Assembly: GCA_947648495.1 (NCBI GenBank)
Contig: CANSOA010000010.1
Span: 1 to 64,000, forward strand
DNA: 64,000 nucleotides
Source of the DNA: an uncultured Clostridium sp.
GTDB taxonomy: Bacteria > Bacillota > Clostridia > TANB77 > CAG-508
Direction: 5' to 3'
Shown: one piece after another, positions 1-64,000 of the stretch
Layout: the number at the start of each line of letters is the position of its first letter
How positions within the stretch are numbered: the first letter of the stretch is position 1
Made by a program: the position numbers and the translations under genes
The notes under the pieces: generated by a model
Seen by the model: the letters and a program-made list of their open reading frames with translations, nothing else
What the model was told of the DNA's origin: nothing
The model's database searches: none

Positions 1-16
1 TGTCAAATATTTACAT

Positions 17-286
17 TTATATGTTTTTCAAATATTCTTCTAACTCTGATAATTTTATCTTTTTAGTTAAGTTAGAGATATACACATCATTAGAATAATT
101 AAAAACTAAAAAGGTAATGTTTTTAATTATCACTCTATGTGGCTCTATATATGTAAGATTAGTTTTATCTAATTTTCTAATACTACCATTGATAAAGGTA
201 GGAGTAGCTTTTGAAAACTCACATATAAATTCAAGCCTTTGTTTTAGACATTCCTCAAACTCTAGTTCTTGCTTAATTATCTGCAT
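17..286 (-). CDS. small hypothetical protein
   Basis: An 89-residue ORF with no family that I recognise. It is rich in Lys, Glu, Ile and Asn, has no signal peptide or membrane segment, and looks soluble. I prefer the ATG at 286 (MQIIKQ) over the one at 298, because a purine-rich AAAGGATGG stretch lies at a workable distance upstream of 286 but touches 298. It is read in the same direction as the tRNA-Arg gene beyond the terminator at 338-373. Being at the window edge its context is incomplete, and the function is unknown. Confidence 0.45.
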   Translation of the reverse strand: MQIIKQELEFEECLKQRLEFICEFSKATPTFINGSIRKLDKTNLTYIEPHRVIIKNITFLVFNYSNDVYISNLTKKIKLSELEEYLKNI

Positions 287-337
287 ATCAAACACCATCC
301 TTTCATTTGGATGATTTTTATATTGTTTTTAAGCAAC

Positions 338-373
338 AAAAAAATCAACCAGATTTTATTTTCTGATTGATTT
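338..373 (-). terminator. intrinsic terminator of tRNA-Arg
   Basis: On the minus strand an 11-bp stem (AATCAATCAGA / TCTGGTTGATT, one G-U pair) with an A/T loop is followed by a T-run. It lies about 40 nt beyond the tRNA 3' end. Confidence 0.75.
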
Positions 374-414
374 CATATCAATTCTGTTCTATAAAGTTCG
401 AACAGATACATCGT

Positions 415-491
415 TGGTGCGTCTGGAGGGATTTGAACCCCCGATCTCCGAGTTCGTAGCCCGGTATTCTATCCAGCTAAACTACAGACGC
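415..491 (-). tRNA. tRNA-Arg (anticodon ACG)
   Basis: A full cloverleaf can be drawn: acceptor GCGTCTG/CAGACGC, discriminator A, encoded CCA, T arm GGGGG-TTCAAAT-CCCTC, and anticodon stem CCGGG/CTCGG around the 7-nt loop CTACGAA. The anticodon is therefore ACG, normally edited to ICG, which reads CGU, CGC and CGA but not CGG. This matters for the in-frame CGG codons at frameshift sites elsewhere in the window. No other tRNA gene was seen. Confidence 0.93.
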
Positions 492-840
492 ATGATACAA
501 TTATTATAACTAAATTTTTGAAAAAAGTCAATTGTTTTTTTAAATTAAATGTTTTTTTGAAAAAAGAGAATGTTTTTCTTGTCAAAAAACAGTAAAATAA
601 AAATAGGAATTATTTGCAATTATCTATAAAATCATATATAAAACAATAGTAAAATGAGATAAATTGATAAAATTGTAACATAAATGTAATATAATTTTTT
701 TATATATTAGCCAAAGCTTACAGAATGAATATGTTTAGGATTTGACCAAATTTTTAGCATTTTAAAATTACAAAATGAAATTTTTGAAAGTAATTGAAAA
801 TGCCTAATTTCAATGTTCGGAGTACATAAAAGGTAAGCAT
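492..840. other. AT-rich intergenic region
   Basis: About 350 nt between the tRNA-Arg 5' end and the nrdD promoter. It is extremely A/T-rich with no ORF that has a credible ribosome binding site. It must contain the tRNA promoter, which I could not place with confidence. I see no convincing NrdR-box pair ahead of nrdD. Confidence 0.5.
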
Positions 841-868
841 TTGACATTACTTTTTTTAGTGGTAAAAT
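841..868 (+). promoter_or_regulatory. sigma-A type promoter of nrdD
   Basis: TTGACA, 16-nt spacer, TAAAAT, about 45 nt upstream of the nrdD start. Confidence 0.75.
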
Positions 869-913
869 AAATGCATAACAAACAACAAAGATAATGTAAG
901 GGGGATACATTTG

Positions 914-3055
914 ATGAAAGTAATCAAAAGAGATGGAAGAAAAGTAGAATACGATAGTGACAAAATCGTTATAGCGATTAGTCAAGCCAACAAAGAAGTT
1001 GGAGGAAAAGATAAAATTTCAAGAGAGTCAATTGAATTTATTACAAAATACATTGAAAGTTTGAATAAAGCGACCATGTCAGTAGAAGACATTCAAGACA
1101 TTATTGAACGTAAATTAATGGAATTTGGAAAATTTACATTAGCCAAAAAATATATTTTATACAGAGATAGACACGATTTAATTCGTAAAGCAAACTCAAC
1201 CGATGATAGCATTTTATCATTAGTTCGAAACGCAAATAAAGAAACTATGGAAGAAAACAGCAACAAAAATGCAACTTTAGTTTCAACCCAAAGAGATTTG
1301 ATTGCAGGTGAATGTTCCAAAGATTTAGCGGACAGAGTGATGCTTCCAGAAAGAATTGTTAAAGCGCACAATGACGGTGTTTTACATTTTCACGACAAAG
1401 ATTATTTTGTTCAACCAATGCACAACTGTATGTTAGTCAATATCAAAGATATGTTAGATAACGGAACGGTTATGAATGGAAAAATGATTGAAAGTCCAAA
1501 AAGTTTCCAAGTAGCTTGCACGATTATGACACAAATTATTGCCGCTGTAGCAAGTAGCCAATATGGTGGACAATCTGTTGATATTCGTCATTTAGGAAAA
1601 TATTTAAGAAAAACGTATGACAAAGCATACAAAAAAAGTTTCCTAAGATATATCGAAAAAGGCTTTACCAAAGAAGAGGCTGATGAAAGAGCCAAAGAAG
1701 ATGCTATGATTAGAAGAGAAGAAGAATTAGCTTCTGGAGTGCAAACCATCCAATATCAAATCAACACTTTAATGACAACAAATGGTCAAAGTCCTTTTGT
1801 AACAATTTTCATGTTTTTAGATGAAAAAGATGAATATATTGAAGAAAATGCATTAATTATCGAAGAAATTTTAAAACAAAGATTACAAGGAATCAAAAAT
1901 GAAAAAGGTGTTTATGTAACACCAGCTTTTCCTAAATTAATCTACGTTTTAGATGAGAATAATTGTTTACAAGGCGGAAAATATGACTACTTGACAAGAT
2001 TAGCAGTTGAATGTTCTTCAAAAAGATTATATCCAGATTATATCTCTGCTAAAATTATGCGTGAAAACTATGAAGGAAACGTGTTTAGTCCAATGGGATG
2101 TCGTTCTTTCTTATCGCCTTGGAAAAACGAAAAGGGAGAATATGTTTTTGAATCTCGTTTCAATCAAGGTGTTGTCAGCATAAACTTGCCACAAATCGGA
2201 ATTATTGCCAATGGAGACGAGAAAAAATTCTGGAAATTGTTAGACGAAAGATTAGAATTATGTTTTGATGCTTTAATGTGCAGACACAATGCACTTTTAG
2301 GAACCATGTCAGATGCTTCACCAATTCACTGGCAATATGGCGGAATTGCGAGATTACAAAAAGGTGAGACGATTGATAAATTATTAAATAGCTGTTTTTC
2401 AACGATTTCATTAGGTTATATTGGCTTATATGAAGTAACCAAATTAATGAAAGGTGTCAGCCACACGGATTCGGTTGGAGAAGAATTTTCCGTTCGCTTA
2501 ATGGAACATTTAAGACAAACAACAGACACATGGAAACAAGAAACTGGTTTAGGTTTTGCTCTATATGGAACACCAGCGGAAAGTCTATGTTATCGTTTTG
2601 CACGAATTGATAAAGAACGTTTTGGAGACATTGAAGATATTACAGACAAAGGTTATTATACAAATTCATATCATGTTGATGTACGTGAAAAAATCAATGC
2701 ATTTGACAAATTGAAATTTGAAAGCAAATATCAACCAATTTCTTCAGGCGGAGCAATTTCGTATGTGGAAATACCAAATATGAAAAATAATTTAAAAGCG
2801 ATGGAAGAAGTAGTAAAATTCATTTACGACAATATCCAATATGCAGAATTCAACACAAAATCTGATTATTGTCAATGTTGCGGATTTGATGGCGAAATCA
2901 CCATCAACGAGCAATATGAATGGGAATGCCCAAACTGCGGAAACAAAGACCACAGCAAAATGAACGTAACCAGAAGAACCTGCGGTTATTTAGGAGAAAA
3001 TTTCTGGAACGTTGGCAAAACCAAAGAAATAAAAAGTAGAGTATTACATTTATAA
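914..3055 (+). CDS. nrdD: anaerobic ribonucleoside-triphosphate reductase (class III)
   Basis: Reduces ribonucleoside triphosphates to deoxy forms using a glycyl radical under anaerobic conditions. The 713-residue protein starts with an ATP-cone (about residues 2-92, VIKRDGRKVEYD), followed by the large catalytic domain. Near the C-terminus are the zinc-binding pairs CQCC and CPNC, and then the glycyl-radical loop RTCGYLG. Full length for the family. ATG 914 is favoured over TTG 911 because of its spacing to AAGGGGG (897-904). The activase gene nrdG lies downstream at 3488. The last 14 codons and the stop fall inside a 125-bp unit that is tandemly repeated downstream. No in-frame CGG codon. 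Confidence 0.96.
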   Translation: MKVIKRDGRKVEYDSDKIVIAISQANKEVGGKDKISRESIEFITKYIESLNKATMSVEDIQDIIERKLMEFGKFTLAKKYILYRDRHDLIRKANSTDDSILSLVRNANKETMEENSNKNATLVSTQRDLIAGECSKDLADRVMLPERIVKAHNDGVLHFHDKDYFVQPMHNCMLVNIKDMLDNGTVMNGKMIESPKSFQVACTIMTQIIAAVASSQYGGQSVDIRHLGKYLRKTYDKAYKKSFLRYIEKGFTKEEADERAKEDAMIRREEELASGVQTIQYQINTLMTTNGQSPFVTIFMFLDEKDEYIEENALIIEEILKQRLQGIKNEKGVYVTPAFPKLIYVLDENNCLQGGKYDYLTRLAVECSSKRLYPDYISAKIMRENYEGNVFSPMGCRSFLSPWKNEKGEYVFESRFNQGVVSINLPQIGIIANGDEKKFWKLLDERLELCFDALMCRHNALLGTMSDASPIHWQYGGIARLQKGETIDKLLNSCFSTISLGYIGLYEVTKLMKGVSHTDSVGEEFSVRLMEHLRQTTDTWKQETGLGFALYGTPAESLCYRFARIDKERFGDIEDITDKGYYTNSYHVDVREKINAFDKLKFESKYQPISSGGAISYVEIPNMKNNLKAMEEVVKFIYDNIQYAEFNTKSDYCQCCGFDGEITINEQYEWECPNCGNKDHSKMNVTRRTCGYLGENFWNVGKTKEIKSRVLHL

Positions 3056-3413
3056 TTAATATTTTTGGAAGTAACAAAATACGTGCCAGCCAAACGTTCG
3101 TGAAAATTTTTATGAAATAAAAATTTTCTAGACCCAAAGGCAAAACCAAAGAAATAAAAAGTAGAGTATTACATTTATAATTAATATTTTTGGAAGTAAC
3201 AAAATACGTGCCAGCCAAACGTTCGTGAAAATTTTTATGAAATAAAAATTTTCTAGACCCAAAGGCAAAACCAAAGAAATAAAAAGTAGAGTATTACATT
3301 TATAATTAATATTTTTGGAAGTAACAAAATACGTGCCAGCCAAACGTTCGTGAAAATTTTTATTTCATAAAAATTTTCTAGACCCAAAGGCAAAACTAAA
3401 AAAATAAAAAGTA
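3014..3413 (+). repeat. 125-bp tandem repeat, three copies plus partial fourth
   Basis: Units begin with GGCAAAAC at 3014, 3139, 3264 and 3389, exactly 125 nt apart. Copies 1-3 are nearly identical; the fourth is a diverging stub. The first unit covers the last codons and stop of nrdD, so the array is a duplication of the gene's 3' end plus its 3' UTR. Each full unit has a 12-bp perfect hairpin (GAAAATTTTTAT / ATAAAAATTTTC) at 3102, 3227 and 3352. The three-base loop is GAA in copies 1 and 2 but TTC in copy 3, i.e. the hairpin is inverted there. The array fills the nrdD-nrdG gap. Confidence 0.93.
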
Positions 3414-3487
3414 GAGACGATTATCGATTGCCAGCTACAAATTTCCAAATACGCTACAAAATAACACACAAAAAATAGGGGGAAAAA

Positions 3488-4219
3488 ATGAACTATGCAG
3501 ATATAAAATATCCAGATATCCAAGATGGAGAAGGAATTCGTGTCGCAATTTATGTGAGCGGATGCCATTTTCATTGCAAAGAATGTCACAATCCAGAAGC
3601 GTGGGATTTTAATTATGGAAAAAAATTTACTAATGAAACAATCGAATATATCATGAATTTATTGAAAAAATCCTATGTCAATGGCTTATCTTTACTTGGC
3701 GGAGAACCTTTAGAGCCAAGCAATCAAGAAGGACTCTTGCCATTAGTAAAAAGAGTCAAAGAAGAATTGCCAGAAAAAACAATCTGGTGTTGGACAGGCT
3801 ATAATTTTGATACGGATGTATTAGAAAAAATGTATCATCAAAGTGAAGTTACAAAGGAGTTGTTAAATTATATAGATATTATCGTAGATGGACAATTTGA
3901 ACTTGACAACAAACTTGCAGATTTAGCCTTTCGAGGTTCGACCAATCAGCGAAAGATTGATGTACAAGAAAGTTTGAAGCAAGGAAAAATGATAACGCTC
4001 AAATTTGGAGATGAACATAGGTATGAAACGAAAAATCCAAAAATCATGTATTTTGAAGAATTTAAAAAGCCAGCCAAAGACTTGACAAACTCTTCTAAAA
4101 ATAATACAATACCAATGAATATCAATCCAATCAATATTTTAGGAGATAACACTAAACCACAAGAGCCAATCACAATCCAAGAAGAGCAAGAAACAATCGC
4201 AGCAAAAAGTATCGATTAA
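3488..4219 (+). CDS. nrdG: anaerobic ribonucleotide reductase activating protein (radical SAM)
   Basis: Radical-SAM activase that generates the glycyl radical on NrdD. The N-terminus has the CxxxCxxC cluster motif (GCHFHCKEC, about residues 21-29), followed by LLGGEPLEP and WCWTGYNF, typical of NrdG. The start has a strong GGGGG ribosome binding site at 3478-3482. At 243 residues it exceeds common NrdG proteins (about 150-230). The extra is a hydrophilic C-terminal tail of about 50 residues, rich in Asn, Ile, Pro, Gln and Glu, beginning near KPAKDLTN. Tail function unknown. Confidence 0.93.
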   Translation: MNYADIKYPDIQDGEGIRVAIYVSGCHFHCKECHNPEAWDFNYGKKFTNETIEYIMNLLKKSYVNGLSLLGGEPLEPSNQEGLLPLVKRVKEELPEKTIWCWTGYNFDTDVLEKMYHQSEVTKELLNYIDIIVDGQFELDNKLADLAFRGSTNQRKIDVQESLKQGKMITLKFGDEHRYETKNPKIMYFEEFKKPAKDLTNSSKNNTIPMNINPINILGDNTKPQEPITIQEEQETIAAKSID

Positions 4220-4243
4220 AAGAAACAAAAATAGGAGGAATTT

Positions 4244-5191
4244 ATGGACGATATCAAAATTTTTGCATGTAGCAAATCAGCCGAGAAATTCACAAATGAA
4301 ATTTGTAATACATTAAAAATAGAGGCTGGAAAAATGCATCGTCAGAAATTTAAAAATGATAACAATTTTGTGCAAATCTTAGAAACGGTTAGAGAAAAAG
4401 ATGTATATTTGGTTCAAACAACCGAGCCACCAGTAAACGAAAGAATTATGGAATTATTAATTGCAGTTGATGCTGCTAAAAGAGCAACAGCTAGAAGAAT
4501 TGTAGTTGTGTTGCCATATTTTATGTATTCAAGGTCAGATAAAAAAGATCAGCCACGTATTCCAGTAACTGCTAAATTATTTGCTCAATTAATTGAAGCG
4601 GCAGGAGTTGACAGAGTTATTACGTGTGATTTACACAATCCAGCTATTCAAGCCTATTTTAACATTAATTGTGATGTATTAACAGGAAGATTTATTTTAC
4701 AAAAATACTTTGATTTAAAACAAATCGAGAATATGGTAGTTGTTGCAACTGATGCAGGAAGTTCAAAGAAAGCCTATAAATATGCAGAACATTTCAAATG
4801 TCCAATTTGTCTAGTGGATAAAAGAAGAGATGGCAATGACGACAAAGCCATTGCAACAAGCGTGATTGGTGACATACAAGGCAAAAATGCGTTAGTTTTT
4901 GATGATGAAGTTGATACAGCGGGTTCTATTATTGAAACTGCTGAAGTTGTTAAAAAATTTGGTGCGAAAGATATTTATGTTGGTTGTACACATGGTGTAC
5001 TTTCAGGACCAGCAATTGAGCGTATTCAGAATTCAGAAATTAAAGAATTGGTGATGACAAATACAGTTCCATTGCCACCAGAAAAACAAATTGATAAAAT
5101 CGTTGTTGTATCCATTTCAGAGTTATTTGCAGAAGCAATTAAGAGAATTAATGAAGCGACTTCAATAGGAGAACTATTTGAAACAAATTAG
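4244..5191 (+). CDS. prs: ribose-phosphate pyrophosphokinase
   Basis: Makes PRPP from ribose 5-phosphate and ATP for nucleotide, His and Trp synthesis. The 315-residue protein has the binding loop region YSRSDKKDQPR, the ITCDLHNP metal/ATP site and the PRPP motif DDEVDTAGSI (the common form is DDxxDTxGT, so this is a slight variant). Lys/Arg after the flexible loop are present. The start has AGGAGG at 4233-4238. It follows nrdG by 24 nt, so co-transcription with nrdG is likely. Confidence 0.9.
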   Translation: MDDIKIFACSKSAEKFTNEICNTLKIEAGKMHRQKFKNDNNFVQILETVREKDVYLVQTTEPPVNERIMELLIAVDAAKRATARRIVVVLPYFMYSRSDKKDQPRIPVTAKLFAQLIEAAGVDRVITCDLHNPAIQAYFNINCDVLTGRFILQKYFDLKQIENMVVVATDAGSSKKAYKYAEHFKCPICLVDKRRDGNDDKAIATSVIGDIQGKNALVFDDEVDTAGSIIETAEVVKKFGAKDIYVGCTHGVLSGPAIERIQNSEIKELVMTNTVPLPPEKQIDKIVVVSISELFAEAIKRINEATSIGELFETN

Positions 5192-5194
5192 CTA

Positions 5195-5223
5195 TTGACA
5201 AGTTGCCAATTGTGAGGTATAAT
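5195..5223 (+). promoter_or_regulatory. consensus sigma-A promoter of rpsU
   Basis: TTGACA, 17 nt, TATAAT: both hexamers perfect, starting four nt after the prs stop codon. Drives rpsU with a leader of about 80 nt. Confidence 0.88.
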
Positions 5224-5308
5224 AAAAACAGTTAAGCGAGGGTATCAAGAGGATTTTCAGGAATCCCACAAAATGATGTTTTTAGCTTCGGAAGGAGGGG
5301 GAAAAGAA

Positions 5309-5476
5309 ATGTCAGAGGTTAAAGTAAATGGAGACTTAGAAGATGCGCTAAGAAGATTTAAAAGACAATGTGCTAGAAATAACGTACTTCAAGAAGTTAG
5401 AAAAAGAGAGCATTATGAAAAACCAAGCGTAAGGAGAAAGAAAAAGTCAGAGGCTGCAAGAAAAAGAAAATTTTAA
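5309..5476 (+). CDS. rpsU: small ribosomal subunit protein bS21
   Basis: A 55-residue, highly basic protein ([18 protein letters not shown]..., ending in a [12 protein letters not shown] tail) matching bS21 over its whole length. It binds the 30S platform near the anti-Shine-Dalgarno region. ATG 5309 follows GGAGGGGG at 5291-5300; an upstream in-frame ATG would add a tail not found in bS21. Own promoter and terminator, so monocistronic. Confidence 0.95.
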
Positions 5477-5483
5477 GATAGGA

Positions 5484-5513
5484 AAAAAGATAGTATAAAA
5501 GCTATCTTTTTTT
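5484..5513 (+). terminator. intrinsic terminator of rpsU
   Basis: Stem AAAAAAGATAG / CTATCTTTTTTT with a short A/T loop, directly after the rpsU stop. Confidence 0.85.
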
Positions 5514-5528
5514 GTATATAAAATTAAT

Positions 5529-5562
5529 GGGCATCATACATAAAGTGTGATGCCCGTTTTTT
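5529..5562. terminator. second terminator, convergent genes
   Basis: GGGCATCA...TGATGCCC stem followed by GTTTTTT on the plus strand, abutting the stop of the converging CAP-protein gene. It probably serves both strands. Confidence 0.7.
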
Positions 5563-6314
5563 ATTTCGCCACAAAAATCTCCACAAAAACTTTCCCCCAA
5601 TCTACACTATTTACCACAGCGATTCCTGTATAATTAAAATTCTCACTCAAAATATTTTTCTTATGTGATTCCGAATTCATCAAACTTTGAATGGCTCCAT
5701 CAGCATTCAAATTACGAGCGATATTTTCACTTGCTTTGCTATAAGAAATATTATTATTATGAAGCATTTCAAAAATCGTGCCGTAAGTTGGGGAGGTATG
5801 AGAAAAATATTTATTTTCTACAATATCTTGAGCCTTTAGGCGCGCAATATTTAGCAAGGTTTCATCAATTTGAAGTTCTGATAAGTTGTTTTCAATACGT
5901 TTATTATTAATTAAATTGAAAAATATTTGTTCATCTTGAGAAAGTTGTGTGTTAGGGACATTTTCAGCAGTTTCAATATTAGCTGAAGTTTCAATTGTCT
6001 CAGTATTTTCATATGAAGCGTCAATATAATCAGCAAAGACTGCACCAACTAAATTATTTTCTGTTTTCACAATATACCAATTATCTACTTTTGCGTAGAT
6101 ATGTACATTTTCTCCTTTTGAAAGTAAGCCAATCGAATCATTTTGTGTACTTAAACCAGAGCGTATTCTAAGTGAATCCACAGTCGCTGTTCCGAATATT
6201 AGAAGCAGATGGCATCTCCGATGTTTGATTTTCTTCATTTCCAAATGAAGTTGAGAAAATGCCAATAGCAATAAATCCTAAAATAACCATAAAAATAATC
6301 CAAAATTTCTTCAT
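5561..6314 (-). CDS. SH3b-CAP (SCP/YkwD-like) secreted protein, +1 frameshift at CGGA
   Basis: Minus-strand gene of about 250 residues once the frame is restored. The ATG at 6314 has GGAGG five nt upstream and encodes a membrane anchor or signal segment (KKFWIIFMVILGFIAIGIF). After 40 codons the frame reads CGG (6194-6192) and then stops within eight codons. Skipping C 6194 gives GGA and continues into an SH3b domain (GTATVDSLRIRSGLS...) and a CAP domain (residues ~125-250, with HTSP, ASENIA and SESHKKNIL). The total length is exactly 3n+1. CAP proteins of this type are extracellular or spore-associated; the substrate is unknown. Confidence 0.88.
6191..6194 (-). other. +1 frameshift site CGGA (CAP protein)
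   Basis: Minus strand ATT-C-GGA-ACA: the frame before the C encodes the signal anchor, the frame after it the SH3b and CAP domains. Confidence 0.88.
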
Positions 6315-6393
6315 GAAAACCTCCTTTTTATAAAAGAATTCTACCCAATAAAAAAAAGAAATATACCTATCATAAAATAACAGCTCCAGTTTC

Positions 6394-6422
6394 TTGACTT
6401 TTTATGAAATTTGTGCTATACT
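6394..6422 (+). promoter_or_regulatory. sigma-A promoter upstream of the 6480 gene
   Basis: TTGACT, 17 nt, TATACT. The expected start point lies at the edge of the GTTCG...CGAAC palindrome at 6434. Confidence 0.78.
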
Positions 6423-6433
6423 ATATGTTCATT

Positions 6434-6449
6434 GTTCGTATATTCGAAC
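6434..6449. promoter_or_regulatory. operator-like palindrome
   Basis: GTTCG-TATATT-CGAAC, placed just after the -10 box at the expected transcription start, where a repressor would block initiation. It is not the canonical Gram-positive LexA box (CGAACnnnnGTTCG), whose half-sites face the other way. The binding protein is unknown. Confidence 0.45.
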
Positions 6450-6479
6450 AAAAAAATTACAAACAGGAGGAACAAAGAA

Positions 6480-7007
6480 ATGGAAAAGAGGTTACGGAGT
6501 GCATGTTGTTTAGTGGTGGTTGTAGGTTTGTTGATTGTTATAAGTCAATTAGCCAGCAAGAATCAGCAATTGATAAGCAAGAATCAACAGTTGTCACATA
6601 ACAATGATGAACTCGAATTATTCTTGTTCTCAAGGGGAAGATTGGTACAACTTTTTGAAGAAGGAATTTCTGAAGATGGAGTGCCAATTGTTGTCACAGA
6701 AATGAAGGGAATTCCGATGTTTGAGTGTCAGGATAAAGTGGAAGCTGCCATGCGGGAAGTGCCTGTTTTGCTCTACTATCCAGAAAGTAATCAGGTAAGA
6801 CTTCATTTTGAGATGAACTTAAGTGAGCGATTGGAGAAATGGGAGTTGTATGTCACTTTTCCAAATGAAGAAGAGGAAGTTTTAGTGCCTCCTGATCCAG
6901 ATAAAAGTTATTATTATTTTCTGGAGTTGAAAGCAAAAGGAACTTATATCATACATGTAAGAGATTTAAAAAATGGAAATGATATATTTTTTCCAATTAG
7001 CTGGTAA
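6480..7007 (+). CDS. membrane-anchored hypothetical protein (zero-frame CGG codons)
   Basis: A 175-residue protein with strong AGGAGG at 6466-6471. One N-terminal membrane span (CCLVVVVGLLIVIS) is followed by a Gln/Asn/Lys-rich stretch (KNQQLISKNQQLS, a possible short coiled coil) and a likely beta-rich extracytoplasmic domain ending in FFPISW. No family recognised. It contains two in-frame CGG codons, at 6495 (codon 6) and 6753 (codon 92), that must be read without a shift to give this product. A +1 shift at the first would terminate after ten residues. Codon use is unlike its neighbours (many AAG, CAG, AGG, CTC), suggesting different history. Confidence 0.65.
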   Translation: MEKRLRSACCLVVVVGLLIVISQLASKNQQLISKNQQLSHNNDELELFLFSRGRLVQLFEEGISEDGVPIVVTEMKGIPMFECQDKVEAAMREVPVLLYYPESNQVRLHFEMNLSERLEKWELYVTFPNEEEEVLVPPDPDKSYYYFLELKAKGTYIIHVRDLKNGNDIFFPISW

Positions 7008-7011
7008 GAAG

Positions 7012-7045
7012 AAAAGCCATATACTGTAAAGTATATGGCTTTTTG
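7012..7045 (+). terminator. intrinsic terminator
   Basis: AAGCCATATAC / GTATATGGCTTTTT hairpin just after the stop of the 6480 gene. Confidence 0.85.
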
Positions 7046-7053
7046 CTTATTTT

Positions 7054-8283
7054 TTAGTAAGAAAAACTGCGATTGAATTCTCCTAATGTTTTTCTAAAAT
7101 AGAAAAACCAGTCATTGGGTTGGAGTTCATTAGTTAGAATAATGTCAGTTGAACATAAAATTTTGTTTTCGTAATAAATCGTCATACAGCCGATTTTATC
7201 ATTTGGTTTGATGTGAGAAGAAAGTTCTTTCAATGTATAAAACTTGGTACTTAAACTATTGACGGAATTTAACTTTAGGGGAAAATCGTAGTTGTCAAGT
7301 TTGGAACAATCTATGGTTGGTTTTGTGACAGTTTTATATAAATGTACATTTTTTTCATAATAGGTTTGATAGTTCGAAAAACTTTCTTGTATGTAATTGG
7401 AAAGATTAACGTATTCAAAATTATCATAAATATAATGGATGATATTGATGCTATCGCGCGTTCTTTGATTTTTGGTATCAGCTCCTAAAACAACAACGAT
7501 CATATCCATATCATTTTGCTTGCAACTTGAAACCAAACAACGTCCAGCGTTAAAGGTAAATCCAGTTTTGACGCCATAGACGCCGTTTAGATTGCCTAAT
7601 AGTTCATTTGTGTTGGAAATTGTGCGAGGCTGACCATTTACATGAATGGTTGTAGTTTTAGTGGCAACAATATTCTTAAACTTCTCGTTTTTTAAGGCAT
7701 AATCTGTCAAGAGGGCAAGTTCGTAGGCAGTTGTATAGTGATTTTGGTCGTCTAAACCGTGTGGTGTGACAAAGTGAGTGTGCTTTAGGTTTAACTTTTC
7801 GGCTTTTTGGTTCATCAGTTCTGCAAAGCCTTCTACGGAACCTGCGATATGCTCTGAAATTGCAATGGCACAATCATTTCCCGATCTTAGCATAAGTCCA
7901 TAAAGAACATCATTCATCGACATTTTGGCGCCAGTCGAAACCTTTAGACAAGAACCACGTACGTTTGCTGCTGTTTTTGAAAATTCGACTGTTTCATTTA
8001 AGTCACAATTTTCTAAAACGAGAATAGCTGTCATAATTTTTGTAGTAGACGCCATGGCAACTTGTTTGTAAGCATTTTTTTCATACAAAACTGTCAGACT
8101 TTTTCTGTCAAGTGCAACAATATTTTTAGAATTTGTGATTGGTTCTTTAGCAGAATTTGTCACTTCATTAGACACTTCAAGAAAGTTGTCAAGTTCGGTT
8201 TCTTCTAAAAAATCATCTGCAAAGCAAAGAGTAGGAAGGATTATGGATAGTATAATAAAAGTCATTAAAATTTTTTTCATCAT
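7054..8283 (-). CDS. D-alanyl-D-alanine carboxypeptidase (DacF/DacB-like)
   Basis: Serine-type D,D-carboxypeptidase (low-molecular-weight PBP, peptidase S11) that trims pentapeptide stems of peptidoglycan outside the membrane. About 409 residues with signal peptide (KKILMTFIILSIILPTLCFA). All three active-site motifs are present: SxxK as STTK (~residue 81), SxN as SGN (~residue 134) and KTG (~residue 238). A C-terminal beta-sandwich domain typical of DacF-like proteins follows. Convergent with the 6480 gene. ATG 8283 or 8280 can serve as start. No in-frame CGG. Confidence 0.9.
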   Translation of the reverse strand: MMKKILMTFIILSIILPTLCFADDFLEETELDNFLEVSNEVTNSAKEPITNSKNIVALDRKSLTVLYEKNAYKQVAMASTTKIMTAILVLENCDLNETVEFSKTAANVRGSCLKVSTGAKMSMNDVLYGLMLRSGNDCAIAISEHIAGSVEGFAELMNQKAEKLNLKHTHFVTPHGLDDQNHYTTAYELALLTDYALKNEKFKNIVATKTTTIHVNGQPRTISNTNELLGNLNGVYGVKTGFTFNAGRCLVSSCKQNDMDMIVVVLGADTKNQRTRDSINIIHYIYDNFEYVNLSNYIQESFSNYQTYYEKNVHLYKTVTKPTIDCSKLDNYDFPLKLNSVNSLSTKFYTLKELSSHIKPNDKIGCMTIYYENKILCSTDIILTNELQPNDWFFYFRKTLGEFNRSFSY

Positions 8284-8481
8284 TATTTTTTCACCTGTTT
8301 TAAGTATATACGGTGATTTTGAAAATATGAGTTGAAATGGAAGAAAAAATATGTTAAATTGAGCGACTTGTGATTTTTTATATAAAAGCGTTTAAAAATT
8401 TTAAAATTCGGGTATCCTCTAAATAATGGTAACATTTTAAAAATGAGAAAAATATAATATAAAAGTTTTTTAGAAAATGAC

Positions 8482-8510
8482 TTGAAAATAAAAAAAATTA
8501 TCGATATAAT
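8482..8510 (+). promoter_or_regulatory. promoter of adhE
   Basis: TTGAAA, 17 nt, TATAAT, about 35 nt before the start codon. No clear Rex operator was found. Confidence 0.72.
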
Positions 8511-8545
8511 TTTAATAATATAAAAATAAAGGAGGAACGTTTTTT

Positions 8546-11158
8546 ATGGCGGAAATGACAGAAGAAGAAAAAAGAGAAGCTGAGGAAATGGTAAACAGTT
8601 TAGTAGCAAGAGCAAGAAAAGCTTCAGATGAATTTAAGAAATTAGACCAAGAAACTGTTGACAAAATTGTCAAAAGAATGTCAATGGCAGGTTTAGACAA
8701 TCACATGAAACTAGCAAAACATGCAGTAGAGGAAACCAAAAGAGGAATTTATGAAGACAAAATCACGAAAAATATGTTTGCAACTGAATATATTTTTCAC
8801 AGCATAAAATATGATAAAACCGTTGGTGTTGTTGAAGATAACGAGGAAGAAGGATATGTCACAATTGCTGAGCCAATTGGTGTTATTGCAGGTGTAACAC
8901 CAGTTACCAACCCAACTTCAACGGTTATGTTCAAATCTATGATTTCAGCCAAAACAAGAAATGTCATCGTTTTTGGATTTCATCCATCAGCACAAGAATC
9001 AAGTAGGGCGGCGGCAGAAGTTATGCGTGAGGCAGCTGTTTCAGAAGGGGCACCTGAAGATTGTATTTTGTGGATAGAAAAACCATCTGTTTTGGCAACG
9101 AGTCTGCTTATGAATCATCCTGATGTTGATTTGATTTTGGCAACTGGTGGTTCTGGCATGGTAAAAGCTGCGTATTCAAGCGGAAAACCAGCATTAGGTG
9201 TAGGACCGGGAAATGTACCATGCTATATTGACAAAACAGCTAATTTAAAAACTTCTGTTACGGATTTAGTCTTGTCAAAGTCTTTTGATAATGGTATGAT
9301 TTGTGCTTCAGAACAATCTGTTATCATTGATTGTGAAATCAAAGATGAATTTGAAACATTAATGAAACAGGCAGGTTGCTATTTTGTAAATGACGAAGAA
9401 AGAGAAAAATTAAAAGCTACGATGTTTGTTAGTGACCAAAATAACAAATTAAATCCAGCGGTTGTTGGGCAAAGTCCAAAAACAATTGCCAATTGGTCAG
9501 GATTTGATGTGCCAGAACACACCAAAGTTTTAGTAGCCAATGAATATGGCGTGGGAGAAGATTTCCCATTTTCAAAAGAAAAATTAAGTCCTGTTTTAGC
9601 GTATTATGTTGTACAAAATAGCGATGAAGGAATTGATATGGCTGACCGTTTAATCAAATTTGGTGGAATGGGACATTCAGCAGTCATTCATTCTGAAAAT
9701 AATGAAACGATTACCACATTTTCAAATACTGTAAAAGTAGGAAGAATTATAGTCAATTCTCCATCAACTCATGGCGCAATTGGTGATATTTATAATACCA
9801 ATATGCCATCACTAACACTTGGTTGTGGTACATTTGGAGGAAATTCAACCACCTCAAATGTATCATCAGCGAATTTGATCAATTTAAAACGAGTTGCAAA
9901 AAGGAGGGTTAATATGCAATGGTTTAAAGTTCCAGAAAAAATTTATTTTGAAGCAGGTTCAATTGGCTATTTAGAAAAAATGCCAAATATTTCAAAAGCC
10001 TTTATCGTAACGGATCCATCGATGGTACAATTTGGTTATGTGGATAAAATTTTATATCATTTAAGAAATAGAGAACAATATGTGCATAGTGAAATATTTT
10101 CAGAAGTAGAGCCAGATCCATCTTTTGACACGATTAAAAAAGGTGTAGCAGCCATGAATGCTTATCAGCCAGATGTAATTATCGCTCTAGGTGGTGGAAG
10201 TGCAATGGACGCTGCCAAAGGAATGTGGTTATTCTACGAGCATCCAGATGCTGATGTTGAAGGCTTAAAATTAAAGTTTATGGACATTAGAAAACGTACC
10301 TACAAATTTCCAAAACTTGGCGAAAAATGCAAAATGGTTGCGATTCCAACCACTTCAGGAACTGGTTCAGAAGTAACGTCATTTTCAGTTATTACAGACA
10401 AAGAAAAAAATATCAAATATCCTTTAGCAGATTATGAATTGACACCAGATGTTGCCATTGTTGACCCAGAATTGGTTATGACACTTCCTGCCAAACTGAC
10501 TGCCGATACAGGAATGGACGTTTTAACACATGCATTAGAAGCTTATGTTTCTGTTATGGCTTCTGATTATACAGATGGTTTGGCGGAAAAAGCTATTGAG
10601 CTTGTATTTAAGTATTTGCCACAAGCGTATGAAGATGGAACCAATCGTAAAGCAAGAGAAAAAATGCACAATGCAAGTACTATTGCAGGTATGGCATTTA
10701 CCAATGCATTTTTAGGATTAAACCATTCGATTGCACATAAATTGGGGGGAGATTATCATATTCCGCATGGTAGAGCTAATGCAGTTATTTTGCCATATAT
10801 TATCAAATATAATGGAAGTGCACCAACGAAATTTGTATCTTGGCCAAAATATGAAAGTTTTGTGGCAGATCAAAGATATGCTGAAATTGCAAAAAGACTA
10901 GGTTTACCAGCGAATACGAAAGAAGAAGGTGTTAATTCTTTGGTAAAAGCTGTTCAAGAATTGATAGAAAAATTAAATATGCCAAAATCTTTAAAAGAAT
11001 GTGGCATTGATGAGCAAGAATTTATGGCAAATTTAGATACACTAGCAGACAAAGCTTTTTCTGACCAATGTACAGGAGTTAATCCACGTGTACCATTGGT
11101 GGAAGAAATTAAGCAAATTTTGATTGATAGTTTTTATGGAAATCCAATTCAGATGTAA
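8546..11158 (+). CDS. adhE: bifunctional aldehyde-alcohol dehydrogenase
   Basis: Converts acetyl-CoA to acetaldehyde and then ethanol, regenerating NAD+ in fermentation. 870 residues, full length. The N-terminal acylating aldehyde dehydrogenase half (to about residue 440) has the catalytic Cys in MICASEQS. The C-terminal iron alcohol dehydrogenase half has the NAD-binding [10 protein letters not shown], and metal-ligand His residues in [18 protein letters not shown] and HIPHGRA. Start has GGAGG at 8532-8536. Monocistronic, with terminator at 11167. Every CGG is across codon borders. Confidence 0.96.
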
Positions 11159-11166
11159 AATAAAAA

Positions 11167-11194
11167 AGGGACTATGTGAGTATAGTCTCTTTTT
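11167..11194 (+). terminator. intrinsic terminator of adhE
   Basis: AGGGACTAT / ATAGTCTCT stem followed by TTTT. Confidence 0.82.
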
Positions 11195-11259
11195 GTTAGC
11201 AGTCTAACAGTTTTTGTTATCAAGAACAGTAATATATGCAATTAAAAACAATAAACAGA

Positions 11260-11288
11260 TTGACAAAAAAGGGAGGTTGTGGTAAAAT
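11260..11288 (+). promoter_or_regulatory. promoter of the T-box leader/ileS
   Basis: TTGACA, 17 nt, TAAAAT, followed by a leader of about 300 nt. Confidence 0.8.
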
Positions 11289-11299
11289 AATATAAAATA

Positions 11300-11550
11300 T
11301 AAATAAAAACTAAGAAAAGGACACGATACATAACACTAACTTTTAGAGAGCCAAAGGATGGTGAAATTTTGGTAAGAATAGATTATGTGTTATCACCTTA
11401 GAGTTGATTGGCTGAAAAGGGAAGTAGGCTAATTCGTAAATCTTGCGTTAAAAGAAAAATGAGAGAGAAATTTATTCAAATTTCTAATTTAGGTGGTATC
11501 GCGGAGTAGCAGCATTTCGTCCTATGGAGGAAGTGCTGTTTATTTTTGTA
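11300..11550 (+). promoter_or_regulatory. T-box riboswitch controlling ileS
   Basis: The conserved T-box antiterminator element AGGTGGTATCGCGG is at 11491-11504. It is followed by a terminator hairpin (CAGCA...TGCTG, 11510-11539) and a T-rich run. Upstream lies the structured stem I region with AGAGAGCC and GGCTGAAA segments. Uncharged tRNA-Ile would stabilise the antiterminator and allow ileS expression. I could not fix the specifier codon with certainty; several ATC triplets lie in the right area. Confidence 0.9.
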
Positions 11551-11598
11551 GTTTTAAACAAGTAAAATCTATGATAAAATTTATAAGGAGGAATTTTT

Positions 11599-14373
11599 AT
11601 GAGTGAGGAAAAAGTAGATTATGGTAAAACTTTAAATTTACCTAAAACGGATTTTCCAATGAGAGGAAATTTGCCAGAGAATGAGCCAAAGACATTGGAG
11701 AACGTTTTTGAGCAAAATTTGTACGAGAAAATGCTTAAAAAAAATGAAGGAAAAAAGCCATTTGTATTACATGATGGTCCGCCATACGCCAATGGAGAAA
11801 TTCATTTAGGTCATGCTTTAAACAAAATTTTAAAAGATACAATTGTACGTTATAAAAATCTGCAAGGTTTTTATACGCCTTATATTCCGGGATTTGACAC
11901 ACATGGTATGCCAACTGAAAAAAAAGCCATTGAGAAATTAGGTTTAAATCGAGATGAAATTCCGGTTTCAAAATTTAGAGATACATGCAAACAATTTACC
12001 AGTCAATACAAAGATAAACAAATTGAAGGATTTAAAAGATTGGGTGTTTTAGGAGATTGGAAAAATCCATATATTACGTATCAGCCAGAAATGGAGGCAA
12101 AACAAATTGGTGTTTTTGGTGATATGTTTAAAAAAGGTTATATTTATAAGGGGTTAAAGCCAGTTTATTGGTGTACGGATTGTGAAACTGCGTTAGCAGA
12201 AGCAGAAATCGAGTATAAAGATGTAGATTCGCTAACTGCTTATGTCAAATTTCCAGTCAAAGAGTCACAAGGTAAATTTGACGAAAAAGATACGTTTATC
12301 GTGATTTGGACCACAACGCCTTGGACGCTTCCAGGAAATATGGGAATTACAATCGGTGGAGATTTCAAATATAGTTTAGTTGATATTGGAAAAGAAAAAG
12401 TAATTATCGCCAGTGAATTGGTCCCAAAAGTAATGGAAATAGCTGGAATTGAGAATTATAAAACGATTCAAGAATTTGAAGGAAAAGAATTAGAAGGTGT
12501 GATTTGTAAACATCCATTTTTGGAGCGAGACTCGAAAGTAGTTTTAGGTTCGGATGATACCATTGTAGTTGAACTAGAAACAGGTACAGGCGCTGTTCAT
12601 ACGGCTCCTGGTTATGGTAAGGAAGATTATTTGTGTGGCTTGAAAAATGGTTTGGAAATTGTAGTTTGTGTGGATAGCAAAGGTCATCAAATGATTGATG
12701 CAGGACCATTTGAGGGACAATATTATGCCAAATCTAATAAAACGATTATAGCGTGGTTAGAAGAAAATGGACTGTTGTTAGCAAGCCAAAAAGTAAATCA
12801 CTCGTATCCACATTGTTGGAGATGTAAAAAACCAGTTATTTTCCGTGCGACAAGTCAATGGTTTGCTTCTGTTGACGGATTTCGAAAACAAACATTAGAA
12901 GCGATTAAAGGTGTAAAATGGTATCCAGCTTGGGGGCAAGAGAGAATTACAAAAATGGTGGAAGATAGAAATGATTGGTGTATTTCTCGTCAGCGTACTT
13001 GGGGTGTTCCAATTCCAGTGTTTTATTGTAAAGATTGCGAAAAAGAATATGTAACGCCTGAATCTTTGGAAAAAATCCAAAGAATATTTGCCCAAGAAGG
13101 TTCTAACAGCTGGTTTGATATGGAAACCAAAGAATTGATGCCAGAAGGTGCTAAATGTGAATGTGGTTGCAGAGAATTTGTGAAAGAAACGGATATTATG
13201 GATGTATGGTTTGATTCTGGTTCCACGCATGAGTCTGTTTTGGCGGAACGTGGCTTACCAGAAGCCAATTTATATTTGGAAGGAAGTGACCAATATCGTG
13301 GTTGGTTTCAATCTTCGATTTTAACGTCTGTTGCAACAAAAGGAAAAGCACCATATAAAGAAGTTTTGACGCATGGTTATACTGTCGATGAAAAGGGAAG
13401 GAAAATGTCCAAGTCAATTGGCAATGGAATTGATCCATTAGACGTGATTAAAACTTCTGGGGCAGATGTTTTGAGACTTTGGGTTTTGGCTTCTGATTAT
13501 AAATCTGATATTAGTGTTTCTAAAGAGATTATCAAACAGGTAACAGAAGTTTATCGTAAAATTAGAAACACAGCTAGATATATTTTGGGTAATATTTTTG
13601 ATTTTGATGTGAACAATCCTGTGCCATATGAGGATTTAATGGAGATTGATAAATGGGCACTTACAAAATTAAATCGTTTGATTCAGGATTGTACAAGAGC
13701 CTATAATACGTATGATTTTCATATTGCGTATCGTGCATTAAATCAGTTTTGTGTGGTGGATATGAGTTCGTTCTATTTGGATATTATTAAAGATAGGTTA
13801 TACACATGTCGTGCAGAATCTGTGGAAAGAAGAGCGGCACAAACAGCGATGTATGAGATTTTGTCTGCTTTGGTTAGAATTTTGGCACCGATGACGTGTT
13901 TTACAGCAGAAGAGATTTGGAAATATATGCCTCATAGAAATGGTGAAAATACAGAAAGTGTAATGTTAAATGATTATCCCAAAATAAATAGCAAGTTTGA
14001 AAATCAAGCTTTAGAATTAAAATGGGAAAGGTTGATTAAAATAAAAGAGGCGGTTGCTAAAAAATTAGAAAATGCAAGAGCAGAGAAGAAAATTGGGCTA
14101 TCGTTGGAGGCAAAAGTTATTTTGTATGCAGAGGCTGAGGAGTTTGATTTTATACAGGATAAGGTAGAATTGCTAAAGGAAATTTGTATGGTTTCTCAGT
14201 TAGAGGTAAGTGAAAATAGAAGAAATCAGGATGAAGAGGTTGGAATTGGAATAGAAGTTGTAAAAGCGGAAGGCGAAAAGTGCGAAAGATGCTGGAAATA
14301 TTCAACTTCTGTTGGAGAAGATAGTCAGGTTCCGACTTTGTGCAAGGAATGTAGAAAAGCAATTTCTGAATAA
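11599..14373 (+). CDS. ileS: isoleucyl-tRNA synthetase
   Basis: Charges tRNA-Ile. The 924-residue class Ia synthetase has HLGH (HIGH signature, about residue 74), the editing CP1 insertion with WTTTPWTLPGN, the KMSKS loop (residue ~603) and the C-terminal zinc finger CERCWK...CKEC. Start has AGGAGG at 11587-11592. Downstream of its T-box leader. Confidence 0.97.
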   Translation: MSEEKVDYGKTLNLPKTDFPMRGNLPENEPKTLENVFEQNLYEKMLKKNEGKKPFVLHDGPPYANGEIHLGHALNKILKDTIVRYKNLQGFYTPYIPGFDTHGMPTEKKAIEKLGLNRDEIPVSKFRDTCKQFTSQYKDKQIEGFKRLGVLGDWKNPYITYQPEMEAKQIGVFGDMFKKGYIYKGLKPVYWCTDCETALAEAEIEYKDVDSLTAYVKFPVKESQGKFDEKDTFIVIWTTTPWTLPGNMGITIGGDFKYSLVDIGKEKVIIASELVPKVMEIAGIENYKTIQEFEGKELEGVICKHPFLERDSKVVLGSDDTIVVELETGTGAVHTAPGYGKEDYLCGLKNGLEIVVCVDSKGHQMIDAGPFEGQYYAKSNKTIIAWLEENGLLLASQKVNHSYPHCWRCKKPVIFRATSQWFASVDGFRKQTLEAIKGVKWYPAWGQERITKMVEDRNDWCISRQRTWGVPIPVFYCKDCEKEYVTPESLEKIQRIFAQEGSNSWFDMETKELMPEGAKCECGCREFVKETDIMDVWFDSGSTHESVLAERGLPEANLYLEGSDQYRGWFQSSILTSVATKGKAPYKEVLTHGYTVDEKGRKMSKSIGNGIDPLDVIKTSGADVLRLWVLASDYKSDISVSKEIIKQVTEVYRKIRNTARYILGNIFDFDVNNPVPYEDLMEIDKWALTKLNRLIQDCTRAYNTYDFHIAYRALNQFCVVDMSSFYLDIIKDRLYTCRAESVERRAAQTAMYEILSALVRILAPMTCFTAEEIWKYMPHRNGENTESVMLNDYPKINSKFENQALELKWERLIKIKEAVAKKLENARAEKKIGLSLEAKVILYAEAEEFDFIQDKVELLKEICMVSQLEVSENRRNQDEEVGIGIEVVKAEGEKCERCWKYSTSVGEDSQVPTLCKECRKAISE

Positions 14374-14390
14374 TATTAAAAAATAAAAGG

Positions 14391-14425
14391 AAAACTCATG
14401 TTTTTTGAATAACATGAGTTTTTTT
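14391..14425. terminator. bidirectional terminator between ileS and lexA
   Basis: AAAACTCATGTT / AACATGAGTTTTTTT hairpin between two converging genes. The plus strand has the T-run and the minus strand ends in TTTT. Confidence 0.85.
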
Positions 14426-14428
14426 GGA

Positions 14429-15085
14429 TTACATTTTTCGAAATACACCAGTTACTTTACCCAAAATTTCACAGTTTGGAACAATAATTGGCTCCATTGT
14501 TGAGTTTTCTGGCTGCAAACGAATATGATCTTTTTCTTTGTAAAAAGTTTTAACAGTTGCTTCATCTTCAATCAAAGCTACTACAATTTCTCCATTGATC
14601 GCTGTATTTTGTTTTCTGACTAAAATATAATCTCCACTTAAAATTCCAGCTTCAATCATACTTTCGCCCCTTACAACTAACATAAAACTTTCGCTATTTC
14701 CCACAAAATCTAATGGAATGGGGAAGGTATCTGTTATATTTTCAACTGCCAAAATCGGCTCGCCCGCTGTAATTTTTCCGATGATGGGAACATCTACCAT
14801 TTCTCTGTTTGAATAAAATTCTTTATCAAATGTTTCTTGGGCTTGATTGTCTGCTCCTCCTTTTAATAGTTTTAAGGTTCTACCTTTTTGACTTTCCTTT
14901 TTAATGTATCCTTTTTTCTCCAGTGCGGCTAAATATCCATGCACTGTCGCTGTGGATTTTAGGCCAACTGCTTTTCCAATTTCTCGAACAGATGGTGGAT
15001 AACCATTTGCTTTGATGTTTTTTTCGATAAATTTTAAAATCGCTTTTTCTCGTTTATTGATGCTATTGGGGTCCTTTTTCTTCAT
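14429..15085 (-). CDS. lexA: LexA repressor
   Basis: SOS-response repressor with autoproteolysis. About 218 residues: N-terminal winged helix (KSTATVHGYLAALEKKGYI), Ala-Gly cleavage site (ITAGEP, ~residue 108), catalytic Ser in RGESMI and Lys in ATVKTF. I choose the ATG at 15085 because AAAGGAG (15100-15094) is eight nt upstream; ATG 15091 and GTG 15094 are too close to it. Confidence 0.93.
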   Translation of the reverse strand: MKKKDPNSINKREKAILKFIEKNIKANGYPPSVREIGKAVGLKSTATVHGYLAALEKKGYIKKESQKGRTLKLLKGGADNQAQETFDKEFYSNREMVDVPIIGKITAGEPILAVENITDTFPIPLDFVGNSESFMLVVRGESMIEAGILSGDYILVRKQNTAINGEIVVALIEDEATVKTFYKEKDHIRLQPENSTMEPIIVPNCEILGKVTGVFRKM

Positions 15086-15114
15086 ATTCATCACTCCTTT
15101 TCTTCATTTTATAG

Positions 15115-15165
15115 GAAAACTTTTATTCGTAAAATAATTTTATCACAAAACATTTGATTTGTCAA
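15115..15165 (-). promoter_or_regulatory. lexA promoter with possible LexA box
   Basis: Minus-strand TTGACA (15165-15160), 17 nt, TAAAAT (15142-15137). CGAATAAAAGTTTTC at 15129-15115 sits at the expected start site and resembles the Gram-positive LexA consensus (CGAACRNRYGTTYC) with a few mismatches. Promoter is firm; the operator is a candidate for autoregulation. Confidence 0.6.
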
Positions 15166-15243
15166 ACAAAAGTTTTTGTTTTTTGAAAATTTTCTTTTAT
15201 CATATATTTTTGTTTTTTTAATAAATTTAAATAGGTGATTTAT

Positions 15244-15435
15244 ATGAATTCTTGTAATTGTCTTTCTGGTTGCGAATTAGTAACTTTAGCAAGTACACTA
15301 TCTTGCATTATTGCCCAGAATTTGTCTCCTGATGATATTGGTACATTAGGTAATTTTTTTCTGCTATTGGCGCCAATTTATCTGTTATTGCCGATATGCA
15401 ATCTTCATGTTCCAATCAGACCTCTTAAAAAATGA
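15244..15435 (+). CDS. small Cys-rich conserved protein
   Basis: 63 residues beginning MNSCNCLSGCELVTLAS, followed by a hydrophobic C-terminal part (FFLLLAPIYLLLPICNL). The first part resembles short uncharacterised clostridial proteins with an N-terminal NCNCLS element and a DIGTLGNF-like segment. ATG 15244 has AGGTGA upstream. No function is known to me. It lies between the lexA promoter and the converging ferritin-like gene. Confidence 0.55.
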   Translation: MNSCNCLSGCELVTLASTLSCIIAQNLSPDDIGTLGNFFLLLAPIYLLLPICNLHVPIRPLKK

Positions 15436-15465
15436 TGTAGTTTCTTAAAATTCTATACCATTTTT

Positions 15466-15999
15466 CTAATTTTCACAACCACAACTTGCATATTTTTCTT
15501 TCAGCATTTTGAAAATCTGGACATGACTTTCTTCGTCCATAATAATTCTAGCAAGCACCGATTTTATAGTACTATTTTGGCATATTTCAATCAAATGCTG
15601 ATACCCTTCAATTGCACCTTTTTCCATTTCTATATTAAAATTCAACATTTCTTCTAAACTATGAAATGTTGATTTCACATTATCGGAACACCATTTATTT
15701 CCATATGTACTCATATAATATGGCTCTAAACCAAGACATACTAATATTTCTCCTAACAATTCTAAATGTTTCATTTCTTGCTTTGAAATCATTTTTAGAA
15801 AACTAACTACTTCCTCATAATCTTTATTTGTCAAATACTCAAAAACATAACTCAAAATGGTTGTTAACTCACTTTTTGAACCACTATACGCGTCATAAAG
15901 CATTCTTCCAAAGTGATAATCTGGACTAATATTTTCTACTTTTGGATACGGAATGCGACTTAGTTCCTTTAGCATAAAATTTAATTCTTGATAATTCAT
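15466..15999 (-). CDS. ferritin-like diiron-fold protein
   Basis: About 177 residues, all helical. EMKHLE (~residue 85) and DEESHVQIF (~residue 160) are the ExxH diiron motifs of ferritin-like proteins, with additional Glu in EKGAIEGYQ. It resembles the short manganese-catalase/rubrerythrin-type proteins seen in spore-formers; the reaction is unknown. C-terminal CGC could be a metal site. ATG 15999 follows GGGAGG; the ATG at 16020 lacks a binding site. Confidence 0.6.
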   Translation of the reverse strand: MNYQELNFMLKELSRIPYPKVENISPDYHFGRMLYDAYSGSKSELTTILSYVFEYLTNKDYEEVVSFLKMISKQEMKHLELLGEILVCLGLEPYYMSTYGNKWCSDNVKSTFHSLEEMLNFNIEMEKGAIEGYQHLIEICQNSTIKSVLARIIMDEESHVQIFKMLKEKYASCGCEN

Positions 16000-16053
16000 A
16001 AAAAAACCTCCCTTTTGCATATAATATGCAAAAAGAAGGCTTTTGTGAAATAC

Positions 16054-17337
<1,284 letters not shown>

Positions 17338-17346
17338 CTATTTTCA

Positions 17347-18487
17347 TTATCTATTTTGTGAACGTCCTTGCATGTTATTTTGGTAGGCTTGTTGTTGTAA
17401 TGTGTTAATGTTGTCATTTATAATTTGTGAATTATCGTTTCCATTAGTAATATTTCCATATCTATCCAAACCACCAATATAGTTCATATATCCATTATTA
17501 TTTCTAAAATTTTCTTCTTGAGAGAATAATGTCAATAAAGTATGCATCTCTTGTGAAGTTCCTTGTGTGATAATATCTTCTACTCTTTTATCAGATGTGA
17601 AACAAACAGGACTTCCTAATGGTATTTGATCAAGTGCCTCAGGAGAAGACTCATTAAATGTATTTTGAATATAACCGTGTATATAAATATCTTCCACTTG
17701 CTGGATCCATTCCAACTTTATTTAACTTTCTAATTTTTAAAATATCTCCTGATTTTACATTGACAGCATTATAATCATTATAAGTTTTTCCATCTTGTGC
17801 AACATAATTTTGAGTTCCATGTTGGTGTATATAAGGATGATTAATTCTATTTAGTCTGACTTCATTTTGTTTTTCAAACTTAGAAAAATTTCTGTTGAAA
17901 AAGTCCTCTTCTTGTTGACGATGCAAGTTATCAATTTTAATTTGTTCTAATTGTCTTTTTTGGTTTTCTTCCTCTTGAAATTGTTTGATTTGTATTCCAA
18001 TGTTGGTATCTACGTAATCTTGCATGCTTTGCATATATTCTACTGTATTGGTTCTAGGGTTACTTGGGTTACCGATAAATAGACAGTCTTTTTGAGTAGC
18101 TGATTGTTTTTGCTGTGAATAATCCAATACAACATTATGTAATAGAGTTGTCTCATTTGGCGAAATGTTGGATGGCATTTCAAAAGCAATGTAATGAGCT
18201 ATTCCTGAAAAACAGATCTTTTCGCCATTTTGATGTGCTCTTAAAAGGGAAGCGACCATTAATTTACTTAATGTTCCATCTTGTGCTACATAATCTTGCC
18301 CAAATTGATTTAAAGCAGTTATTATTTCGTAGCTTCCATCATTAGGAGTAGGAAGCGTTACTGGATGTTCTATGTATCCATTTTCGTCAAACCAATTAGA
18401 CGCTGGCTCTGGTGCTTGAAGTTTTCTACGTGTAACTTTTTCAAACATTTCCTGTATTTTATTTTTTAAATTATTAAATAATCCCAT
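17347..18487 (-). CDS. hypothetical protein, +1 frameshift at CGGT
   Basis: About 379 residues after frame restoration. The first frame (270 codons from ATG 18487) has a basic N-terminal helix, two NYVAQDG/DYVAQDG-type motifs (~residues 76 and ~230) and a Gln/Glu-rich coiled-coil segment (FQEEENQKRQLEQIK). It reads ACA-CGG near its end and stops soon after. Skipping C 17677 gives GGT and continues for 109 residues (GYIQNTFNESSPEALDQ...), an Asn/Gln-rich tail ending in MQGRSQNR. Length is 3n+1. No family recognised; it lies between obgE and trpS. Confidence 0.72.
17674..17677 (-). other. +1 frameshift site CGGT (hypothetical gene)
   Basis: Minus strand ACA-C-GGT-TAT joins two open frames that together give one continuous Gln/Asn-rich protein. 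Confidence 0.72.
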
Positions 18488-18524
18488 AAATATCTCCGTG
18501 TATACTTTTTAATTTCTTGTGTGT

Positions 18525-19526
18525 TTATAAATTTACAATTAAGCCTACTTTTTCATAAACTTCTTGAATGATTTTATTTGCCCTTTGACTTGCTTTTTTT
18601 GCACCTTTTTCATAAATTAGTTTTAGCTTGTCTGGGTTTTGTAGTAATTCGTTGTATTTTTCTTGCAATGGCTGTAACTTCTTGACAACTGCTTCTGCAG
18701 TTGAGTTTTTAAAATCACCATAGCCAGTTCCTGCAAATTCTTTTTCAATTTCGTCCATCGATTTTTTTTCAATTAATCCATAAATTGTCATTAAATTACT
18801 GACACCAGGCTTGTTTTCTTTGTCATATCTGACACAGTTTTCAGAATCGGTAACAGCTTTTTTAAATTTTTTTCTAATATCTTCTGGTGAATCGGTCAAA
18901 AATATGACGTCATTTAAATTGGTTGTACTTTTACTCATTTTGGCAGTTGGGTCTTGCAATCCCATGATTCTAGCACCTTGTTTTCCAATAAAGGGTTCTG
19001 GAATGACAAAAGTTTCTCCATAAATGGAATTGAATCGTTGTGCAATATCACGTGTAATTTCGAGATGTTGCCTTTGGTCTTCACCAACTGGCACTAAATC
19101 AGCATGATATACCAAAATATCGGCTGCCATTAAAACAGGATAGGTAAATAATCCACTGTTGATATTGTCTGCATGTTTGGCTGATTTATCTTTAAATTGT
19201 GTCATGCGGTTTAGTTCACCCATATAGGTGTAACAGTTTAAAATCCAAGATAATTTTGTATGAGCGTCTACATGAGATTGTAAAAATATTGTGTTTTTAT
19301 CTGGATCCAAACCTGCTGCAATATAAATTGCTAAGACTTGCATAGCTCTTTTTCGTAAAGTTTCTGGGTCATTTCGAACGGTTAAAGAATGTAAATCTGC
19401 AATCATATAGTAGCAGTCATATTCGTCTTGCATTTTGATCCAGTTATGAATGGCACCTAAATAATTGCCAAGTGTTAAATTTCCTGTGGATTGAATACCA
19501 CTTAATATAGTTTTTTTGTTTTTCAT
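18525..19526 (-). CDS. trpS: tryptophanyl-tRNA synthetase
   Basis: Charges tRNA-Trp. 333 residues, full length for the bacterial class Ic enzyme. The HIGH-equivalent is TGNLTLGNYLGAI (~residue 15) and the KMSKS loop is AKMSKST (~residue 196). GEDQRQHLEITRDIA is the typical central motif. No in-frame CGG. Confidence 0.95.
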   Translation of the reverse strand: MKNKKTILSGIQSTGNLTLGNYLGAIHNWIKMQDEYDCYYMIADLHSLTVRNDPETLRKRAMQVLAIYIAAGLDPDKNTIFLQSHVDAHTKLSWILNCYTYMGELNRMTQFKDKSAKHADNINSGLFTYPVLMAADILVYHADLVPVGEDQRQHLEITRDIAQRFNSIYGETFVIPEPFIGKQGARIMGLQDPTAKMSKSTTNLNDVIFLTDSPEDIRKKFKKAVTDSENCVRYDKENKPGVSNLMTIYGLIEKKSMDEIEKEFAGTGYGDFKNSTAEAVVKKLQPLQEKYNELLQNPDKLKLIYEKGAKKASQRANKIIQEVYEKVGLIVNL

Positions 19527-19669
19527 AATTTTCTCCTTATTATACCATATATTATAACATATTTTATTATAATTTGCAAGTGTAAATATTTTAAATTTTT
19601 ACGTCTAATTAATCATCTAGTATTTTTTTGCAATACAAGAATATATATAATACAGATTTGGAGGAAAGT

Positions 19670-20237
19670 ATGGAATTATTAGAGATTATTTTAATTAGTA
19701 TTGCACTTGGTATGGATGCCTTTGCGGTAGCTGTATGTAAAGGATTGTCGCTTAGAAAAATGAGTTGGAAGAAAGCGTTTGTTATAGCTCTTTATTTTGG
19801 CGGATTTCAAGCTGTTATGCCTATTTTAGGATTTTGTTTGGGCAATCGATTTGAAGTTATTGTAACAAGTATCGACCATTGGATTGCGTTTGTTTTGTTG
19901 TCAATCATTGGCACAAATATGATAAAAGAGGCTTTTGGCAAGAAAGAAGAGAATTGTAATGATGATACACGTTTTCAAACTATGTTAATACTAGCGATTG
20001 CAACAAGTATTGATGCTTTGGCAGTAGGAATTACGTTTGCTTTTTTGAGAGTAAATTTGATTTTTGCTGTTAGTTTGATTGGAAGTATTACATTTGTGTT
20101 ATCAATGATGGGCGTAAAAATAGGCAATCAATTTGGAGATAAGTATGAGAGAAAAGCAGAACTGGTTGGGCGGTTGCATTTTAATTGTAATGGGAGTTAA
20201 AATTTTGTTGGAACATTTGGAAATTTTGAGTATATAG
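19670..20237 (+). CDS. mntP: manganese efflux pump MntP, +1 frameshift at CGGT
   Basis: Six-helix Mn2+ exporter; about 188 residues after restoration, full length. Start ATG 19670 has GGAGG at 19660-19664. The GMDAFAVAVCKG and TSIDALAVGI repeats carry the conserved Asp residues in helices 1 and 4. In helix 6 the frame reads GTT-GGG-CGG and then would end early; skipping C 20171 gives GGT TGC ATT and restores the last helix (GGCILIVMGVKILLEH) up to TAG 20235-20237. Followed by the PBP gene 21 nt later. Confidence 0.92.
20171..20174 (+). other. +1 frameshift site CGGT (mntP)
   Basis: GGG-C-GGT-TGC; the second of two adjacent glycines at the start of the last membrane helix is restored by skipping the C. 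Confidence 0.92.
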
Positions 20238-20258
20238 GTGTTAGCAAAGGAGGTAAAA

Positions 20259-22059
20259 ATGCAAAATAATATTTTAAAATTGAAAAGACGTATGTTGATT
20301 ATTTTAATTGGTGTTTTGGTTGCAAGTGTTATCTTAATTGTACATACGGCTTATATTCAATTTGTGCAAGGCAAAGAATTGCAAGCCAAAGCCTATGGAC
20401 AACAAAGTTCAGAAAGAACTGTTACAGCAGGCAGAGGAACAATTTATGATCGAACAGGAGAAAATATTTTGGCTAAAAGTAGCACGGTTGAAACGGTGAC
20501 GGTAAATCCAGTTAATATTTCGACAGAAAATAAGGAAAAAGTGGCACATGTTTTGGCAGATATTTTTGAACTTGATTATGAAAAAGTATTAAAAAAAGTA
20601 AGCAAAAACAGCTCGATTGAAACCATTATTAAAAGAGTAGAAAAAGCAAAAACAGACGAATTGAGGGTTTGGATGCAGGCAAATAATATTTATGCTGGAA
20701 TTAATATTGATGAAGATACGAAAAGGTTCTATCCACAGGCGAGTTTGGCGTCGCATGTGATTGGATTTTGTGGAAGTGATAATCAAGGGTTAGATGGCAT
20801 TGAAGCACGCTATAATGATATTTTGACTGGTCAAAACGGCTCGATTTCTAAAATGATTGACGCCAAAGGGAATAATTTTGGGGACGAAGGAGAAAATTAT
20901 GAACAACCAGCAATGGGAAATGACCTTATTTTGAGTATTGATATGAACATTCAGGCAATTGTCGAAAAATATTTGGAAGACGCTTGTATTGATAATGTTT
21001 GTACAGATGGTGGGAATGTTATTATGATGGATCCGAGAAATGGCGATATTTTGGCAATGGCAACGTATCCATTTTATGATTTGAATCAACCATATGAAAT
21101 TAGCAATGAGGAATTAAAGCAAGTTTGGGATTTGTTGGATCAAAAACAAAAGTCAGAAAGTTTGCAAGGAATGTGGAGAAATAAAGCAATTGCTGATACT
21201 TACGAACCAGGTTCGACGTTTAAATTGGTAACAGCTTCTGCTTCTTTGGAAGAAGGTATTGCAGAAACAGATAAAGCAGGAGCGTATTGTTGTACAGGTG
21301 GTATTGAAATTGCGGGAGTAAGAATTAAGTGTTGGCGCTATTATAGACCACATGGTTCAGAAAGTTTGAGAGAAGCTTTGATGAATTCGTGTAATCCAGT
21401 ATTTATTGGGTTGGGACAAAAAATTGGAGTGGAAAAATATTATGGTTATTTAGAGAAATTTGGTTTTTTGAAAAAAACGGGAATTGATTTGTATGGTGAA
21501 GCCAAAAGTATTTTCTTGGCAAAGGAAAAAGTTGGTCCAGTAGAACTTGCGACGATTAGTTTTGGGCAAAGATTTGAGGTAACGCCAATTCAAATGATTG
21601 CAATGGTGTCAACAATTGCTAATAAAGGACAGTATGTTCAGCCACGTTTGGTGAAGCAAATCAAGAATTCGGAAACTGGTGAAATGCAAGATATTCAGCC
21701 AATATATGGAGAAAGAGCAATTTCAGAGGAAACAGCGAACAATGTGCTAAGCATGATGACTTCAGTTGTTAGTGAAGGAACAGGAAAAAATGCAAAAGTG
21801 CTAGGTTATAATGTTGGTGGAAAGACAGGAACTTCAGAGGATGGAGTCAATACGAATAAATATGTTACTTCATTTATTGGCGTTGCGCCAACGGATGATC
21901 CGCAGGTTACAATTTTGGTGACTTTGTATAATCCGACTGGCGAAGGAGGACATCAACGGAGGTGGAGTGGCTGCACCAGTGGCAGGGAAGATTTTGAATG
22001 AGGTGATTCAGTATTTGGAAATAGAGGCAACGGAAGAAATTGAGGAGGAGAGCGATTAA
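20259..22059 (+). CDS. class B penicillin-binding protein (FtsI/SpoVD-like), +1 frameshift at CGGA
   Basis: Peptidoglycan transpeptidase with one N-terminal membrane span (MLIILIGVLVASVILIVHTAY), PBP dimer domain (GRGTIYDRTGE) and transpeptidase domain with STFK (~residue 322), SCN (~residue 379) and KTGT (~residue 526). About 599 residues after restoration. Near the end, GGHQ is followed by in-frame CGG; skipping C 21957 gives the conserved GGGVAAPVAGKIL end found in this family. ATG 20259 with AAAGGAGG is the start, not the upstream GTG. It lacks PASTA domains. Could be a division or a sporulation PBP. Confidence 0.92.
21957..21960 (+). other. +1 frameshift site CGGA (PBP)
   Basis: CAA-C-GGA-GGT; restores the glycine-rich VAAP motif at the C-terminal end of the transpeptidase domain. 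AAGGAGG lies seven nt upstream, but other sites have no such element. Confidence 0.92.
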
Positions 22060-22074
22060 AGTCGCTTTCTTTTT
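22051..22074 (+). terminator. short terminator overlapping PBP stop
   Basis: AGCGA...TCGCT stem containing the TAA stop, followed by TTCTTTTT. Confidence 0.6.
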
Positions 22075-22123
22075 GCGTTAGAGAATTAGATGTGAATTTT
22101 GGAAGTTTTTCTAATAATTTCTA

Positions 22124-22152
22124 TTGCCAAATGTCGAAAAATAAAATATAAT
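22124..22152 (+). promoter_or_regulatory. promoter of the 22178 gene
   Basis: TTGCCA, 17 nt, TATAAT, about 25 nt before the start codon. Confidence 0.75.
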
Positions 22153-22177
22153 GGAGAAAAATAGATAAGGAGGAAAT

Positions 22178-23083
22178 ATGAAAAGAACAAAAGAAGTTTT
22201 CAAAATTTTTTCATTAATATTAATTTTTATTTTCATCTTTAGTTATCATACGTCATTTGCTGATGTCGGAAGTTTTGAAAGTTATGATAGTTATGATAGT
22301 GATTCTAGCTGGAGCGGTTCAACTTGGGATGGTGATTCTTCTTATTCAGATTCAAATTTAGGCTTAAGTTTTATCTTAGGAGCTACTTCTGGTTCTGGTT
22401 TTCTTACATTTATAATAGGACTTTGCATCATTTTTGCTATCATTTATAAAGCTTCTCAAAATCAGTCTTCACCAATGCATCATACAATGCCAAATATAAA
22501 TCTTCAAACTAAATCAGACGAAGCGGTTGAAGCACAAGTTAAAGCAACTGATGAGATGTTTAACAAAGAAGAATTTATTGCATGGGCAAAAGATTTATTT
22601 GTTAAATTACAAGAAGCATGGACAGCGAGGGATTGGAGTACGATTCGAACATTTGAGACAAATGAATTATTTGAGCAACACCAAAAGCAATTGCAAGGCT
22701 ATATTAATATGAAGCAAATTAATGTATTGGAAAGAATTTGTGTAAGGTCAGCTCAGTTATGTGATTTTAGACAAAGTGGTGATAAGGATATACTAAGCAT
22801 AACGTTAAAGTCAAAAATGGTAGATTACATTATGGATGAAGATACAAAACAAGTCATCAAAGGGGACAAAGTAACGGATCGTTATAGCACTTACAAATTA
22901 GTATTTATTAGAAAAACAGGTGTAAAAACAAAACCAGGAACGAGTCAGGTTAATACAACAAATTGTCCAAATTGCGGCGCACCAACGCAAATTGCGTCTT
23001 CTGGAAAATGTGAATATTGTGGAAGTGTTGTTACAACTGGTGAGTATAATTGGGTATTATCTGATTTATCAAAAATAGGATAA
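22178..23083 (+). CDS. Tim44-like, zinc-ribbon membrane protein
   Basis: 301 residues. Signal peptide (IFSLILIFIFIFSYHTSFA), a Ser/Asp/Tyr/Gly-rich linker, one membrane span (FLTFIIGLCIIFAIIY, ~residue 72-88), then a domain with FVKLQEAWTARDWSTIRTFETNELF that matches the Tim44-like fold, and a C-terminal zinc ribbon (CPNCGAP...CEYCGS). Strong GGAGG start. It is followed by a zinc-ribbon SPFH protein 24 nt later; the pair is probably an operon. Precise role unknown. Confidence 0.62.
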   Translation: MKRTKEVFKIFSLILIFIFIFSYHTSFADVGSFESYDSYDSDSSWSGSTWDGDSSYSDSNLGLSFILGATSGSGFLTFIIGLCIIFAIIYKASQNQSSPMHHTMPNINLQTKSDEAVEAQVKATDEMFNKEEFIAWAKDLFVKLQEAWTARDWSTIRTFETNELFEQHQKQLQGYINMKQINVLERICVRSAQLCDFRQSGDKDILSITLKSKMVDYIMDEDTKQVIKGDKVTDRYSTYKLVFIRKTGVKTKPGTSQVNTTNCPNCGAPTQIASSGKCEYCGSVVTTGEYNWVLSDLSKIG

Positions 23084-23106
23084 AAAATTTAGGAGGTAAA
23101 ATAATT

Positions 23107-24294
23107 ATGGGATTAATAAAAGCAACAGCAGGTGCTGTAGGAAGTACGTTGCATGATCAATGGAAAGAAGCTATTCGATGTGAGGATATGAAAAATGATA
23201 TTTTAATGATGAAAAAAACAACGGATACAGGGGTCATTTCAAATAAAAGTACAATTATTGTAGCACCAGGACAATGTGCAGTTATTTATGATAATGGTAA
23301 AATTATTGATGCTACTGCAGAAGATGGAGTTTATACTTACGATTCTTCTTCAACACCATCCTTTTTTGCTGGACAATTTGGAGCTGTTTTCAAAGAAATG
23401 TGGCAACGTTTTACATACAATGGAGCAACGGCTAAAGAGCAAGCGGTATTTTTCTTCAACTTGAAAGAAATTATCGATAACAAATTTGGGACGCCAGCTC
23501 CCATTCCATTTCAAGATTGGTCACATCCAATACCAAATCAAATGACCAATACATTAACTCCGCTTAGAGTTGAAATTAAATGTTTTGGAAAATATACATT
23601 TAGAATTTCAAATCCAGCTTTGTTTATGTCAAAAATAGCAGGAACAGCAAATGTTTATAAAAAGGATGATTTAGTAGAACAATTTAGAACAGAAGTAGTA
23701 GCTGTTTTTCAAAATATTACCAATGAGTTGGGGACTTCAAAATATAAAGTTCCTGTCTTAGAAATGCCTAGCCAAACAGATGAAATTAAACAAATGATGG
23801 ATGAAAAAGTTTTCGATGCACCGATTCGTGAAAGAGGAATTGAAATTGTTGGTTTTGCAGTTGAATCAGTAACGTTGGATGAAGATTCAGAGAAAAAAAT
23901 TGATGATTATGAATTAAGCTCAAATTCTTTCATGCAACAAGGAAGAATGGTGGGAAGTTATGCCAATGCTATGGAAACGGCAGCAGGTAATGCCAATGGA
24001 GCAGCGAATGGATTTATGGGAATTGGTATGATGAATATGGCAGGAGGAATGGGAGTTGCAAATGGTGCTTGGAATCAAAATAATTCAGCAAATACAATGG
24101 ATTTATCACAAAAACAAGAACCTGCTACAGCCGAAAGTTGGACATGTGCTTGTGGACAATCGAATCCAAATACTGCAAAGTTCTGTAACGAATGTGGCAA
24201 ACCAAAAGCCGATAAAAAAGCATGTTCAAAGTGTCAAACACCAAATGATTCTAACAGTAAATTTTGTAATAATTGTGGAGAAAAACTTTTGTAA
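23107..24294 (+). CDS. SPFH-domain protein with C-terminal zinc ribbons (YdjI-like)
   Basis: 395 residues. N-terminal SPFH/band-7-like domain of the YdjI type (residues ~20-270: VAPGQCAVIYDNGKI, KCFGKYTFRISNP), a Gly/Ala/Met/Asn-rich linker (~290-330), and two zinc ribbons (CACGQSNPNTAKFCNECG and CSKCQTPNDSNSKFCNNCG). SPFH proteins scaffold membrane patches; in Bacillus, YdjI-type proteins act in membrane-stress responses. Shares operon and zinc-ribbon design with the upstream gene. Confidence 0.8.
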   Translation: MGLIKATAGAVGSTLHDQWKEAIRCEDMKNDILMMKKTTDTGVISNKSTIIVAPGQCAVIYDNGKIIDATAEDGVYTYDSSSTPSFFAGQFGAVFKEMWQRFTYNGATAKEQAVFFFNLKEIIDNKFGTPAPIPFQDWSHPIPNQMTNTLTPLRVEIKCFGKYTFRISNPALFMSKIAGTANVYKKDDLVEQFRTEVVAVFQNITNELGTSKYKVPVLEMPSQTDEIKQMMDEKVFDAPIRERGIEIVGFAVESVTLDEDSEKKIDDYELSSNSFMQQGRMVGSYANAMETAAGNANGAANGFMGIGMMNMAGGMGVANGAWNQNNSANTMDLSQKQEPATAESWTCACGQSNPNTAKFCNECGKPKADKKACSKCQTPNDSNSKFCNNCGEKLL

Positions 24295-24306
24295 TTTTAT
24301 AAAATG

Positions 24307-24340
24307 CAAAATCTTAGGTAAATTTGCCTAAGATTTTTTT
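24307..24340 (+). terminator. intrinsic terminator
   Basis: AAATCTTAGG / CCTAAGATTTTTTT hairpin after the SPFH gene. Confidence 0.85.
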
Positions 24341-24344
24341 ATTA

Positions 24345-24373
24345 TTGATTTTATCAACTAAGAATGTTATAAT
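24345..24373 (+). promoter_or_regulatory. promoter of the ABC-F gene
   Basis: TTGATT, 17 nt, TATAAT, only 25 nt before the start codon. No long attenuating leader as seen in some inducible resistance genes. Confidence 0.75.
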
Positions 24374-24397
24374 TATCAAAAATTATGGGAGGAAAAC

Positions 24398-25891
24398 ATG
24401 TCTTTAATTAATGTAACAAATTTGAGTTTTGGCTATGATGGAGCTATCCATAACGTATTTGAAAATGTTTCTTTTTCCATTGATACAGATTGGAAATTAG
24501 GTTTAATCGGCAGAAATGGTAAAGGAAAAACTACTTTTTTAAAATTATTATTAGGTGAATTCAAATATCAAGGAACGATAACTAAAAACGTTGAATTTGA
24601 TTATTTTCCATTTGATGTAAAAGATAAAGAAAAAATGGCTATTGAAATTGTCAATGAAATTGTTCCTAAGGTGGAAGATTGGGAGATTATAAAAGAACTT
24701 AGTTTGCTTCAAGCACAACCAGAAATTCTTTATCGAAATTTTAGTTTGCTAAGTGGTGGTGAACAAGTAAAAATTCTTTTAATTAGTTTGTTTTTGAAGG
24801 AAAATCATTTCTTGCTAATTGACGAACCCACCAATCATTTGGACCATGAAACGAGAAAACATTTGGTAGAATATTTGAAAAAGAAAAAAAGTTTTATCGT
24901 AGTTTCTCATGACAGAGATTTTTTAGACCAAATTGTCGATCACATCCTTGCGATTAATAATACGAATATTCAGATACAAAAAGGCAATTTTTCTACTTGG
25001 CAACAAAATAAAAATGCACAAGAGCATTTTGAATTAACCCAAAATGAAAAATTAAAAAAAGAAATAGAGCGTTTAGAAATCGCCTCAAAAAACACAGCTA
25101 ATTGGTCTGACAAAGTTGAAAAATCAAAATACAATACCACCAATTCGGGCTCTAGTATAGATCGAGGTTATGTAGGACACAAGTCCGCTAAAATGATGAA
25201 AAAGTCAAAAGTAATGGAAAAAAGGACACAAAAATCAATCCAAGAAAAATCTAATTTACTAAAAAATTTAGAGCGAAATGATAACCTAAAAATTGTTCCA
25301 TTAGAAACCAAACAAAACCCAATTATGTTTATGCATAATTTTCAAATAACCTACAATGAAAAACCACTGTTTGCGCCAATTTCAGTTGATATAAAAACTG
25401 GTGATAGACTTGCTATTACTGGCAAAAATGGAATTGGAAAATCCAGTATCTTAAAATTCATAATAGGCAGTCAAATAAACTATAAAGGAAATTATCAAAT
25501 AGCAAAAAATTTAAAAATATCCTATGTTTCGCAAACAACGGAAATGTTGAAAGGAACTTTGAAAGAATTTGCTAAACAACAAAAAATAGAAGAAAGTATT
25601 TTCAAAGCGATGCTTTCAAAAATGGGAATTTCCAAGCAGGAATTTGAAAAAGAGATTAGCCAAATGAGCGAAGGACAGAAGAAAAAGGTCCTAATTGCTA
25701 AAAGTATTTCAGAAGACGCCAATCTCTATATTTGGGATGAACCCCTAAATTATATTGATATTTTAACCAGAATACAAATTGAACAGGCGCTTTTAAACGC
25801 TAAACCAACCATGATTTTCATAGAGCATGATGAAACTTTTGTAAAAAATATAGCTACAAAAGTGCTTCATCTAAAAAGTGAAAATGAGTGA
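24398..25891 (+). CDS. ABC-F ATPase, Lsa/Vga-type ribosome protection protein
   Basis: 497 residues with two ABC domains and no membrane segment. Domain 1: Walker A GRNGKGKTT, signature LSGGEQ, Walker B LLIDEPTNHLD. Domain 2: GKNGIGKSS, MSEGQKKK, LYIWDEPLNYID. A long basic linker (residues ~200-300) is the interdomain arm that reaches the peptidyl-transferase centre. The N-terminus (MSLINVTNLSFGYDG...ENVSFSIDTDWKLG) is characteristic of Lsa-family proteins, which displace lincosamides, pleuromutilins and streptogramin A. Actual resistance is inference. Confidence 0.85.
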   Translation: MSLINVTNLSFGYDGAIHNVFENVSFSIDTDWKLGLIGRNGKGKTTFLKLLLGEFKYQGTITKNVEFDYFPFDVKDKEKMAIEIVNEIVPKVEDWEIIKELSLLQAQPEILYRNFSLLSGGEQVKILLISLFLKENHFLLIDEPTNHLDHETRKHLVEYLKKKKSFIVVSHDRDFLDQIVDHILAINNTNIQIQKGNFSTWQQNKNAQEHFELTQNEKLKKEIERLEIASKNTANWSDKVEKSKYNTTNSGSSIDRGYVGHKSAKMMKKSKVMEKRTQKSIQEKSNLLKNLERNDNLKIVPLETKQNPIMFMHNFQITYNEKPLFAPISVDIKTGDRLAITGKNGIGKSSILKFIIGSQINYKGNYQIAKNLKISYVSQTTEMLKGTLKEFAKQQKIEESIFKAMLSKMGISKQEFEKEISQMSEGQKKKVLIAKSISEDANLYIWDEPLNYIDILTRIQIEQALLNAKPTMIFIEHDETFVKNIATKVLHLKSENE

Positions 25892-25928
25892 AAAAAGGAT
25901 GCATTTTATGAAAAAATGCATCCTTTTT
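25891..25928 (+). terminator. intrinsic terminator of ABC-F gene
   Basis: AAAAAGGATGCATTTT / AAAATGCATCCTTTTT, a long perfect stem with five-base loop. Confidence 0.9.
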
Positions 25929-25966
25929 GATAAAATTAAAAAAGTTGAAAAAATTCGTGGAAAATA

Positions 25967-25995
25967 TTTACATAAATTGAATTTTATGATATAAT
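25967..25995 (+). promoter_or_regulatory. promoter of the giant secreted protein
   Basis: TTTACA, 17 nt, TATAAT, 37 nt before ATG 26032. Confidence 0.75.
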
Positions 25996-26031
25996 GATAA
26001 TAAGGGAGACTAGAAAAAAATGGAGGTTTAT

Positions 26032-29000
26032 ATGAAAAAGAATATTAAAAGTAATAAAGACAAAGCTAACGTTTTATTCAAAATAGAAATTTGTTTAGCT
26101 CTATTATTCGTGATGTTTTTATCAATGGACACTTCGTATCTTTCTTATGCAAAAGAAAATGAGGAATTTTGCTATTTATCAGATATTCCTTATGTAGAAG
26201 AACAATCGTCCGTAGGCTGGAGAGAAATTTCTTTAGATAAAACACCAGACAATACTGCAATTTCTATGAAAGTAGAAGGCTCGAATTATACTTTTGAAAA
26301 AGGAATTTTTGCACATGCAACATCAACAGTCGTTTATGATTTAACAAATTATGCAGACTATGACTATTTTACAGCCTATATAGGTTTAAACACAACTTCA
26401 ACTAGAGGAGATGGTGTTATATTTGATATTTTTACATCACAAGATGGAACCAATTGGGCATCTCAAATAGGAGGAGAACCAATTGATAAACAACCGGGTC
26501 AAAATGCAACATTCGTAAAAATTAATATCAAAAATGTAAAATTTTTAAAACTCTGTGCGGATGATAAGGCATCTAATGCAAGTGATCATTCTGTTTATGC
26601 AGATGCAAAGTTAATCAAACAGGGTTATGATGATAGTAATGGAATTAAAACACTTGCTCAATATGATGAAATGATAAAAAATTATGAAGGTCAAGAAATA
26701 ACTGGAGATTATGAATTAGCATTATTACAAAGAGAATTAGTCAAAAGAGCAGGAGAATATGCTTTAAAACGTTTTTCCAATGAAAGTCAAGCCAATAAAC
26801 AAACGCTTTCATGGTTAATGAATGATTTAGAAACACTTCGTCTTTACATGATGGGAGGAACACCAGATGGCGGAAGTTATTATAATTCACTAAAAATTTT
26901 GTCTGAATTGTATAATACCTATAAAACAGATTTTGACATCACACAAACTACAAAATATGGGACTGTATTAGGTGATTTATATAAAAAAATGGCTATTACG
27001 CTTTCTTTAACACACTCACAACGAGTTGCATTGTGGATGCAACCAAGCAATCCAGGTAATCAATCTAATGCGGTAACACGTTATCAAATTTTCAAAGATT
27101 TGCATAAAAATGGAAAATTTATAGTTTCTTCTAGCATTGATATTACGCAATGGTTTGAAAGTTATAATGTAGAAGAAATGCGTTTTGTTTTTAATAATCT
27201 TATAGATGATGAAGAAATTCTATGGTTAAATGAATATACACAAAAACAAATTGATGCTCATCCAAATCAAACTTGGAGTTATTTAACCCCACATCCTTAT
27301 ATGGCTTATGTAACTCCAAATTATGGCAATCCGATATTTCATGACCCAGCTAAAAAAGATTATTGGGATCAGAAGTTTGATGGAATATTTTCTAAATATG
27401 GAGTGACTTATAGCACAGAAGAAAATAAAATCTATAAAGTATGGATGAATTTTAGAAATGAATTTGGAACAGGAGCAGTTTGTGGAGGAATATCTAAAAC
27501 TGGTTCAAATATTCGTACAGTACATGGAATACCAGCAGCTGTTATTGGTCAACCGGGACACGCAGCGATTATCTACTATAGTCAAGATACCAATGGAAAC
27601 GGTTATTGGAATCTTGATAATGACGTAAGTGGATGGACCTTGTCAGAAAAAGGCGAGAGATTATTACTTGGTTGGGGAAATGCTAATACAAATTATGCAA
27701 AAGGTTCCTATCAAGTAGTCTATATGGCACTTGCCCAAGAAGCATTAAATGATTATGAAAATTTTGAAAAATGTGAAGAAACTGTAATGCTTGCAAACGC
27801 ATATCAAGGTGATTTAGAAAAACAAGAAGAAATTTATAGAAAAGCCTTAAAAATACAACCAATCAATATTGATGCTTGGCTTGGATTAATTAATGTTTAT
27901 AATGCCAATACCAATAAAACAGAAAATGAATATTTTGAATTGGCAAAAGAAGTAGCGGAAAATTTAAAATATTTCCCATTACCAATGCAACAATTGACGA
28001 ATTTGATTAAACCACACTTAACAAGTATGCAAAACTTATATCGATTTACACTTTTACAAACAAGAATTTTAACACAGGCAAGTCAAACACCGAATAATTC
28101 AGCAGAGCATTATTATGTATATCAGCCAAGTCTTACAAGATTAGAAGCTAACTTTTTATTAGGAAAATTAGATAAAACAATTGCTACTTTCTCATTTGAT
28201 GGAGAAGATGCAGGTAAAATTGTATTGTCAAGTCGTTTTGATGGAAATGGTGTGCGTTGGGATTATAGTATTGACGGAAAACAAAACTGGAAAGAAGTTT
28301 CTTTTACAGCAGAAGAGGAACATAAATTGCAATTAACACCAGAAGAAATAAACAGTATTACTGCTGAAAATGATATTTATGTTCATATTGTTGGTGTGAA
28401 TTATGATGAAGAAAATTTATATAAAATTGATATAAAGGAGTCAACAGGTTTGCCACAAACCCTATATGCGAATGATTTAGAAAATCGATTTATTGGTGCA
28501 ACACCTACGATACAATGGAAATTCAAAGAAGGTGATGATTGGAAATTTTACAGTGAAAAAGAACCAGATTTAACAGGTGATAAAACAGTTATTCTTAGAA
28601 TGGGTGCGACGGGTGAGTATTTAGCGAGTACAACAAGTTCAATATATACTTTTACACAAAATAATTTGCCAGAAAATAGACAATATATTCCAATTTCGCA
28701 TTTATCGATTCATGGTGTTTCATCAGAGGCAACGAATAATCAAGGAGCAGCTGTTAATGCAATTGATGGAAATGCGAATACGAGATATCATTCAGCTTGG
28801 AATGGTAGTGACACTCAGCGTTATATGATTGTTAAATTAGATGAGCCAGTTTATTTATCGGCTGTTGAGTATATTCCTGCAGGTGGTGGAAATGGTAAAA
28901 TATTAGATGGCACAATTTATGGAAGTATGGATGGCGAGAATTGGGAAATATTATCACAGCAAAAAAATTTAACCTACACCAATCAAGCCAATACGGTTGG

Positions 29001-31185
29001 GCAAGCGATTGAAAATACAAAAGCTTTTGAAATTGAAAATCTTTCTAAAGTACAATATATAAAAATTGTGGCTGACCGTGCTTCTAATGGAAATTGGTTT
29101 TGTGCGAGAATGTTTAATTTTTATGAAAATAAAGAGATAAAAACATCTGTGAAATTTTCTTTTGATGGAGAAGAAGCTGGAAGAATTATTTTAGAGGATG
29201 AATTTGAGAATGCAGATTGGAGTTATAGTATTGATGGCGGAGCAACTTGGAAGGCAGGAAGAGGAAGGAAATATCAATTAACGGATGTAGAAATAAATCA
29301 AATTAATGAAAATGATAAAATCAGGGTTCGTTTTAGACAAAGTGGTATTGAGTGTACAGTTAATATAAAAAAAGGAGAAGCTCCTAAAATTAGACCATAT
29401 GTGAATGATTTGGAAAATCGTTTGATTGGATTAGATAAGGTGGATTTGTTAGAGTGGAAATTATTAGGTGAAAATGTTTGGAAATCTTATGAAGAGCAAG
29501 AACCAGTGGTAATTGGAACTCAAAAGCTGTTGGTTAGAAATAAGGCGACAGGGTTTTATACGGCAAGTGATTGGATTGAATATGAATTTACAGAGGATAA
29601 TCAACCAGATACAGCCAAATATGTTCCAATTAAACATTTGTCGGTTCATGAATTTTCTACCCAATCGGTTGATGCTAGTAGACCATTTTATGCACTAAAT
29701 GCAATCGATGGAAATAGGAATACAATCTGGCATACAGACTTTAGAGATAATGTTTTACAACAAAAAGAAAAACCGTTTATTACAATAAAATTAGATGAAC
29801 CAAAATATATTTCTGCGTTGGAATTTGTTCAGAAAAAATATAAGGCAAATGATCCAGATGCGATCAAAAATGGAATTGTATATGTTAGCATGGATGGTGA
29901 AAACTGGGTTGAGGCAGGTAGAAAAGAAAATTGTGAGCAAAATGAGGAGTTTAAGCGAATTGAATTTGGCGAGAGTAGGCAGGCACAATATGTGAAATTT
30001 GAAATGGAAACGTATGGTATGTTTGCGTCAGTAGCGATGATAAATTTATATGAAGATGTCACTAAAATAGAAACTCCAGAACCAATTATTCCAACTGCTG
30101 ACTTGCAATATGACAGAACAGAATTAACAAATCAAGATGTAACTGTAACATTGGTTAACCCAAGCACAAAAATCACGGTGACGAATAATAGTGGAAATAT
30201 TTCTTATGTTTTTACAGAAAATGGAGAATTTACATTTGAGTTTGAAGATAAAGCAGGAAATAAAGGAACCGCGACAGCGAAAGTTGATTGGATTGATAAA
30301 GTGGCTCCAATAGCAACTATTACGTATAGTACATTAGAGGAAACAACAGAAAAGGTAACAGCAAGGATAACATTTGACAAAGAAAATGTAATAATTACAA
30401 ATAATGAAGGAAAAGATGTCTATACATTTAAAGAAAATGGAGAATTCACATTTGAGTTTGAGGATAAAGCAGGAAATAAAGGAACAGCGACAGCAAAGGT
30501 TGATTGGATAAAGAAAGAAGAGGAAAAACCAGAAGAGCCAGAAAAACCAGCAAAAGCAACGATTGAATATAGCACGCTGGAAGAAACGACAGAAGAAGTA
30601 ACAGCAACGATTAAATTTGATAAAGAAGACGTAAAAATCACGAATAATGAGGGAAAAAATACGTATGTTTTTGCGGAGAATGGAGAATTCACATTTGAGT
30701 TTGAGGATAAAGCAGGAAATAAAGGAACAGCGACAGCAAAGGTTGATTGGATAAAGAAAGAAGAGGAGAAACCAGAAGAGCCAGAAAAACCAGAAGGAAT
30801 TATTTCTAAAGTATATAAAATAGAAGAAAAACATATTTCAAAAGTTCTACCAAAAACAACGGTAAATCAATTTATGAGAAATGTGGAAACGAAACAACAA
30901 ATGGTATTTTTAGATGAAACTGGAAATCCATTAAAACAAGATGATGTTTTAGGAACGGGTACAATATTAAAACTAGGTTCTACTTTACAATATACAATTA
31001 TTGTTACAGGAGATACAGATGGGAATGGAAAAATTACAATGACAGATCTTGCCAGCTTAAGATTGCATTATATTGGAAAAGAACAATTAACAGGGAATGC
31101 CTTAAAGGCAGGTGATATTGACGAAAATGGAAAAATCACAATTACGGATTTGGCACAAGTTAGATTGGTTTTGGTTGAAAAGTAG
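26032..31185 (+). CDS. giant secreted NPCBM / transglutaminase-like / F5-8C / Ig-repeat / dockerin protein
   Basis: 1,717 residues. ATG 26032 is chosen because GGAGG lies at 26022-26026, inside the longer in-frame extension. After a signal segment come an NPCBM domain (~residues 45-200, with GIFAHATSTVVYDL), a region with a transglutaminase/papain-like triad (Cys in GAVCGG ~483, His in GQPGHAA ~509, Asn/Asp in WNLDND ~528), and two F5/8C discoidin-like domains (~885-1035 and ~1195-1345, NAIDGNxNT). Then three Ig-like repeats with Glu/Pro/Lys linkers and a C-terminal dockerin (GDTDGNGKITMTDL...GDIDENGKITITDL). Cohesin partner not in this window. Suggests glycan or mucin binding outside the cell. 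Confidence 0.85.
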   Translation: MKKNIKSNKDKANVLFKIEICLALLFVMFLSMDTSYLSYAKENEEFCYLSDIPYVEEQSSVGWREISLDKTPDNTAISMKVEGSNYTFEKGIFAHATSTVVYDLTNYADYDYFTAYIGLNTTSTRGDGVIFDIFTSQDGTNWASQIGGEPIDKQPGQNATFVKINIKNVKFLKLCADDKASNASDHSVYADAKLIKQGYDDSNGIKTLAQYDEMIKNYEGQEITGDYELALLQRELVKRAGEYALKRFSNESQANKQTLSWLMNDLETLRLYMMGGTPDGGSYYNSLKILSELYNTYKTDFDITQTTKYGTVLGDLYKKMAITLSLTHSQRVALWMQPSNPGNQSNAVTRYQIFKDLHKNGKFIVSSSIDITQWFESYNVEEMRFVFNNLIDDEEILWLNEYTQKQIDAHPNQTWSYLTPHPYMAYVTPNYGNPIFHDPAKKDYWDQKFDGIFSKYGVTYSTEENKIYKVWMNFRNEFGTGAVCGGISKTGSNIRTVHGIPAAVIGQPGHAAIIYYSQDTNGNGYWNLDNDVSGWTLSEKGERLLLGWGNANTNYAKGSYQVVYMALAQEALNDYENFEKCEETVMLANAYQGDLEKQEEIYRKALKIQPINIDAWLGLINVYNANTNKTENEYFELAKEVAENLKYFPLPMQQLTNLIKPHLTSMQNLYRFTLLQTRILTQASQTPNNSAEHYYVYQPSLTRLEANFLLGKLDKTIATFSFDGEDAGKIVLSSRFDGNGVRWDYSIDGKQNWKEVSFTAEEEHKLQLTPEEINSITAENDIYVHIVGVNYDEENLYKIDIKESTGLPQTLYANDLENRFIGATPTIQWKFKEGDDWKFYSEKEPDLTGDKTVILRMGATGEYLASTTSSIYTFTQNNLPENRQYIPISHLSIHGVSSEATNNQGAAVNAIDGNANTRYHSAWNGSDTQRYMIVKLDEPVYLSAVEYIPAGGGNGKILDGTIYGSMDGENWEILSQQKNLTYTNQANTVGQAIENTKAFEIENLSKVQYIKIVADRASNGNWFCARMFNFYENKEIKTSVKFSFDGEEAGRIILEDEFENADWSYSIDGGATWKAGRGRKYQLTDVEINQINENDKIRVRFRQSGIECTVNIKKGEAPKIRPYVNDLENRLIGLDKVDLLEWKLLGENVWKSYEEQEPVVIGTQKLLVRNKATGFYTASDWIEYEFTEDNQPDTAKYVPIKHLSVHEFSTQSVDASRPFYALNAIDGNRNTIWHTDFRDNVLQQKEKPFITIKLDEPKYISALEFVQKKYKANDPDAIKNGIVYVSMDGENWVEAGRKENCEQNEEFKRIEFGESRQAQYVKFEMETYGMFASVAMINLYEDVTKIETPEPIIPTADLQYDRTELTNQDVTVTLVNPSTKITVTNNSGNISYVFTENGEFTFEFEDKAGNKGTATAKVDWIDKVAPIATITYSTLEETTEKVTARITFDKENVIITNNEGKDVYTFKENGEFTFEFEDKAGNKGTATAKVDWIKKEEEKPEEPEKPAKATIEYSTLEETTEEVTATIKFDKEDVKITNNEGKNTYVFAENGEFTFEFEDKAGNKGTATAKVDWIKKEEEKPEEPEKPEGIISKVYKIEEKHISKVLPKTTVNQFMRNVETKQQMVFLDETGNPLKQDDVLGTGTILKLGSTLQYTIIVTGDTDGNGKITMTDLASLRLHYIGKEQLTGNALKAGDIDENGKITITDLAQVRLVLVEK
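30106..30790 (+). repeat. three tandem repeats encoding Ig-like domains
   Basis: Three units of about 190-235 nt in frame within the giant gene, each encoding ENGEFTFEFEDKAGNKG and TATAKVDWI; units 2 and 3 are nearly identical at DNA level and end in EEKPEEPEKP linkers. Such arrays expand and contract by recombination. Confidence 0.9.
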
Positions 31186-31213
31186 AAATGAAATATTGAT
31201 TTAAATATAAGAT

Positions 31214-31240
31214 AAAGAGCCTATTTTTAAGGCTCTTTTT
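31214..31240 (+). terminator. intrinsic terminator
   Basis: AAAGAGCC / GGCTCTTTTT hairpin after the giant gene, facing the convergent dehydrogenase gene. Confidence 0.85.
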
Positions 31241-31256
31241 AAATGAAAAAATATTT

Positions 31257-32246
31257 CTATTTTACTTCGTTTATACAACTTCCAGTAGTTAAAATATCAT
31301 AAATATTTTGACAAGTATCACTTGCAATTTTATTGAGTGCTTCTGATGTGAAAAAGGCTTGATGTGAAGTAATTAGCACATTTGGCATCGAAATTAGTAA
31401 TGATAAATTTTTGTCTCTTTCGTAAGAATTTGACATGTCTTTTAGAAAGAAGTCGGCTTCATTATCGTAAACGTCTAAGCCAACACCACCAATTTTTCCA
31501 GAAGAAAGATAATCGATTAAGTCGTTGGTATGGATTAAATTTCCTCTGCTACAATTGATAATAATAACATCAGTTTTCATTTTTTCTAAGGAATCTTTAT
31601 TAATAATATTTTCAGTTTCTGGCGTAAGTGGACAGTGAAGTGAGATAATATCCGATTTTTCACATAATTCATTTAATTCAACGTAGGTAAATCCAAGTTC
31701 TTGGCTGGCTTTTTCATCTTGAAATAAATCGTAGGCAATAATGTTTGTGCCAAAACCATGCATAATTTCGATAAAAGCTTTTCCAATTTTGCCAGTTCCA
31801 ATTACACCAACTGTTTTATTGTGTAAGTCGAAACCAAGAAGTCCGTCTAAAGAAAAGTTATATTTTTTTACACGTTGATATGCTTTATAAATTTTTCGAT
31901 TAATGTTTAATAATAGAGCAGTAGCGTGTTCTGCTACAGCATAAGGGGAATATTGAGGAACTCGGACCAATTTTATGTTGCCGAGATGTTCTAAATCAAC
32001 ATTATTAAATCCAGCACAGCGTAGTGCAATTAATTGAATTCCATATTCGTTTAGTTTGTCTAAGGTTGGTTTGTCCACGATGTCATTTACAAAAATACAG
32101 ATGGCGTCAAAACCTTTGGCAAGTTGGACGGTTTCGGAATTTAATTTTGATTCAAAGTAAGTAATGTTGTAATTGTATTGTTTGTTGTATTCTTCAAAAA
32201 AAGTTTTATCATAATCTTTGGTATCAAAAAAAGCTATTTTTATCAT
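31257..32246 (-). CDS. ldhA: D-lactate dehydrogenase-like 2-hydroxyacid dehydrogenase
   Basis: NAD-dependent reduction of a 2-oxoacid, most likely pyruvate to D-lactate. About 329 residues. Nucleotide-binding GVIGTGKIGKAF (~residue 150), catalytic Arg in LIALRCAG, Glu in DVYDNEADFF and His in TSHQAFFT. ATG 32246 has AAAGGAG seven nt upstream; a longer N-terminus would precede this binding site. The DNEADFF element is typical of LdhA-type proteins. The gene symbol is a best guess. Confidence 0.85.
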   Translation of the reverse strand: MIKIAFFDTKDYDKTFFEEYNKQYNYNITYFESKLNSETVQLAKGFDAICIFVNDIVDKPTLDKLNEYGIQLIALRCAGFNNVDLEHLGNIKLVRVPQYSPYAVAEHATALLLNINRKIYKAYQRVKKYNFSLDGLLGFDLHNKTVGVIGTGKIGKAFIEIMHGFGTNIIAYDLFQDEKASQELGFTYVELNELCEKSDIISLHCPLTPETENIINKDSLEKMKTDVIIINCSRGNLIHTNDLIDYLSSGKIGGVGLDVYDNEADFFLKDMSNSYERDKNLSLLISMPNVLITSHQAFFTSEALNKIASDTCQNIYDILTTGSCINEVK

Positions 32247-32375
32247 AAATATTTCTCCTTTACATAACTTTATAATTATATAACAAAATATGGTAAAAAG
32301 CAACAAAATATTAAAAAAAGAATAAAAAACAAATTTTCACAAAAAATAATAGAAAAATGAAAAAGAGGAGATAAA

Positions 32376-33317
32376 ATGTTATATGAAATAATGTTAATGA
32401 TAATTGGTTTTATTTTGCTTATAAAAGGTGCAGATTTTGTGGTAAAAGGAGCGAGTAATATTGCGAAAAAGTTTCATTTGTCTGAAATGCTAATTGGAAT
32501 TGTTATTGTTGGAATTGGAACATCGCTTCCAGAAATTATTGTGACGGTTAAGTCAAGTTTGACGGGCAATCCAGATATTATTATTGGAAATTCTATTGGA
32601 AGTTGTATTTGCAATTTACTTTTAGTGATTGGAGTTGCGAGTGTTTGTAATCCGCTTAAATTAGATAAGCGAATTTTACAAGTGCATTTGCCAGTTTCTG
32701 TATTTAGCATTTTAATGCTTGCCATATTTTGCAATTTTGGAACAGGAAATCAGATAATTAGTCAAACAGAAAGCTGGATTTTATTAGCTTTTGCGATTGT
32801 CTATATTTTGTATACAGTATATGAGGGAAAGTCTGAGGTTCAAGAAAATAATGGTACGCAAACATCAGAAATAACATTTATATGGATTTTGATTTATATT
32901 GTATTGGGCGTAGTTGGCTTGAAATTTGGAGCGGATTTTGTAGTAAATGGCGCAATTGCGATAGCGGAAGCTTTTGGTGTAAGTGAAAGTATCATTAGTA
33001 TGACGATTGTTTCTTTGGGAACTTCTTTGCCAGAAATTGTAACATGCATTATTGCTACGATAAAAAAAGAAAGCGATTTAGCAATTGGCAACGTTATTGG
33101 TTCTAATATATTTAACATTTGCTTATTACCTGCTGTAGGAGCGATGATAAAACCAATTCATTATGATTTAGAATTTAATCGCTCTTTATTGTTTTTATTA
33201 ATGATAACCATTTATTTGCTTATTTTTGATTTATTTAGAAATAGAAGAATGATTAGTAGAAATCATGGCATTATTTTTATTTTGCTGTTTTGTTTGTATG
33301 TGAGTTGTTTGTTTTAG
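32376..33317 (+). CDS. CaCA-family calcium/cation antiporter (YrbG-like)
   Basis: 313 residues, about ten membrane helices in two inverted halves. The alpha-repeats are GIGTSLPEIIVTV (~residue 47) and SLGTSLPEIVTCI (~residue 215), both with the GTSLPE ion-coordination motif; each is followed by GNxIGSxxxN. Start has GAGGAG upstream at 32365-32370. Divergent from the lactate dehydrogenase gene. Exchanges Na+ or H+ for Ca2+, by family. Confidence 0.9.
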   Translation: MLYEIMLMIIGFILLIKGADFVVKGASNIAKKFHLSEMLIGIVIVGIGTSLPEIIVTVKSSLTGNPDIIIGNSIGSCICNLLLVIGVASVCNPLKLDKRILQVHLPVSVFSILMLAIFCNFGTGNQIISQTESWILLAFAIVYILYTVYEGKSEVQENNGTQTSEITFIWILIYIVLGVVGLKFGADFVVNGAIAIAEAFGVSESIISMTIVSLGTSLPEIVTCIIATIKKESDLAIGNVIGSNIFNICLLPAVGAMIKPIHYDLEFNRSLLFLLMITIYLLIFDLFRNRRMISRNHGIIFILLFCLYVSCLF

Positions 33318-33382
33318 AAAGGTTGAAATTTATTTGAAACGATTTTTGCATAATTTAATTACACATTTTTATGAAAAAACTC

Positions 33383-33411
33383 TTGCATTTTGGTACAATA
33401 TATATTAAAAT
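33383..33411 (+). promoter_or_regulatory. promoter of the carAB leader
   Basis: TTGCAT, 17 nt, TAAAAT, with CTC directly before the -35, as at several other promoters here. Confidence 0.7.
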
Positions 33412-33447
33412 ATATAAGATAAATAAAGATAAGAGGTTACAATAAAA

Positions 33448-33558
33448 ATGAAAAAGGGAAAATTCAATAATAGAATAGCGAAAAATGATAGAAAAAAATC
33501 TATTATTAGTACCTTGTTTTCTTTTTTAATCAATCGTAATTTTATGGATAAACACTAG
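33448..33558 (+). CDS. candidate carAB leader peptide
   Basis: A 36-residue ORF beginning MKKGKFNNRIAKNDRKK and ending NRNFMDKH, between the promoter and carA. Its stop codon (33556-33558) lies in the 5' arm of the terminator hairpin at 33549. Codons 20-30 run through a T-rich stretch (33510-33535). This matches the architecture of enteric pyrBI attenuation, where transcription pausing at a U-rich leader couples to translation when UTP is low. Its ribosome binding site is weak (AAGAGG). Expression not proven. Confidence 0.5.
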   Translation: MKKGKFNNRIAKNDRKKSIISTLFSFLINRNFMDKH

Positions 33559-33581
33559 ATTTTATTTAGTGTTTATTTTTT
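33549..33581 (+). terminator. attenuator upstream of carA
   Basis: TAAACACTA / TAGTGTTTA perfect stem followed by TTTTTT, ending 28 nt before the carA start. A ribosome at the leader stop codon would cover the 5' arm and prevent termination. Confidence 0.75.
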
Positions 33582-33608
33582 AAGCATAACAGAAAGGATG
33601 GATAATTT

Positions 33609-34673
33609 ATGATAGGCTATTTAGTACTAGAAAATGGAGAAATATTTGAAGGAGAAAGAATTGGAGCAACGACGGTTGATACGGCATGTGAAGTGGTATT
33701 TAATACAGGAATGGCTGGCTATTTGGAAACCTTCACTGACCCATCTTATGCGGGACAAGGCATTGTTATGACCTATCCATTAATTGGAAATTATGGTGTT
33801 ATTCCAGACGATTTCGAATCAGAGCAAATTTGGGCCAAAGCGGTTTTTGTTCACGAACTTGCGGAATTTGAAAGCAATTTCCGTAAAAAAGACAGCTTAA
33901 ATAAGTTTTTAAGAGACTATAAAATTCCAGGTCTTACGAATATTAATACAAGAAAACTAACCAAATTGCTAAGAGAAACAGGAACAATGAAAGGCTATAT
34001 TACTTCTTCGATTGATAATATGGCAGAAATTAAGCAGAAAATCAAAGAATATGAAGTAGGAAAAGTAGTCAGACAAGTATCAACAAAAGAATTTAGGGCT
34101 TATGGAAGAGCGAAAGAAAAACAAATTGTTTTAATGGATTATGGATTTAAGCATAATATTGTCAATTCTTTTTTAAAAAGGGATGTTGGTGTTACAGTTT
34201 GTCCATGCAATACGCCAATAGATCGAGTTTTAGCATTAAAACCAGATGGGATTTTACTTTCAAATGGACCAGGAGATCCTGAAAATGCACAAGAAGAAAT
34301 TAATATTATTAAAGATTTGAGCAAAACGAATCTTCCAATTTTAGGAATTTGTTTGGGACATCAGTTGATGGCGTTGGCGCATGGATTTAAAACGGCGAAG
34401 TTAAAATATGGGCATCGAGGACCAAATCATCCAGTTAAAGATTTAGAAAATGGAAAAGTGTATATTACATCGCAAAATCATGGTTACTATGTAGTAGCGG
34501 ACAGCGTAAAACCAGAAATTGCTGAGGTTTCGCATATTAATTTAAATGATAATACTGTTGAAGGAATTCGTTATAAAAACAAAAACATATTCACGGTACA
34601 ATTCCATCCAGAAGCGTGTCCTGGACCAGAAGATACGAATGAAATATTTGACAAATTTGTCAAACAGCTTTAA
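33609..34673 (+). CDS. carA: carbamoyl-phosphate synthase small subunit
   Basis: Glutamine amidotransferase subunit that supplies ammonia to CarB for pyrimidine and arginine synthesis. 354 residues. N-terminal CPSase small-chain domain (VFNTGMAGYLETFTDPSYAGQ), C-terminal class I glutaminase with the nucleophile in LGICLGHQ (~residue 245) and His/Glu in VQFHPEACPGP. AGAAAGGATGG lies upstream of the ATG. carB follows after 104 nt. Confidence 0.97.
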   Translation: MIGYLVLENGEIFEGERIGATTVDTACEVVFNTGMAGYLETFTDPSYAGQGIVMTYPLIGNYGVIPDDFESEQIWAKAVFVHELAEFESNFRKKDSLNKFLRDYKIPGLTNINTRKLTKLLRETGTMKGYITSSIDNMAEIKQKIKEYEVGKVVRQVSTKEFRAYGRAKEKQIVLMDYGFKHNIVNSFLKRDVGVTVCPCNTPIDRVLALKPDGILLSNGPGDPENAQEEINIIKDLSKTNLPILGICLGHQLMALAHGFKTAKLKYGHRGPNHPVKDLENGKVYITSQNHGYYVVADSVKPEIAEVSHINLNDNTVEGIRYKNKNIFTVQFHPEACPGPEDTNEIFDKFVKQL

Positions 34674-34777
34674 GGGACTATCCGTTGCCTAATTGGATTG
34701 TAGAAAATCTGGTAAGCGAATGTGAGTTAATCATGTGAATAAATAATTATAAAAATTAGGAGAAAGGAAACAAAACA

Positions 34778-37700
34778 ATGCCAAAAAATAACCAAATTAA
34801 AAAAGTATTAGTCATCGGATCACGGACCAATCATCATTGGACAAGCCGCTGAATTTGATTATGCGGGAACACAAGCATGTCGTGAATTAAAAAAAGAAGG
34901 AATCGAAGTTGTTCTCATCAATTCCAATCCTGCCACAATTATGACAGACAAAAATATGGCAGATAAAATTTACATAGAGCCACTAAGCGTTACTACCGTA
35001 AAAAAAGTAATTGAAAAAGAACAGCCAGACAGCATTTTACCAAACTTAGGTGGGCAAACTGGATTGAATTTGGCAATGGAACTTGCAGAAAGTGGATTTT
35101 TGCAAGAACACAATGTACGTCTTTTAGGAACAGGAACACAAGGAATCAAAAATGCTGAAGATAGGCAAGCCTTTAAAGATATGATGGAATCCATTCATGA
35201 ACCCTGCATTGCCAGTAAAGTAGTAGAAACCGTTGACGATGCTATAGAATTCACACGAGAAATTGGACTTCCTGTTATTATTCGACCTGCTTATACCTTA
35301 GGGGGGACTGGAGGCGGAATTGCAACCACTTTTGAAGAATTAGAAGAAATTGCAGGAAGTGGACTTCGTATGTCGCGTGTACATCAAATTTTAGTAGAAA
35401 AATGCATCACTGGCTGGAAAGAAGTTGAATACGAAGTCATGCGTGATAGTGCAGGAAATTGCATCACCATCTGTAATATGGAAAATATCGATCCAGTAGG
35501 GGTTCACACAGGAGACAGCATTGTTGTTGCACCTTCGCAAACTTTGGCAGATAAGGAATATCAGATGCTTCGAACCTCTGCCATTAAAATCATATCTGCC
35601 CTTAAAATTGAAGGTGGATGCAATGTGCAATTTGCTTTAAACCCAAATAGCTTTGAATATGCTGTCATTGAAGTAAATCCTAGAGTAAGCCGTTCATCTG
35701 CTTTAGCATCCAAAGCAACAGGTTACCCAATCGCAAAAGTAGCGACCAAAATTGCGTTAGGTTATACATTAGATGAAATCAAAAATGAAGTAACAGGCAA
35801 AACATATGCTTGTTTTGAGCCCGTTTTAGATTATGTGGTTGTTAAAATTCCAAAATGGCCATTTAAGAAATTTTTGACAGCTAATCGAACACTTGGTACG
35901 CAAATGAAAGCAACAGGCGAAGTTATGGCAATTGCACCAAATTTAGAGGCAGGACTTATGAAAGCCATTCGTTCGTTAGAAGAAAATATGGATAGTTTTA
36001 TCATGCCAGGTTTACAAAATTTGGAAAAAGAGGAAATTTTAGAAAAACTAAAAGAGGTTGACAATGACAGAATATTCGTTATTGCAGAAGCTATCAGACG
36101 CGAAATTTCAGTTGACCAAATCCATGAAATTACCACAATTGACCGATTTTTTATAGGAGCGATTTATAAAATTGTTCGTATGGAAAACGAACTTAGCGTT
36201 AATGAAATGAACAGCAGGTTGCTTTTAAAAGCAAAAAAATTAGGATTTACAGACAAAGTAATTGCCAAATTAAGTGGGAAAACTGAAAATGAAATTTTGA
36301 AAATACGCGAAGAAAATCGAATTACAGCAAATTTTAAAATGGTTGACACTTGCGCTGCTGAATTTGAAGCGAGGACGCCCTATTATTACTCAAGTTATGA
36401 TGATGAAAATGAAGCCAAACAGACCGCTAAAAAGAAAATTATGGTGTTAGGTTCTGGACCTATTCGCATTGGACAAGGAATTGAGTTCGATTATTGTAGT
36501 GTGCATGGTGTCTGGGCTTTGAAAGAATTGGGCTATGAAACCATTATTGTAAATAACAATCCAGAAACGGTTAGCACGGATTTTGATATTGCAGATAAAT
36601 TATATTTTGAGCCATTAACAGCCGAAGATGTGAAAAATATTATCGATGTTGAAAAGCCAGAAGGTGCAATTGTACAATTTGGTGGACAAACAGCGATTAA
36701 ATTGACCAAAGCTTTGTCGGATATGGGCGTGAGAATTATCGGCACCAGCGAAAAAGACATGGATAGAGCAGAAGATAGAAAAGAATTTGATGAAGCTTTA
36801 AATCATTGTGAAATTTTGCGTCCAAAAGGAAGTACGATTTATACAGTAGAGGAAGCAAAGGAAGTGGCAAATCGACTTGGTTATCCTGTTTTAGTACGTC
36901 CGTCATATGTTTTAGGTGGGCAAGGAATGGCGATTGCTTATGATGATCATGAAATGGAAGAATACATCAATGAAATTAACACGATTGCGCAAGAACATCC
37001 AATTTTGGTGGATAAATATATGCTAGGAAAAGAGTTGGAAGTGGATGCAATTTGCGATGGGGAAGATGTATTAATTCCAGGAATTATGGAGCATTTGGAA
37101 AGAGCGGGTGTTCATTCAGGAGACAGTATTTCGGTATACCCAACACAGAGTATTGCGCAAAAGCATCAAGAGAAAATCATTGAGTATACAGAAAAAATTG
37201 CAAAAGAATTGAATATTATTGGCATGATAAATATTCAGTTTATTATTTCAAATGATGAAGTGTATATTATTGAAGTCAATCCACGTTCGAGCCGAACGGT
37301 TCCTTATATTAGCAAAGTCACAAATTTGCCGATGATTGATATTGCAACACGTGTGATGTTTGGGGAAAAACTAAAAGAAATTGGCTATGGAACAGGTGTA
37401 TATAAGAAAAGTGATTATGTTTGTGTGAAAATGCCAGTATTTTCATTTGAAAAGATTAAAAATGCGGATACGAGTTTGGGACCAGAAATGAAGTCTACAG
37501 GCGAGGTTTTGGGCGTTTCAAAGGAATTTCATAAAGCAACTTTGAAAGCTTTTATCGCAAGTGGAGCGAATGTATCGAGCAAAGGAAGCATTTTGATTAC
37601 AGTTCGCAACAAAGATAAAGAGGAAATGCTTCCGATTGCGCAGAAATTTTTTAGTAAAGGTTTTGAAATTTATGCAACCTCTGGAACAGCAAGTTTTTTA

Positions 37701-37976
37701 GCATCAAACGGTATTGGGGCAAATGTTGTGGAGAAAATCTGGGAAGGAAAAAATAGCATTATTGATTTAATTCAGTCTGGCAAAATTAATTTTGTCATTA
37801 ATACACCAACAAAAGGAAAAGAATCCAATCGAGATGGATTTAAAATCCGTAGAATGGCAGTTGAATGCAAAATCCCTTGTTTTACATCATTAGATACAGT
37901 CAATGCATTATATGATGCCATTGAAAATAATGTAAGAGAAGAACAATTAGATGTTGTCAATATTGTGGAAATATAA
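34778..37976 (+). CDS. carB: carbamoyl-phosphate synthase large subunit, +1 frameshift at CGGA
   Basis: Makes carbamoyl phosphate from bicarbonate, ammonia and 2 ATP. About 1,065 residues after restoration, full family length. ATG 34778 (MPKNNQIKKVLVIGS) has AGGAGAAAGG upstream. At codon 16 the frame reads CGG and would end within about eight codons. Skipping C 34823 gives GGA and the invariant GPIIIGQAAEFDYAGTQAC. Two ATP-grasp halves follow (GLPVIIRPAYTLGGTGGG; GYPVLVRPSYVLGGQGM), then the MGS-like allosteric domain. The same nucleotide-binding motif in the second half (GSGPIRIGQGIEFDY) has no inserted C. Confidence 0.96.
34823..34826 (+). other. +1 frameshift site CGGA (carB)
   Basis: TCA-C-GGA-CCA; the glycine of the invariant GSGPIIIGQ motif is restored by skipping one C. 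A second site later in the same gene encodes the equivalent motif as GGT TCT GGA CCT without the C. Confidence 0.96.
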
Positions 37977-38004
37977 ATTAGTCATAGAAAAATAGGGAGA
38001 AAAA

Positions 38005-38659
38005 ATGCAGAATTTAAAAATCTTATACGAAGATAATCATATCATCGTTGTACGAAAACCAAACAATGTACCATCTCAAGCGGATAAAACAGGTGATATT
38101 GATATGCTAACAATCGTAAAATCCTATTTAAAAGAAAAATATCACAAACCGGGAGATGTCTATTTAGGATTAGTTCACAGATTAGATCGCCCAACAGGTG
38201 GTGTTATGGTGTTCGCTAGAACTTCAAAAGCCGCGTCTCGACTAAGTGAGCAAATTCGCACCAAACAAATACAGAAAAAATATTTAGCAACTTGTGATGG
38301 AAAATTGGAAAAAGAAAAAGACACTTGGCACGATTTTTTACTAAAAACCGAACGAACCAACACGAGCAAAGTTGTGCCAGAAGGAACGAAAAATGAAAAA
38401 GAAGCCAGTTTGGATTATGAAGTAATCAAATATAATGAAAAAACAGACTTATCAATTGTTAAAGTGAATTTGCATACAGGTAGACATCATCAAATTCGTG
38501 TACAATTTGCATCACGAGGGCATAGTTTGTATGGAGACCAGAAATATGGAACACGTGGCAGACGGAAAACAATTGAGACTTTGGGCGTATTACTTAAGTT
38601 TTGCGCATCCAGTTACAAAAGAAAAAATGGAATTTGAAGATAAGCCAGACTTTTTTTAA
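38005..38659 (+). CDS. RluA-family pseudouridine synthase, +1 frameshift at CGGA
   Basis: Isomerises uridine in rRNA or tRNA. About 217 residues after restoration, without an S4 domain. Catalytic Asp in VHRLDRPTGGVMVF (~residue 58); typical LHTGRHHQIRVQFA and GDQKYG. After GTRGR the frame reads CGG; skipping C 38563 gives GKQLRLWAYYLSFAHPVTKE, a standard family ending, and the gene stops at TAA 38657-38659. It follows carB by 28 nt and may be co-transcribed. Confidence 0.92.
38563..38566 (+). other. +1 frameshift site CGGA (RluA family)
   Basis: AGA-C-GGA-AAA; restores the conserved LRLWAY/LxFxHP end. Confidence 0.92.
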
Positions 38660-38728
38660 TGAATTTGTCATAAAATTTCCAAAATTGAATATATAGTAAT
38701 AAATGCTATTTTTCAAAGGAGGAAATAT

Positions 38729-38842
38729 ATGAAAAAATTTTTAATTGGAATGTTAATTATAGGGACAACCATTAGTATAGCTGTTTTAATTGGGTTATTA
38801 TACAATTTTATAACAGTTTTGCAAACCTTAGGTGGTGGATAA
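38729..38842 (+). CDS. small single-span membrane protein
   Basis: 37 residues: KKF, then a hydrophobic helix (LIGMLIIGTTISIAVLIGLLYNF), then a short tail ending LGGG. A strong AAAGGAGG (38717-38724) five nt before the ATG supports translation. Function unknown. It lies between the pseudouridine synthase and the methyltransferase. Confidence 0.65.
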   Translation: MKKFLIGMLIIGTTISIAVLIGLLYNFITVLQTLGGG

Positions 38843-38862
38843 AAAAGACAAGGAAGGGAAAA

Positions 38863-39723
38863 ATGGAAATTGCAAGAGATTGGAAAGATTACGAAATATT
38901 AGATATGGCAAATGGCGAAAAATTAGAAAGTTGGAAAAATATTAAATTAATTCGCCCAGATCCACAAATTATTTGGAAAGAGAAAACAAATCCCGATTTG
39001 TGGAATACGGCAGATGCACGATATAACCGAAGTAATTCTGGAGGTGGTGGATGGAAATTTTCCAAAAAAATTCCTCAAAATTGGCAAATTCATTATAAAA
39101 ATTTGACCTTTAACATTAAGCCGATGGGATTTAAACATACAGGACTTTTCCCAGAACAAGCGGTCAATTGGGATTGGATGATTGCGAAAATCAAACAAGA
39201 AAAACGTCCCATTAAAGTATTGAATTTATTCGCTTATACAGGTGGTGCAACAGTTGCGTGTTTGTCAGCAGGAGCTTCCGTTTGTCATGTGGATAGTTCA
39301 AAAGGGATGACCGATTGGGCCAAAGAAAATGTCAAATCTTCAGGATTAAGTGATAGACCAGTCCGCTTTTTGATTGATGATGTGGTAAAATTCGTACAAA
39401 GAGAAATTAGGCGTGGCAACCAATATGACGCCATTATTATGGATCCGCCTTCTTATGGAAGAGGCAAAAACGGCGAAGTTTGGCAGTTTGAAAACGGACT
39501 TGCAGATTTGGTGGAATTGTGTGAAAAAGTTTTATCGGATAATCCGCTTTTTTTCTTGATTAATTCGTATACAACTGGAATTTCAAGTAAAGTTTTGGAA
39601 AATATTTTGCATTTGAAATTAAAGAAAAGAGTGGGAAAAGTATCTTCTGGAGAAGTTGGACTTCCTATGAAAAATTCGGAAATTGTGTTACCATGTGGTA
39701 TTTTTGGGAGATGGGAAAAATAA
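38863..39723 (+). CDS. class I SAM-dependent methyltransferase (RlmI/RlmK-like)
   Basis: 286 residues. SAM-binding motif LNLFAYTGGATVACLSAGA (~residue 119), acidic residue in VCHVDSSKG, and the base-flipping or target motif IMDPPSYGRG (~residue 193), as in rRNA cytosine or guanine methyltransferases of the RlmI/RlmK type. There is no PUA domain at the N-terminus. AAGGAAGGG precedes the ATG. Confidence 0.82.
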   Translation: MEIARDWKDYEILDMANGEKLESWKNIKLIRPDPQIIWKEKTNPDLWNTADARYNRSNSGGGGWKFSKKIPQNWQIHYKNLTFNIKPMGFKHTGLFPEQAVNWDWMIAKIKQEKRPIKVLNLFAYTGGATVACLSAGASVCHVDSSKGMTDWAKENVKSSGLSDRPVRFLIDDVVKFVQREIRRGNQYDAIIMDPPSYGRGKNGEVWQFENGLADLVELCEKVLSDNPLFFLINSYTTGISSKVLENILHLKLKKRVGKVSSGEVGLPMKNSEIVLPCGIFGRWEK

Positions 39724-39739
39724 AAACGGTTGTAGCCTC

Positions 39740-39768
39740 TTGCTTTTTAAGAAAAAATGTGTTATACT
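39740..39768 (+). promoter_or_regulatory. TCTTGC-type promoter of the 39811 gene
   Basis: TTGCTT, 17 nt, TATACT. The segment upstream (TGTAGCCTCTTGC) nearly repeats at the next promoter (TGTAACCTCTTGC, 40076-40088). Confidence 0.75.
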
Positions 39769-39810
39769 ATATAAGTTAATTTATTTTTTGAATTAAGAAA
39801 GGAGTCTATA

Positions 39811-40008
39811 ATGGACGTAATAGTGGGAAATGCAGTAGTCAGAGCAAAAAAGGTAAATACTTCAATGGGAAAGAAAAATGTCATGTGTTTGTATCGCAAG
39901 ATAGATGGGAAGGGGTGCAGTGGATGTCCCTTTTTACAAGTTAATAATCTTTGTGCTCGACCACCTCGAAATAATCCTTCGGCAGTATTAATCGAAGGCG
40001 CCCATTAG
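39811..40008 (+). CDS. small Cys-rich protein
   Basis: 65 residues. Cysteines in VMCLY, KGCSGCPF and NLCARPP could bind a metal or cluster. No family recognised. AGAAAGGAG (39796-39804) precedes the ATG. A similar-sized Cys-containing ORF with an almost duplicated promoter lies 140 nt downstream. Confidence 0.6.
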   Translation: MDVIVGNAVVRAKKVNTSMGKKNVMCLYRKIDGKGCSGCPFLQVNNLCARPPRNNPSAVLIEGAH

Positions 40009-40084
40009 TTTGATAATTGTACTGATTTAGCAGAAATTTAAGCAAATCAGTACAATTTTTTTGTAAAAAAACAGCTGTAACCTC

Positions 40085-40113
40085 TTGCAATTTATGTAAA
40101 TTTGTGGTATAAT
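40085..40113 (+). promoter_or_regulatory. TCTTGC-type promoter of the 40151 gene
   Basis: TTGCAA, 17 nt, TATAAT; upstream element shared with the 39740 promoter. Confidence 0.78.
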
Positions 40114-40150
40114 ATAAATCATAAAATTATAGAAAAACAGGAGGAAGATT

Positions 40151-40330
40151 ATGACAGTAGAGCAAATTGAAAAAATGGACGAAGAAAACCAAAGATTTTG
40201 GCGGGGTGAGATGGAAAGAGAAGAACAAAGATGTGCCAGCCATCTTGCAACCGGATTTCCATGTGATACATGTAAATTAAAAAGTTGCATTCATCCAGAA
40301 AAGCGTATTTGGGGTCCAAAAAGACTTTAA
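40151..40330 (+). CDS. small Cys-containing protein (zero-frame CGG)
   Basis: 59 residues, charged N-terminal half and a C-terminal half with FPCDTCKLKSCIHPEKRIW, a likely zinc knuckle. AGGAGGAAG precedes the ATG. Codon 18 is CGG (40202-40204) and must be read without shifting to reach the Cys motif; a +1 shift there would give an unrelated short tail. No family recognised. Confidence 0.58.
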   Translation: MTVEQIEKMDEENQRFWRGEMEREEQRCASHLATGFPCDTCKLKSCIHPEKRIWGPKRL

Positions 40331-40337
40331 TTTTTAG

Positions 40338-40381
40338 ACTGTCTTGTTGCATGGTAATTAACATGTAACAGGCAGTTTTTT
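40338..40381 (+). terminator. intrinsic terminator
   Basis: Imperfect stem ACTGTCTTGTTGCATG / CATGTAACAGGCAGT followed by TTTTTTC. Confidence 0.75.
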
Positions 40382-40401
40382 CTTTTTTAAAAGAAACTTT
40401 C

Positions 40402-40430
40402 TTGACTTTATTGCTCAATTTTTATATAAT
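40402..40430 (+). promoter_or_regulatory. promoter of pta
   Basis: TTGACT, 17 nt, TATAAT, 36 nt before the pta start. Confidence 0.8.
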
Positions 40431-40466
40431 AACAAAAGAGAAATTTTGAAATAATAGGAGAAAAAA

Positions 40467-41466
40467 ATGAGTTTTATAGACGATATAAAAAATAGAGCAA
40501 AAACACAAATTAAAACAATTGTATTGCCAGAGGCTTCTGATAAAAGAATAATTGAAGCGACTGCTATTGCCTTAAAAGAGGGATATGCTAATATTATTTT
40601 GTTAGGAGACGAGAAAAAAATTGAGCGAATCGCACAAGAAAATCAGTTTGATATTTCAAAAGCGAGAATTATCAATCCTAAAACTTCAGAAAAACTAGAG
40701 CAATATGCGAATGATTTATATGAATTGCGAAAAAATAAAGGAATGACCATTGAAAAAGCTAAAGAACTCGTTTTAGATGAAGTTTATTTTGGTATGATGA
40801 TGGTGAAAAAAGAAGAAGCAGATGGTTTAGTTTCGCGGAGCGATTCATTCGACTTCAGATACACTTCGTCCTGCTCTTCAAATTCTAAAAACTGCGCCAG
40901 ATACAAAATTGGTTTCAGCCTTTTTTGTAATGGTTGTTCCAAATTGTGAATATGGAGAAAATGGAATTTTTGTTTTTGGCGATTGTGGACTAAATGAAAA
41001 TCCTGAAGCGCAGGAATTGGCTGAGATTGCAAAATCTTCTAGTGAAAGTTTTGAAAAATTAGTTGGTAAATCTGCTAAAATTGGAATGCTTTCGTATTCA
41101 ACCTATGGAAGTGCGAAATCAGAAATGACGCAAAAAGTGATTGATGCAACTAATATTATAAAAGAAACTTATCCAGAACTTAAAGTAGAGGGAGAATTGC
41201 AGTTGGATAGTGCAATTGTACCAGAAGTAGCAAAGTCAAAAGCGCCGAATAGCGAAATTGCAGGACAATGTAATACATTAATCTTTCCTAATTTGGAAGC
41301 TGGAAATATTGGTTATAAATTAACGCAAAGACTTGCTAAAGCAGAGGCTTATGGACCACTTTGTCAAGGAATTAGCAAACCCATTAATGATTTGTCAAGA
41401 GGGTGTTCGGCAAAAGATGTGGCAGGTGTGATTGCGATTACTTGTGTACAGGCACAAAAAATTTGA
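40467..41466 (+). CDS. pta: phosphate acetyltransferase, +1 frameshift at CGGA
   Basis: Converts acetyl-CoA and phosphate to acetyl phosphate, the step before acetate kinase. About 332 residues after restoration, full length. N-terminal TIVLPEASDKRIIEAT. At VKKEEADGLVS the frame reads TCG-CGG; skipping C 40836 gives the invariant GAIHSTSDTLRPALQ, then SAFFVMVVP and the C-terminal GPLCQGISKPINDLSRGCS motif. Own promoter; ackA follows 232 nt downstream. Confidence 0.96.
40836..40839 (+). other. +1 frameshift site CGGA (pta)
   Basis: TCG-C-GGA-GCG; restores the conserved SGAIHST motif of phosphotransacetylases. Confidence 0.96.
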
Positions 41467-41678
41467 TAAATACTTCTACACATTTAGAATGGGAGATAAT
41501 TTCTTTAGTATTTTTTGTAATTCAATTACTAATTTATTATTTATGCATTTATGGTAATTTAGCAAATCAAGAGACTAAAAAATTGTCTTGCTATGGTGTT
41601 TTTTCGTTAATTATTTTTTATGTATGTATTATTTTAAGTAGAAGAAAGAGTGAAATGATCATTAAGATGGTTAATTAA
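41462..41678 (+). CDS. possible small two-span membrane protein
   Basis: An open frame between pta and ackA from TTG 41462 (overlapping the pta stop) encoding about 71 residues, with two hydrophobic segments (ISLVFFVIQLLIYYLCIY and YGVFSLIIFYVCIILS) and a basic tail. There is no clear ribosome binding site, so translation would depend on coupling to pta. It may be chance. Confidence 0.3.
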
Positions 41679-41698
41679 TAAATTTTAGGAGGAAAAGT

Positions 41699-44149
41699 AT
41701 GAAAATTTTAGTTTTAAATTGTGGAAGTAGTTCCTTAAAATATCAGTTGCTTGATATGGAAAGGGAAGAAGTGATTACAAAAGGAACATATGAAAGAATT
41801 GGGCAAAATAATTCTTTTGTGACAATTAAGCAAAAGGGACAGAAAGTTAGAATTGAGCATCCTGTAGAAAATCATGATTTGGCGTTGAAATTTGTAATGG
41901 AAGATTTGCTAACAGGTGAAGAATATGGCGTAATTCAAGATTTGAATGAAATTGACGCAGTAGGACATCGTTTGGTTCATGGGGGAGAAAAGTTTAGTAG
42001 CTCAGTTTTAATTACAGATGAAGTTATTGAACAAATCAAAGAATGTATTCCACTTGCACCACTTCATAATCCTGCTTGTTTATTAGGAATTGAGGCTTGC
42101 AAAAAACAAATTAAAAACACGCCGATGGTCGCTGTTTTCGATACAGCTTTTCATCAAACCATGCCAAAAGAAAATTATATTTATCCGCTTCCTTATGAAT
42201 ATTATGAAAAATATAAAATTCGTAAATATGGTTTCCATGGAACAAGTCATAAATTTGTATCACAAAGAGTGGCACAAGTGATGGGAAAAGACGTGAAAGA
42301 TTTGAGAATTGTGACTTGTCATTTGGGGCAAGGAGCGTCACTTTGTGCGATAGATGGAGGAAAATCAGTTAATACCAGTATGGGATTGACACCACTAGGA
42401 GGTATTGCCATGTGTGCAAGATGTGGTGATATGGATCCTTCTTTGCCGGGTTATTTGATGGAGACTTTGGGCAAGACGAAGGAGGAAGTCAATCAGATTT
42501 TGAATAAAGAATCTGGTGTTCTTGGTATTTCTGGCATTAGTCCTGATTTTAGAGATGTGGAAGCGGCCAAAGCAGAGGGAAACGAAAGGGCAGCTTTAGC
42601 AATTGATTTTTATAATCATACGGTCGCAGAATATATTGCGCGTTACGCCGTTTCAATGCAAGGAATTGATGTAATAGTGTTTACAGCAGGAATTGGTGAG
42701 AATCAAATTAATATTAGAAAAGGGATTTGTGAAAAATTGAAATTCATGGGAGTTGAGATTGACGAAAAGGCAAATGATTGCAGAGGTGAAGAAATTGAAA
42801 TTTCAACAGCTAGCTCAAAAATAAAAGTTTTTGTAATTCCAACGGATGAAGAATTGATGATTGCACGTGATACAAAAGAAATTGTGGAAAGATTAAATTT
42901 TCAACGAAGTGCTAGAAATATTGGTATTGTACGCAAAAAAGAAGGTATAACGTTAATTGCGTTGGTAGTAACAATTATCGTATTATTAATTTTAGCAGGA
43001 GTCACGATTGCTTTAATATCAGGAGAAAACGGCATATTAAAAAGAGCGACAAATGCAGTAGATGTTAATGAAAAGGCTTCAGCACAAGAGGAAGCGAATT
43101 TGCTAATAGCAGATTTTGCTACGCAGTATTATGAAGGGAAATATGTCAATCATAAAGCGGAGTTTGAAAATGTAGATGAATATATCAAGACAAAGTTGAG
43201 AACGGAAAAAGAGACAGAAGGAGGCTATAAGGTAAAATATGATGAAGAAACAGGAGAAATAGAAGTTTCTAAAAATGACAAACCAATTTCTTCAGGACCA
43301 ATTGTAAATGGAAAAGTAGATTGGTCAGAAGAAAATCTAGGAGAAGATGTAGGTGGTAGCACAGGAGGAAATGACCAAAACTATGAAGATTATATAGATG
43401 AGCGAATAGAAGTGGATCAGAAAATTTATATTAATTCACAAATTGGAAATGATGAAACAGGAGATGGAAGCCAGAAAAATCCATATGCAACATTGGATAA
43501 AATTGCAGACGCAGGAATTATTCAAAATGGATATCGTTATGCGATTGTTTTAATGGATGGAGAGTACCAGTTGACAACAAAGATGTTTCAATTGAATTGT
43601 AATCAAGAGATAAATATAATTGGGAATAAAGAAAAAACAATCCTCAATGTTGGAACACTGTATGGTGTTGAAGGAAATTCAACTGGAGGAGGTAGTCAAG
43701 CATATTTAGTTAATATCTATAGATTAATATGGAAAGGAGACGTTGAAGGTCCAAATACAATTTTTTTGCATACAAAATTAAGTTTGTATAATGTTGTTTT
43801 TGATTTTAATTTTTCTTCTGCTATTTATAGTTATTTTATTAGTTGTGGTTTGGGATGTTATTTTGACAACTGTACTTTGCCACAATCAATAAATCAATTT
43901 TTAAGGTCATGGAATGGAGGAGTTGTTCGATTAACAAACTGTTATGGAGGATTTACGTCTGGATATGGTACAACTGATTCCATGTGGGATTACCAAACCA
44001 ATCATATAACGCAAGAGCCACAAGTGGATGAACGTTACAGAATCACAGAAGATGCAAGCGTGTGGAAAAATGTAGGCACAGGAACCAATCCAGATGGAAC
44101 ACAAGCAAATTTGGGTGTGTATGGTGGAGAATTCTCTTGGGACAAATAA
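41699..44149 (+). CDS. ackA: acetate kinase fused to a prepilin-like beta-helix protein
   Basis: One 816-residue frame. Residues 1-~398 are a complete acetate kinase (NCGSSSLKYQL; HxLGQGASLCAIDGGKS; IPTDEELMIARDT), making ATP and acetate from acetyl phosphate. After a short linker the frame continues into a prepilin-type N-terminus, KKEGITLIALVVTIIVLLILAGVTI (quoted in two parts: KKEGITLIAL and VVTIIVLLILAG, ~residue 413-437), a pilin-like helix and an extracellular part with likely parallel beta-helix (INSQIGNDETGDGSQKNPY...). Another pilin with the same N-terminus is at 49163. AGGAGG precedes ATG 41699; no ribosome binding site precedes the pilin part. Confidence 0.88.
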   Translation: MKILVLNCGSSSLKYQLLDMEREEVITKGTYERIGQNNSFVTIKQKGQKVRIEHPVENHDLALKFVMEDLLTGEEYGVIQDLNEIDAVGHRLVHGGEKFSSSVLITDEVIEQIKECIPLAPLHNPACLLGIEACKKQIKNTPMVAVFDTAFHQTMPKENYIYPLPYEYYEKYKIRKYGFHGTSHKFVSQRVAQVMGKDVKDLRIVTCHLGQGASLCAIDGGKSVNTSMGLTPLGGIAMCARCGDMDPSLPGYLMETLGKTKEEVNQILNKESGVLGISGISPDFRDVEAAKAEGNERAALAIDFYNHTVAEYIARYAVSMQGIDVIVFTAGIGENQINIRKGICEKLKFMGVEIDEKANDCRGEEIEISTASSKIKVFVIPTDEELMIARDTKEIVERLNFQRSARNIGIVRKKEGITLIALVVTIIVLLILAGVTIALISGENGILKRATNAVDVNEKASAQEEANLLIADFATQYYEGKYVNHKAEFENVDEYIKTKLRTEKETEGGYKVKYDEETGEIEVSKNDKPISSGPIVNGKVDWSEENLGEDVGGSTGGNDQNYEDYIDERIEVDQKIYINSQIGNDETGDGSQKNPYATLDKIADAGIIQNGYRYAIVLMDGEYQLTTKMFQLNCNQEINIIGNKEKTILNVGTLYGVEGNSTGGGSQAYLVNIYRLIWKGDVEGPNTIFLHTKLSLYNVVFDFNFSSAIYSYFISCGLGCYFDNCTLPQSINQFLRSWNGGVVRLTNCYGGFTSGYGTTDSMWDYQTNHITQEPQVDERYRITEDASVWKNVGTGTNPDGTQANLGVYGGEFSWDK

Positions 44150-44260
44150 GAAGTCAAATTGGATTGAACTTGAAAAAAAATCCAGCGTATGATAAAATCA
44201 TTTTACAAAAAATAATAATTTGTTTTTTTATCCATATAATCATATAAAGAGAGGTAAAAT

Positions 44261-45490
44261 ATGATTAAAATTAATGAGAATTTTTTAAAATTGCAAGACA
44301 GCTATTTATTTTCTACAATAGCCAAAAAAGTAGCGGATTTTCAAGAGAAAAATCCAGATAGAAAAATCATCAAATTAGGAATAGGAGATGTTACAAGACC
44401 AATTGTGCCAGCCGTTGTCGAAGCTATGAAAAAGGCGATTGATGAACAAGGAAAAAGTGAGACATTTCGAGGCTATGGTCCTGAACAGGGGTATTTATTT
44501 TTAAGAGAAAAAATTATAGAATTTGACTATAAAAAACGTGGAGTGAATATTTCACCAGATGAAGTTTTTGTCTCAGATGGCGCTAAATGTGACTGTGGCA
44601 ATATTGGTGATATTTTTGGAAACGATAATGTTGTTGCCATCACGGACCCAGTTTATCCCGTTTATTTAGATACCAATGTGATGGCAGGAAGAGCAGGAAA
44701 TTATCAGCCAGAAAAAGGAGTGTATGAAAATATTATTTATATGCCAGCTACCGCAGAAAACGGATTTGTACCAGATTTTCCAACCAAAGTTCCAGATATG
44801 ATTTATTTATGTTTGCCGAACAATCCAACAGGAACGACGCTCACAAAGGCGGATTTAAAAAAATGGGTAGATTATGCTAAAGAAAATAAAGCGATTCTTT
44901 TATTTGACTCAGCTTACGAAGCATTTATTAGCGAAAAAGACGTTCCACATACGATTTATGAAATTGAAGGGGCAAAAGAGGTTGCGATTGAATTTAGGAG
45001 TTTTTCAAAAACGGCAGGATTTACAGGAATTCGCTGTGCTTATACAGTGGTTCCGAAAGCATTAAAAGGATATACCAAATCTGGGGAAGAGGTTGGTTTA
45101 AATGCCTTATGGAACAGGCGTCATGGAACCAAATTCAATGGTGTTTCGTATCCTGTACAACGTGCAGCAGAGGCGGTTTATTCCGAAGAAGGGCAAAAAC
45201 AGATTAGGGAAAATATACAGTATTATATGGAAAATGCGAAAATTATTAAAGAAGGCTTAAAAGAGGCTGGTTATAAAGTGTTTGGTGGAGAAAATGCACC
45301 ATATATTTGGTTAAAAGTGCCAGCTGGAATGAGTTCTTGGGAATTTTTTGATGAATTGCTAAATCAAGCGAATGTGGTAGGAACGCCGGGAGTAGGTTTT
45401 GGACCAAGTGGAGAAGGCTATTTCCGATTGACCGCTTTTGGTACAAGGGAAAATACAATTGAGGCGATGGAAAGAATTAAGAAAATGTAG
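44261..45490 (+). CDS. dapL: LL-diaminopimelate aminotransferase
   Basis: Makes LL-diaminopimelate from tetrahydrodipicolinate in one step for lysine and peptidoglycan. 409 residues, full length. PLP-fold class I/II aminotransferase; [19 protein letters not shown] Lys in [13 protein letters not shown] (~residue 253), and the DapL-typical N-terminus [20 protein letters not shown] precedes the ATG. No in-frame CGG. Confidence 0.95.
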
Positions 45491-45544
45491 AAATTTATTT
45501 TGGTATAACCTTTTATTATATCATATTTTGGGCAAAAAGTCAAC

Positions 45545-45573
45545 TTGACATAATGTGAAAAATGTACTGTAAT
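45545..45573 (+). promoter_or_regulatory. promoter followed closely by terminator
   Basis: TTGACA, 17 nt, TGTAAT, with a terminator (45594-45631) about 20 nt further. Any transcript would be about 50 nt: a short RNA, or an attenuated leader ahead of sigG. Confidence 0.5.
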
Positions 45574-45593
45574 CAAACATAGAGTGATTTTAG

Positions 45594-45631
45594 AGAAATA
45601 ATCTTTTTTTAGAAGAGATTATTTCTTTTTT
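45594..45631 (+). terminator. intrinsic terminator upstream of sigG
   Basis: AGAAATAATCT / AGATTATTTCT perfect stem followed by TTTTTTG. It may terminate dapL transcripts, the short transcript from 45545, or both. The stretch 45632-45755 has no further clear element; a forespore-type promoter for sigG could not be assigned with confidence. Confidence 0.8.
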
Positions 45632-45755
45632 GTATAAAACGACCACTTTTTGGAAATAATTAGGTTAGTTCTTAAAATTCGGTAGAATTTTTTAGAAATA
45701 ACTTAAAAATTAAAATTTATTTTAATTTCTAGTTTTCAAAAAGGGGGTTTTCATT

Positions 45756-46530
45756 TTGATTAATAAAGTTGAAATCAGTAACGTAAACACCTCTAAATTA
45801 AAAGTATTAACAAATGCAGAAAACAAAGAATTATTCAAGCAAATGAAGGATGGGGACGAAAGTGCCAGAGAAAAGATTATTGCAGGAAATTTAAGATTAG
45901 TATTAAGTGTCATTCAAAGATTTGGGGGACGCCGGAGAAAATTCGGATGATTTATTTCAAGTAGGTTGTGTTGGTTTGATTAAAGCAATTGATAATTTTG
46001 ATATTACATTAGATATTCAATTAAGTACGTATGCTGTTCCGATGATTATTGGGGAAATTCGTAGGTATTTGCGCGATAATAATATGGTTCGTGTGAGTCG
46101 TTCCATTCGAGATTTGGCGTATAAAGTGTTGCAGGCGAAAGAACGAATTATGAAGGAAACTGGCAAAGAGGCGACTATTGACCAAATTGCCAAGGAGTTA
46201 GATGTGGACCGAGAAGATATTGTCATGAGTTTGGATGCAATTCAAGATCCGCTATCTTTGCAAGAACCAGTTTATAATGATGGAAGTGACAGTATTTATA
46301 TTATGGATCAAGTCAAAGACAAGAAAAATACGGATGAAATGTGGGCAGAAAATATTACCATTGCTGAAGCGCTTAAAAAGTTAAATGACAAAGAACAAAT
46401 GATTATTAACAAACGATTTTTTGCGGGAAGAACGCAAATGGAGGTCGCTGAGGAAATTGGTATTTCGCAGGCGCAAGTTTCTCGTTTGGAAAAAACGGCA
46501 ATTGACCATATTCGTAGATTATATAAATAG
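45756..46530 (+). CDS. sigG: RNA polymerase sporulation sigma factor SigG, +1 frameshift at CGGA
   Basis: Late forespore sigma factor. About 257 residues after restoration, the usual length. TTG 45756 follows AAGGGGG. The N-terminus NKVEISNVNTSKLKVL is diagnostic of SigG. In region 2 the frame reads RFGGR then CGG; skipping C 45933 gives GENSDDLFQVGCVGLIKAIDNFD, the core-binding and -10 region 2.3/2.4, then region 3 and the region 4 helix-turn-helix (MEVAEEIGISQAQVSRLEK). Followed by a convergent YlmC-like gene. Confidence 0.96.
45933..45936 (+). other. +1 frameshift site CGGA (sigG)
   Basis: CGC-C-GGA-GAA; restores RGE(N/Y)xDDLFQVG, invariant in sporulation sigma factors. Confidence 0.96.
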
Positions 46531-46548
46531 CGTGAAAATTTTTGATAA

Positions 46549-46785
46549 TTAAAAATCGACTAAGATTATGTCATCACCAATGCAAGTAATGTTTTCCCAA
46601 GGAATGATGATGTCATCTCCAGCAGAGAAAATGCTAAAAAATTTGGAATTTCCGGGTACAATTATGGATGTAATTGTACCCGTTTTTAAATCTGCGGTGA
46701 CATCTTGCACGTGTCCTAGACGTTTTGCATTTTTAATGTTGATGACTTCTTTATGCCTGAAATCAAGACCTTTATCGTTTTCCAT
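46549..46785 (-). CDS. YlmC/YmxH-family PRC-barrel protein
   Basis: 78 residues. HKEVINIKNAKRLGHVQDV and PWENITCIGDDIILV are typical of the YlmC/YmxH sporulation-associated PRC-barrel family. Length matches. The function is not established; these genes often sit near sporulation genes, as here beside sigG. Confidence 0.85.
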   Translation of the reverse strand: MENDKGLDFRHKEVINIKNAKRLGHVQDVTADLKTGTITSIIVPGNSKFFSIFSAGDDIIIPWENITCIGDDIILVDF

Positions 46786-47094
46786 GTTTATTTTCCTTTC
46801 TTTTTGTTTTTTAATTTTTTTGAGGGGACGGTTTTTTTGTTTTTTGAGGTTGTTTTTGGTGTTTTTGTTTTTGGGGACGGGGACACTCTTGAATTTCGTT
46901 TTTCTCGTTTTTTCTTCTATTTTCTTTTGTTTACTATATGATTAAGAGTGTCCCCGTCCCCAATTTTTCCAATTTTTTTAAGTTTTTTTTTTATTTTCTA
47001 ACAGTTGTTTTATTAAATTATATGAAAAAATTTTAAGAAAAGAATAAATTCCTAAATTTTGGAAAAAACTAAGGAAAATAAAATTCCAGATTTT
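46786..47094. other. T-rich intergenic region with inverted repeat
   Basis: About 310 nt, very T-rich on the plus strand. It holds the 20-bp inverted repeat pair described at 46871-46963 and a related partial motif (GGGGACGG at 46824). No convincing ORF. Confidence 0.6.
46871..46963. repeat. perfect 20-bp GC-rich inverted repeat
   Basis: Left arm TTGGGGACGGGGACACTCTT at 46871-46890; its exact reverse complement is at 46944-46963, with a 53-nt T-rich spacer. The arms are far more GC-rich than the surroundings. The sequence resembles intergenic repeats associated with REP/transposase systems in other bacteria (from memory), so it could be a non-autonomous mobile element. Confidence 0.8.
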
Positions 47095-47106
47095 AGGAGG
47101 AAAGTT

Positions 47107-47433
47107 ATGCAATTGAGTAAAATGAAAAATATTATTGTTTTAAAAGGAATGGCTTCAAATGTTGTAGATGAGGCGATTGTGGTTTTGAAACCACATGTGA
47201 AGTTAAAACAAAGTGAATATAATCATAAGACAAAGCGTACTTTGCATGATAAAAATAAAAAAATGATTGTAGTAAAAGAAGCAGAAAGTACGATTAATGC
47301 ATATGTGAGAAAATTACAAAAAGATGTTAAAAAAGTAGAAGATAAAAGATTGAAAATGAAATATAAATTTTTGCAAATATGCAATATTGGTCTTATTTTA
47401 ACAATTATCATAGCGAGCTTAATCGTGTTTTAA
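47107..47433 (+). CDS. hypothetical tail-anchored membrane protein
   Basis: 108 residues: a hydrophilic, Lys-rich domain, a coiled-coil-prone stretch (INAYVRKLQKDVKKVEDKRLKMK) and a C-terminal membrane helix (NIGLILTIIIASLIVF). AGGAGG (47095-47100) fixes the start. No family recognised. It precedes the spoIVFA/spoIVFB-like pair by 66 nt. Confidence 0.6.
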   Translation: MQLSKMKNIIVLKGMASNVVDEAIVVLKPHVKLKQSEYNHKTKRTLHDKNKKMIVVKEAESTINAYVRKLQKDVKKVEDKRLKMKYKFLQICNIGLILTIIIASLIVF

Positions 47434-47499
47434 TAAAAAATTGGACATAAAATTCTTTTCGAAGAATATATTAGAGTTATACAAGAGAGGTGAAGGATT

Positions 47500-48333
47500 T
47501 TGGAAAGAATTTTGAATGATAATGAGAAAATTAGAAGAGCCGAAGAAATTTATTATCGAAGAAATCATAGAAATGTTTCCATTTCTCAAAGGGAGCCCAG
47601 AAGGCAAAAAACGTATTTGGGAAGCAAGATTTTGCTGGAAATGCTTATTTTGGTATTGCTTGCTATGGCTGTGTTTGCTGTGAAAAATAAAGATTATATT
47701 TTTACGGAAAACTTTTTGAATAATTTTGCACAATATAATATAAATCTTACTGAAAAATTTAATAATTTATTAGCCTATTTTAAAGAGGAAGAAAATACAA
47801 ATGACGTTTTTATTAATCATGAACAGACTGAAAATAACCCAGACGACCAGCAAGAAAGTCAAGCACAGCCTGTACAAACACAGGGAAGTCAAGTACAGCA
47901 AGAAGCCCCACAAAGTGTTGTAACAGATGTACCATCTCTTAAAAATTTGGTTCATTTTATTAAACCAATTGAAGGAATTGTTAGTTCTGGATTTGGCAGT
48001 CGAGAATCTCAATATCAAAATGTAACAGGGGCGCATACGGGAATTGATATAGCTGCACCAAATGGCACAAAAATAAAATCTGCTATGACAGGAACAGTAA
48101 CACAAGTGTCAACAGAAGGTGATTATGGAAATCATATTCGAATTACAAAAGAAAATGTAACAACCTTATATGCCCATTGCTCTGAAATGTATGTTTCTGA
48201 GGGGCAAGAAATAGTAGAGGGACAAGAAATAGCAAGTGTTGGAAGTACTGGAAATAGTACTGGTCCACATTTGCATTTTGAAATCAGAATTGATAACAAT
48301 CCAATTAATCCAGCTGAAGTAATACAATTTTAG
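47500..48333 (+). CDS. M23 metallopeptidase-domain membrane protein (SpoIVFA-like)
   Basis: 277 residues. TTG start with GAGGTGAAGG upstream. A cytoplasmic N-terminus of about 50 residues, one membrane span (LLEMLILVLLAMAVFAV), a Gln-rich linker, and a C-terminal M23/LytM domain with HTGIDIAAPNG, YAHCS and HLHFE. The zinc-site residues appear intact, unlike strictly degenerate family members. Directly upstream of the SpoIVFB-like protease gene, which in Bacillus is held by SpoIVFA; hence the assignment. The alternative is a SpoIIQ-like factor. Confidence 0.75.
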   Translation: MERILNDNEKIRRAEEIYYRRNHRNVSISQREPRRQKTYLGSKILLEMLILVLLAMAVFAVKNKDYIFTENFLNNFAQYNINLTEKFNNLLAYFKEEENTNDVFINHEQTENNPDDQQESQAQPVQTQGSQVQQEAPQSVVTDVPSLKNLVHFIKPIEGIVSSGFGSRESQYQNVTGAHTGIDIAAPNGTKIKSAMTGTVTQVSTEGDYGNHIRITKENVTTLYAHCSEMYVSEGQEIVEGQEIASVGSTGNSTGPHLHFEIRIDNNPINPAEVIQF

Positions 48334-48342
48334 GAGGTTATT

Positions 48343-48967
48343 TTGAAGGTAGAGATTAATTTAAAAATCATTTTGCTTGCTATTTTGTTCCTCATTTTGA
48401 AACAATTTGATGTTTATATGATATTTATTATTTTCATAATTTTACATGAATTAGCCCATGTGGCAATTGGAATGATAATGCGGTTTGCGACCAAAGGTAT
48501 TTTCGATTAATCCACTTGGAGTATCTGCTGAATTTTATATGTATAAAGACGGAAAAAGTAGCACAAAGATTATTACATATTTAGCAGGACCAATTATGAA
48601 TTTATGTATGGCAGTAATATTTGTATGTGTGCCAATTGTAGATGAGATAAGAATGAAAATTGTTTATACTAATTTATTATTAGCAATTTTTAATTTAATG
48701 CCAATTATGCCATTAGATGGTGGAAAAATTTTAAAGGAAATATTAGTTAAAAAAGTAGGAAACAAAAAGGCTACTATTTTTATGAGTCAATTGACACAAG
48801 TTATTTTAGTTGCTATTACGTTATTGTATAGCATCGCTATATTGCATATGAGAAATTTTGCATTGTTTTTGCTGATTATTTATTTGTGGTATTTGAAGCA
48901 TGTGGAAGATAGAAAGATTAAGAGTATGATTCGAGCCTATGAGGTGTTGGAGAGTAAAGGAGGATAA
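48343..48967 (+). CDS. spoIVFB: site-2 protease SpoIVFB-like, +1 frameshift at CGGT
   Basis: Intramembrane M50 metalloprotease that activates pro-sigma-K in the Bacillus model. About 207 residues after restoration. TTG 48343 with AGGAGG at 48332-48337. The zinc motif is HELAH (~residue 36) and the second ligand motif LDGGK (~residue 126). Right after HELAHVAIGMIM the frame reads CGG; skipping C 48481 gives GLRPKVFSINPLGVSAEF, the family continuation. Without the shift the protein ends about ten codons later. Spaced nine nt after the M23 gene. Confidence 0.92.
48481..48484 (+). other. +1 frameshift site CGGT (spoIVFB)
   Basis: ATG-C-GGT-TTG between the HELAH helix and the next segment. Confidence 0.92.
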
Positions 48968-49001
48968 AAATATTACATTTATGTTACTTTTCTGTTATCT
49001 C

Positions 49002-49031
49002 TTGCAAAAAAAAAGTTTTATAGAATATAAT
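49002..49031 (+). promoter_or_regulatory. TCTTGC-type promoter of the pilin gene
   Basis: TTGCAA, 18 nt, TATAAT, with TCTC before the -35. The leader to the pilin start is about 130 nt. Confidence 0.65.
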
Positions 49032-49162
49032 GTTTTTAGAGAAATTATTTATAATGGACAAATTAAAAAATGGAAAACTTAGAATGCTAAGAGTGTTGGC
49101 GCTGTATATACATGTAGTTATAAAAGGATAAAAGTACGAATGTAAATATAGGAGGAATAAAA

Positions 49163-50578
49163 ATGTTAAAAAAGAATAAAGGTATTACGTTAATAGCGTT
49201 AGTGGTAACTATAATTGTATTATTGATTTTAGCTGGAGTAACACTAAGTTTGGTAGCAGGCGAAAATGGAATTTTGAAAAGAGCAACCAATGCGGTAAAT
49301 GTAAATGAAAAGGAAAGTGCAAAGGTAGAAGTTTCTTTAAAAATAACTGAATATCAGACAGAATATTATGAGAAAAAGTATCTTAATCAGGAAGCAAAAT
49401 TAGAAATGTCCATAGGAGAATGGATTTATGAAACTTATGGGGGAACAAACGAAACAGAAAATTATATTTTTACAATTAAATTGCCAAGTACAGGCGAACC
49501 CACAGAGGAGAATCCTTATGTAATAACAATTAATAAAAATGATAAATTGAATTCAAACATAACAGGAACATTAACGACCAATGGAAAATTAAGTTGGGAT
49601 AGTGATACAAAAGAACCTTCTCAAGAAGAGCCTTCCAATTCAAAAATAGATCAAGAACTAAAAGATTTATTAGAAGTAGGAAAAATAGAAATAACAGTAG
49701 AAAATATTTTAGACAATCCAGAAATAGCGGATAAAATTCTTGATTCTTACGGAGTGACAACAAAAGAAGAGTTATTACAAAGTGATAAAACTTTAGAAGA
49801 AGTTTTAGACACTGCCAAGATAGATGAAATAAAAATAGAAGATATTTTAGATAGTGAAGAATTGTTAAACAAGATATTTTCCAATAATGATGTGACAGAA
49901 TATTTAAAACAACCTGAAAATAAAGAGGTTTTTGATAAACTAACTTCAACAGAGAATGCTAAAGATATATTAAAAGAAACGAACAAACCACTATATTATG
50001 AGACACAAAGAGTGACATTAAATTTTGTGCCAAGCGCACATAACACAGGAACAGTGGAGGATTCAGATGGAGTATACACATTAAAAGGTTTAGCGTCGTT
50101 GGAATCACAAGAAATAATGAATTTGACAAATTTCACAATTTATTTAGAAGCAAAAGATTTAGTTTGTTATTATAATGGGTCTTCTACTGATACTTCTACC
50201 AAAACGTTTGGAACTATTTTTGGTATGGGAACTTCTGCTGCAGGAGCAGAGAATAAACAGTTAGGCATGGGCTTTTGGGGAGATAAAAGACTAACTGCTT
50301 ATTCAGGGACAGGAGGCTTGGGAAAAATTGGATATGGTCTTTTAGGAGAAGATTGGAATAAATTGGCTATGACATATGATGGCAATAAACTTAGATTATT
50401 TATTAATGGTTCAGAGGTTTGGACGTATGGTTCGGCTAAAACATTTGGAACAAATTTTTATATCGGCGGATTACCAGATGCTCCTTATTATAGGTCTCCA
50501 TCTTATGTAGCACTTGTGAATGGATCGTATAGAAATATAAAAGTATATAATATCGCAATTGACCCGAGTGAATTATAG
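49163..50578 (+). CDS. prepilin-like protein with LamG/concanavalin-like domain
   Basis: 471 residues. Short basic leader LKKNKG, then ITLIALVVTIIVLLILAGVT, a type IV prepilin-like helix with cleavage after Gly; position +5 is Ala rather than the usual Glu. Then GENGILKRATNAVNVNEK, shared with the ackA fusion, a helical middle part rich in Glu/Lys/Leu, and a C-terminal LamG-like domain (residues ~275-470; DWNKLAMTYDGNKLRLFINGSEV). Probably a surface carbohydrate- or ligand-binding minor pilin. AGGAGG precedes the ATG. Confidence 0.8.
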   Translation: MLKKNKGITLIALVVTIIVLLILAGVTLSLVAGENGILKRATNAVNVNEKESAKVEVSLKITEYQTEYYEKKYLNQEAKLEMSIGEWIYETYGGTNETENYIFTIKLPSTGEPTEENPYVITINKNDKLNSNITGTLTTNGKLSWDSDTKEPSQEEPSNSKIDQELKDLLEVGKIEITVENILDNPEIADKILDSYGVTTKEELLQSDKTLEEVLDTAKIDEIKIEDILDSEELLNKIFSNNDVTEYLKQPENKEVFDKLTSTENAKDILKETNKPLYYETQRVTLNFVPSAHNTGTVEDSDGVYTLKGLASLESQEIMNLTNFTIYLEAKDLVCYYNGSSTDTSTKTFGTIFGMGTSAAGAENKQLGMGFWGDKRLTAYSGTGGLGKIGYGLLGEDWNKLAMTYDGNKLRLFINGSEVWTYGSAKTFGTNFYIGGLPDAPYYRSPSYVALVNGSYRNIKVYNIAIDPSEL

Positions 50579-50593
50579 AAAAAATATAAATAA

Positions 50594-50637
50594 AAAAATG
50601 CAAAATCTCTTGCATTTTTTTTTATTTATGATACAAT
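50594..50637 (+). promoter_or_regulatory. overlapping terminator and ruvA promoter
   Basis: AAATGCAA / TTGCATTT with a following T-run makes a terminator for the pilin gene. Its right arm TTGCAT (50610-50615) is also a -35 element 16 nt before TACAAT (50632-50637), so the two signals share bases. Confidence 0.6.
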
Positions 50638-50679
50638 AACCGAAAATATGTTTGAATATTATTTGAAAAGGAGAAGAAA

Positions 50680-51276
50680 ATGTTTGCTTATATAAAAGGA
50701 AAATTAGAAGAGAAGTTAAGCAATTATGTTGTTGTAGAAACAATGGGAATTGGGTATAAAATTTTTATGTCAGAGACAGCGATTTCAAAGATTGGTGAAA
50801 TTGGAGAAAATGTAAAAATACATACCCATTATCATGTACGAGAAGATGACATTAGTTTGTATGGATTTTTAAGTAATGAAGAATTAAAAATGTTTGAATT
50901 GTTGTTATCCGTTAGTGGAATTGGAGCAAAATCAGCAATTACAATGCTTTCAAATATCAGTCCTTCCGAATTTGCGATGAGTATTATCACAAATGATATT
51001 TCAAAACTTACAAAAGTTCCCGGAATTGGACCAAAATCAGCACAACGTATGGTTTTAGAATTAAAAGATAAATTAAAAACTGAGCAATCTATTGCCAAAA
51101 CGAAAGAAGTCGAAGCAGTACTTGATTTGAATGATAATACGAACGAAGCTATTTCGGCTCTGCAAATTTTAGGTTATCATCGAAAAGAAATTGAAAAAGT
51201 GTTTGAAAAATTTGAATACCAATCTATGGGAGTGGAAGATATGATTCGAAATGGATTGAAGTATTTGGGAAAATAG
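50680..51276 (+). CDS. ruvA: Holliday junction branch migration protein RuvA
   Basis: Binds four-way junctions and loads RuvB. 198 residues: N-terminal OB fold (MFAYIKGKLEEKLSNYVVVET), two helix-hairpin-helix motifs (LLSVSGIGAKSA, KVPGIGPKSAQRM), and the flexible linker to the C-terminal RuvB-binding domain. AAGGAG upstream. ruvB is not adjacent; rarA is next, 20 nt away. Confidence 0.96.
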   Translation: MFAYIKGKLEEKLSNYVVVETMGIGYKIFMSETAISKIGEIGENVKIHTHYHVREDDISLYGFLSNEELKMFELLLSVSGIGAKSAITMLSNISPSEFAMSIITNDISKLTKVPGIGPKSAQRMVLELKDKLKTEQSIAKTKEVEAVLDLNDNTNEAISALQILGYHRKEIEKVFEKFEYQSMGVEDMIRNGLKYLGK

Positions 51277-51296
51277 GGAAAAGAAGGGGAAAAGTC

Positions 51297-52544
51297 ATGG
51301 ATTTAAACAAACCACTAGCCTACCGCATGCGTCCAAAAAGTTTAGAAGAATTTGTTGGACAGGAACACATTGTTGGAAAAGATAAATTATTATACCGAAC
51401 CATACAAGCGGATCGTTTGTCAAGCATTATTTTATGGGGACCGCCAGGTTGCGGAAAAACGTCGCTTGCTAAGGTGATTAGTGAAACAACAAAATATAAA
51501 TTTACCAAGATTAATGCAGTAACTTCAGGTGTTTCGGATATTAAAAAAGCAGTAGAAGAGGCAGATAATCTACTTTTAAATCCAAGTGGAAAATGTATTT
51601 TATTTATTGACGAAATTCATCGATTTAATAAGCTTCAGCAAGATGCGCTTTTGCCCTATGTTGAAGATGGAACTGTGATTTTAATTGGTGCTACAACGGA
51701 AAATCCATATTTTGAAGTGAATAAAGCTTTAATTTCACGCTCGATGGTGATTAAGTTAGAACCGCTGAAAAAAGAAGATATTATCCAAATTTTAAAAAAT
51801 GCGATTACGAGCAAAGATGGGTTAGGAAATTATAAAATAAAAATAGAAGATAGTACTATTGATACCATAGCAGAAATCTCAAATGGTGACGTTCGAACAG
51901 CTTTAAATGGATTGGAAATTGCAGTGTTGACAACTAAAATGAATGCAGATGGTGTGATTGAAATTACAAACGAAATTGCCAGCCAAAGCATGAATACCAA
52001 AAAAGCCATGTTTGACAAAACTGGAGATAGTCATTATGACAATATTAGTGCGATGATAAAATCCATGCGTGGAGGTGACCCAGACGCTGCCATTTTTTAT
52101 TTAGCAAGAGCGCTAAATGCAGGCGAAGATCCCGTTTTCTTGGCAAGGCGAATAGCCATTTGCTCATCAGAGGATGTTGGTATGGCAAACCCGAATGCGT
52201 TGGTTGTTGCAACTTCAGCAATGGAGGCGGTTCGTATGATTGGCATGCCAGAAGCCAGAATTATTTTGGCAGAGGCTGCGACGTATGTTGCCATTTCCAA
52301 AAAGTCAAATGCGACGTATTTAGGCATCAATCGAGCTTTGGAAGATGTGAAAACCAAAAATACAGGAAGTATTCCAATGCATATTCGAAATGCGCCTGCA
52401 GAAGGAATGAAAGAATTTGGCTATGGCAATGGATACAAATATCCGCATGATTTTCCAGGACATTGGTGTGAGCAACAATATTTGCCAGATGAGATGTTGG
52501 GAACGAAATATTATGTAAAAGATGAAAATTGTATCGAAGAATAG
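51297..52544 (+). CDS. rarA: replication-associated recombination protein A (RarA/MgsA)
   Basis: AAA+ ATPase related to clamp loaders, acting at stalled forks. 415 residues: Walker A GPPGCGKTS (~residue 44), Walker B LFIDEIHRFNK, sensor GATTENPYFEVN, and the C-terminal tetramerisation domain with SEDVGMANPNAL and YPHDFPGHW. Start beside AAGGGGAAAAG. Likely transcribed with ruvA. Confidence 0.95.
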   Translation: MDLNKPLAYRMRPKSLEEFVGQEHIVGKDKLLYRTIQADRLSSIILWGPPGCGKTSLAKVISETTKYKFTKINAVTSGVSDIKKAVEEADNLLLNPSGKCILFIDEIHRFNKLQQDALLPYVEDGTVILIGATTENPYFEVNKALISRSMVIKLEPLKKEDIIQILKNAITSKDGLGNYKIKIEDSTIDTIAEISNGDVRTALNGLEIAVLTTKMNADGVIEITNEIASQSMNTKKAMFDKTGDSHYDNISAMIKSMRGGDPDAAIFYLARALNAGEDPVFLARRIAICSSEDVGMANPNALVVATSAMEAVRMIGMPEARIILAEAATYVAISKKSNATYLGINRALEDVKTKNTGSIPMHIRNAPAEGMKEFGYGNGYKYPHDFPGHWCEQQYLPDEMLGTKYYVKDENCIEE

Positions 52545-52585
52545 GAAAATCGGTTTAAATCGCTATAAATCGCCAAAAATAAAAC

Positions 52586-52614
52586 TTGACATAAAAACAA
52601 AAATGTGGTATAAT
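52586..52614 (+). promoter_or_regulatory. consensus sigma-A promoter
   Basis: TTGACA, 17 nt, TATAAT: perfect hexamers for the gene at 52679. Confidence 0.85.
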
Positions 52615-52628
52615 ACGCACTATATTTA

Positions 52629-52676
52629 AGCCTACTGGAACACCGAAAGGTTAGGCAACCCAAAAAGGAGGGGTTT
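52629..52676 (+). promoter_or_regulatory. structured leader with possible SD-sequestering hairpin
   Basis: Two consecutive hairpins can be drawn. The first is GCCTA / TAGGC capped by ACC-GAAA-GGT (a GNRA-type loop) with a seven-nt bulge CTGGAAC. The second pairs AACCC (52657-52661) with GGGTT (52671-52675), enclosing the ribosome binding site AGGAGG. This could be a translational switch. I do not recognise it as a known riboswitch class. Confidence 0.45.
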
Positions 52677-52678
52677 TT

Positions 52679-53179
52679 ATGGCGGAATATTTAAGGTATA
52701 AAGATTGTGCTAAGATTTTATACAATCTTTATCAGGACTGCTTTAATCGGTATGTAGAGATAGCTGTGCCGATGGAAGTAGAAGAAAATGAGAGAAAAAA
52801 ATTTTTTCTTTTGTGTAGTAATGGCAGGATAAGTGATGAGGAAATTTGGGCTTATTCTAAAAAGGTGATGGACTTGTCAACTTACGATTCAGAAACATTC
52901 ACCTACACAAACATTCAGGATTTAAAAAGAGAATGGAAAGTGGAAAAACGTGAGTTTTTGAGTGTCATATTTTCACCAGTTTGTAGATTCTTTTTGAATA
53001 AGAAGCAAGTCTATACAAAAGAACAAGTTATCGAATTCATTCTTGCCAAAAATCTAGGAGAAGGCATTTTTGAAAATAAAGGTTACCTGCGTGAGTGGTT
53101 GCGCCAGTCTAAATATATTGAGATAGACGACGCAGAAAAGTTAGCAAGTAACATAAAAAAATTTTTTGAAAATTTGTAA
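52679..53179 (+). CDS. hypothetical protein (zero-frame CGG)
   Basis: 166 residues, soluble, mixed charged helices, with Cys in KDCAK, QDCFN, LLCSNG and PVCRFF. No family recognised. Codon 24 is CGG (52748-52750, FNRYVEI); a +1 shift there would stop two codons later, so the product requires CGG to be read as an amino acid. Solitary, with its own strong promoter, leader structure and terminator. Confidence 0.6.
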   Translation: MAEYLRYKDCAKILYNLYQDCFNRYVEIAVPMEVEENERKKFFLLCSNGRISDEEIWAYSKKVMDLSTYDSETFTYTNIQDLKREWKVEKREFLSVIFSPVCRFFLNKKQVYTKEQVIEFILAKNLGEGIFENKGYLREWLRQSKYIEIDDAEKLASNIKKFFENL

Positions 53180-53192
53180 CAATGAATTAAAA

Positions 53193-53221
53193 TCCCTGTC
53201 GTTCCAGCAGGGAGTTTTTTT
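53193..53221 (+). terminator. intrinsic terminator
   Basis: TCCCTG / CAGGGA stem with eight-base loop, then GTTTTTTT. Confidence 0.85.
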
Positions 53222-53255
53222 GTATAAAAATTTGAAAAAGGTAAATCCTATTAGC

Positions 53256-53620
53256 ATGAAAAGCAAGGATTTTTGGAAAAACATGCTAATTGGATTTCTT
53301 CGGTGGCATGATTAGTGGATTTTTTAGTAGTGGTGGCGGTTTAATTTTAGTGCCATATATGACATCCATTTTGAAAATGGATGAAGTCAGAGCGCGCGCG
53401 ACTACGATTTTTTGTATATTTTTTATGGTGTTTACAAGTCGGGTGTTTTTATTTTAGACAAGATTATATTGATTTTTCGATGGCGATAAAATGTGCGATT
53501 GGCGGAGTTGCGGGTGGCTATATTGGCTCAAAAGTGTTGTGGAATGTAAATAAAAAAGTTTTGGAGATTTCGTTTATTATTTTTTTGATGTACGCTGGAA
53601 TTAAGATGATAATGGGTTGA
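53256..53620 (+). CDS. TSUP (TauE/SafE-like) permease, N-terminal half, two +1 frameshifts
   Basis: About 120 residues after two skips; total length is 3n+2. ATG 53256 (MKSKDFWKNMLIGFL) reaches CGG at 53301; skipping that C gives GGMISGFFSSGGGLILVPYM, the signature first helix pair of sulfite/anion permeases. A second CGG at 53440 after FFMVFTS, skipped likewise, restores GCFYFRQDYIDFSMAIKCAIGGVAGGYIGSKVL. Four helices; the following gene encodes the other four. Substrate unknown. Confidence 0.88.
53301..53304 (+). other. +1 frameshift site CGGT (TSUP, first)
   Basis: CTT-C-GGT-GGC; restores GFLGGMISGFFSSGGG. Confidence 0.88.
53440..53443 (+). other. +1 frameshift site CGGG (TSUP, second)
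   Basis: AGT-C-GGG-TGT; the only CGGG shift site. Two shifts are needed in one short gene. Confidence 0.88.
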
Positions 53621-53630
53621 AAGGAATTGT

Positions 53631-54014
53631 ATGAAAGAGATTATTTTTGGTGTAATTTCTGGAATTGTTGCTGCAACTGGAATGGGTGGTGGAACAATTT
53701 TGATTTTGCTTTTAAATTTGTTTGGAAATGTGGAACAACATATGGTGCAGGGAATTAATCTTGTGTTTTTTATTCCCACTTCAATTGTGGCAATTTATAT
53801 GAATATAAAACATAAAACAGTTGATTATAAAATTGCTTGGATGATTGTAATTTTTGGGATTATTGGAGCTGTTTGTGGAAGTTTGTTATCTTTTAAAATT
53901 AATAATCAAAATTTAAAAAAATATTTTGGAATTTTTTTACTAATTATCGCTTTTTTTCAAATTTATTCATTTTTTAGACAGTATAGATTAGAAAAAAAAG
54001 AAAATAATAAGTAA
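53631..54014 (+). CDS. TSUP permease, C-terminal half
   Basis: 127 residues, four membrane helices. FGVISGIVAATGMGGGTILILLL is the paralogous half-signature of the TSUP family, and the end is basic and cytoplasmic (YRLEKKENNK). It starts 10 nt after the first half; the two genes together give the usual eight-helix transporter. No CGG. Confidence 0.85.
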   Translation: MKEIIFGVISGIVAATGMGGGTILILLLNLFGNVEQHMVQGINLVFFIPTSIVAIYMNIKHKTVDYKIAWMIVIFGIIGAVCGSLLSFKINNQNLKKYFGIFLLIIAFFQIYSFFRQYRLEKKENNK

Positions 54015-54068
54015 TATAAGTTTTGAAAATTTTATTTAATAAAATATAAGGAAAGGTGGTAAAAAATA

Positions 54069-54206
54069 TGAGATTTACAAAAGGTTTAATGTTAGGAACT
54101 TTAATTACAGCTGGAGCTATGATGATGTATTCTGAAGGAGTGGACAATAGTAAAAAGAAGATGGTGAAAAAGGGAAAACAGTTTATGAGAAAAATTGGTA
54201 TGTAAA
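54069..54206 (+). CDS. small membrane-associated protein
   Basis: 45 residues: MRFTKG, a short hydrophobic segment (LMLGTLITAGAMMMY) and a Lys-rich tail (KKKMVKKGKQFMRKIGM), similar in layout to short YtxH-like proteins. AAAGGTGG precedes the ATG. Terminator follows at once. Confidence 0.6.
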
Positions 54207-54210
54207 GTAA

Positions 54211-54246
54211 AAGAACGTAATTAATAGTTTAATTGCGTTCTTTTTA
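54211..54246. terminator. bidirectional terminator
   Basis: AAGAACGTAATTAA / TTTAATTGCGTTCTTTTT between converging genes. Confidence 0.82.
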
Positions 54247-55104
54247 TGTATTTTCTTCTCCAAAAATCATTTTTGGTATTTTTACTAAGGCTTTATAAAA
54301 GGCTAATTTTAATCTTTTTTTGAATAAATAAAATTTGCTTAATTGGCGAGGACTAATCATAAAAGCGTCTTCCAAAGGAATTAATGATTTTTGGGTTGAA
54401 TCTTCATGAATTTCTTCGGTTGTATTTTGGGAAGTTTCTTGTGAAATTGACATATTTTTGATTAATTCATTAACAACTTCATCAAGTCCAGCTGTTTCTT
54501 CTTCAAATAATTCCACTGGTTTTTGGTCAATCACAGAACAGGTAAGGATTTCATCTAAAGTAGAATATTCGATTAATTCTTCCGAAGTAGGATTTTCTAC
54601 AATTTGTGATAATACATTGCTAATTTCTATACCTAAATCGATTGGTTGGGTAGAAATTTGTACAGGTATATCTGATGTTTGTTCTTCGGTAGATTGGATT
54701 AAAATCGGTTCTAATATTTCTTCGATTAATTCGTTAATATCAAAAGTTTTTGTCGTTTTTTCTTCTTTTTCTGGAGTGGTAAGTTCATCAAATAAGAATT
54801 GCACTTTTTCGTCGATACAAGGTAGAACTGGTGAAATATAATTGCAATTACAGTTATTATCCCATTCATTGTAAGAATTTTTAAAACAGAAATTAAATGT
54901 GTCAAAGTCTAACATTTTAATTTTGGCAGTAAATCCATTTTGAAATTTTTCCATTTTGGTTTCTGAAGTAAATTCCCAAGATTCACCAAAACCATATACA
55001 ATGGACAATTCAGAGGAATTGCTTAAAAATCCACTATAATCAATGGTTACCGATTTGTTAACCGTTGGGCTATTATTAAATTGAATGTCTTTGGTAAATT
55101 CCAT
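54244..55104 (-). CDS. protein with N-terminal carbohydrate-binding-module-like domain
   Basis: About 286 residues. The first ~95 resemble CBM25/26-like modules often seen in clostridial cytosolic or spore proteins (VTIDYSGFLSNSSELSIVYGFG...FCFKNSYNEWDNN). A long acidic, Thr/Ser/Glu-rich region (~100-245) follows, and a basic C-terminal segment (RQLSKFYLFKKRLKLAFYKALVKIPKM). No signal peptide. ATG 55104 has AAGGAG seven nt upstream. Role unknown. Confidence 0.6.
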   Translation of the reverse strand: MEFTKDIQFNNSPTVNKSVTIDYSGFLSNSSELSIVYGFGESWEFTSETKMEKFQNGFTAKIKMLDFDTFNFCFKNSYNEWDNNCNCNYISPVLPCIDEKVQFLFDELTTPEKEEKTTKTFDINELIEEILEPILIQSTEEQTSDIPVQISTQPIDLGIEISNVLSQIVENPTSEELIEYSTLDEILTCSVIDQKPVELFEEETAGLDEVVNELIKNMSISQETSQNTTEEIHEDSTQKSLIPLEDAFMISPRQLSKFYLFKKRLKLAFYKALVKIPKMIFGEENT

Positions 55105-55310
55105 TTTTTTACTCCTTTTTATCATTATTTATATTATACAGATAATAAAAAAAAATAGCAACTATAATTTAACAAAAAATTGTAAAATTTTTATTACAAA
55201 TTAATTACAAAATGATTACATTGAAAAAATGGAGTATTTTCAATGTTTTATAAAAAATGCATGCATACAATTGCCTGATTTGGAAAAAATAGGGTAAATA
55301 GGAGGTAAAA

Positions 55311-55982
55311 ATGAAAAAGAATAAATATGTAATTGGTATCATTTGTGTTTGTGTGATTTTATATTTGATTTTGTCAAGATTGCCAATGGCGTATGCGATT
55401 TCACAATATGGTTCGAGTGGAGAAGAAGTAAAACAAATACAGACCAAATTAAGAGATTGGGGATATTATAAAGGAGATGTGGACGGAGTTTATGGTTCAC
55501 AAACTTATGAAGCAGTGAAAGCTTTTCAAAGTAGCAACGGATTAAGTGCGGATGGAATTGCGGGTTCGCAGACTTTATCTGCATTGGGAATTAATTCTGG
55601 TTCATCGTCTGGTGGCGGGGCGACGAGTAATAATAGTGATTTGAATTTGCTAAGTCATTTGGTGTATGGAGAAGCAAGAGGGGAACCATATAATGGAATG
55701 GTTGCTGTTGCAGCAACGGTTATGAATCGAGTTTCTGACTCGAGATTTCCAAATTCGGTATCTGGTGTGATTTATCAATCAGGAGCTTATACTTGTGTTT
55801 CGGATGGACAAATTAATTTAGGATATGATGACAATAGCAAAAGAGCAGCACAAGATGCAATTAATGGTTGGGATCCAACTTCAGGCTGTATTTATTATTT
55901 TAATCCAAATACAGCGACTTCAAGCTGGATTTGGAGCAGACCACAGGTTATGACAATTGGAAAACATATCTTTTGTAAATAA
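55311..55982 (+). CDS. sleB: spore cortex-lytic enzyme SleB-like
   Basis: Lytic transglycosylase of spore germination or a related cell-wall hydrolase. 223 residues: signal or anchor (VIGIICVCVILYLILSRLPMAYA), peptidoglycan-binding domain (GSSGEEVKQIQTKLRDWGYY), Ser/Gly linker, and hydrolase_2 domain with the catalytic Glu in HLVYGEARGEP. AGGAGG precedes the ATG. Three-domain order as in SleB. Confidence 0.9.
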   Translation: MKKNKYVIGIICVCVILYLILSRLPMAYAISQYGSSGEEVKQIQTKLRDWGYYKGDVDGVYGSQTYEAVKAFQSSNGLSADGIAGSQTLSALGINSGSSSGGGATSNNSDLNLLSHLVYGEARGEPYNGMVAVAATVMNRVSDSRFPNSVSGVIYQSGAYTCVSDGQINLGYDDNSKRAAQDAINGWDPTSGCIYYFNPNTATSSWIWSRPQVMTIGKHIFCK

Positions 55983-56011
55983 TTGAAAATATATCATATA
56001 GTAAAGAATAC

Positions 56012-56040
56012 TTGTCATAAAGTAAAAAATATTGTATAAT
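56012..56040 (+). promoter_or_regulatory. promoter of the 56075 gene
   Basis: TTGTCA, 17 nt, TATAAT, 34 nt before the start codon. Confidence 0.78.
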
Positions 56041-56074
56041 ATTATATATAAAAAATTGAAAGGAGGAATCACCC

Positions 56075-56470
56075 ATGACAGAAAGTGATTTCTTAAAAGT
56101 TATGGAATCTTTTCCAGGAAGATGTGAGTTGCAACGGACTTCAGAAAAAGAATTGGTTTTAAAGTACAAGAATTTTGATTTTAAACCAATTTGTACCATT
56201 GCAAAAAGTAGAAAGCGTTTTGTGAACATACCGAATCATGAGGAGATGTGGTTCAAATTTCTTTCATTTTTGGTGCTTTCTGCAGAGTATGAAGAAAATG
56301 GTCTTGAAGCAGAAAAATTTTTGAAAGTTGCTTCTAAAAGAACAGCGAATCAAATTTGTAGTAAATTTAATAGACTTTTCTATGGGTCTGGCAACATCAT
56401 TTTAGATGTTGCAGGAATTGAAATTGGAGAGCTAGTTGAATTTGCTAAAAGTGGAGAGCCATTAGTGTAA
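56075..56470 (+). CDS. hypothetical protein (zero-frame CGG)
   Basis: 131 residues, soluble, basic, no family recognised. AAAGGAGG upstream. Codon 21 is CGG (56135-56137, ELQRTSEK); a +1 shift would end the protein within about nine codons, so this gene needs CGG to be read as an amino acid. The preceding codon is CAA, the same as at the PBP shift site (CAA CGG A), so the flanking codon does not decide the outcome. Solitary with its own promoter and terminator. Confidence 0.62.
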   Translation: MTESDFLKVMESFPGRCELQRTSEKELVLKYKNFDFKPICTIAKSRKRFVNIPNHEEMWFKFLSFLVLSAEYEENGLEAEKFLKVASKRTANQICSKFNRLFYGSGNIILDVAGIEIGELVEFAKSGEPLV

Positions 56471-56477
56471 AAAAATC

Positions 56478-56521
56478 AAAAACCTTAATTACATTCTATA
56501 TTGAAGTAATTGAGGTTTTTA
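56478..56521 (+). terminator. intrinsic terminator
   Basis: AAAAACCTTAATTAC / GTAATTGAGGTTTTT hairpin. Confidence 0.82.
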
Positions 56522-56561
56522 TTTTGGGAATAAAATTTAGATTTTAGCCAATAATAAATAT

Positions 56562-57170
56562 ATGAATCAAATTATGCTTACTAAACAAGTTAATCAATTA
56601 CATAAAAGTTTTTTTAAAGTGCAGTTAATAGTGTCAATTTTGACATTGACTTTTTTGTTTTGCTATACGATAACAATTTGGAAAGAAGAGCAGGAAATGC
56701 AAAAGGTATCCCAAATTATTAATCAAGCGTTTGAGGTTGAGACAGTATATCAAGCGCAAAAAGCGGATATCGAACAGAGGATGACGCAAAATAAATATTT
56801 GGGCAAGATTGTAATTCCCAAAATTAATTTAGAATATAGTGTATTTAATGAGTGCAGTGATGAATTGCTCAAAATTCTTCCATGCAAATTTTATGGTGTT
56901 AATCTTAACGAAAAGGGAAATATTTGTATTGCAGGACACAATTACAATGATACTCGTTTTTTTAGTAAATTAGATAAATTAAAAAAAGGAGATACAGTCT
57001 ATTTAGGAGATTTGAATGGGCTTAATTACAAATATGTTGTTTATGATAAATACAAAGTTCAGCCAAATGATTTTGAATGCCTAAAACCAATGAAAAAATA
57101 TGATTTAACCCTTGTTACCTGTGATAATTCAAACGGAAAACGTTTGGTAATACGAGCAGGCAGAACCTAA
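56562..57170 (+). CDS. sortase (class D/E-like)
   Basis: 202 residues. One N-terminal membrane span (VQLIVSILTLTFLFCYTITI) and a sortase beta-barrel with catalytic His in CIAGHNYND (~residue 126), Cys in TLVTCDNSN (~residue 187) and Arg in RLVIRAG (~residue 199). Ends right after the Arg strand. It attaches or links surface proteins by LPxTG-like signals; no substrate with an obvious sorting signal is seen in this window. Ribosome binding site is weak. Confidence 0.88.
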   Translation: MNQIMLTKQVNQLHKSFFKVQLIVSILTLTFLFCYTITIWKEEQEMQKVSQIINQAFEVETVYQAQKADIEQRMTQNKYLGKIVIPKINLEYSVFNECSDELLKILPCKFYGVNLNEKGNICIAGHNYNDTRFFSKLDKLKKGDTVYLGDLNGLNYKYVVYDKYKVQPNDFECLKPMKKYDLTLVTCDNSNGKRLVIRAGRT

Positions 57171-57228
57171 TGATTGTCTGCTCATGATAGAATGATATTT
57201 GGAAGAACGAGAAAATTTCCATAAAACA

Positions 57229-57257
57229 TTGAAAAAAATTTCATTTAGTGATAAAAT
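57229..57257 (+). promoter_or_regulatory. promoter of pyrC
   Basis: TTGAAA, 17 nt, TAAAAT, 30 nt before ATG 57287. Confidence 0.72.
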
Positions 57258-57286
57258 GCCATCAAAGTAAAATTGAGGAGGAAAAT

Positions 57287-58579
57287 ATGAGTAGTATTTT
57301 ATTAAAAAATGGAATTGTAATTGATTATGCAAGCAAAACAGAAGAAAAGTTAGATGTTTTAATTGAAGATAGCAAAATTTCTAAACTTGGAAAAAAGATT
57401 GACATACAAGCGGACAAGAGCGTAGATTGTGAAGGATTATATATCATGCCGGGAATGATAGATATGCATTGTCATTTAAGACAGCCGGGAGGGGAACATA
57501 AAGAGACCATAGAAACTGGCTCGAAAAGTGCAGTAAAGGGAGGATTTACAACCATTTGCCCAATGCCAAATACCAATCCAACACCAGATAATCCAGAAGT
57601 TCTAAAAAGCATAATTGATGAAGCAAAACGTGTAAATTTGTGTAATGTACTTCCATATTCAAGTGTTACTAAGGGAGAAAAAGGTGAAGAATTAGTTGAT
57701 ATGCCAGCACAATTAGAATCGGGAGCTATTGCTTTTTCCGATGATGGAATTCCTCTTACCAATTCTTTGCACATGAGAAATGCAATTATTGAAGCAGATA
57801 AATTAGGAACTTTTGTGTCATCGCATTGTGAAGACAAATTTGTTGGAACAGGTGCTATTAATGCAGGAAAAATAGCAGAAGAACTTGGCGTACAAGGTGT
57901 TTATCCTGAAGCAGAAGAGATTATGGCAGCTCGTGAAATTGTGATCGCTAGTACCAATAATAGTCATGCTCATATTTGTCATATTAGTACAAAAGGAACG
58001 GTTGCTTTGGTAAGAGATGCGAAAGCGCGAGGTGTTAAAGTAACGTGTGAAACATGTCCACATTATTATAGTTTTACAGTCGAAGAAGTAAAAACTTCAG
58101 GTGTAAATGCGAAAATGAATCCACCTTTAAGAGAGGAAGAAGATCGTCAAGCTATTATTGGGGCACTAAAAGATGGCACAATTGATAATATTATCACAGA
58201 CCATGCGCCACATGCTAAAGAAGAAAAAGCTAAAGGATTGGCTACGGCACCAAATGGAATTATCGGGTTTGAGACAGCACTGGCTGCGACAATTACAAAT
58301 TTAGTTAGTGTAGGGCACATTTCGTATTTAGATATGGTAAAATTAATGTCTTATAATCCAGCTAAAATACTAAAGATTGATCGAGGAGAAATCAAAGAAG
58401 GAGCGATTGCAGATTTGACGATTTTTGATCCAAATAAAGTATATACTTATGAAGAAACAAGTATTGTTTCAAAATCAAAAAATACACCTTGGATTGGAAA
58501 AAAATTGCAAGGCAAAGTGCAATATACAATTGTATCTGGAGATATAAAATATGACGCCAATGATATGGAAATTGCGTAA
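57287..58579 (+). CDS. pyrC: dihydroorotase
   Basis: Third step of pyrimidine synthesis. About 430 residues, class I. Metal ligands in MIDMHCHLRQPG (~residue 60), catalytic and ligand residues in SSHCED, HICHIST and the DHAPHAKEEK loop. ATG 57287 has GAGGAGG upstream; an upstream in-frame ATG has none. Not linked to carAB here. Confidence 0.95.
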   Translation: MSSILLKNGIVIDYASKTEEKLDVLIEDSKISKLGKKIDIQADKSVDCEGLYIMPGMIDMHCHLRQPGGEHKETIETGSKSAVKGGFTTICPMPNTNPTPDNPEVLKSIIDEAKRVNLCNVLPYSSVTKGEKGEELVDMPAQLESGAIAFSDDGIPLTNSLHMRNAIIEADKLGTFVSSHCEDKFVGTGAINAGKIAEELGVQGVYPEAEEIMAAREIVIASTNNSHAHICHISTKGTVALVRDAKARGVKVTCETCPHYYSFTVEEVKTSGVNAKMNPPLREEEDRQAIIGALKDGTIDNIITDHAPHAKEEKAKGLATAPNGIIGFETALAATITNLVSVGHISYLDMVKLMSYNPAKILKIDRGEIKEGAIADLTIFDPNKVYTYEETSIVSKSKNTPWIGKKLQGKVQYTIVSGDIKYDANDMEIA

Positions 58580-58616
58580 AATAAATAGCGATAAAAAGAA
58601 TTTTAACATGAGAAAA

Positions 58617-58645
58617 GCAGGTAAATAGTAATTACCTGTTTTTCT
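58617..58645 (+). terminator. intrinsic terminator of pyrC
   Basis: GCAGGTAA / TTACCTGTTTTTC hairpin. Confidence 0.85.
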
Positions 58646-58739
58646 AGTTTTAAATTTTATTTCAAAAATACAAAAAAAGTCCCCAAAATATAAAATATGT
58701 GATATAATAAGAAAAATTAAATTTAGGAGTTATAAATAA

Positions 58740-60422
58740 ATGAAGGAAGAAAAACTTGATAAAATGCGAAATATAATTTTTAATCTAATTGTGATAATAA
58801 GTATTGTGTTATTTGCGATAGCGATATCACCCAAAAGATTGCAAAATGATACTTTTTATACGATAAAAATTGGAGAATATATTGCCCAAAATGGAATTTC
58901 AAATTTGACGGAAGACCTATATTCATGGCACGAATTGCCCTACACATATCCACATTGGCTGTATGATTTGGGAATTTATTTGATTTATCATTTGACTGGA
59001 CAACTGGGGATTTATGTTTCAACCATTTTATTGGTTGCGGTTTTGGGGTGGACAATTTTCTTGTCAAGTAGCAAATTTTCCAAAAATAAGCCAGTGTCGT
59101 TTGTCATTACCATTCTTGCCATGTATTTGCTAAAACCGTATTTGGCTGCCAGAGCACAATTGGTGACATTTATATTATTTTCCCTAACGGTATATTTTAT
59201 CGAAATGTTTTTACAAACGCATAAAAAAAGATATGCAGTTCCACTATTTATCATACCAATTTTGATTACGAATTTGCATTGTGCTGTTTTTCCATTTTAT
59301 TTTGTATTATTTTTACCCTATATTGGAGAATATTTGTGGATAACTGTTCTGGATTGGGATTTGGATTATCGAATGATTGGCTTAATTTTAAAATTAATGT
59401 TGAAACTTCCGATTAAAAAAAGTATAAAAGAAAATTGCGAAGCAAAATTACAAAGAATTCCACTTGTTATTCAAACCAAAAGAGAAAAAAGGGAAATAAG
59501 AAGAGAAAAACCATATAAAATTAAAGTAAAAAAAGATGCGTTTGTCAAGTGGCTAATTGTGATTGCCATTCTGGCTGGATTTACTGGATTTATCAATCCA
59601 ACGGGAACAGGAGCGTACACGTATACGTATAAAATTTATCAAGGAAATACAACTGATTCGATTAATGAACATTTGCCAGTTACTTTGATTGATAGCAAAG
59701 AATTTTTATGTGCTTTATGCCTATTTTTAGCCATTTTGGTTTTTACAGATACTAAAATTAAATTATCTGATTTATTTATGTTGGGTGGGTTGGTTACTCT
59801 TGCATTAATTTCACGACGACAAATATCCATGTTTGCAATATTTTGTGCGCCAATACTTGTCAAATTAATTGCACAAATGTTTGAAAAATACGATAAAAAT
59901 ACTTGCTATAAATTGTTTAAATTTGCTACATCAGTACTTGGAGCAATCCTTATATTACTTATATTTTCCATTTATACAGTTGATAAACTAAAAGATATGA
60001 AAAGGAGAAATTTGCAATATATTGATGAGGGCACCTATCCTGTACAGGCTTCGGATTGGATGTTGGAAAATTTAGAGATGGAAAATTTAAAACTTTACAA
60101 TGAATACAATTATGGAAGTTATTTATTGTTTAGAGGAATTCCGGTTTTTATTGATTCAAGATGCGATTTGTATTCTCCAGAATTTAATGAAAACAAAGAA
60201 AGTGGGATTGAGGGAAAAGATATTTTTTCTGATGCTCTAAATATTGCGGGAATTTCTTTGGATTATGAGAAAAAATTTGAAGAATATGGGGTAACACATG
60301 TTATTTCTTATTCAAATTCCAAATTAGTCATGTTATTAAAAGAAAATAAGGCGTATGAAAATATTTATGAAGATGACCATTTTACGCTATTTGAAAGGTT
60401 AAAAACGAATGAAAAAAAATAA
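58740..60422 (+). CDS. multi-span membrane protein, GT-C glycosyltransferase-like
   Basis: 560 residues with about ten membrane helices. The first luminal loop has an acidic motif (DTFYTIKIGEYI) and WHELPYTYPHW, resembling GT-C type glycosyltransferases, and a C-terminal soluble domain (VQASDWMLENLEMENLKLYNEYNYGSYLLFRG...FIDSRCDLY) is also typical. A basic cytoplasmic loop (~residues 225-265) splits the helices. Specific reaction unknown. Its stop overlaps the lspA start by 14 nt, so it heads the lspA-wecG-rluD operon. Confidence 0.7.
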   Translation: MKEEKLDKMRNIIFNLIVIISIVLFAIAISPKRLQNDTFYTIKIGEYIAQNGISNLTEDLYSWHELPYTYPHWLYDLGIYLIYHLTGQLGIYVSTILLVAVLGWTIFLSSSKFSKNKPVSFVITILAMYLLKPYLAARAQLVTFILFSLTVYFIEMFLQTHKKRYAVPLFIIPILITNLHCAVFPFYFVLFLPYIGEYLWITVLDWDLDYRMIGLILKLMLKLPIKKSIKENCEAKLQRIPLVIQTKREKREIRREKPYKIKVKKDAFVKWLIVIAILAGFTGFINPTGTGAYTYTYKIYQGNTTDSINEHLPVTLIDSKEFLCALCLFLAILVFTDTKIKLSDLFMLGGLVTLALISRRQISMFAIFCAPILVKLIAQMFEKYDKNTCYKLFKFATSVLGAILILLIFSIYTVDKLKDMKRRNLQYIDEGTYPVQASDWMLENLEMENLKLYNEYNYGSYLLFRGIPVFIDSRCDLYSPEFNENKESGIEGKDIFSDALNIAGISLDYEKKFEEYGVTHVISYSNSKLVMLLKENKAYENIYEDDHFTLFERLKTNEKK

Positions 60423-60885
60423 AATAGTAAAATTAATATGGGGAATTTCAATCGTTTTAATATTGATTGACCAAATTAGCAAATTTGTAGTACAATATTA
60501 TGCTCAAGAACCAATCGGAGATGGAATATTTTCAATTACTTTAATTGAAAATACAGGAATGGCCTTTGGATTGAGCACAGGTAATACCAAAAATATTGTC
60601 TTAACAATGATTATATTACTAATCATTGCCAATTTTATACGAAATCAAAAAGACAGAATTGACACCAAAACAGCGATTGCGATTAGCATGATTTTAGCAG
60701 GTGGAGTTAGCAATTTAATTGACCGAATTATACAGGGAGGCGTAATTGATTTTATCAAAATTAAAGGTTTCGCTATTTTTAATTTGGCGGATTGCTATAT
60801 TGTAATTGGTTGGGTGTTATTAGTTGTATTTTTAATCAAATATAATCGAGAAATAGTAGGGGGAAAAGATTGCGAAAAACAGTAA
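60409..60885 (+). CDS. lspA: lipoprotein signal peptidase
   Basis: Signal peptidase II, 158 residues, four membrane helices. Conserved IDQISKFVV, ENTGMAFGL, GGVSNLIDRI and VIDFIKI...FNLADCYI; catalytic Asp pair at about residues 107 and 126. Overlaps the upstream gene and the downstream wecG-like gene, so tight translational coupling is likely. Confidence 0.95.
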   Translation: MKKNKIVKLIWGISIVLILIDQISKFVVQYYAQEPIGDGIFSITLIENTGMAFGLSTGNTKNIVLTMIILLIIANFIRNQKDRIDTKTAIAISMILAGGVSNLIDRIIQGGVIDFIKIKGFAIFNLADCYIVIGWVLLVVFLIKYNREIVGGKDCEKQ

Positions 60886-61625
60886 AAATATTAGGCGTAG
60901 AAATTGATAATATTACATTAGACGAAGCGGGAGAAATCACGAAGAATCTCATTGAAAACAGTCACAAAGCTTGTGAATTAATTGTTGCACCAAATGTAGA
61001 GTTTATTATGCGTGCCCAAAAAGATAAACCGTTTTTTGATATTTTAAATTCTGCCAAATTGGCAACACCAGATAGCATTGGTGTTGAAATAGGAGTGAAA
61101 CTTCAAAAAAAGCAGTTAAAACAGAGAATTCCGGGACAAGCGTATTTCCGAAAAGTGCTTGAAATAGGTGAGCAAGAAGGCTGGACATTTTATTTTTTAG
61201 GTGGAAAAGGAAATACGGTGCGAGAGGCGGTAGATAATATAAAAAAGATTTATCCAAATGTAAAGATTGTAGGGTTTCATGAGGGATTTTTTGAAGAAAA
61301 TTCAGAAGAAGAAGTCATACAAGAAATCAATTTGCTAAAACCAAATGTCTTGTTTGTAGCTATGGGAGCGCCAAGACAGGAAAATTGGATTGCTTCTCAC
61401 AAAGATGAATTGCAGGTTGATGTAGCCGCAGGACAAGGTGGTACTTTTGATTATGAAGCAGGAAATATTCCAAGAGCACCTCAATTCATGCAAAAATGTG
61501 GCTTAGAATGGTTGTGGCGATTAGTTTTGCAACCAAAGAGAATTGGAAGAATGGCAGTTTTGCCAATTTATTTAGTTAAGATTATTTTTACAAAAGATAG
61601 GACAAAAGGAAAATGGAGTAAATAA
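60870..61625 (+). CDS. WecG/TagA/CpsF-family glycosyltransferase
   Basis: 251 residues. TTG start (60870) with AGGGGGAAAAG upstream, overlapping lspA by 16 nt. PNVEFIMRAQKDKPFFDIL, ATPDSIGV, FLGGKGNTVREA and AMGAPRQENWI are the family's motifs. Transfers an acetylamino sugar to a lipid-linked precursor of a wall polymer such as teichoic acid; the product is inference. Confidence 0.92.
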   Translation: MRKTVKILGVEIDNITLDEAGEITKNLIENSHKACELIVAPNVEFIMRAQKDKPFFDILNSAKLATPDSIGVEIGVKLQKKQLKQRIPGQAYFRKVLEIGEQEGWTFYFLGGKGNTVREAVDNIKKIYPNVKIVGFHEGFFEENSEEEVIQEINLLKPNVLFVAMGAPRQENWIASHKDELQVDVAAGQGGTFDYEAGNIPRAPQFMQKCGLEWLWRLVLQPKRIGRMAVLPIYLVKIIFTKDRTKGKWSK

Positions 61626-61626
61626 A

Positions 61627-62547
61627 ATGAGTTTAAAAAAATATTTAATTGATTCTGAATTGGCCCAAATGAGGCTTGATAAGGCAATAGCACAAAAAGA
61701 AAATGATTTGTCAAGAGCTACCATTCAAAGGTTAATGGAAGAGGAGAAAATTTTGGTGAATGGGAAAAAAGTCAAAGCGTCTTACAAAACGCAATTACAA
61801 GACGAAATCACGATTTTGTCAGATCCACCAAAAGAAATAGAATTAAAGGCAGAAAATATTCCACTAGATATTGTATATGAAGATAATGATATTTTAGTCG
61901 TAAATAAGCAGAAAGGTTTGGTGGTTCATCCAGGAAATGGAAATCTAAATGGAACTTTGGTTAATGCAGTAATGGCGTATTGTAAAGACAGTCTTTCTGG
62001 TATTGGAGGCAAAATTAGACCCGGAATTGTCCACAGAATTGACAAAGACACGTCAGGTTTGCTAATAATTGCTAAAAACGATAAAGCGCATGTTAAGGTG
62101 AGTGAGCAAATTAAGAATCACGAAGTGAAAAAAACGTATATTGCGCTTGTACGAGGTCGTATGAAAGAAAATAAAGCAACAATTGATATGCCAATTGCAC
62201 GTAGTGATAGAGAAAGAACTAAAATGGCGGTATCAAAACGAGGTAAACATGCAGTGACACATCTTACAGTGATTGAGAAATTTGAGAATTTTACGTTGAT
62301 AGAAGTTGTGATAGAAACAGGAAGAACGCATCAGATACGTGTTCATTTGGCAGAAATTGGGTATCCGATTGTGGGAGATTATGTGTATTCTAATGGAAAA
62401 AATCCATTCGGGGTAGAAGGGCAGATGTTGCATAGTAGCAAATTAGAATTTATACATCCAGAAACAGGTCAAAGTATGAAATTAGAAGCAAAATTGCCAG
62501 CGTATTTTGAGAAAATTTTGAGGCAATTGGAGAAAGAAGACGTATAA
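61627..62547 (+). CDS. rluD: 23S rRNA pseudouridine synthase RluD-like
   Basis: 306 residues. N-terminal S4 domain (MRLDKAIAQKENDLSRATIQRLMEEEKILVNGK, quoted here by key parts RLDKAIA and LVNGKKV), catalytic Asp in VHRIDKDTSGLLII (~residue 140), ETGRTHQIRVHLA. Unlike the RluA-family gene at 38005, its coding sequence has no in-frame CGG. One nt after the wecG-like stop. Confidence 0.93.
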   Translation: MSLKKYLIDSELAQMRLDKAIAQKENDLSRATIQRLMEEEKILVNGKKVKASYKTQLQDEITILSDPPKEIELKAENIPLDIVYEDNDILVVNKQKGLVVHPGNGNLNGTLVNAVMAYCKDSLSGIGGKIRPGIVHRIDKDTSGLLIIAKNDKAHVKVSEQIKNHEVKKTYIALVRGRMKENKATIDMPIARSDRERTKMAVSKRGKHAVTHLTVIEKFENFTLIEVVIETGRTHQIRVHLAEIGYPIVGDYVYSNGKNPFGVEGQMLHSSKLEFIHPETGQSMKLEAKLPAYFEKILRQLEKEDV

Positions 62548-62551
62548 TATT

Positions 62552-62585
62552 AAAAAATTCCTTTCGTTAAAGAAAGGAATTTTTT
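62552..62585. terminator. bidirectional terminator
   Basis: AAAAATTCCTTTC / GAAAGGAATTTTTT between rluD and the convergent MFS gene. Confidence 0.88.
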
Positions 62586-62589
62586 AGGA

Positions 62590-63903
62590 TTAATACAATT
62601 CATTAAATTTTATATCCGAGTCAGAATATTCTTCTGGTTTTAACCCAACACGCGATTTCATATAAGATAGAACAATAAGTAGAGCGATAGTAAATATAAT
62701 GCCAAGAAGCAAAGTTGAATATCCACTAGAAAGATGATTGGTTAAGTACGAAACTAAGAAAGAAATTACAGTACGAGTAATGCTCTCAATGAAAAATGTG
62801 GCAGATAATATTTTTGTTCGCATAGAGCTGGTTGAAAAACTTCCCAAATATTGTTTGATTAGTGTATAATATGGTCCAGTTATGACAGAATGGATGGTAA
62901 ACAAAGTTAATATTAAAAAGTAAACCAAAAAAGGTGGTAATTCTGTAAGCACGGCAACAAGTCCAGCAAAAATGATAGATAAACCGTAAGTTAATCCCAA
63001 AAAGCCCAAGGTATGATTTCCGTGTGATTTTTGAATTCGCTGTGCTGAAGTAGAGGCAAATCCAGCAATCAATCCCCAAATAGCAAAGATAATGCCAAAA
63101 TAGGTATCTGGTACATTCAATTCTGTTAAAACACTACGACGGAAAGTTATGATGAGACATACAAAACTGACGAATATAGCGTTAAACATAATTAAAGCGC
63201 GTAGACGATTTGATTTTGAAATAAATCGAAAAGCCTGTTTTAAATCAGCAAGATAAAATTTGAATTGTTCTAGCATTGATGAATTTGCTTTTGTGTTGGG
63301 ATTTTCTGGGGTATCAGTAACTGTAATTTCTTTAAACTTATAAGATAATACAACTGATAATACGGTAAATGCTAAGCAAAGAATCATAGGAATGTAAGGA
63401 TTGATAACAAATAAAAACCCAGAACTAATAGCGGTAATGGCATCAAAATAATAATATAAAGAAGAGCCAGCTCCATCTATTTTAAAAAAAATAATACGTT
63501 TGTTTTCTGAGTTTTTAATTGAATCGTAAAGCAAATTAGATTCTGATACGCCTTTTATGGTATATCCTAAAGCACAAAATATATTCGCTATGATGAGTCC
63601 TAAAGTCGAAGATAGTCCCATGACAATTAAAGCATAAGCAACAAGTGATAAATTGGCCAATATAAGTGAACCACGATTTCCTAATTTTTCAATTAAAATG
63701 GTAGATGGAATTTGGAATACGATTTTAAACAATGGGTAAAAAGCATCTGCCAAAATGATTTGCGAAGTAGAAAGCCCTTTTTCTTGTGTTAAAAACAAGA
63801 AAGAAACAGCATAATAAAAAAGTAAATCCCAAGAAATCATTTTATAGATTTTATATAAATTTTGATTGTAAATTCTATCTTGTTCTTCTTTTAAATTTTG
63901 CAT
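62590..63903 (-). CDS. major facilitator superfamily transporter
   Basis: About 437 residues, 12 predicted membrane helices. Early helix pair (DLLFYYAVSFLFLTQEKGLSTSQIILADAFYPLFKIVFQIPSTIL in outline: LLFYYAVSFLFL, FQIPSTIL) and the IEKLGNRGSLI loop resemble MFS exporters. ATG 63903 follows TGGAGG, which lies inside the longer in-frame extension. Substrate unknown. Convergent with the lspA operon. Confidence 0.85.
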   Translation of the reverse strand: MQNLKEEQDRIYNQNLYKIYKMISWDLLFYYAVSFLFLTQEKGLSTSQIILADAFYPLFKIVFQIPSTILIEKLGNRGSLILANLSLVAYALIVMGLSSTLGLIIANIFCALGYTIKGVSESNLLYDSIKNSENKRIIFFKIDGAGSSLYYYFDAITAISSGFLFVINPYIPMILCLAFTVLSVVLSYKFKEITVTDTPENPNTKANSSMLEQFKFYLADLKQAFRFISKSNRLRALIMFNAIFVSFVCLIITFRRSVLTELNVPDTYFGIIFAIWGLIAGFASTSAQRIQKSHGNHTLGFLGLTYGLSIIFAGLVAVLTELPPFLVYFLILTLFTIHSVITGPYYTLIKQYLGSFSTSSMRTKILSATFFIESITRTVISFLVSYLTNHLSSGYSTLLLGIIFTIALLIVLSYMKSRVGLKPEEYSDSDIKFNELY

Positions 63904-64000
63904 TTTTTCCTCCATTAAAATGACGAATTATTAAAATTTTATTACTAAAAAAATTATAACAATAAAAAAATATTTTGTAAATAAATTTGTACAATTTTTT

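Follow-up and report, generated by a model that had tools for sequence, protein, structure and literature searches.

The carA gene is preceded, in the stretch of DNA analysed here (64,000 nt from an uncultured Clostridium sp., hereafter the window), by a leader with a small open reading frame and an intrinsic terminator. We propose that this leader is a UTP-responsive, translation-coupled transcription attenuator of the pyrBI type, which would set the expression of carAB by the supply of UTP. To this reading, made from the layout of the sequence and its conservation, we assign a probability of about 0.68. The architecture itself is almost certainly real and conserved, the same order of elements being found at 68 loci.

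Layout of the leader in front of carA

The elements of the leader and the two genes that follow it are listed in Table 1. Transcription is expected to start near 33418, AGAGG stands upstream of the ATG of the leader ORF, and the stop codon of this ORF lies inside the 5' arm of the terminator. The initial annotation of this DNA had described a promoter, a 36-codon ORF with a T-rich second half, a stop codon in the 5' arm of a terminator and then carA, and all of these are present at their positions in the window. The terminator that it had proposed is real by its fold, with an energy of −13.0 kcal/mol compared with a mean of −3.3 for shuffled sequences (z −5.1; none of 200 shuffles as good); it was not called by a simple terminator scanner because its stem core has only two G-C pairs. 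Only 27 nt separate the end of the U tail from the start of carA, which leaves no room for a separate carA promoter, such as the strong one past the hairpin that the initial annotation had set against its own reading; carA must therefore be read through the terminator.

Table 1. Features of the carA leader and of the carAB genes in the window.
Feature	Position	Strand	Basis
Sigma-A promoter TTGCAT-17-TAAAAT (TTGCAT 33383–33388, spacer 17 nt, TAAAAT 33406–33411)	33383–33411	+	Sequence; pattern also upstream of 61/67 related leaders
Leader ORF, 36 codons, MKKGKFNNRIAKNDRKKSIISTLFSFLINRNFMDKH (ATG at 33448, stop TAG 33556–33558)	33448–33558	+	No in-frame stop in any of the 65 distinct related leaders
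Putative pause hairpin AAUGAUAGA/UCUAUUAUU, within the leader ORF	33484–33507	+	Fold; 97.9% paired in 12 relatives; compensatory changes
U run TTTTCTTTTTT, proposed UTP-sensitive pause site	33517–33527	+	9 nt past the hairpin; ORF richer in T in its second half in 65/65 leaders
Intrinsic terminator (attenuator), stem 33546–33560 / 33564–33578, U tail	33546–33581	+	Fold; present in relatives; one pair with compensatory change within the clade
carA, carbamoyl phosphate synthase small subunit, regulated gene	33609–34673	+	NCBIfam NF009475, 493.8 bits; TIGR01368, 449.2 bits
carB, carbamoyl phosphate synthase large subunit	34779–37976	+	NF003671, 1455.9 bits for 34941–37976; frame break near 34820

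The carB gene, presumably in one operon with carA, is out of frame near 34820 (34770–34945; GGATC-A-CGGACC, with one extra base), and the listed ORF begins at 34941. The pta gene (40467–41466) and pyrF (locus L205) have breaks like that of carB, which points to indel errors of the assembly rather than to pseudogenes. Another indel, or a lost stop codon, is perhaps also behind an odd fusion at 41699–44149, where a single ORF of 816 aa combines an N-terminal part resembling acetate kinase with a prepilin-like segment (KKEGITLIALVVTIIVLLILAGVTIALISGENG) and one more domain. An ordinary tRNA-sensing T-box leader (RF00230, 117.6 bits) is found at 11303–11527.

A hairpin ahead of the U run

A second hairpin, which the initial annotation had missed, lies within the leader ORF just upstream of the U run. 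It has an A-rich loop and a folding energy of −6.6 kcal/mol (z −6.1; 0/200 shuffles as good). Across the 12 leaders of the window's clade two of its pairs show compensatory changes, one from A-U to G-C and one from A-U to C-G. When this hairpin and the terminator were scored jointly, none of 500 shuffles matched their pairing or their covariation, and all slid controls were exceeded. Codon shuffles of the whole ORF gave the same picture in 8 of the 12 leaders of the clade (p <= 0.05), and in the sister genus a hairpin outdid such shuffles at this level in 8 of 13 leaders, with weak covariation. The sequence of the hairpin is conserved within the window's clade and differs freely between clades; outside the clade it is weak or absent in several leaders, some subclades showing none clearly. 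We consider the hairpin firm in the window and its clade, and suggestive elsewhere.

In the leaders of Erysipelotrichaceae-like bacteria a longer-range helix may pair the ribosome-binding region with the bases just before the U run. The evidence for it is only suggestive: 92% of it is paired in nine sequences, with five cells changed on both sides, and 7 of 500 shuffles scored as high. Such pairing of the leader's own ribosome-binding region (L080, L089 and L096–L112) might limit its translation to the first ribosome.

Conservation and distribution of the leader

We searched for carA in genomes of the genus, the order and the phylum and in the GTDB genome collection, and then read the DNA upstream of it. 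The arrangement is present in 41 of the 45 carA-bearing genomes of the genus (a contig end truncates one) and in 15 of 18 further carA genomes from the sample of the order, all members of the family; of the three others, one has too little upstream DNA to be judged. It also occurs at 12 loci of Erysipelotrichaceae-like bacteria, including isolates of Thomasclavelia, Faecalibacillus and Erysipelatoclostridium; Faecalibacillus intestinalis is a cultured commensal among the carriers. The promoter pattern found ahead of 61 of 67 related leaders is TTGNNN-16..18-TANNNT, the spacer being mostly 17 or 18 nt long. The initial annotation had asked whether the leader ORF is kept in relatives, and it is, at all of the loci with this order of elements.

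Three main terminator sequences were found (AACACTA..TAGTGTT, ATAAGGA..TCCTTAT and ACATATCA..TGATATGT), along with a handful of further ones, AGAATTCTA..TAGAATTCT among them, so that the loci are not copies of a single segment of DNA. Among 29 carA loci sampled across the phylum, no instance of the arrangement was found with a detector that recovers 61 of the 67 known loci, and the element thus belongs to certain lineages. Within the window's own genome, of which about 460 kb were scanned, the carA leader is the only place with a convincing pattern, and the arrangement is absent at pyrF and pyrB.

In some relatives (L060–L063 and L125–L127) carA has no leader ORF and follows an apparent tsf or greA gene, and the terminator comes right after the stop codon of this gene, as in rph-pyrE of E. 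coli. At these loci the part of the leader may be played by coupling to the genuine gene upstream.

Selection on the leader ORF

None of the 65 distinct leaders, which are related by descent and not independent, has its frame interrupted, while dinucleotide shuffles leave it open in 6.7% of cases on average. The same 65 stretches hold no stop codon in the frame of the ORF, whereas the alternative frames hold 256 and 215. Differences at the three codon positions number 253/275/310 in the window's clade and 215/295/194 and 117/144/117 in two other clades, and codons with a single change are mostly non-synonymous (73:284, 62:261 and 42:132, synonymous to non-synonymous). An open frame that lacks any codon-position bias argues that the ORF must be translatable, and it is this translatability, rather than the encoded peptide, that seems to matter. 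Peptide-specific stalling was rejected on the lack of codon-position bias, and no arrest motif is conserved across the leader peptides. In every leader the second half of the ORF is richer in T than the first (median 0.52 compared with 0.28).

In 96% of leaders, compared with 21% of ordinary gene ends of the same genome, the terminator has begun before the stop codon is complete (p ~1e-11). In this comparison the leaders had been chosen by the position of their stop, and A+U-rich stems hold stops in several frames; no locus with a recognised terminator was without such a leader ORF.

Pathway context and search for PyrR

In Bacillota, PyrR accounts for most of what is known of pyrimidine regulation. 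We found no PyrR over the curated cut-off in the 53 genomes of the genus or in 18 others (71 in all), using a model that exceeded this cut-off in 6 of 14 control genomes; the weak match in the window's genome is hypoxanthine phosphoribosyltransferase (Hpt). A search of the leader for the PyrR-binding RNA (RF00515) returned nothing up to E = 5, and with neither this RNA nor a pyrR gene found, the earlier statement that no PyrR-type leader is recognisable stands.

The only carbamoyltransferase of this kind in the window's genome is aspartate carbamoyltransferase, which is encoded elsewhere in a gmk-pyrB operon; pyrF is present, and ornithine carbamoyltransferase was not found in this genome. The search for argininosuccinate synthase (ArgG) in the same genome returned only partial, weak matches. 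One of 28.4 bits (family cut-off 27) covers less than half of the model in a frame of 351 residues and is probably MnmA, and the frame of a second also matches the glutaminase domain of carA and is probably GuaA. Since neither ornithine carbamoyltransferase nor a convincing ArgG was found, carAB most likely feeds pyrimidines only, and an arginine input is unsupported. Thus, neither arginine nor PyrR seems to be available as an input to the leader.

Coupling, pausing and the proposed mechanism

Control by leader peptides that relies on the coupling of transcription and translation has been questioned in Bacillota because transcription in B. subtilis outruns the ribosomes, as discussed in PMC7858274. 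A short distance from stop codon to terminator serves as a proxy for such runaway transcription (Johnson et al. 2020, as summarised in PMC7858274), and ordinary terminators in the window's genome start a median of 8–9 nt past the stop codon. Judged from these gene ends, transcription in this lineage may well be uncoupled, which would explain the need for a strong pause and a switch that is off by default. The same short distances weaken the inference that a ribosome bound at a stop codon always blocks the terminator.

In hairpin-stabilised pauses the 3' end of the RNA lies 11–12 nt from the hairpin (PMC12288461). Applied to the leader, this rule would position the active site of RNA polymerase where the U run begins, UTP being the next nucleotide to enter, which is the requirement of a UTP-sensitive pause. 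The NusG protein of the window's genome retains the N-T pair (VRNT) where the pro-pausing residues named in PMC12288461 are located, and its sequence would allow a role of NusG in pausing on the leader. The NusG pause motif TTNTTT occurs in 57 of 65 leaders where 52 are expected from composition, that is, without enrichment, and was dropped as evidence.

According to the mechanism that we propose, RNA polymerase would cross the U run fast when UTP is plentiful, outrun the first ribosome and terminate. When UTP is limiting, the polymerase would pause, giving the ribosome time to catch up, melt the hairpin and free the polymerase, which it would then trail closely. On reaching the stop codon this ribosome would cover the 5' arm of the terminator, so that termination would fail and carAB would be made. 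The pause would thus re-couple ribosome and polymerase at low UTP, a step that we invoke because the ordinary gene ends suggest uncoupled transcription. An open frame without codon-position bias is as expected if translation, and not the peptide, matters.

Other readings of the same anatomy were considered. A coupled attenuator would respond to either machine, and the leader could sense how fast ribosome and polymerase move relative to each other in general (through translation capacity, ppGpp or antibiotics) and not UTP as such; the tlrB and vmlR leaders of B. subtilis, as described in PMC6851288 and PMC9226507, combine pausing, a leader peptide and attenuation in the sensing of antibiotics. 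We consider this unlikely, since the regulated gene stands at the entry to pyrimidine synthesis, the tract is rich in U, the spacing of hairpin and U run resembles that of pyrL (9 compared with 10 nt) and the peptide has no conserved arrest motif. In most leaders, codons for Phe, Leu and Ile are also frequent in the second half, and the U-rich stretch could be a run of such codons at which a ribosome stalls, as in attenuation of the trp or phe type. This would call for an antiterminator, and none was found: in most leaders complements to the 5' arm of the terminator are only of chance length (4–6 nt, a few of 7–8), and none is conserved. There is no conserved run of codons, the codon positions evolve alike, Phe is unconnected to carAB, and pyrL of E. 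coli is itself Phe-rich for the sake of its U's, all of which makes control by these amino acids very improbable.

The conserved sequence of the upstream hairpin within the window's clade could also be taken for the binding site of a regulatory protein or for a riboswitch, with the ORF present by chance. The selected openness of the ORF and the free variation of the hairpin between clades speak against a bound leader, as do the lack of any match to an Rfam family and the failure to find PyrR, and we regard it as quite improbable. Finally, ordinary genes of this genome also have terminators just past their stop codon and the leader peptide is not conserved, as would hold if the terminator were an unregulated element that lowers carA transcription behind a functionless ORF. 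It is extremely unlikely that there is no switch, given that carA has to be read through this terminator and that all 65 leaders keep the ORF open where 6.7% would be expected to do so, ahead of carA in dozens of species and with three terminator sequences that differ from one another.

Comparison with known systems

Searches of Rfam returned nothing relevant, either at the gathering threshold in the window and ten related loci or up to E = 5 on the leader, and no earlier report of such a carA leader was found in the literature searched. Rfam is without a family for such leaders, and the layout described here gives a rule by which to search for them.

With the PyrR-dependent attenuation of Bacillota pyr operons the leader shares a terminator before a pyrimidine gene; it differs in being translated and in that no pyrR gene or PyrR-binding RNA was found. 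In E. coli rph-pyrE, the rph frame ends near the attenuator and a following ribosome can block the terminator. The position of the stop codon inside the stem brings the leader nearer to rph-pyrE than to pyrBI, whereas the upstream frame of rph-pyrE is a real gene, rph, and here a short ORF of 36 codons that has a promoter to itself takes its place. In tlrB of B. subtilis, also of the Bacillota, a NusG pause and a leader peptide act together and pausing lets the leader ribosome interfere with the terminator (PMC6851288). A translated leader before a terminator is common to both, pausing would be so under the proposed mechanism, and tlrB differs in its antibiotic input, its 9-residue peptide with an arrest motif and a hairpin that sequesters the SD. 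Another structured leader before carA is the Polynucleobacter carA motif, an extended hairpin of beta-proteobacteria and a riboswitch candidate, for which, unlike the window, a leader ORF with a U run is not reported (PMC8632094).

The closest parallel in layout is pyrL of E. coli, whose DNA was taken for comparison from an E. coli record. In that leader, as outlined in PMC10135430, pausing at low UTP on a U-rich template lets the ribosome prevent the terminator hairpin. Both have, in order, a promoter, a leader ORF with an SD sequence, a hairpin, a U run, a terminator and a pyrimidine gene. The hairpin begins 36 nt from the ATG in the window and 32 nt in pyrL; its end is separated from the U run by 9 nt (AGTACCTTG) in the window, as in nearly all of its clade, and by 10 nt (TGGCCTGCCG) in pyrL; and the start of the U run lies 29 nt from the terminator stem (21–33 in the clade), compared with 30 nt. 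The initial annotation had equated the order of the window with that of the pyrBI leader. The matching spacings and the hairpin before the U run bear this out, and the sequence comparison suggests a likeness to enteric pyrBI control that is stronger than was then known, but a stop codon within the 5' arm departs from the order of pyrBI: the pyrL ORF passes through the attenuator, its stop ending 45 nt past the start of the stem, while the ORF of the window stops within the stem, 13 nt past its start. The leader of the window also precedes carAB and not pyrBI, its terminator is A+U-rich, its host is a PyrR-less clostridium, and the response to UTP is here predicted from the layout. By that layout the leader would work like pyrBI; it should not be classed as an enteric pyrL, having another gene and an ORF that does not run through the attenuator.

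The likeness to pyrL, compared here in layout, looks convergent. We lean, by a modest measure, towards the view that Bacillota evolved a UTP-sensing, ribosome-dependent attenuation of their own, independently of the enteric bacteria, in PyrR-less lineages with seemingly uncoupled transcription where a UTP-limited pause re-couples the two machines at one leader, with a version in Erysipelotrichaceae-like gut bacteria whose helix includes the ribosome-binding region of the leader. A conserved pyrBI-like leader in gut Bacillota without PyrR offers a natural setting in which to ask whether a pause can bring transcription and translation back into step at a defined site. Should the likeness be convergent, the succession of hairpin, 9 or 10 nt, U run, 30 nt and terminator, common to the window and to E. 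coli pyrL, would represent a reusable design for sensing a nucleotide without a dedicated sensor.
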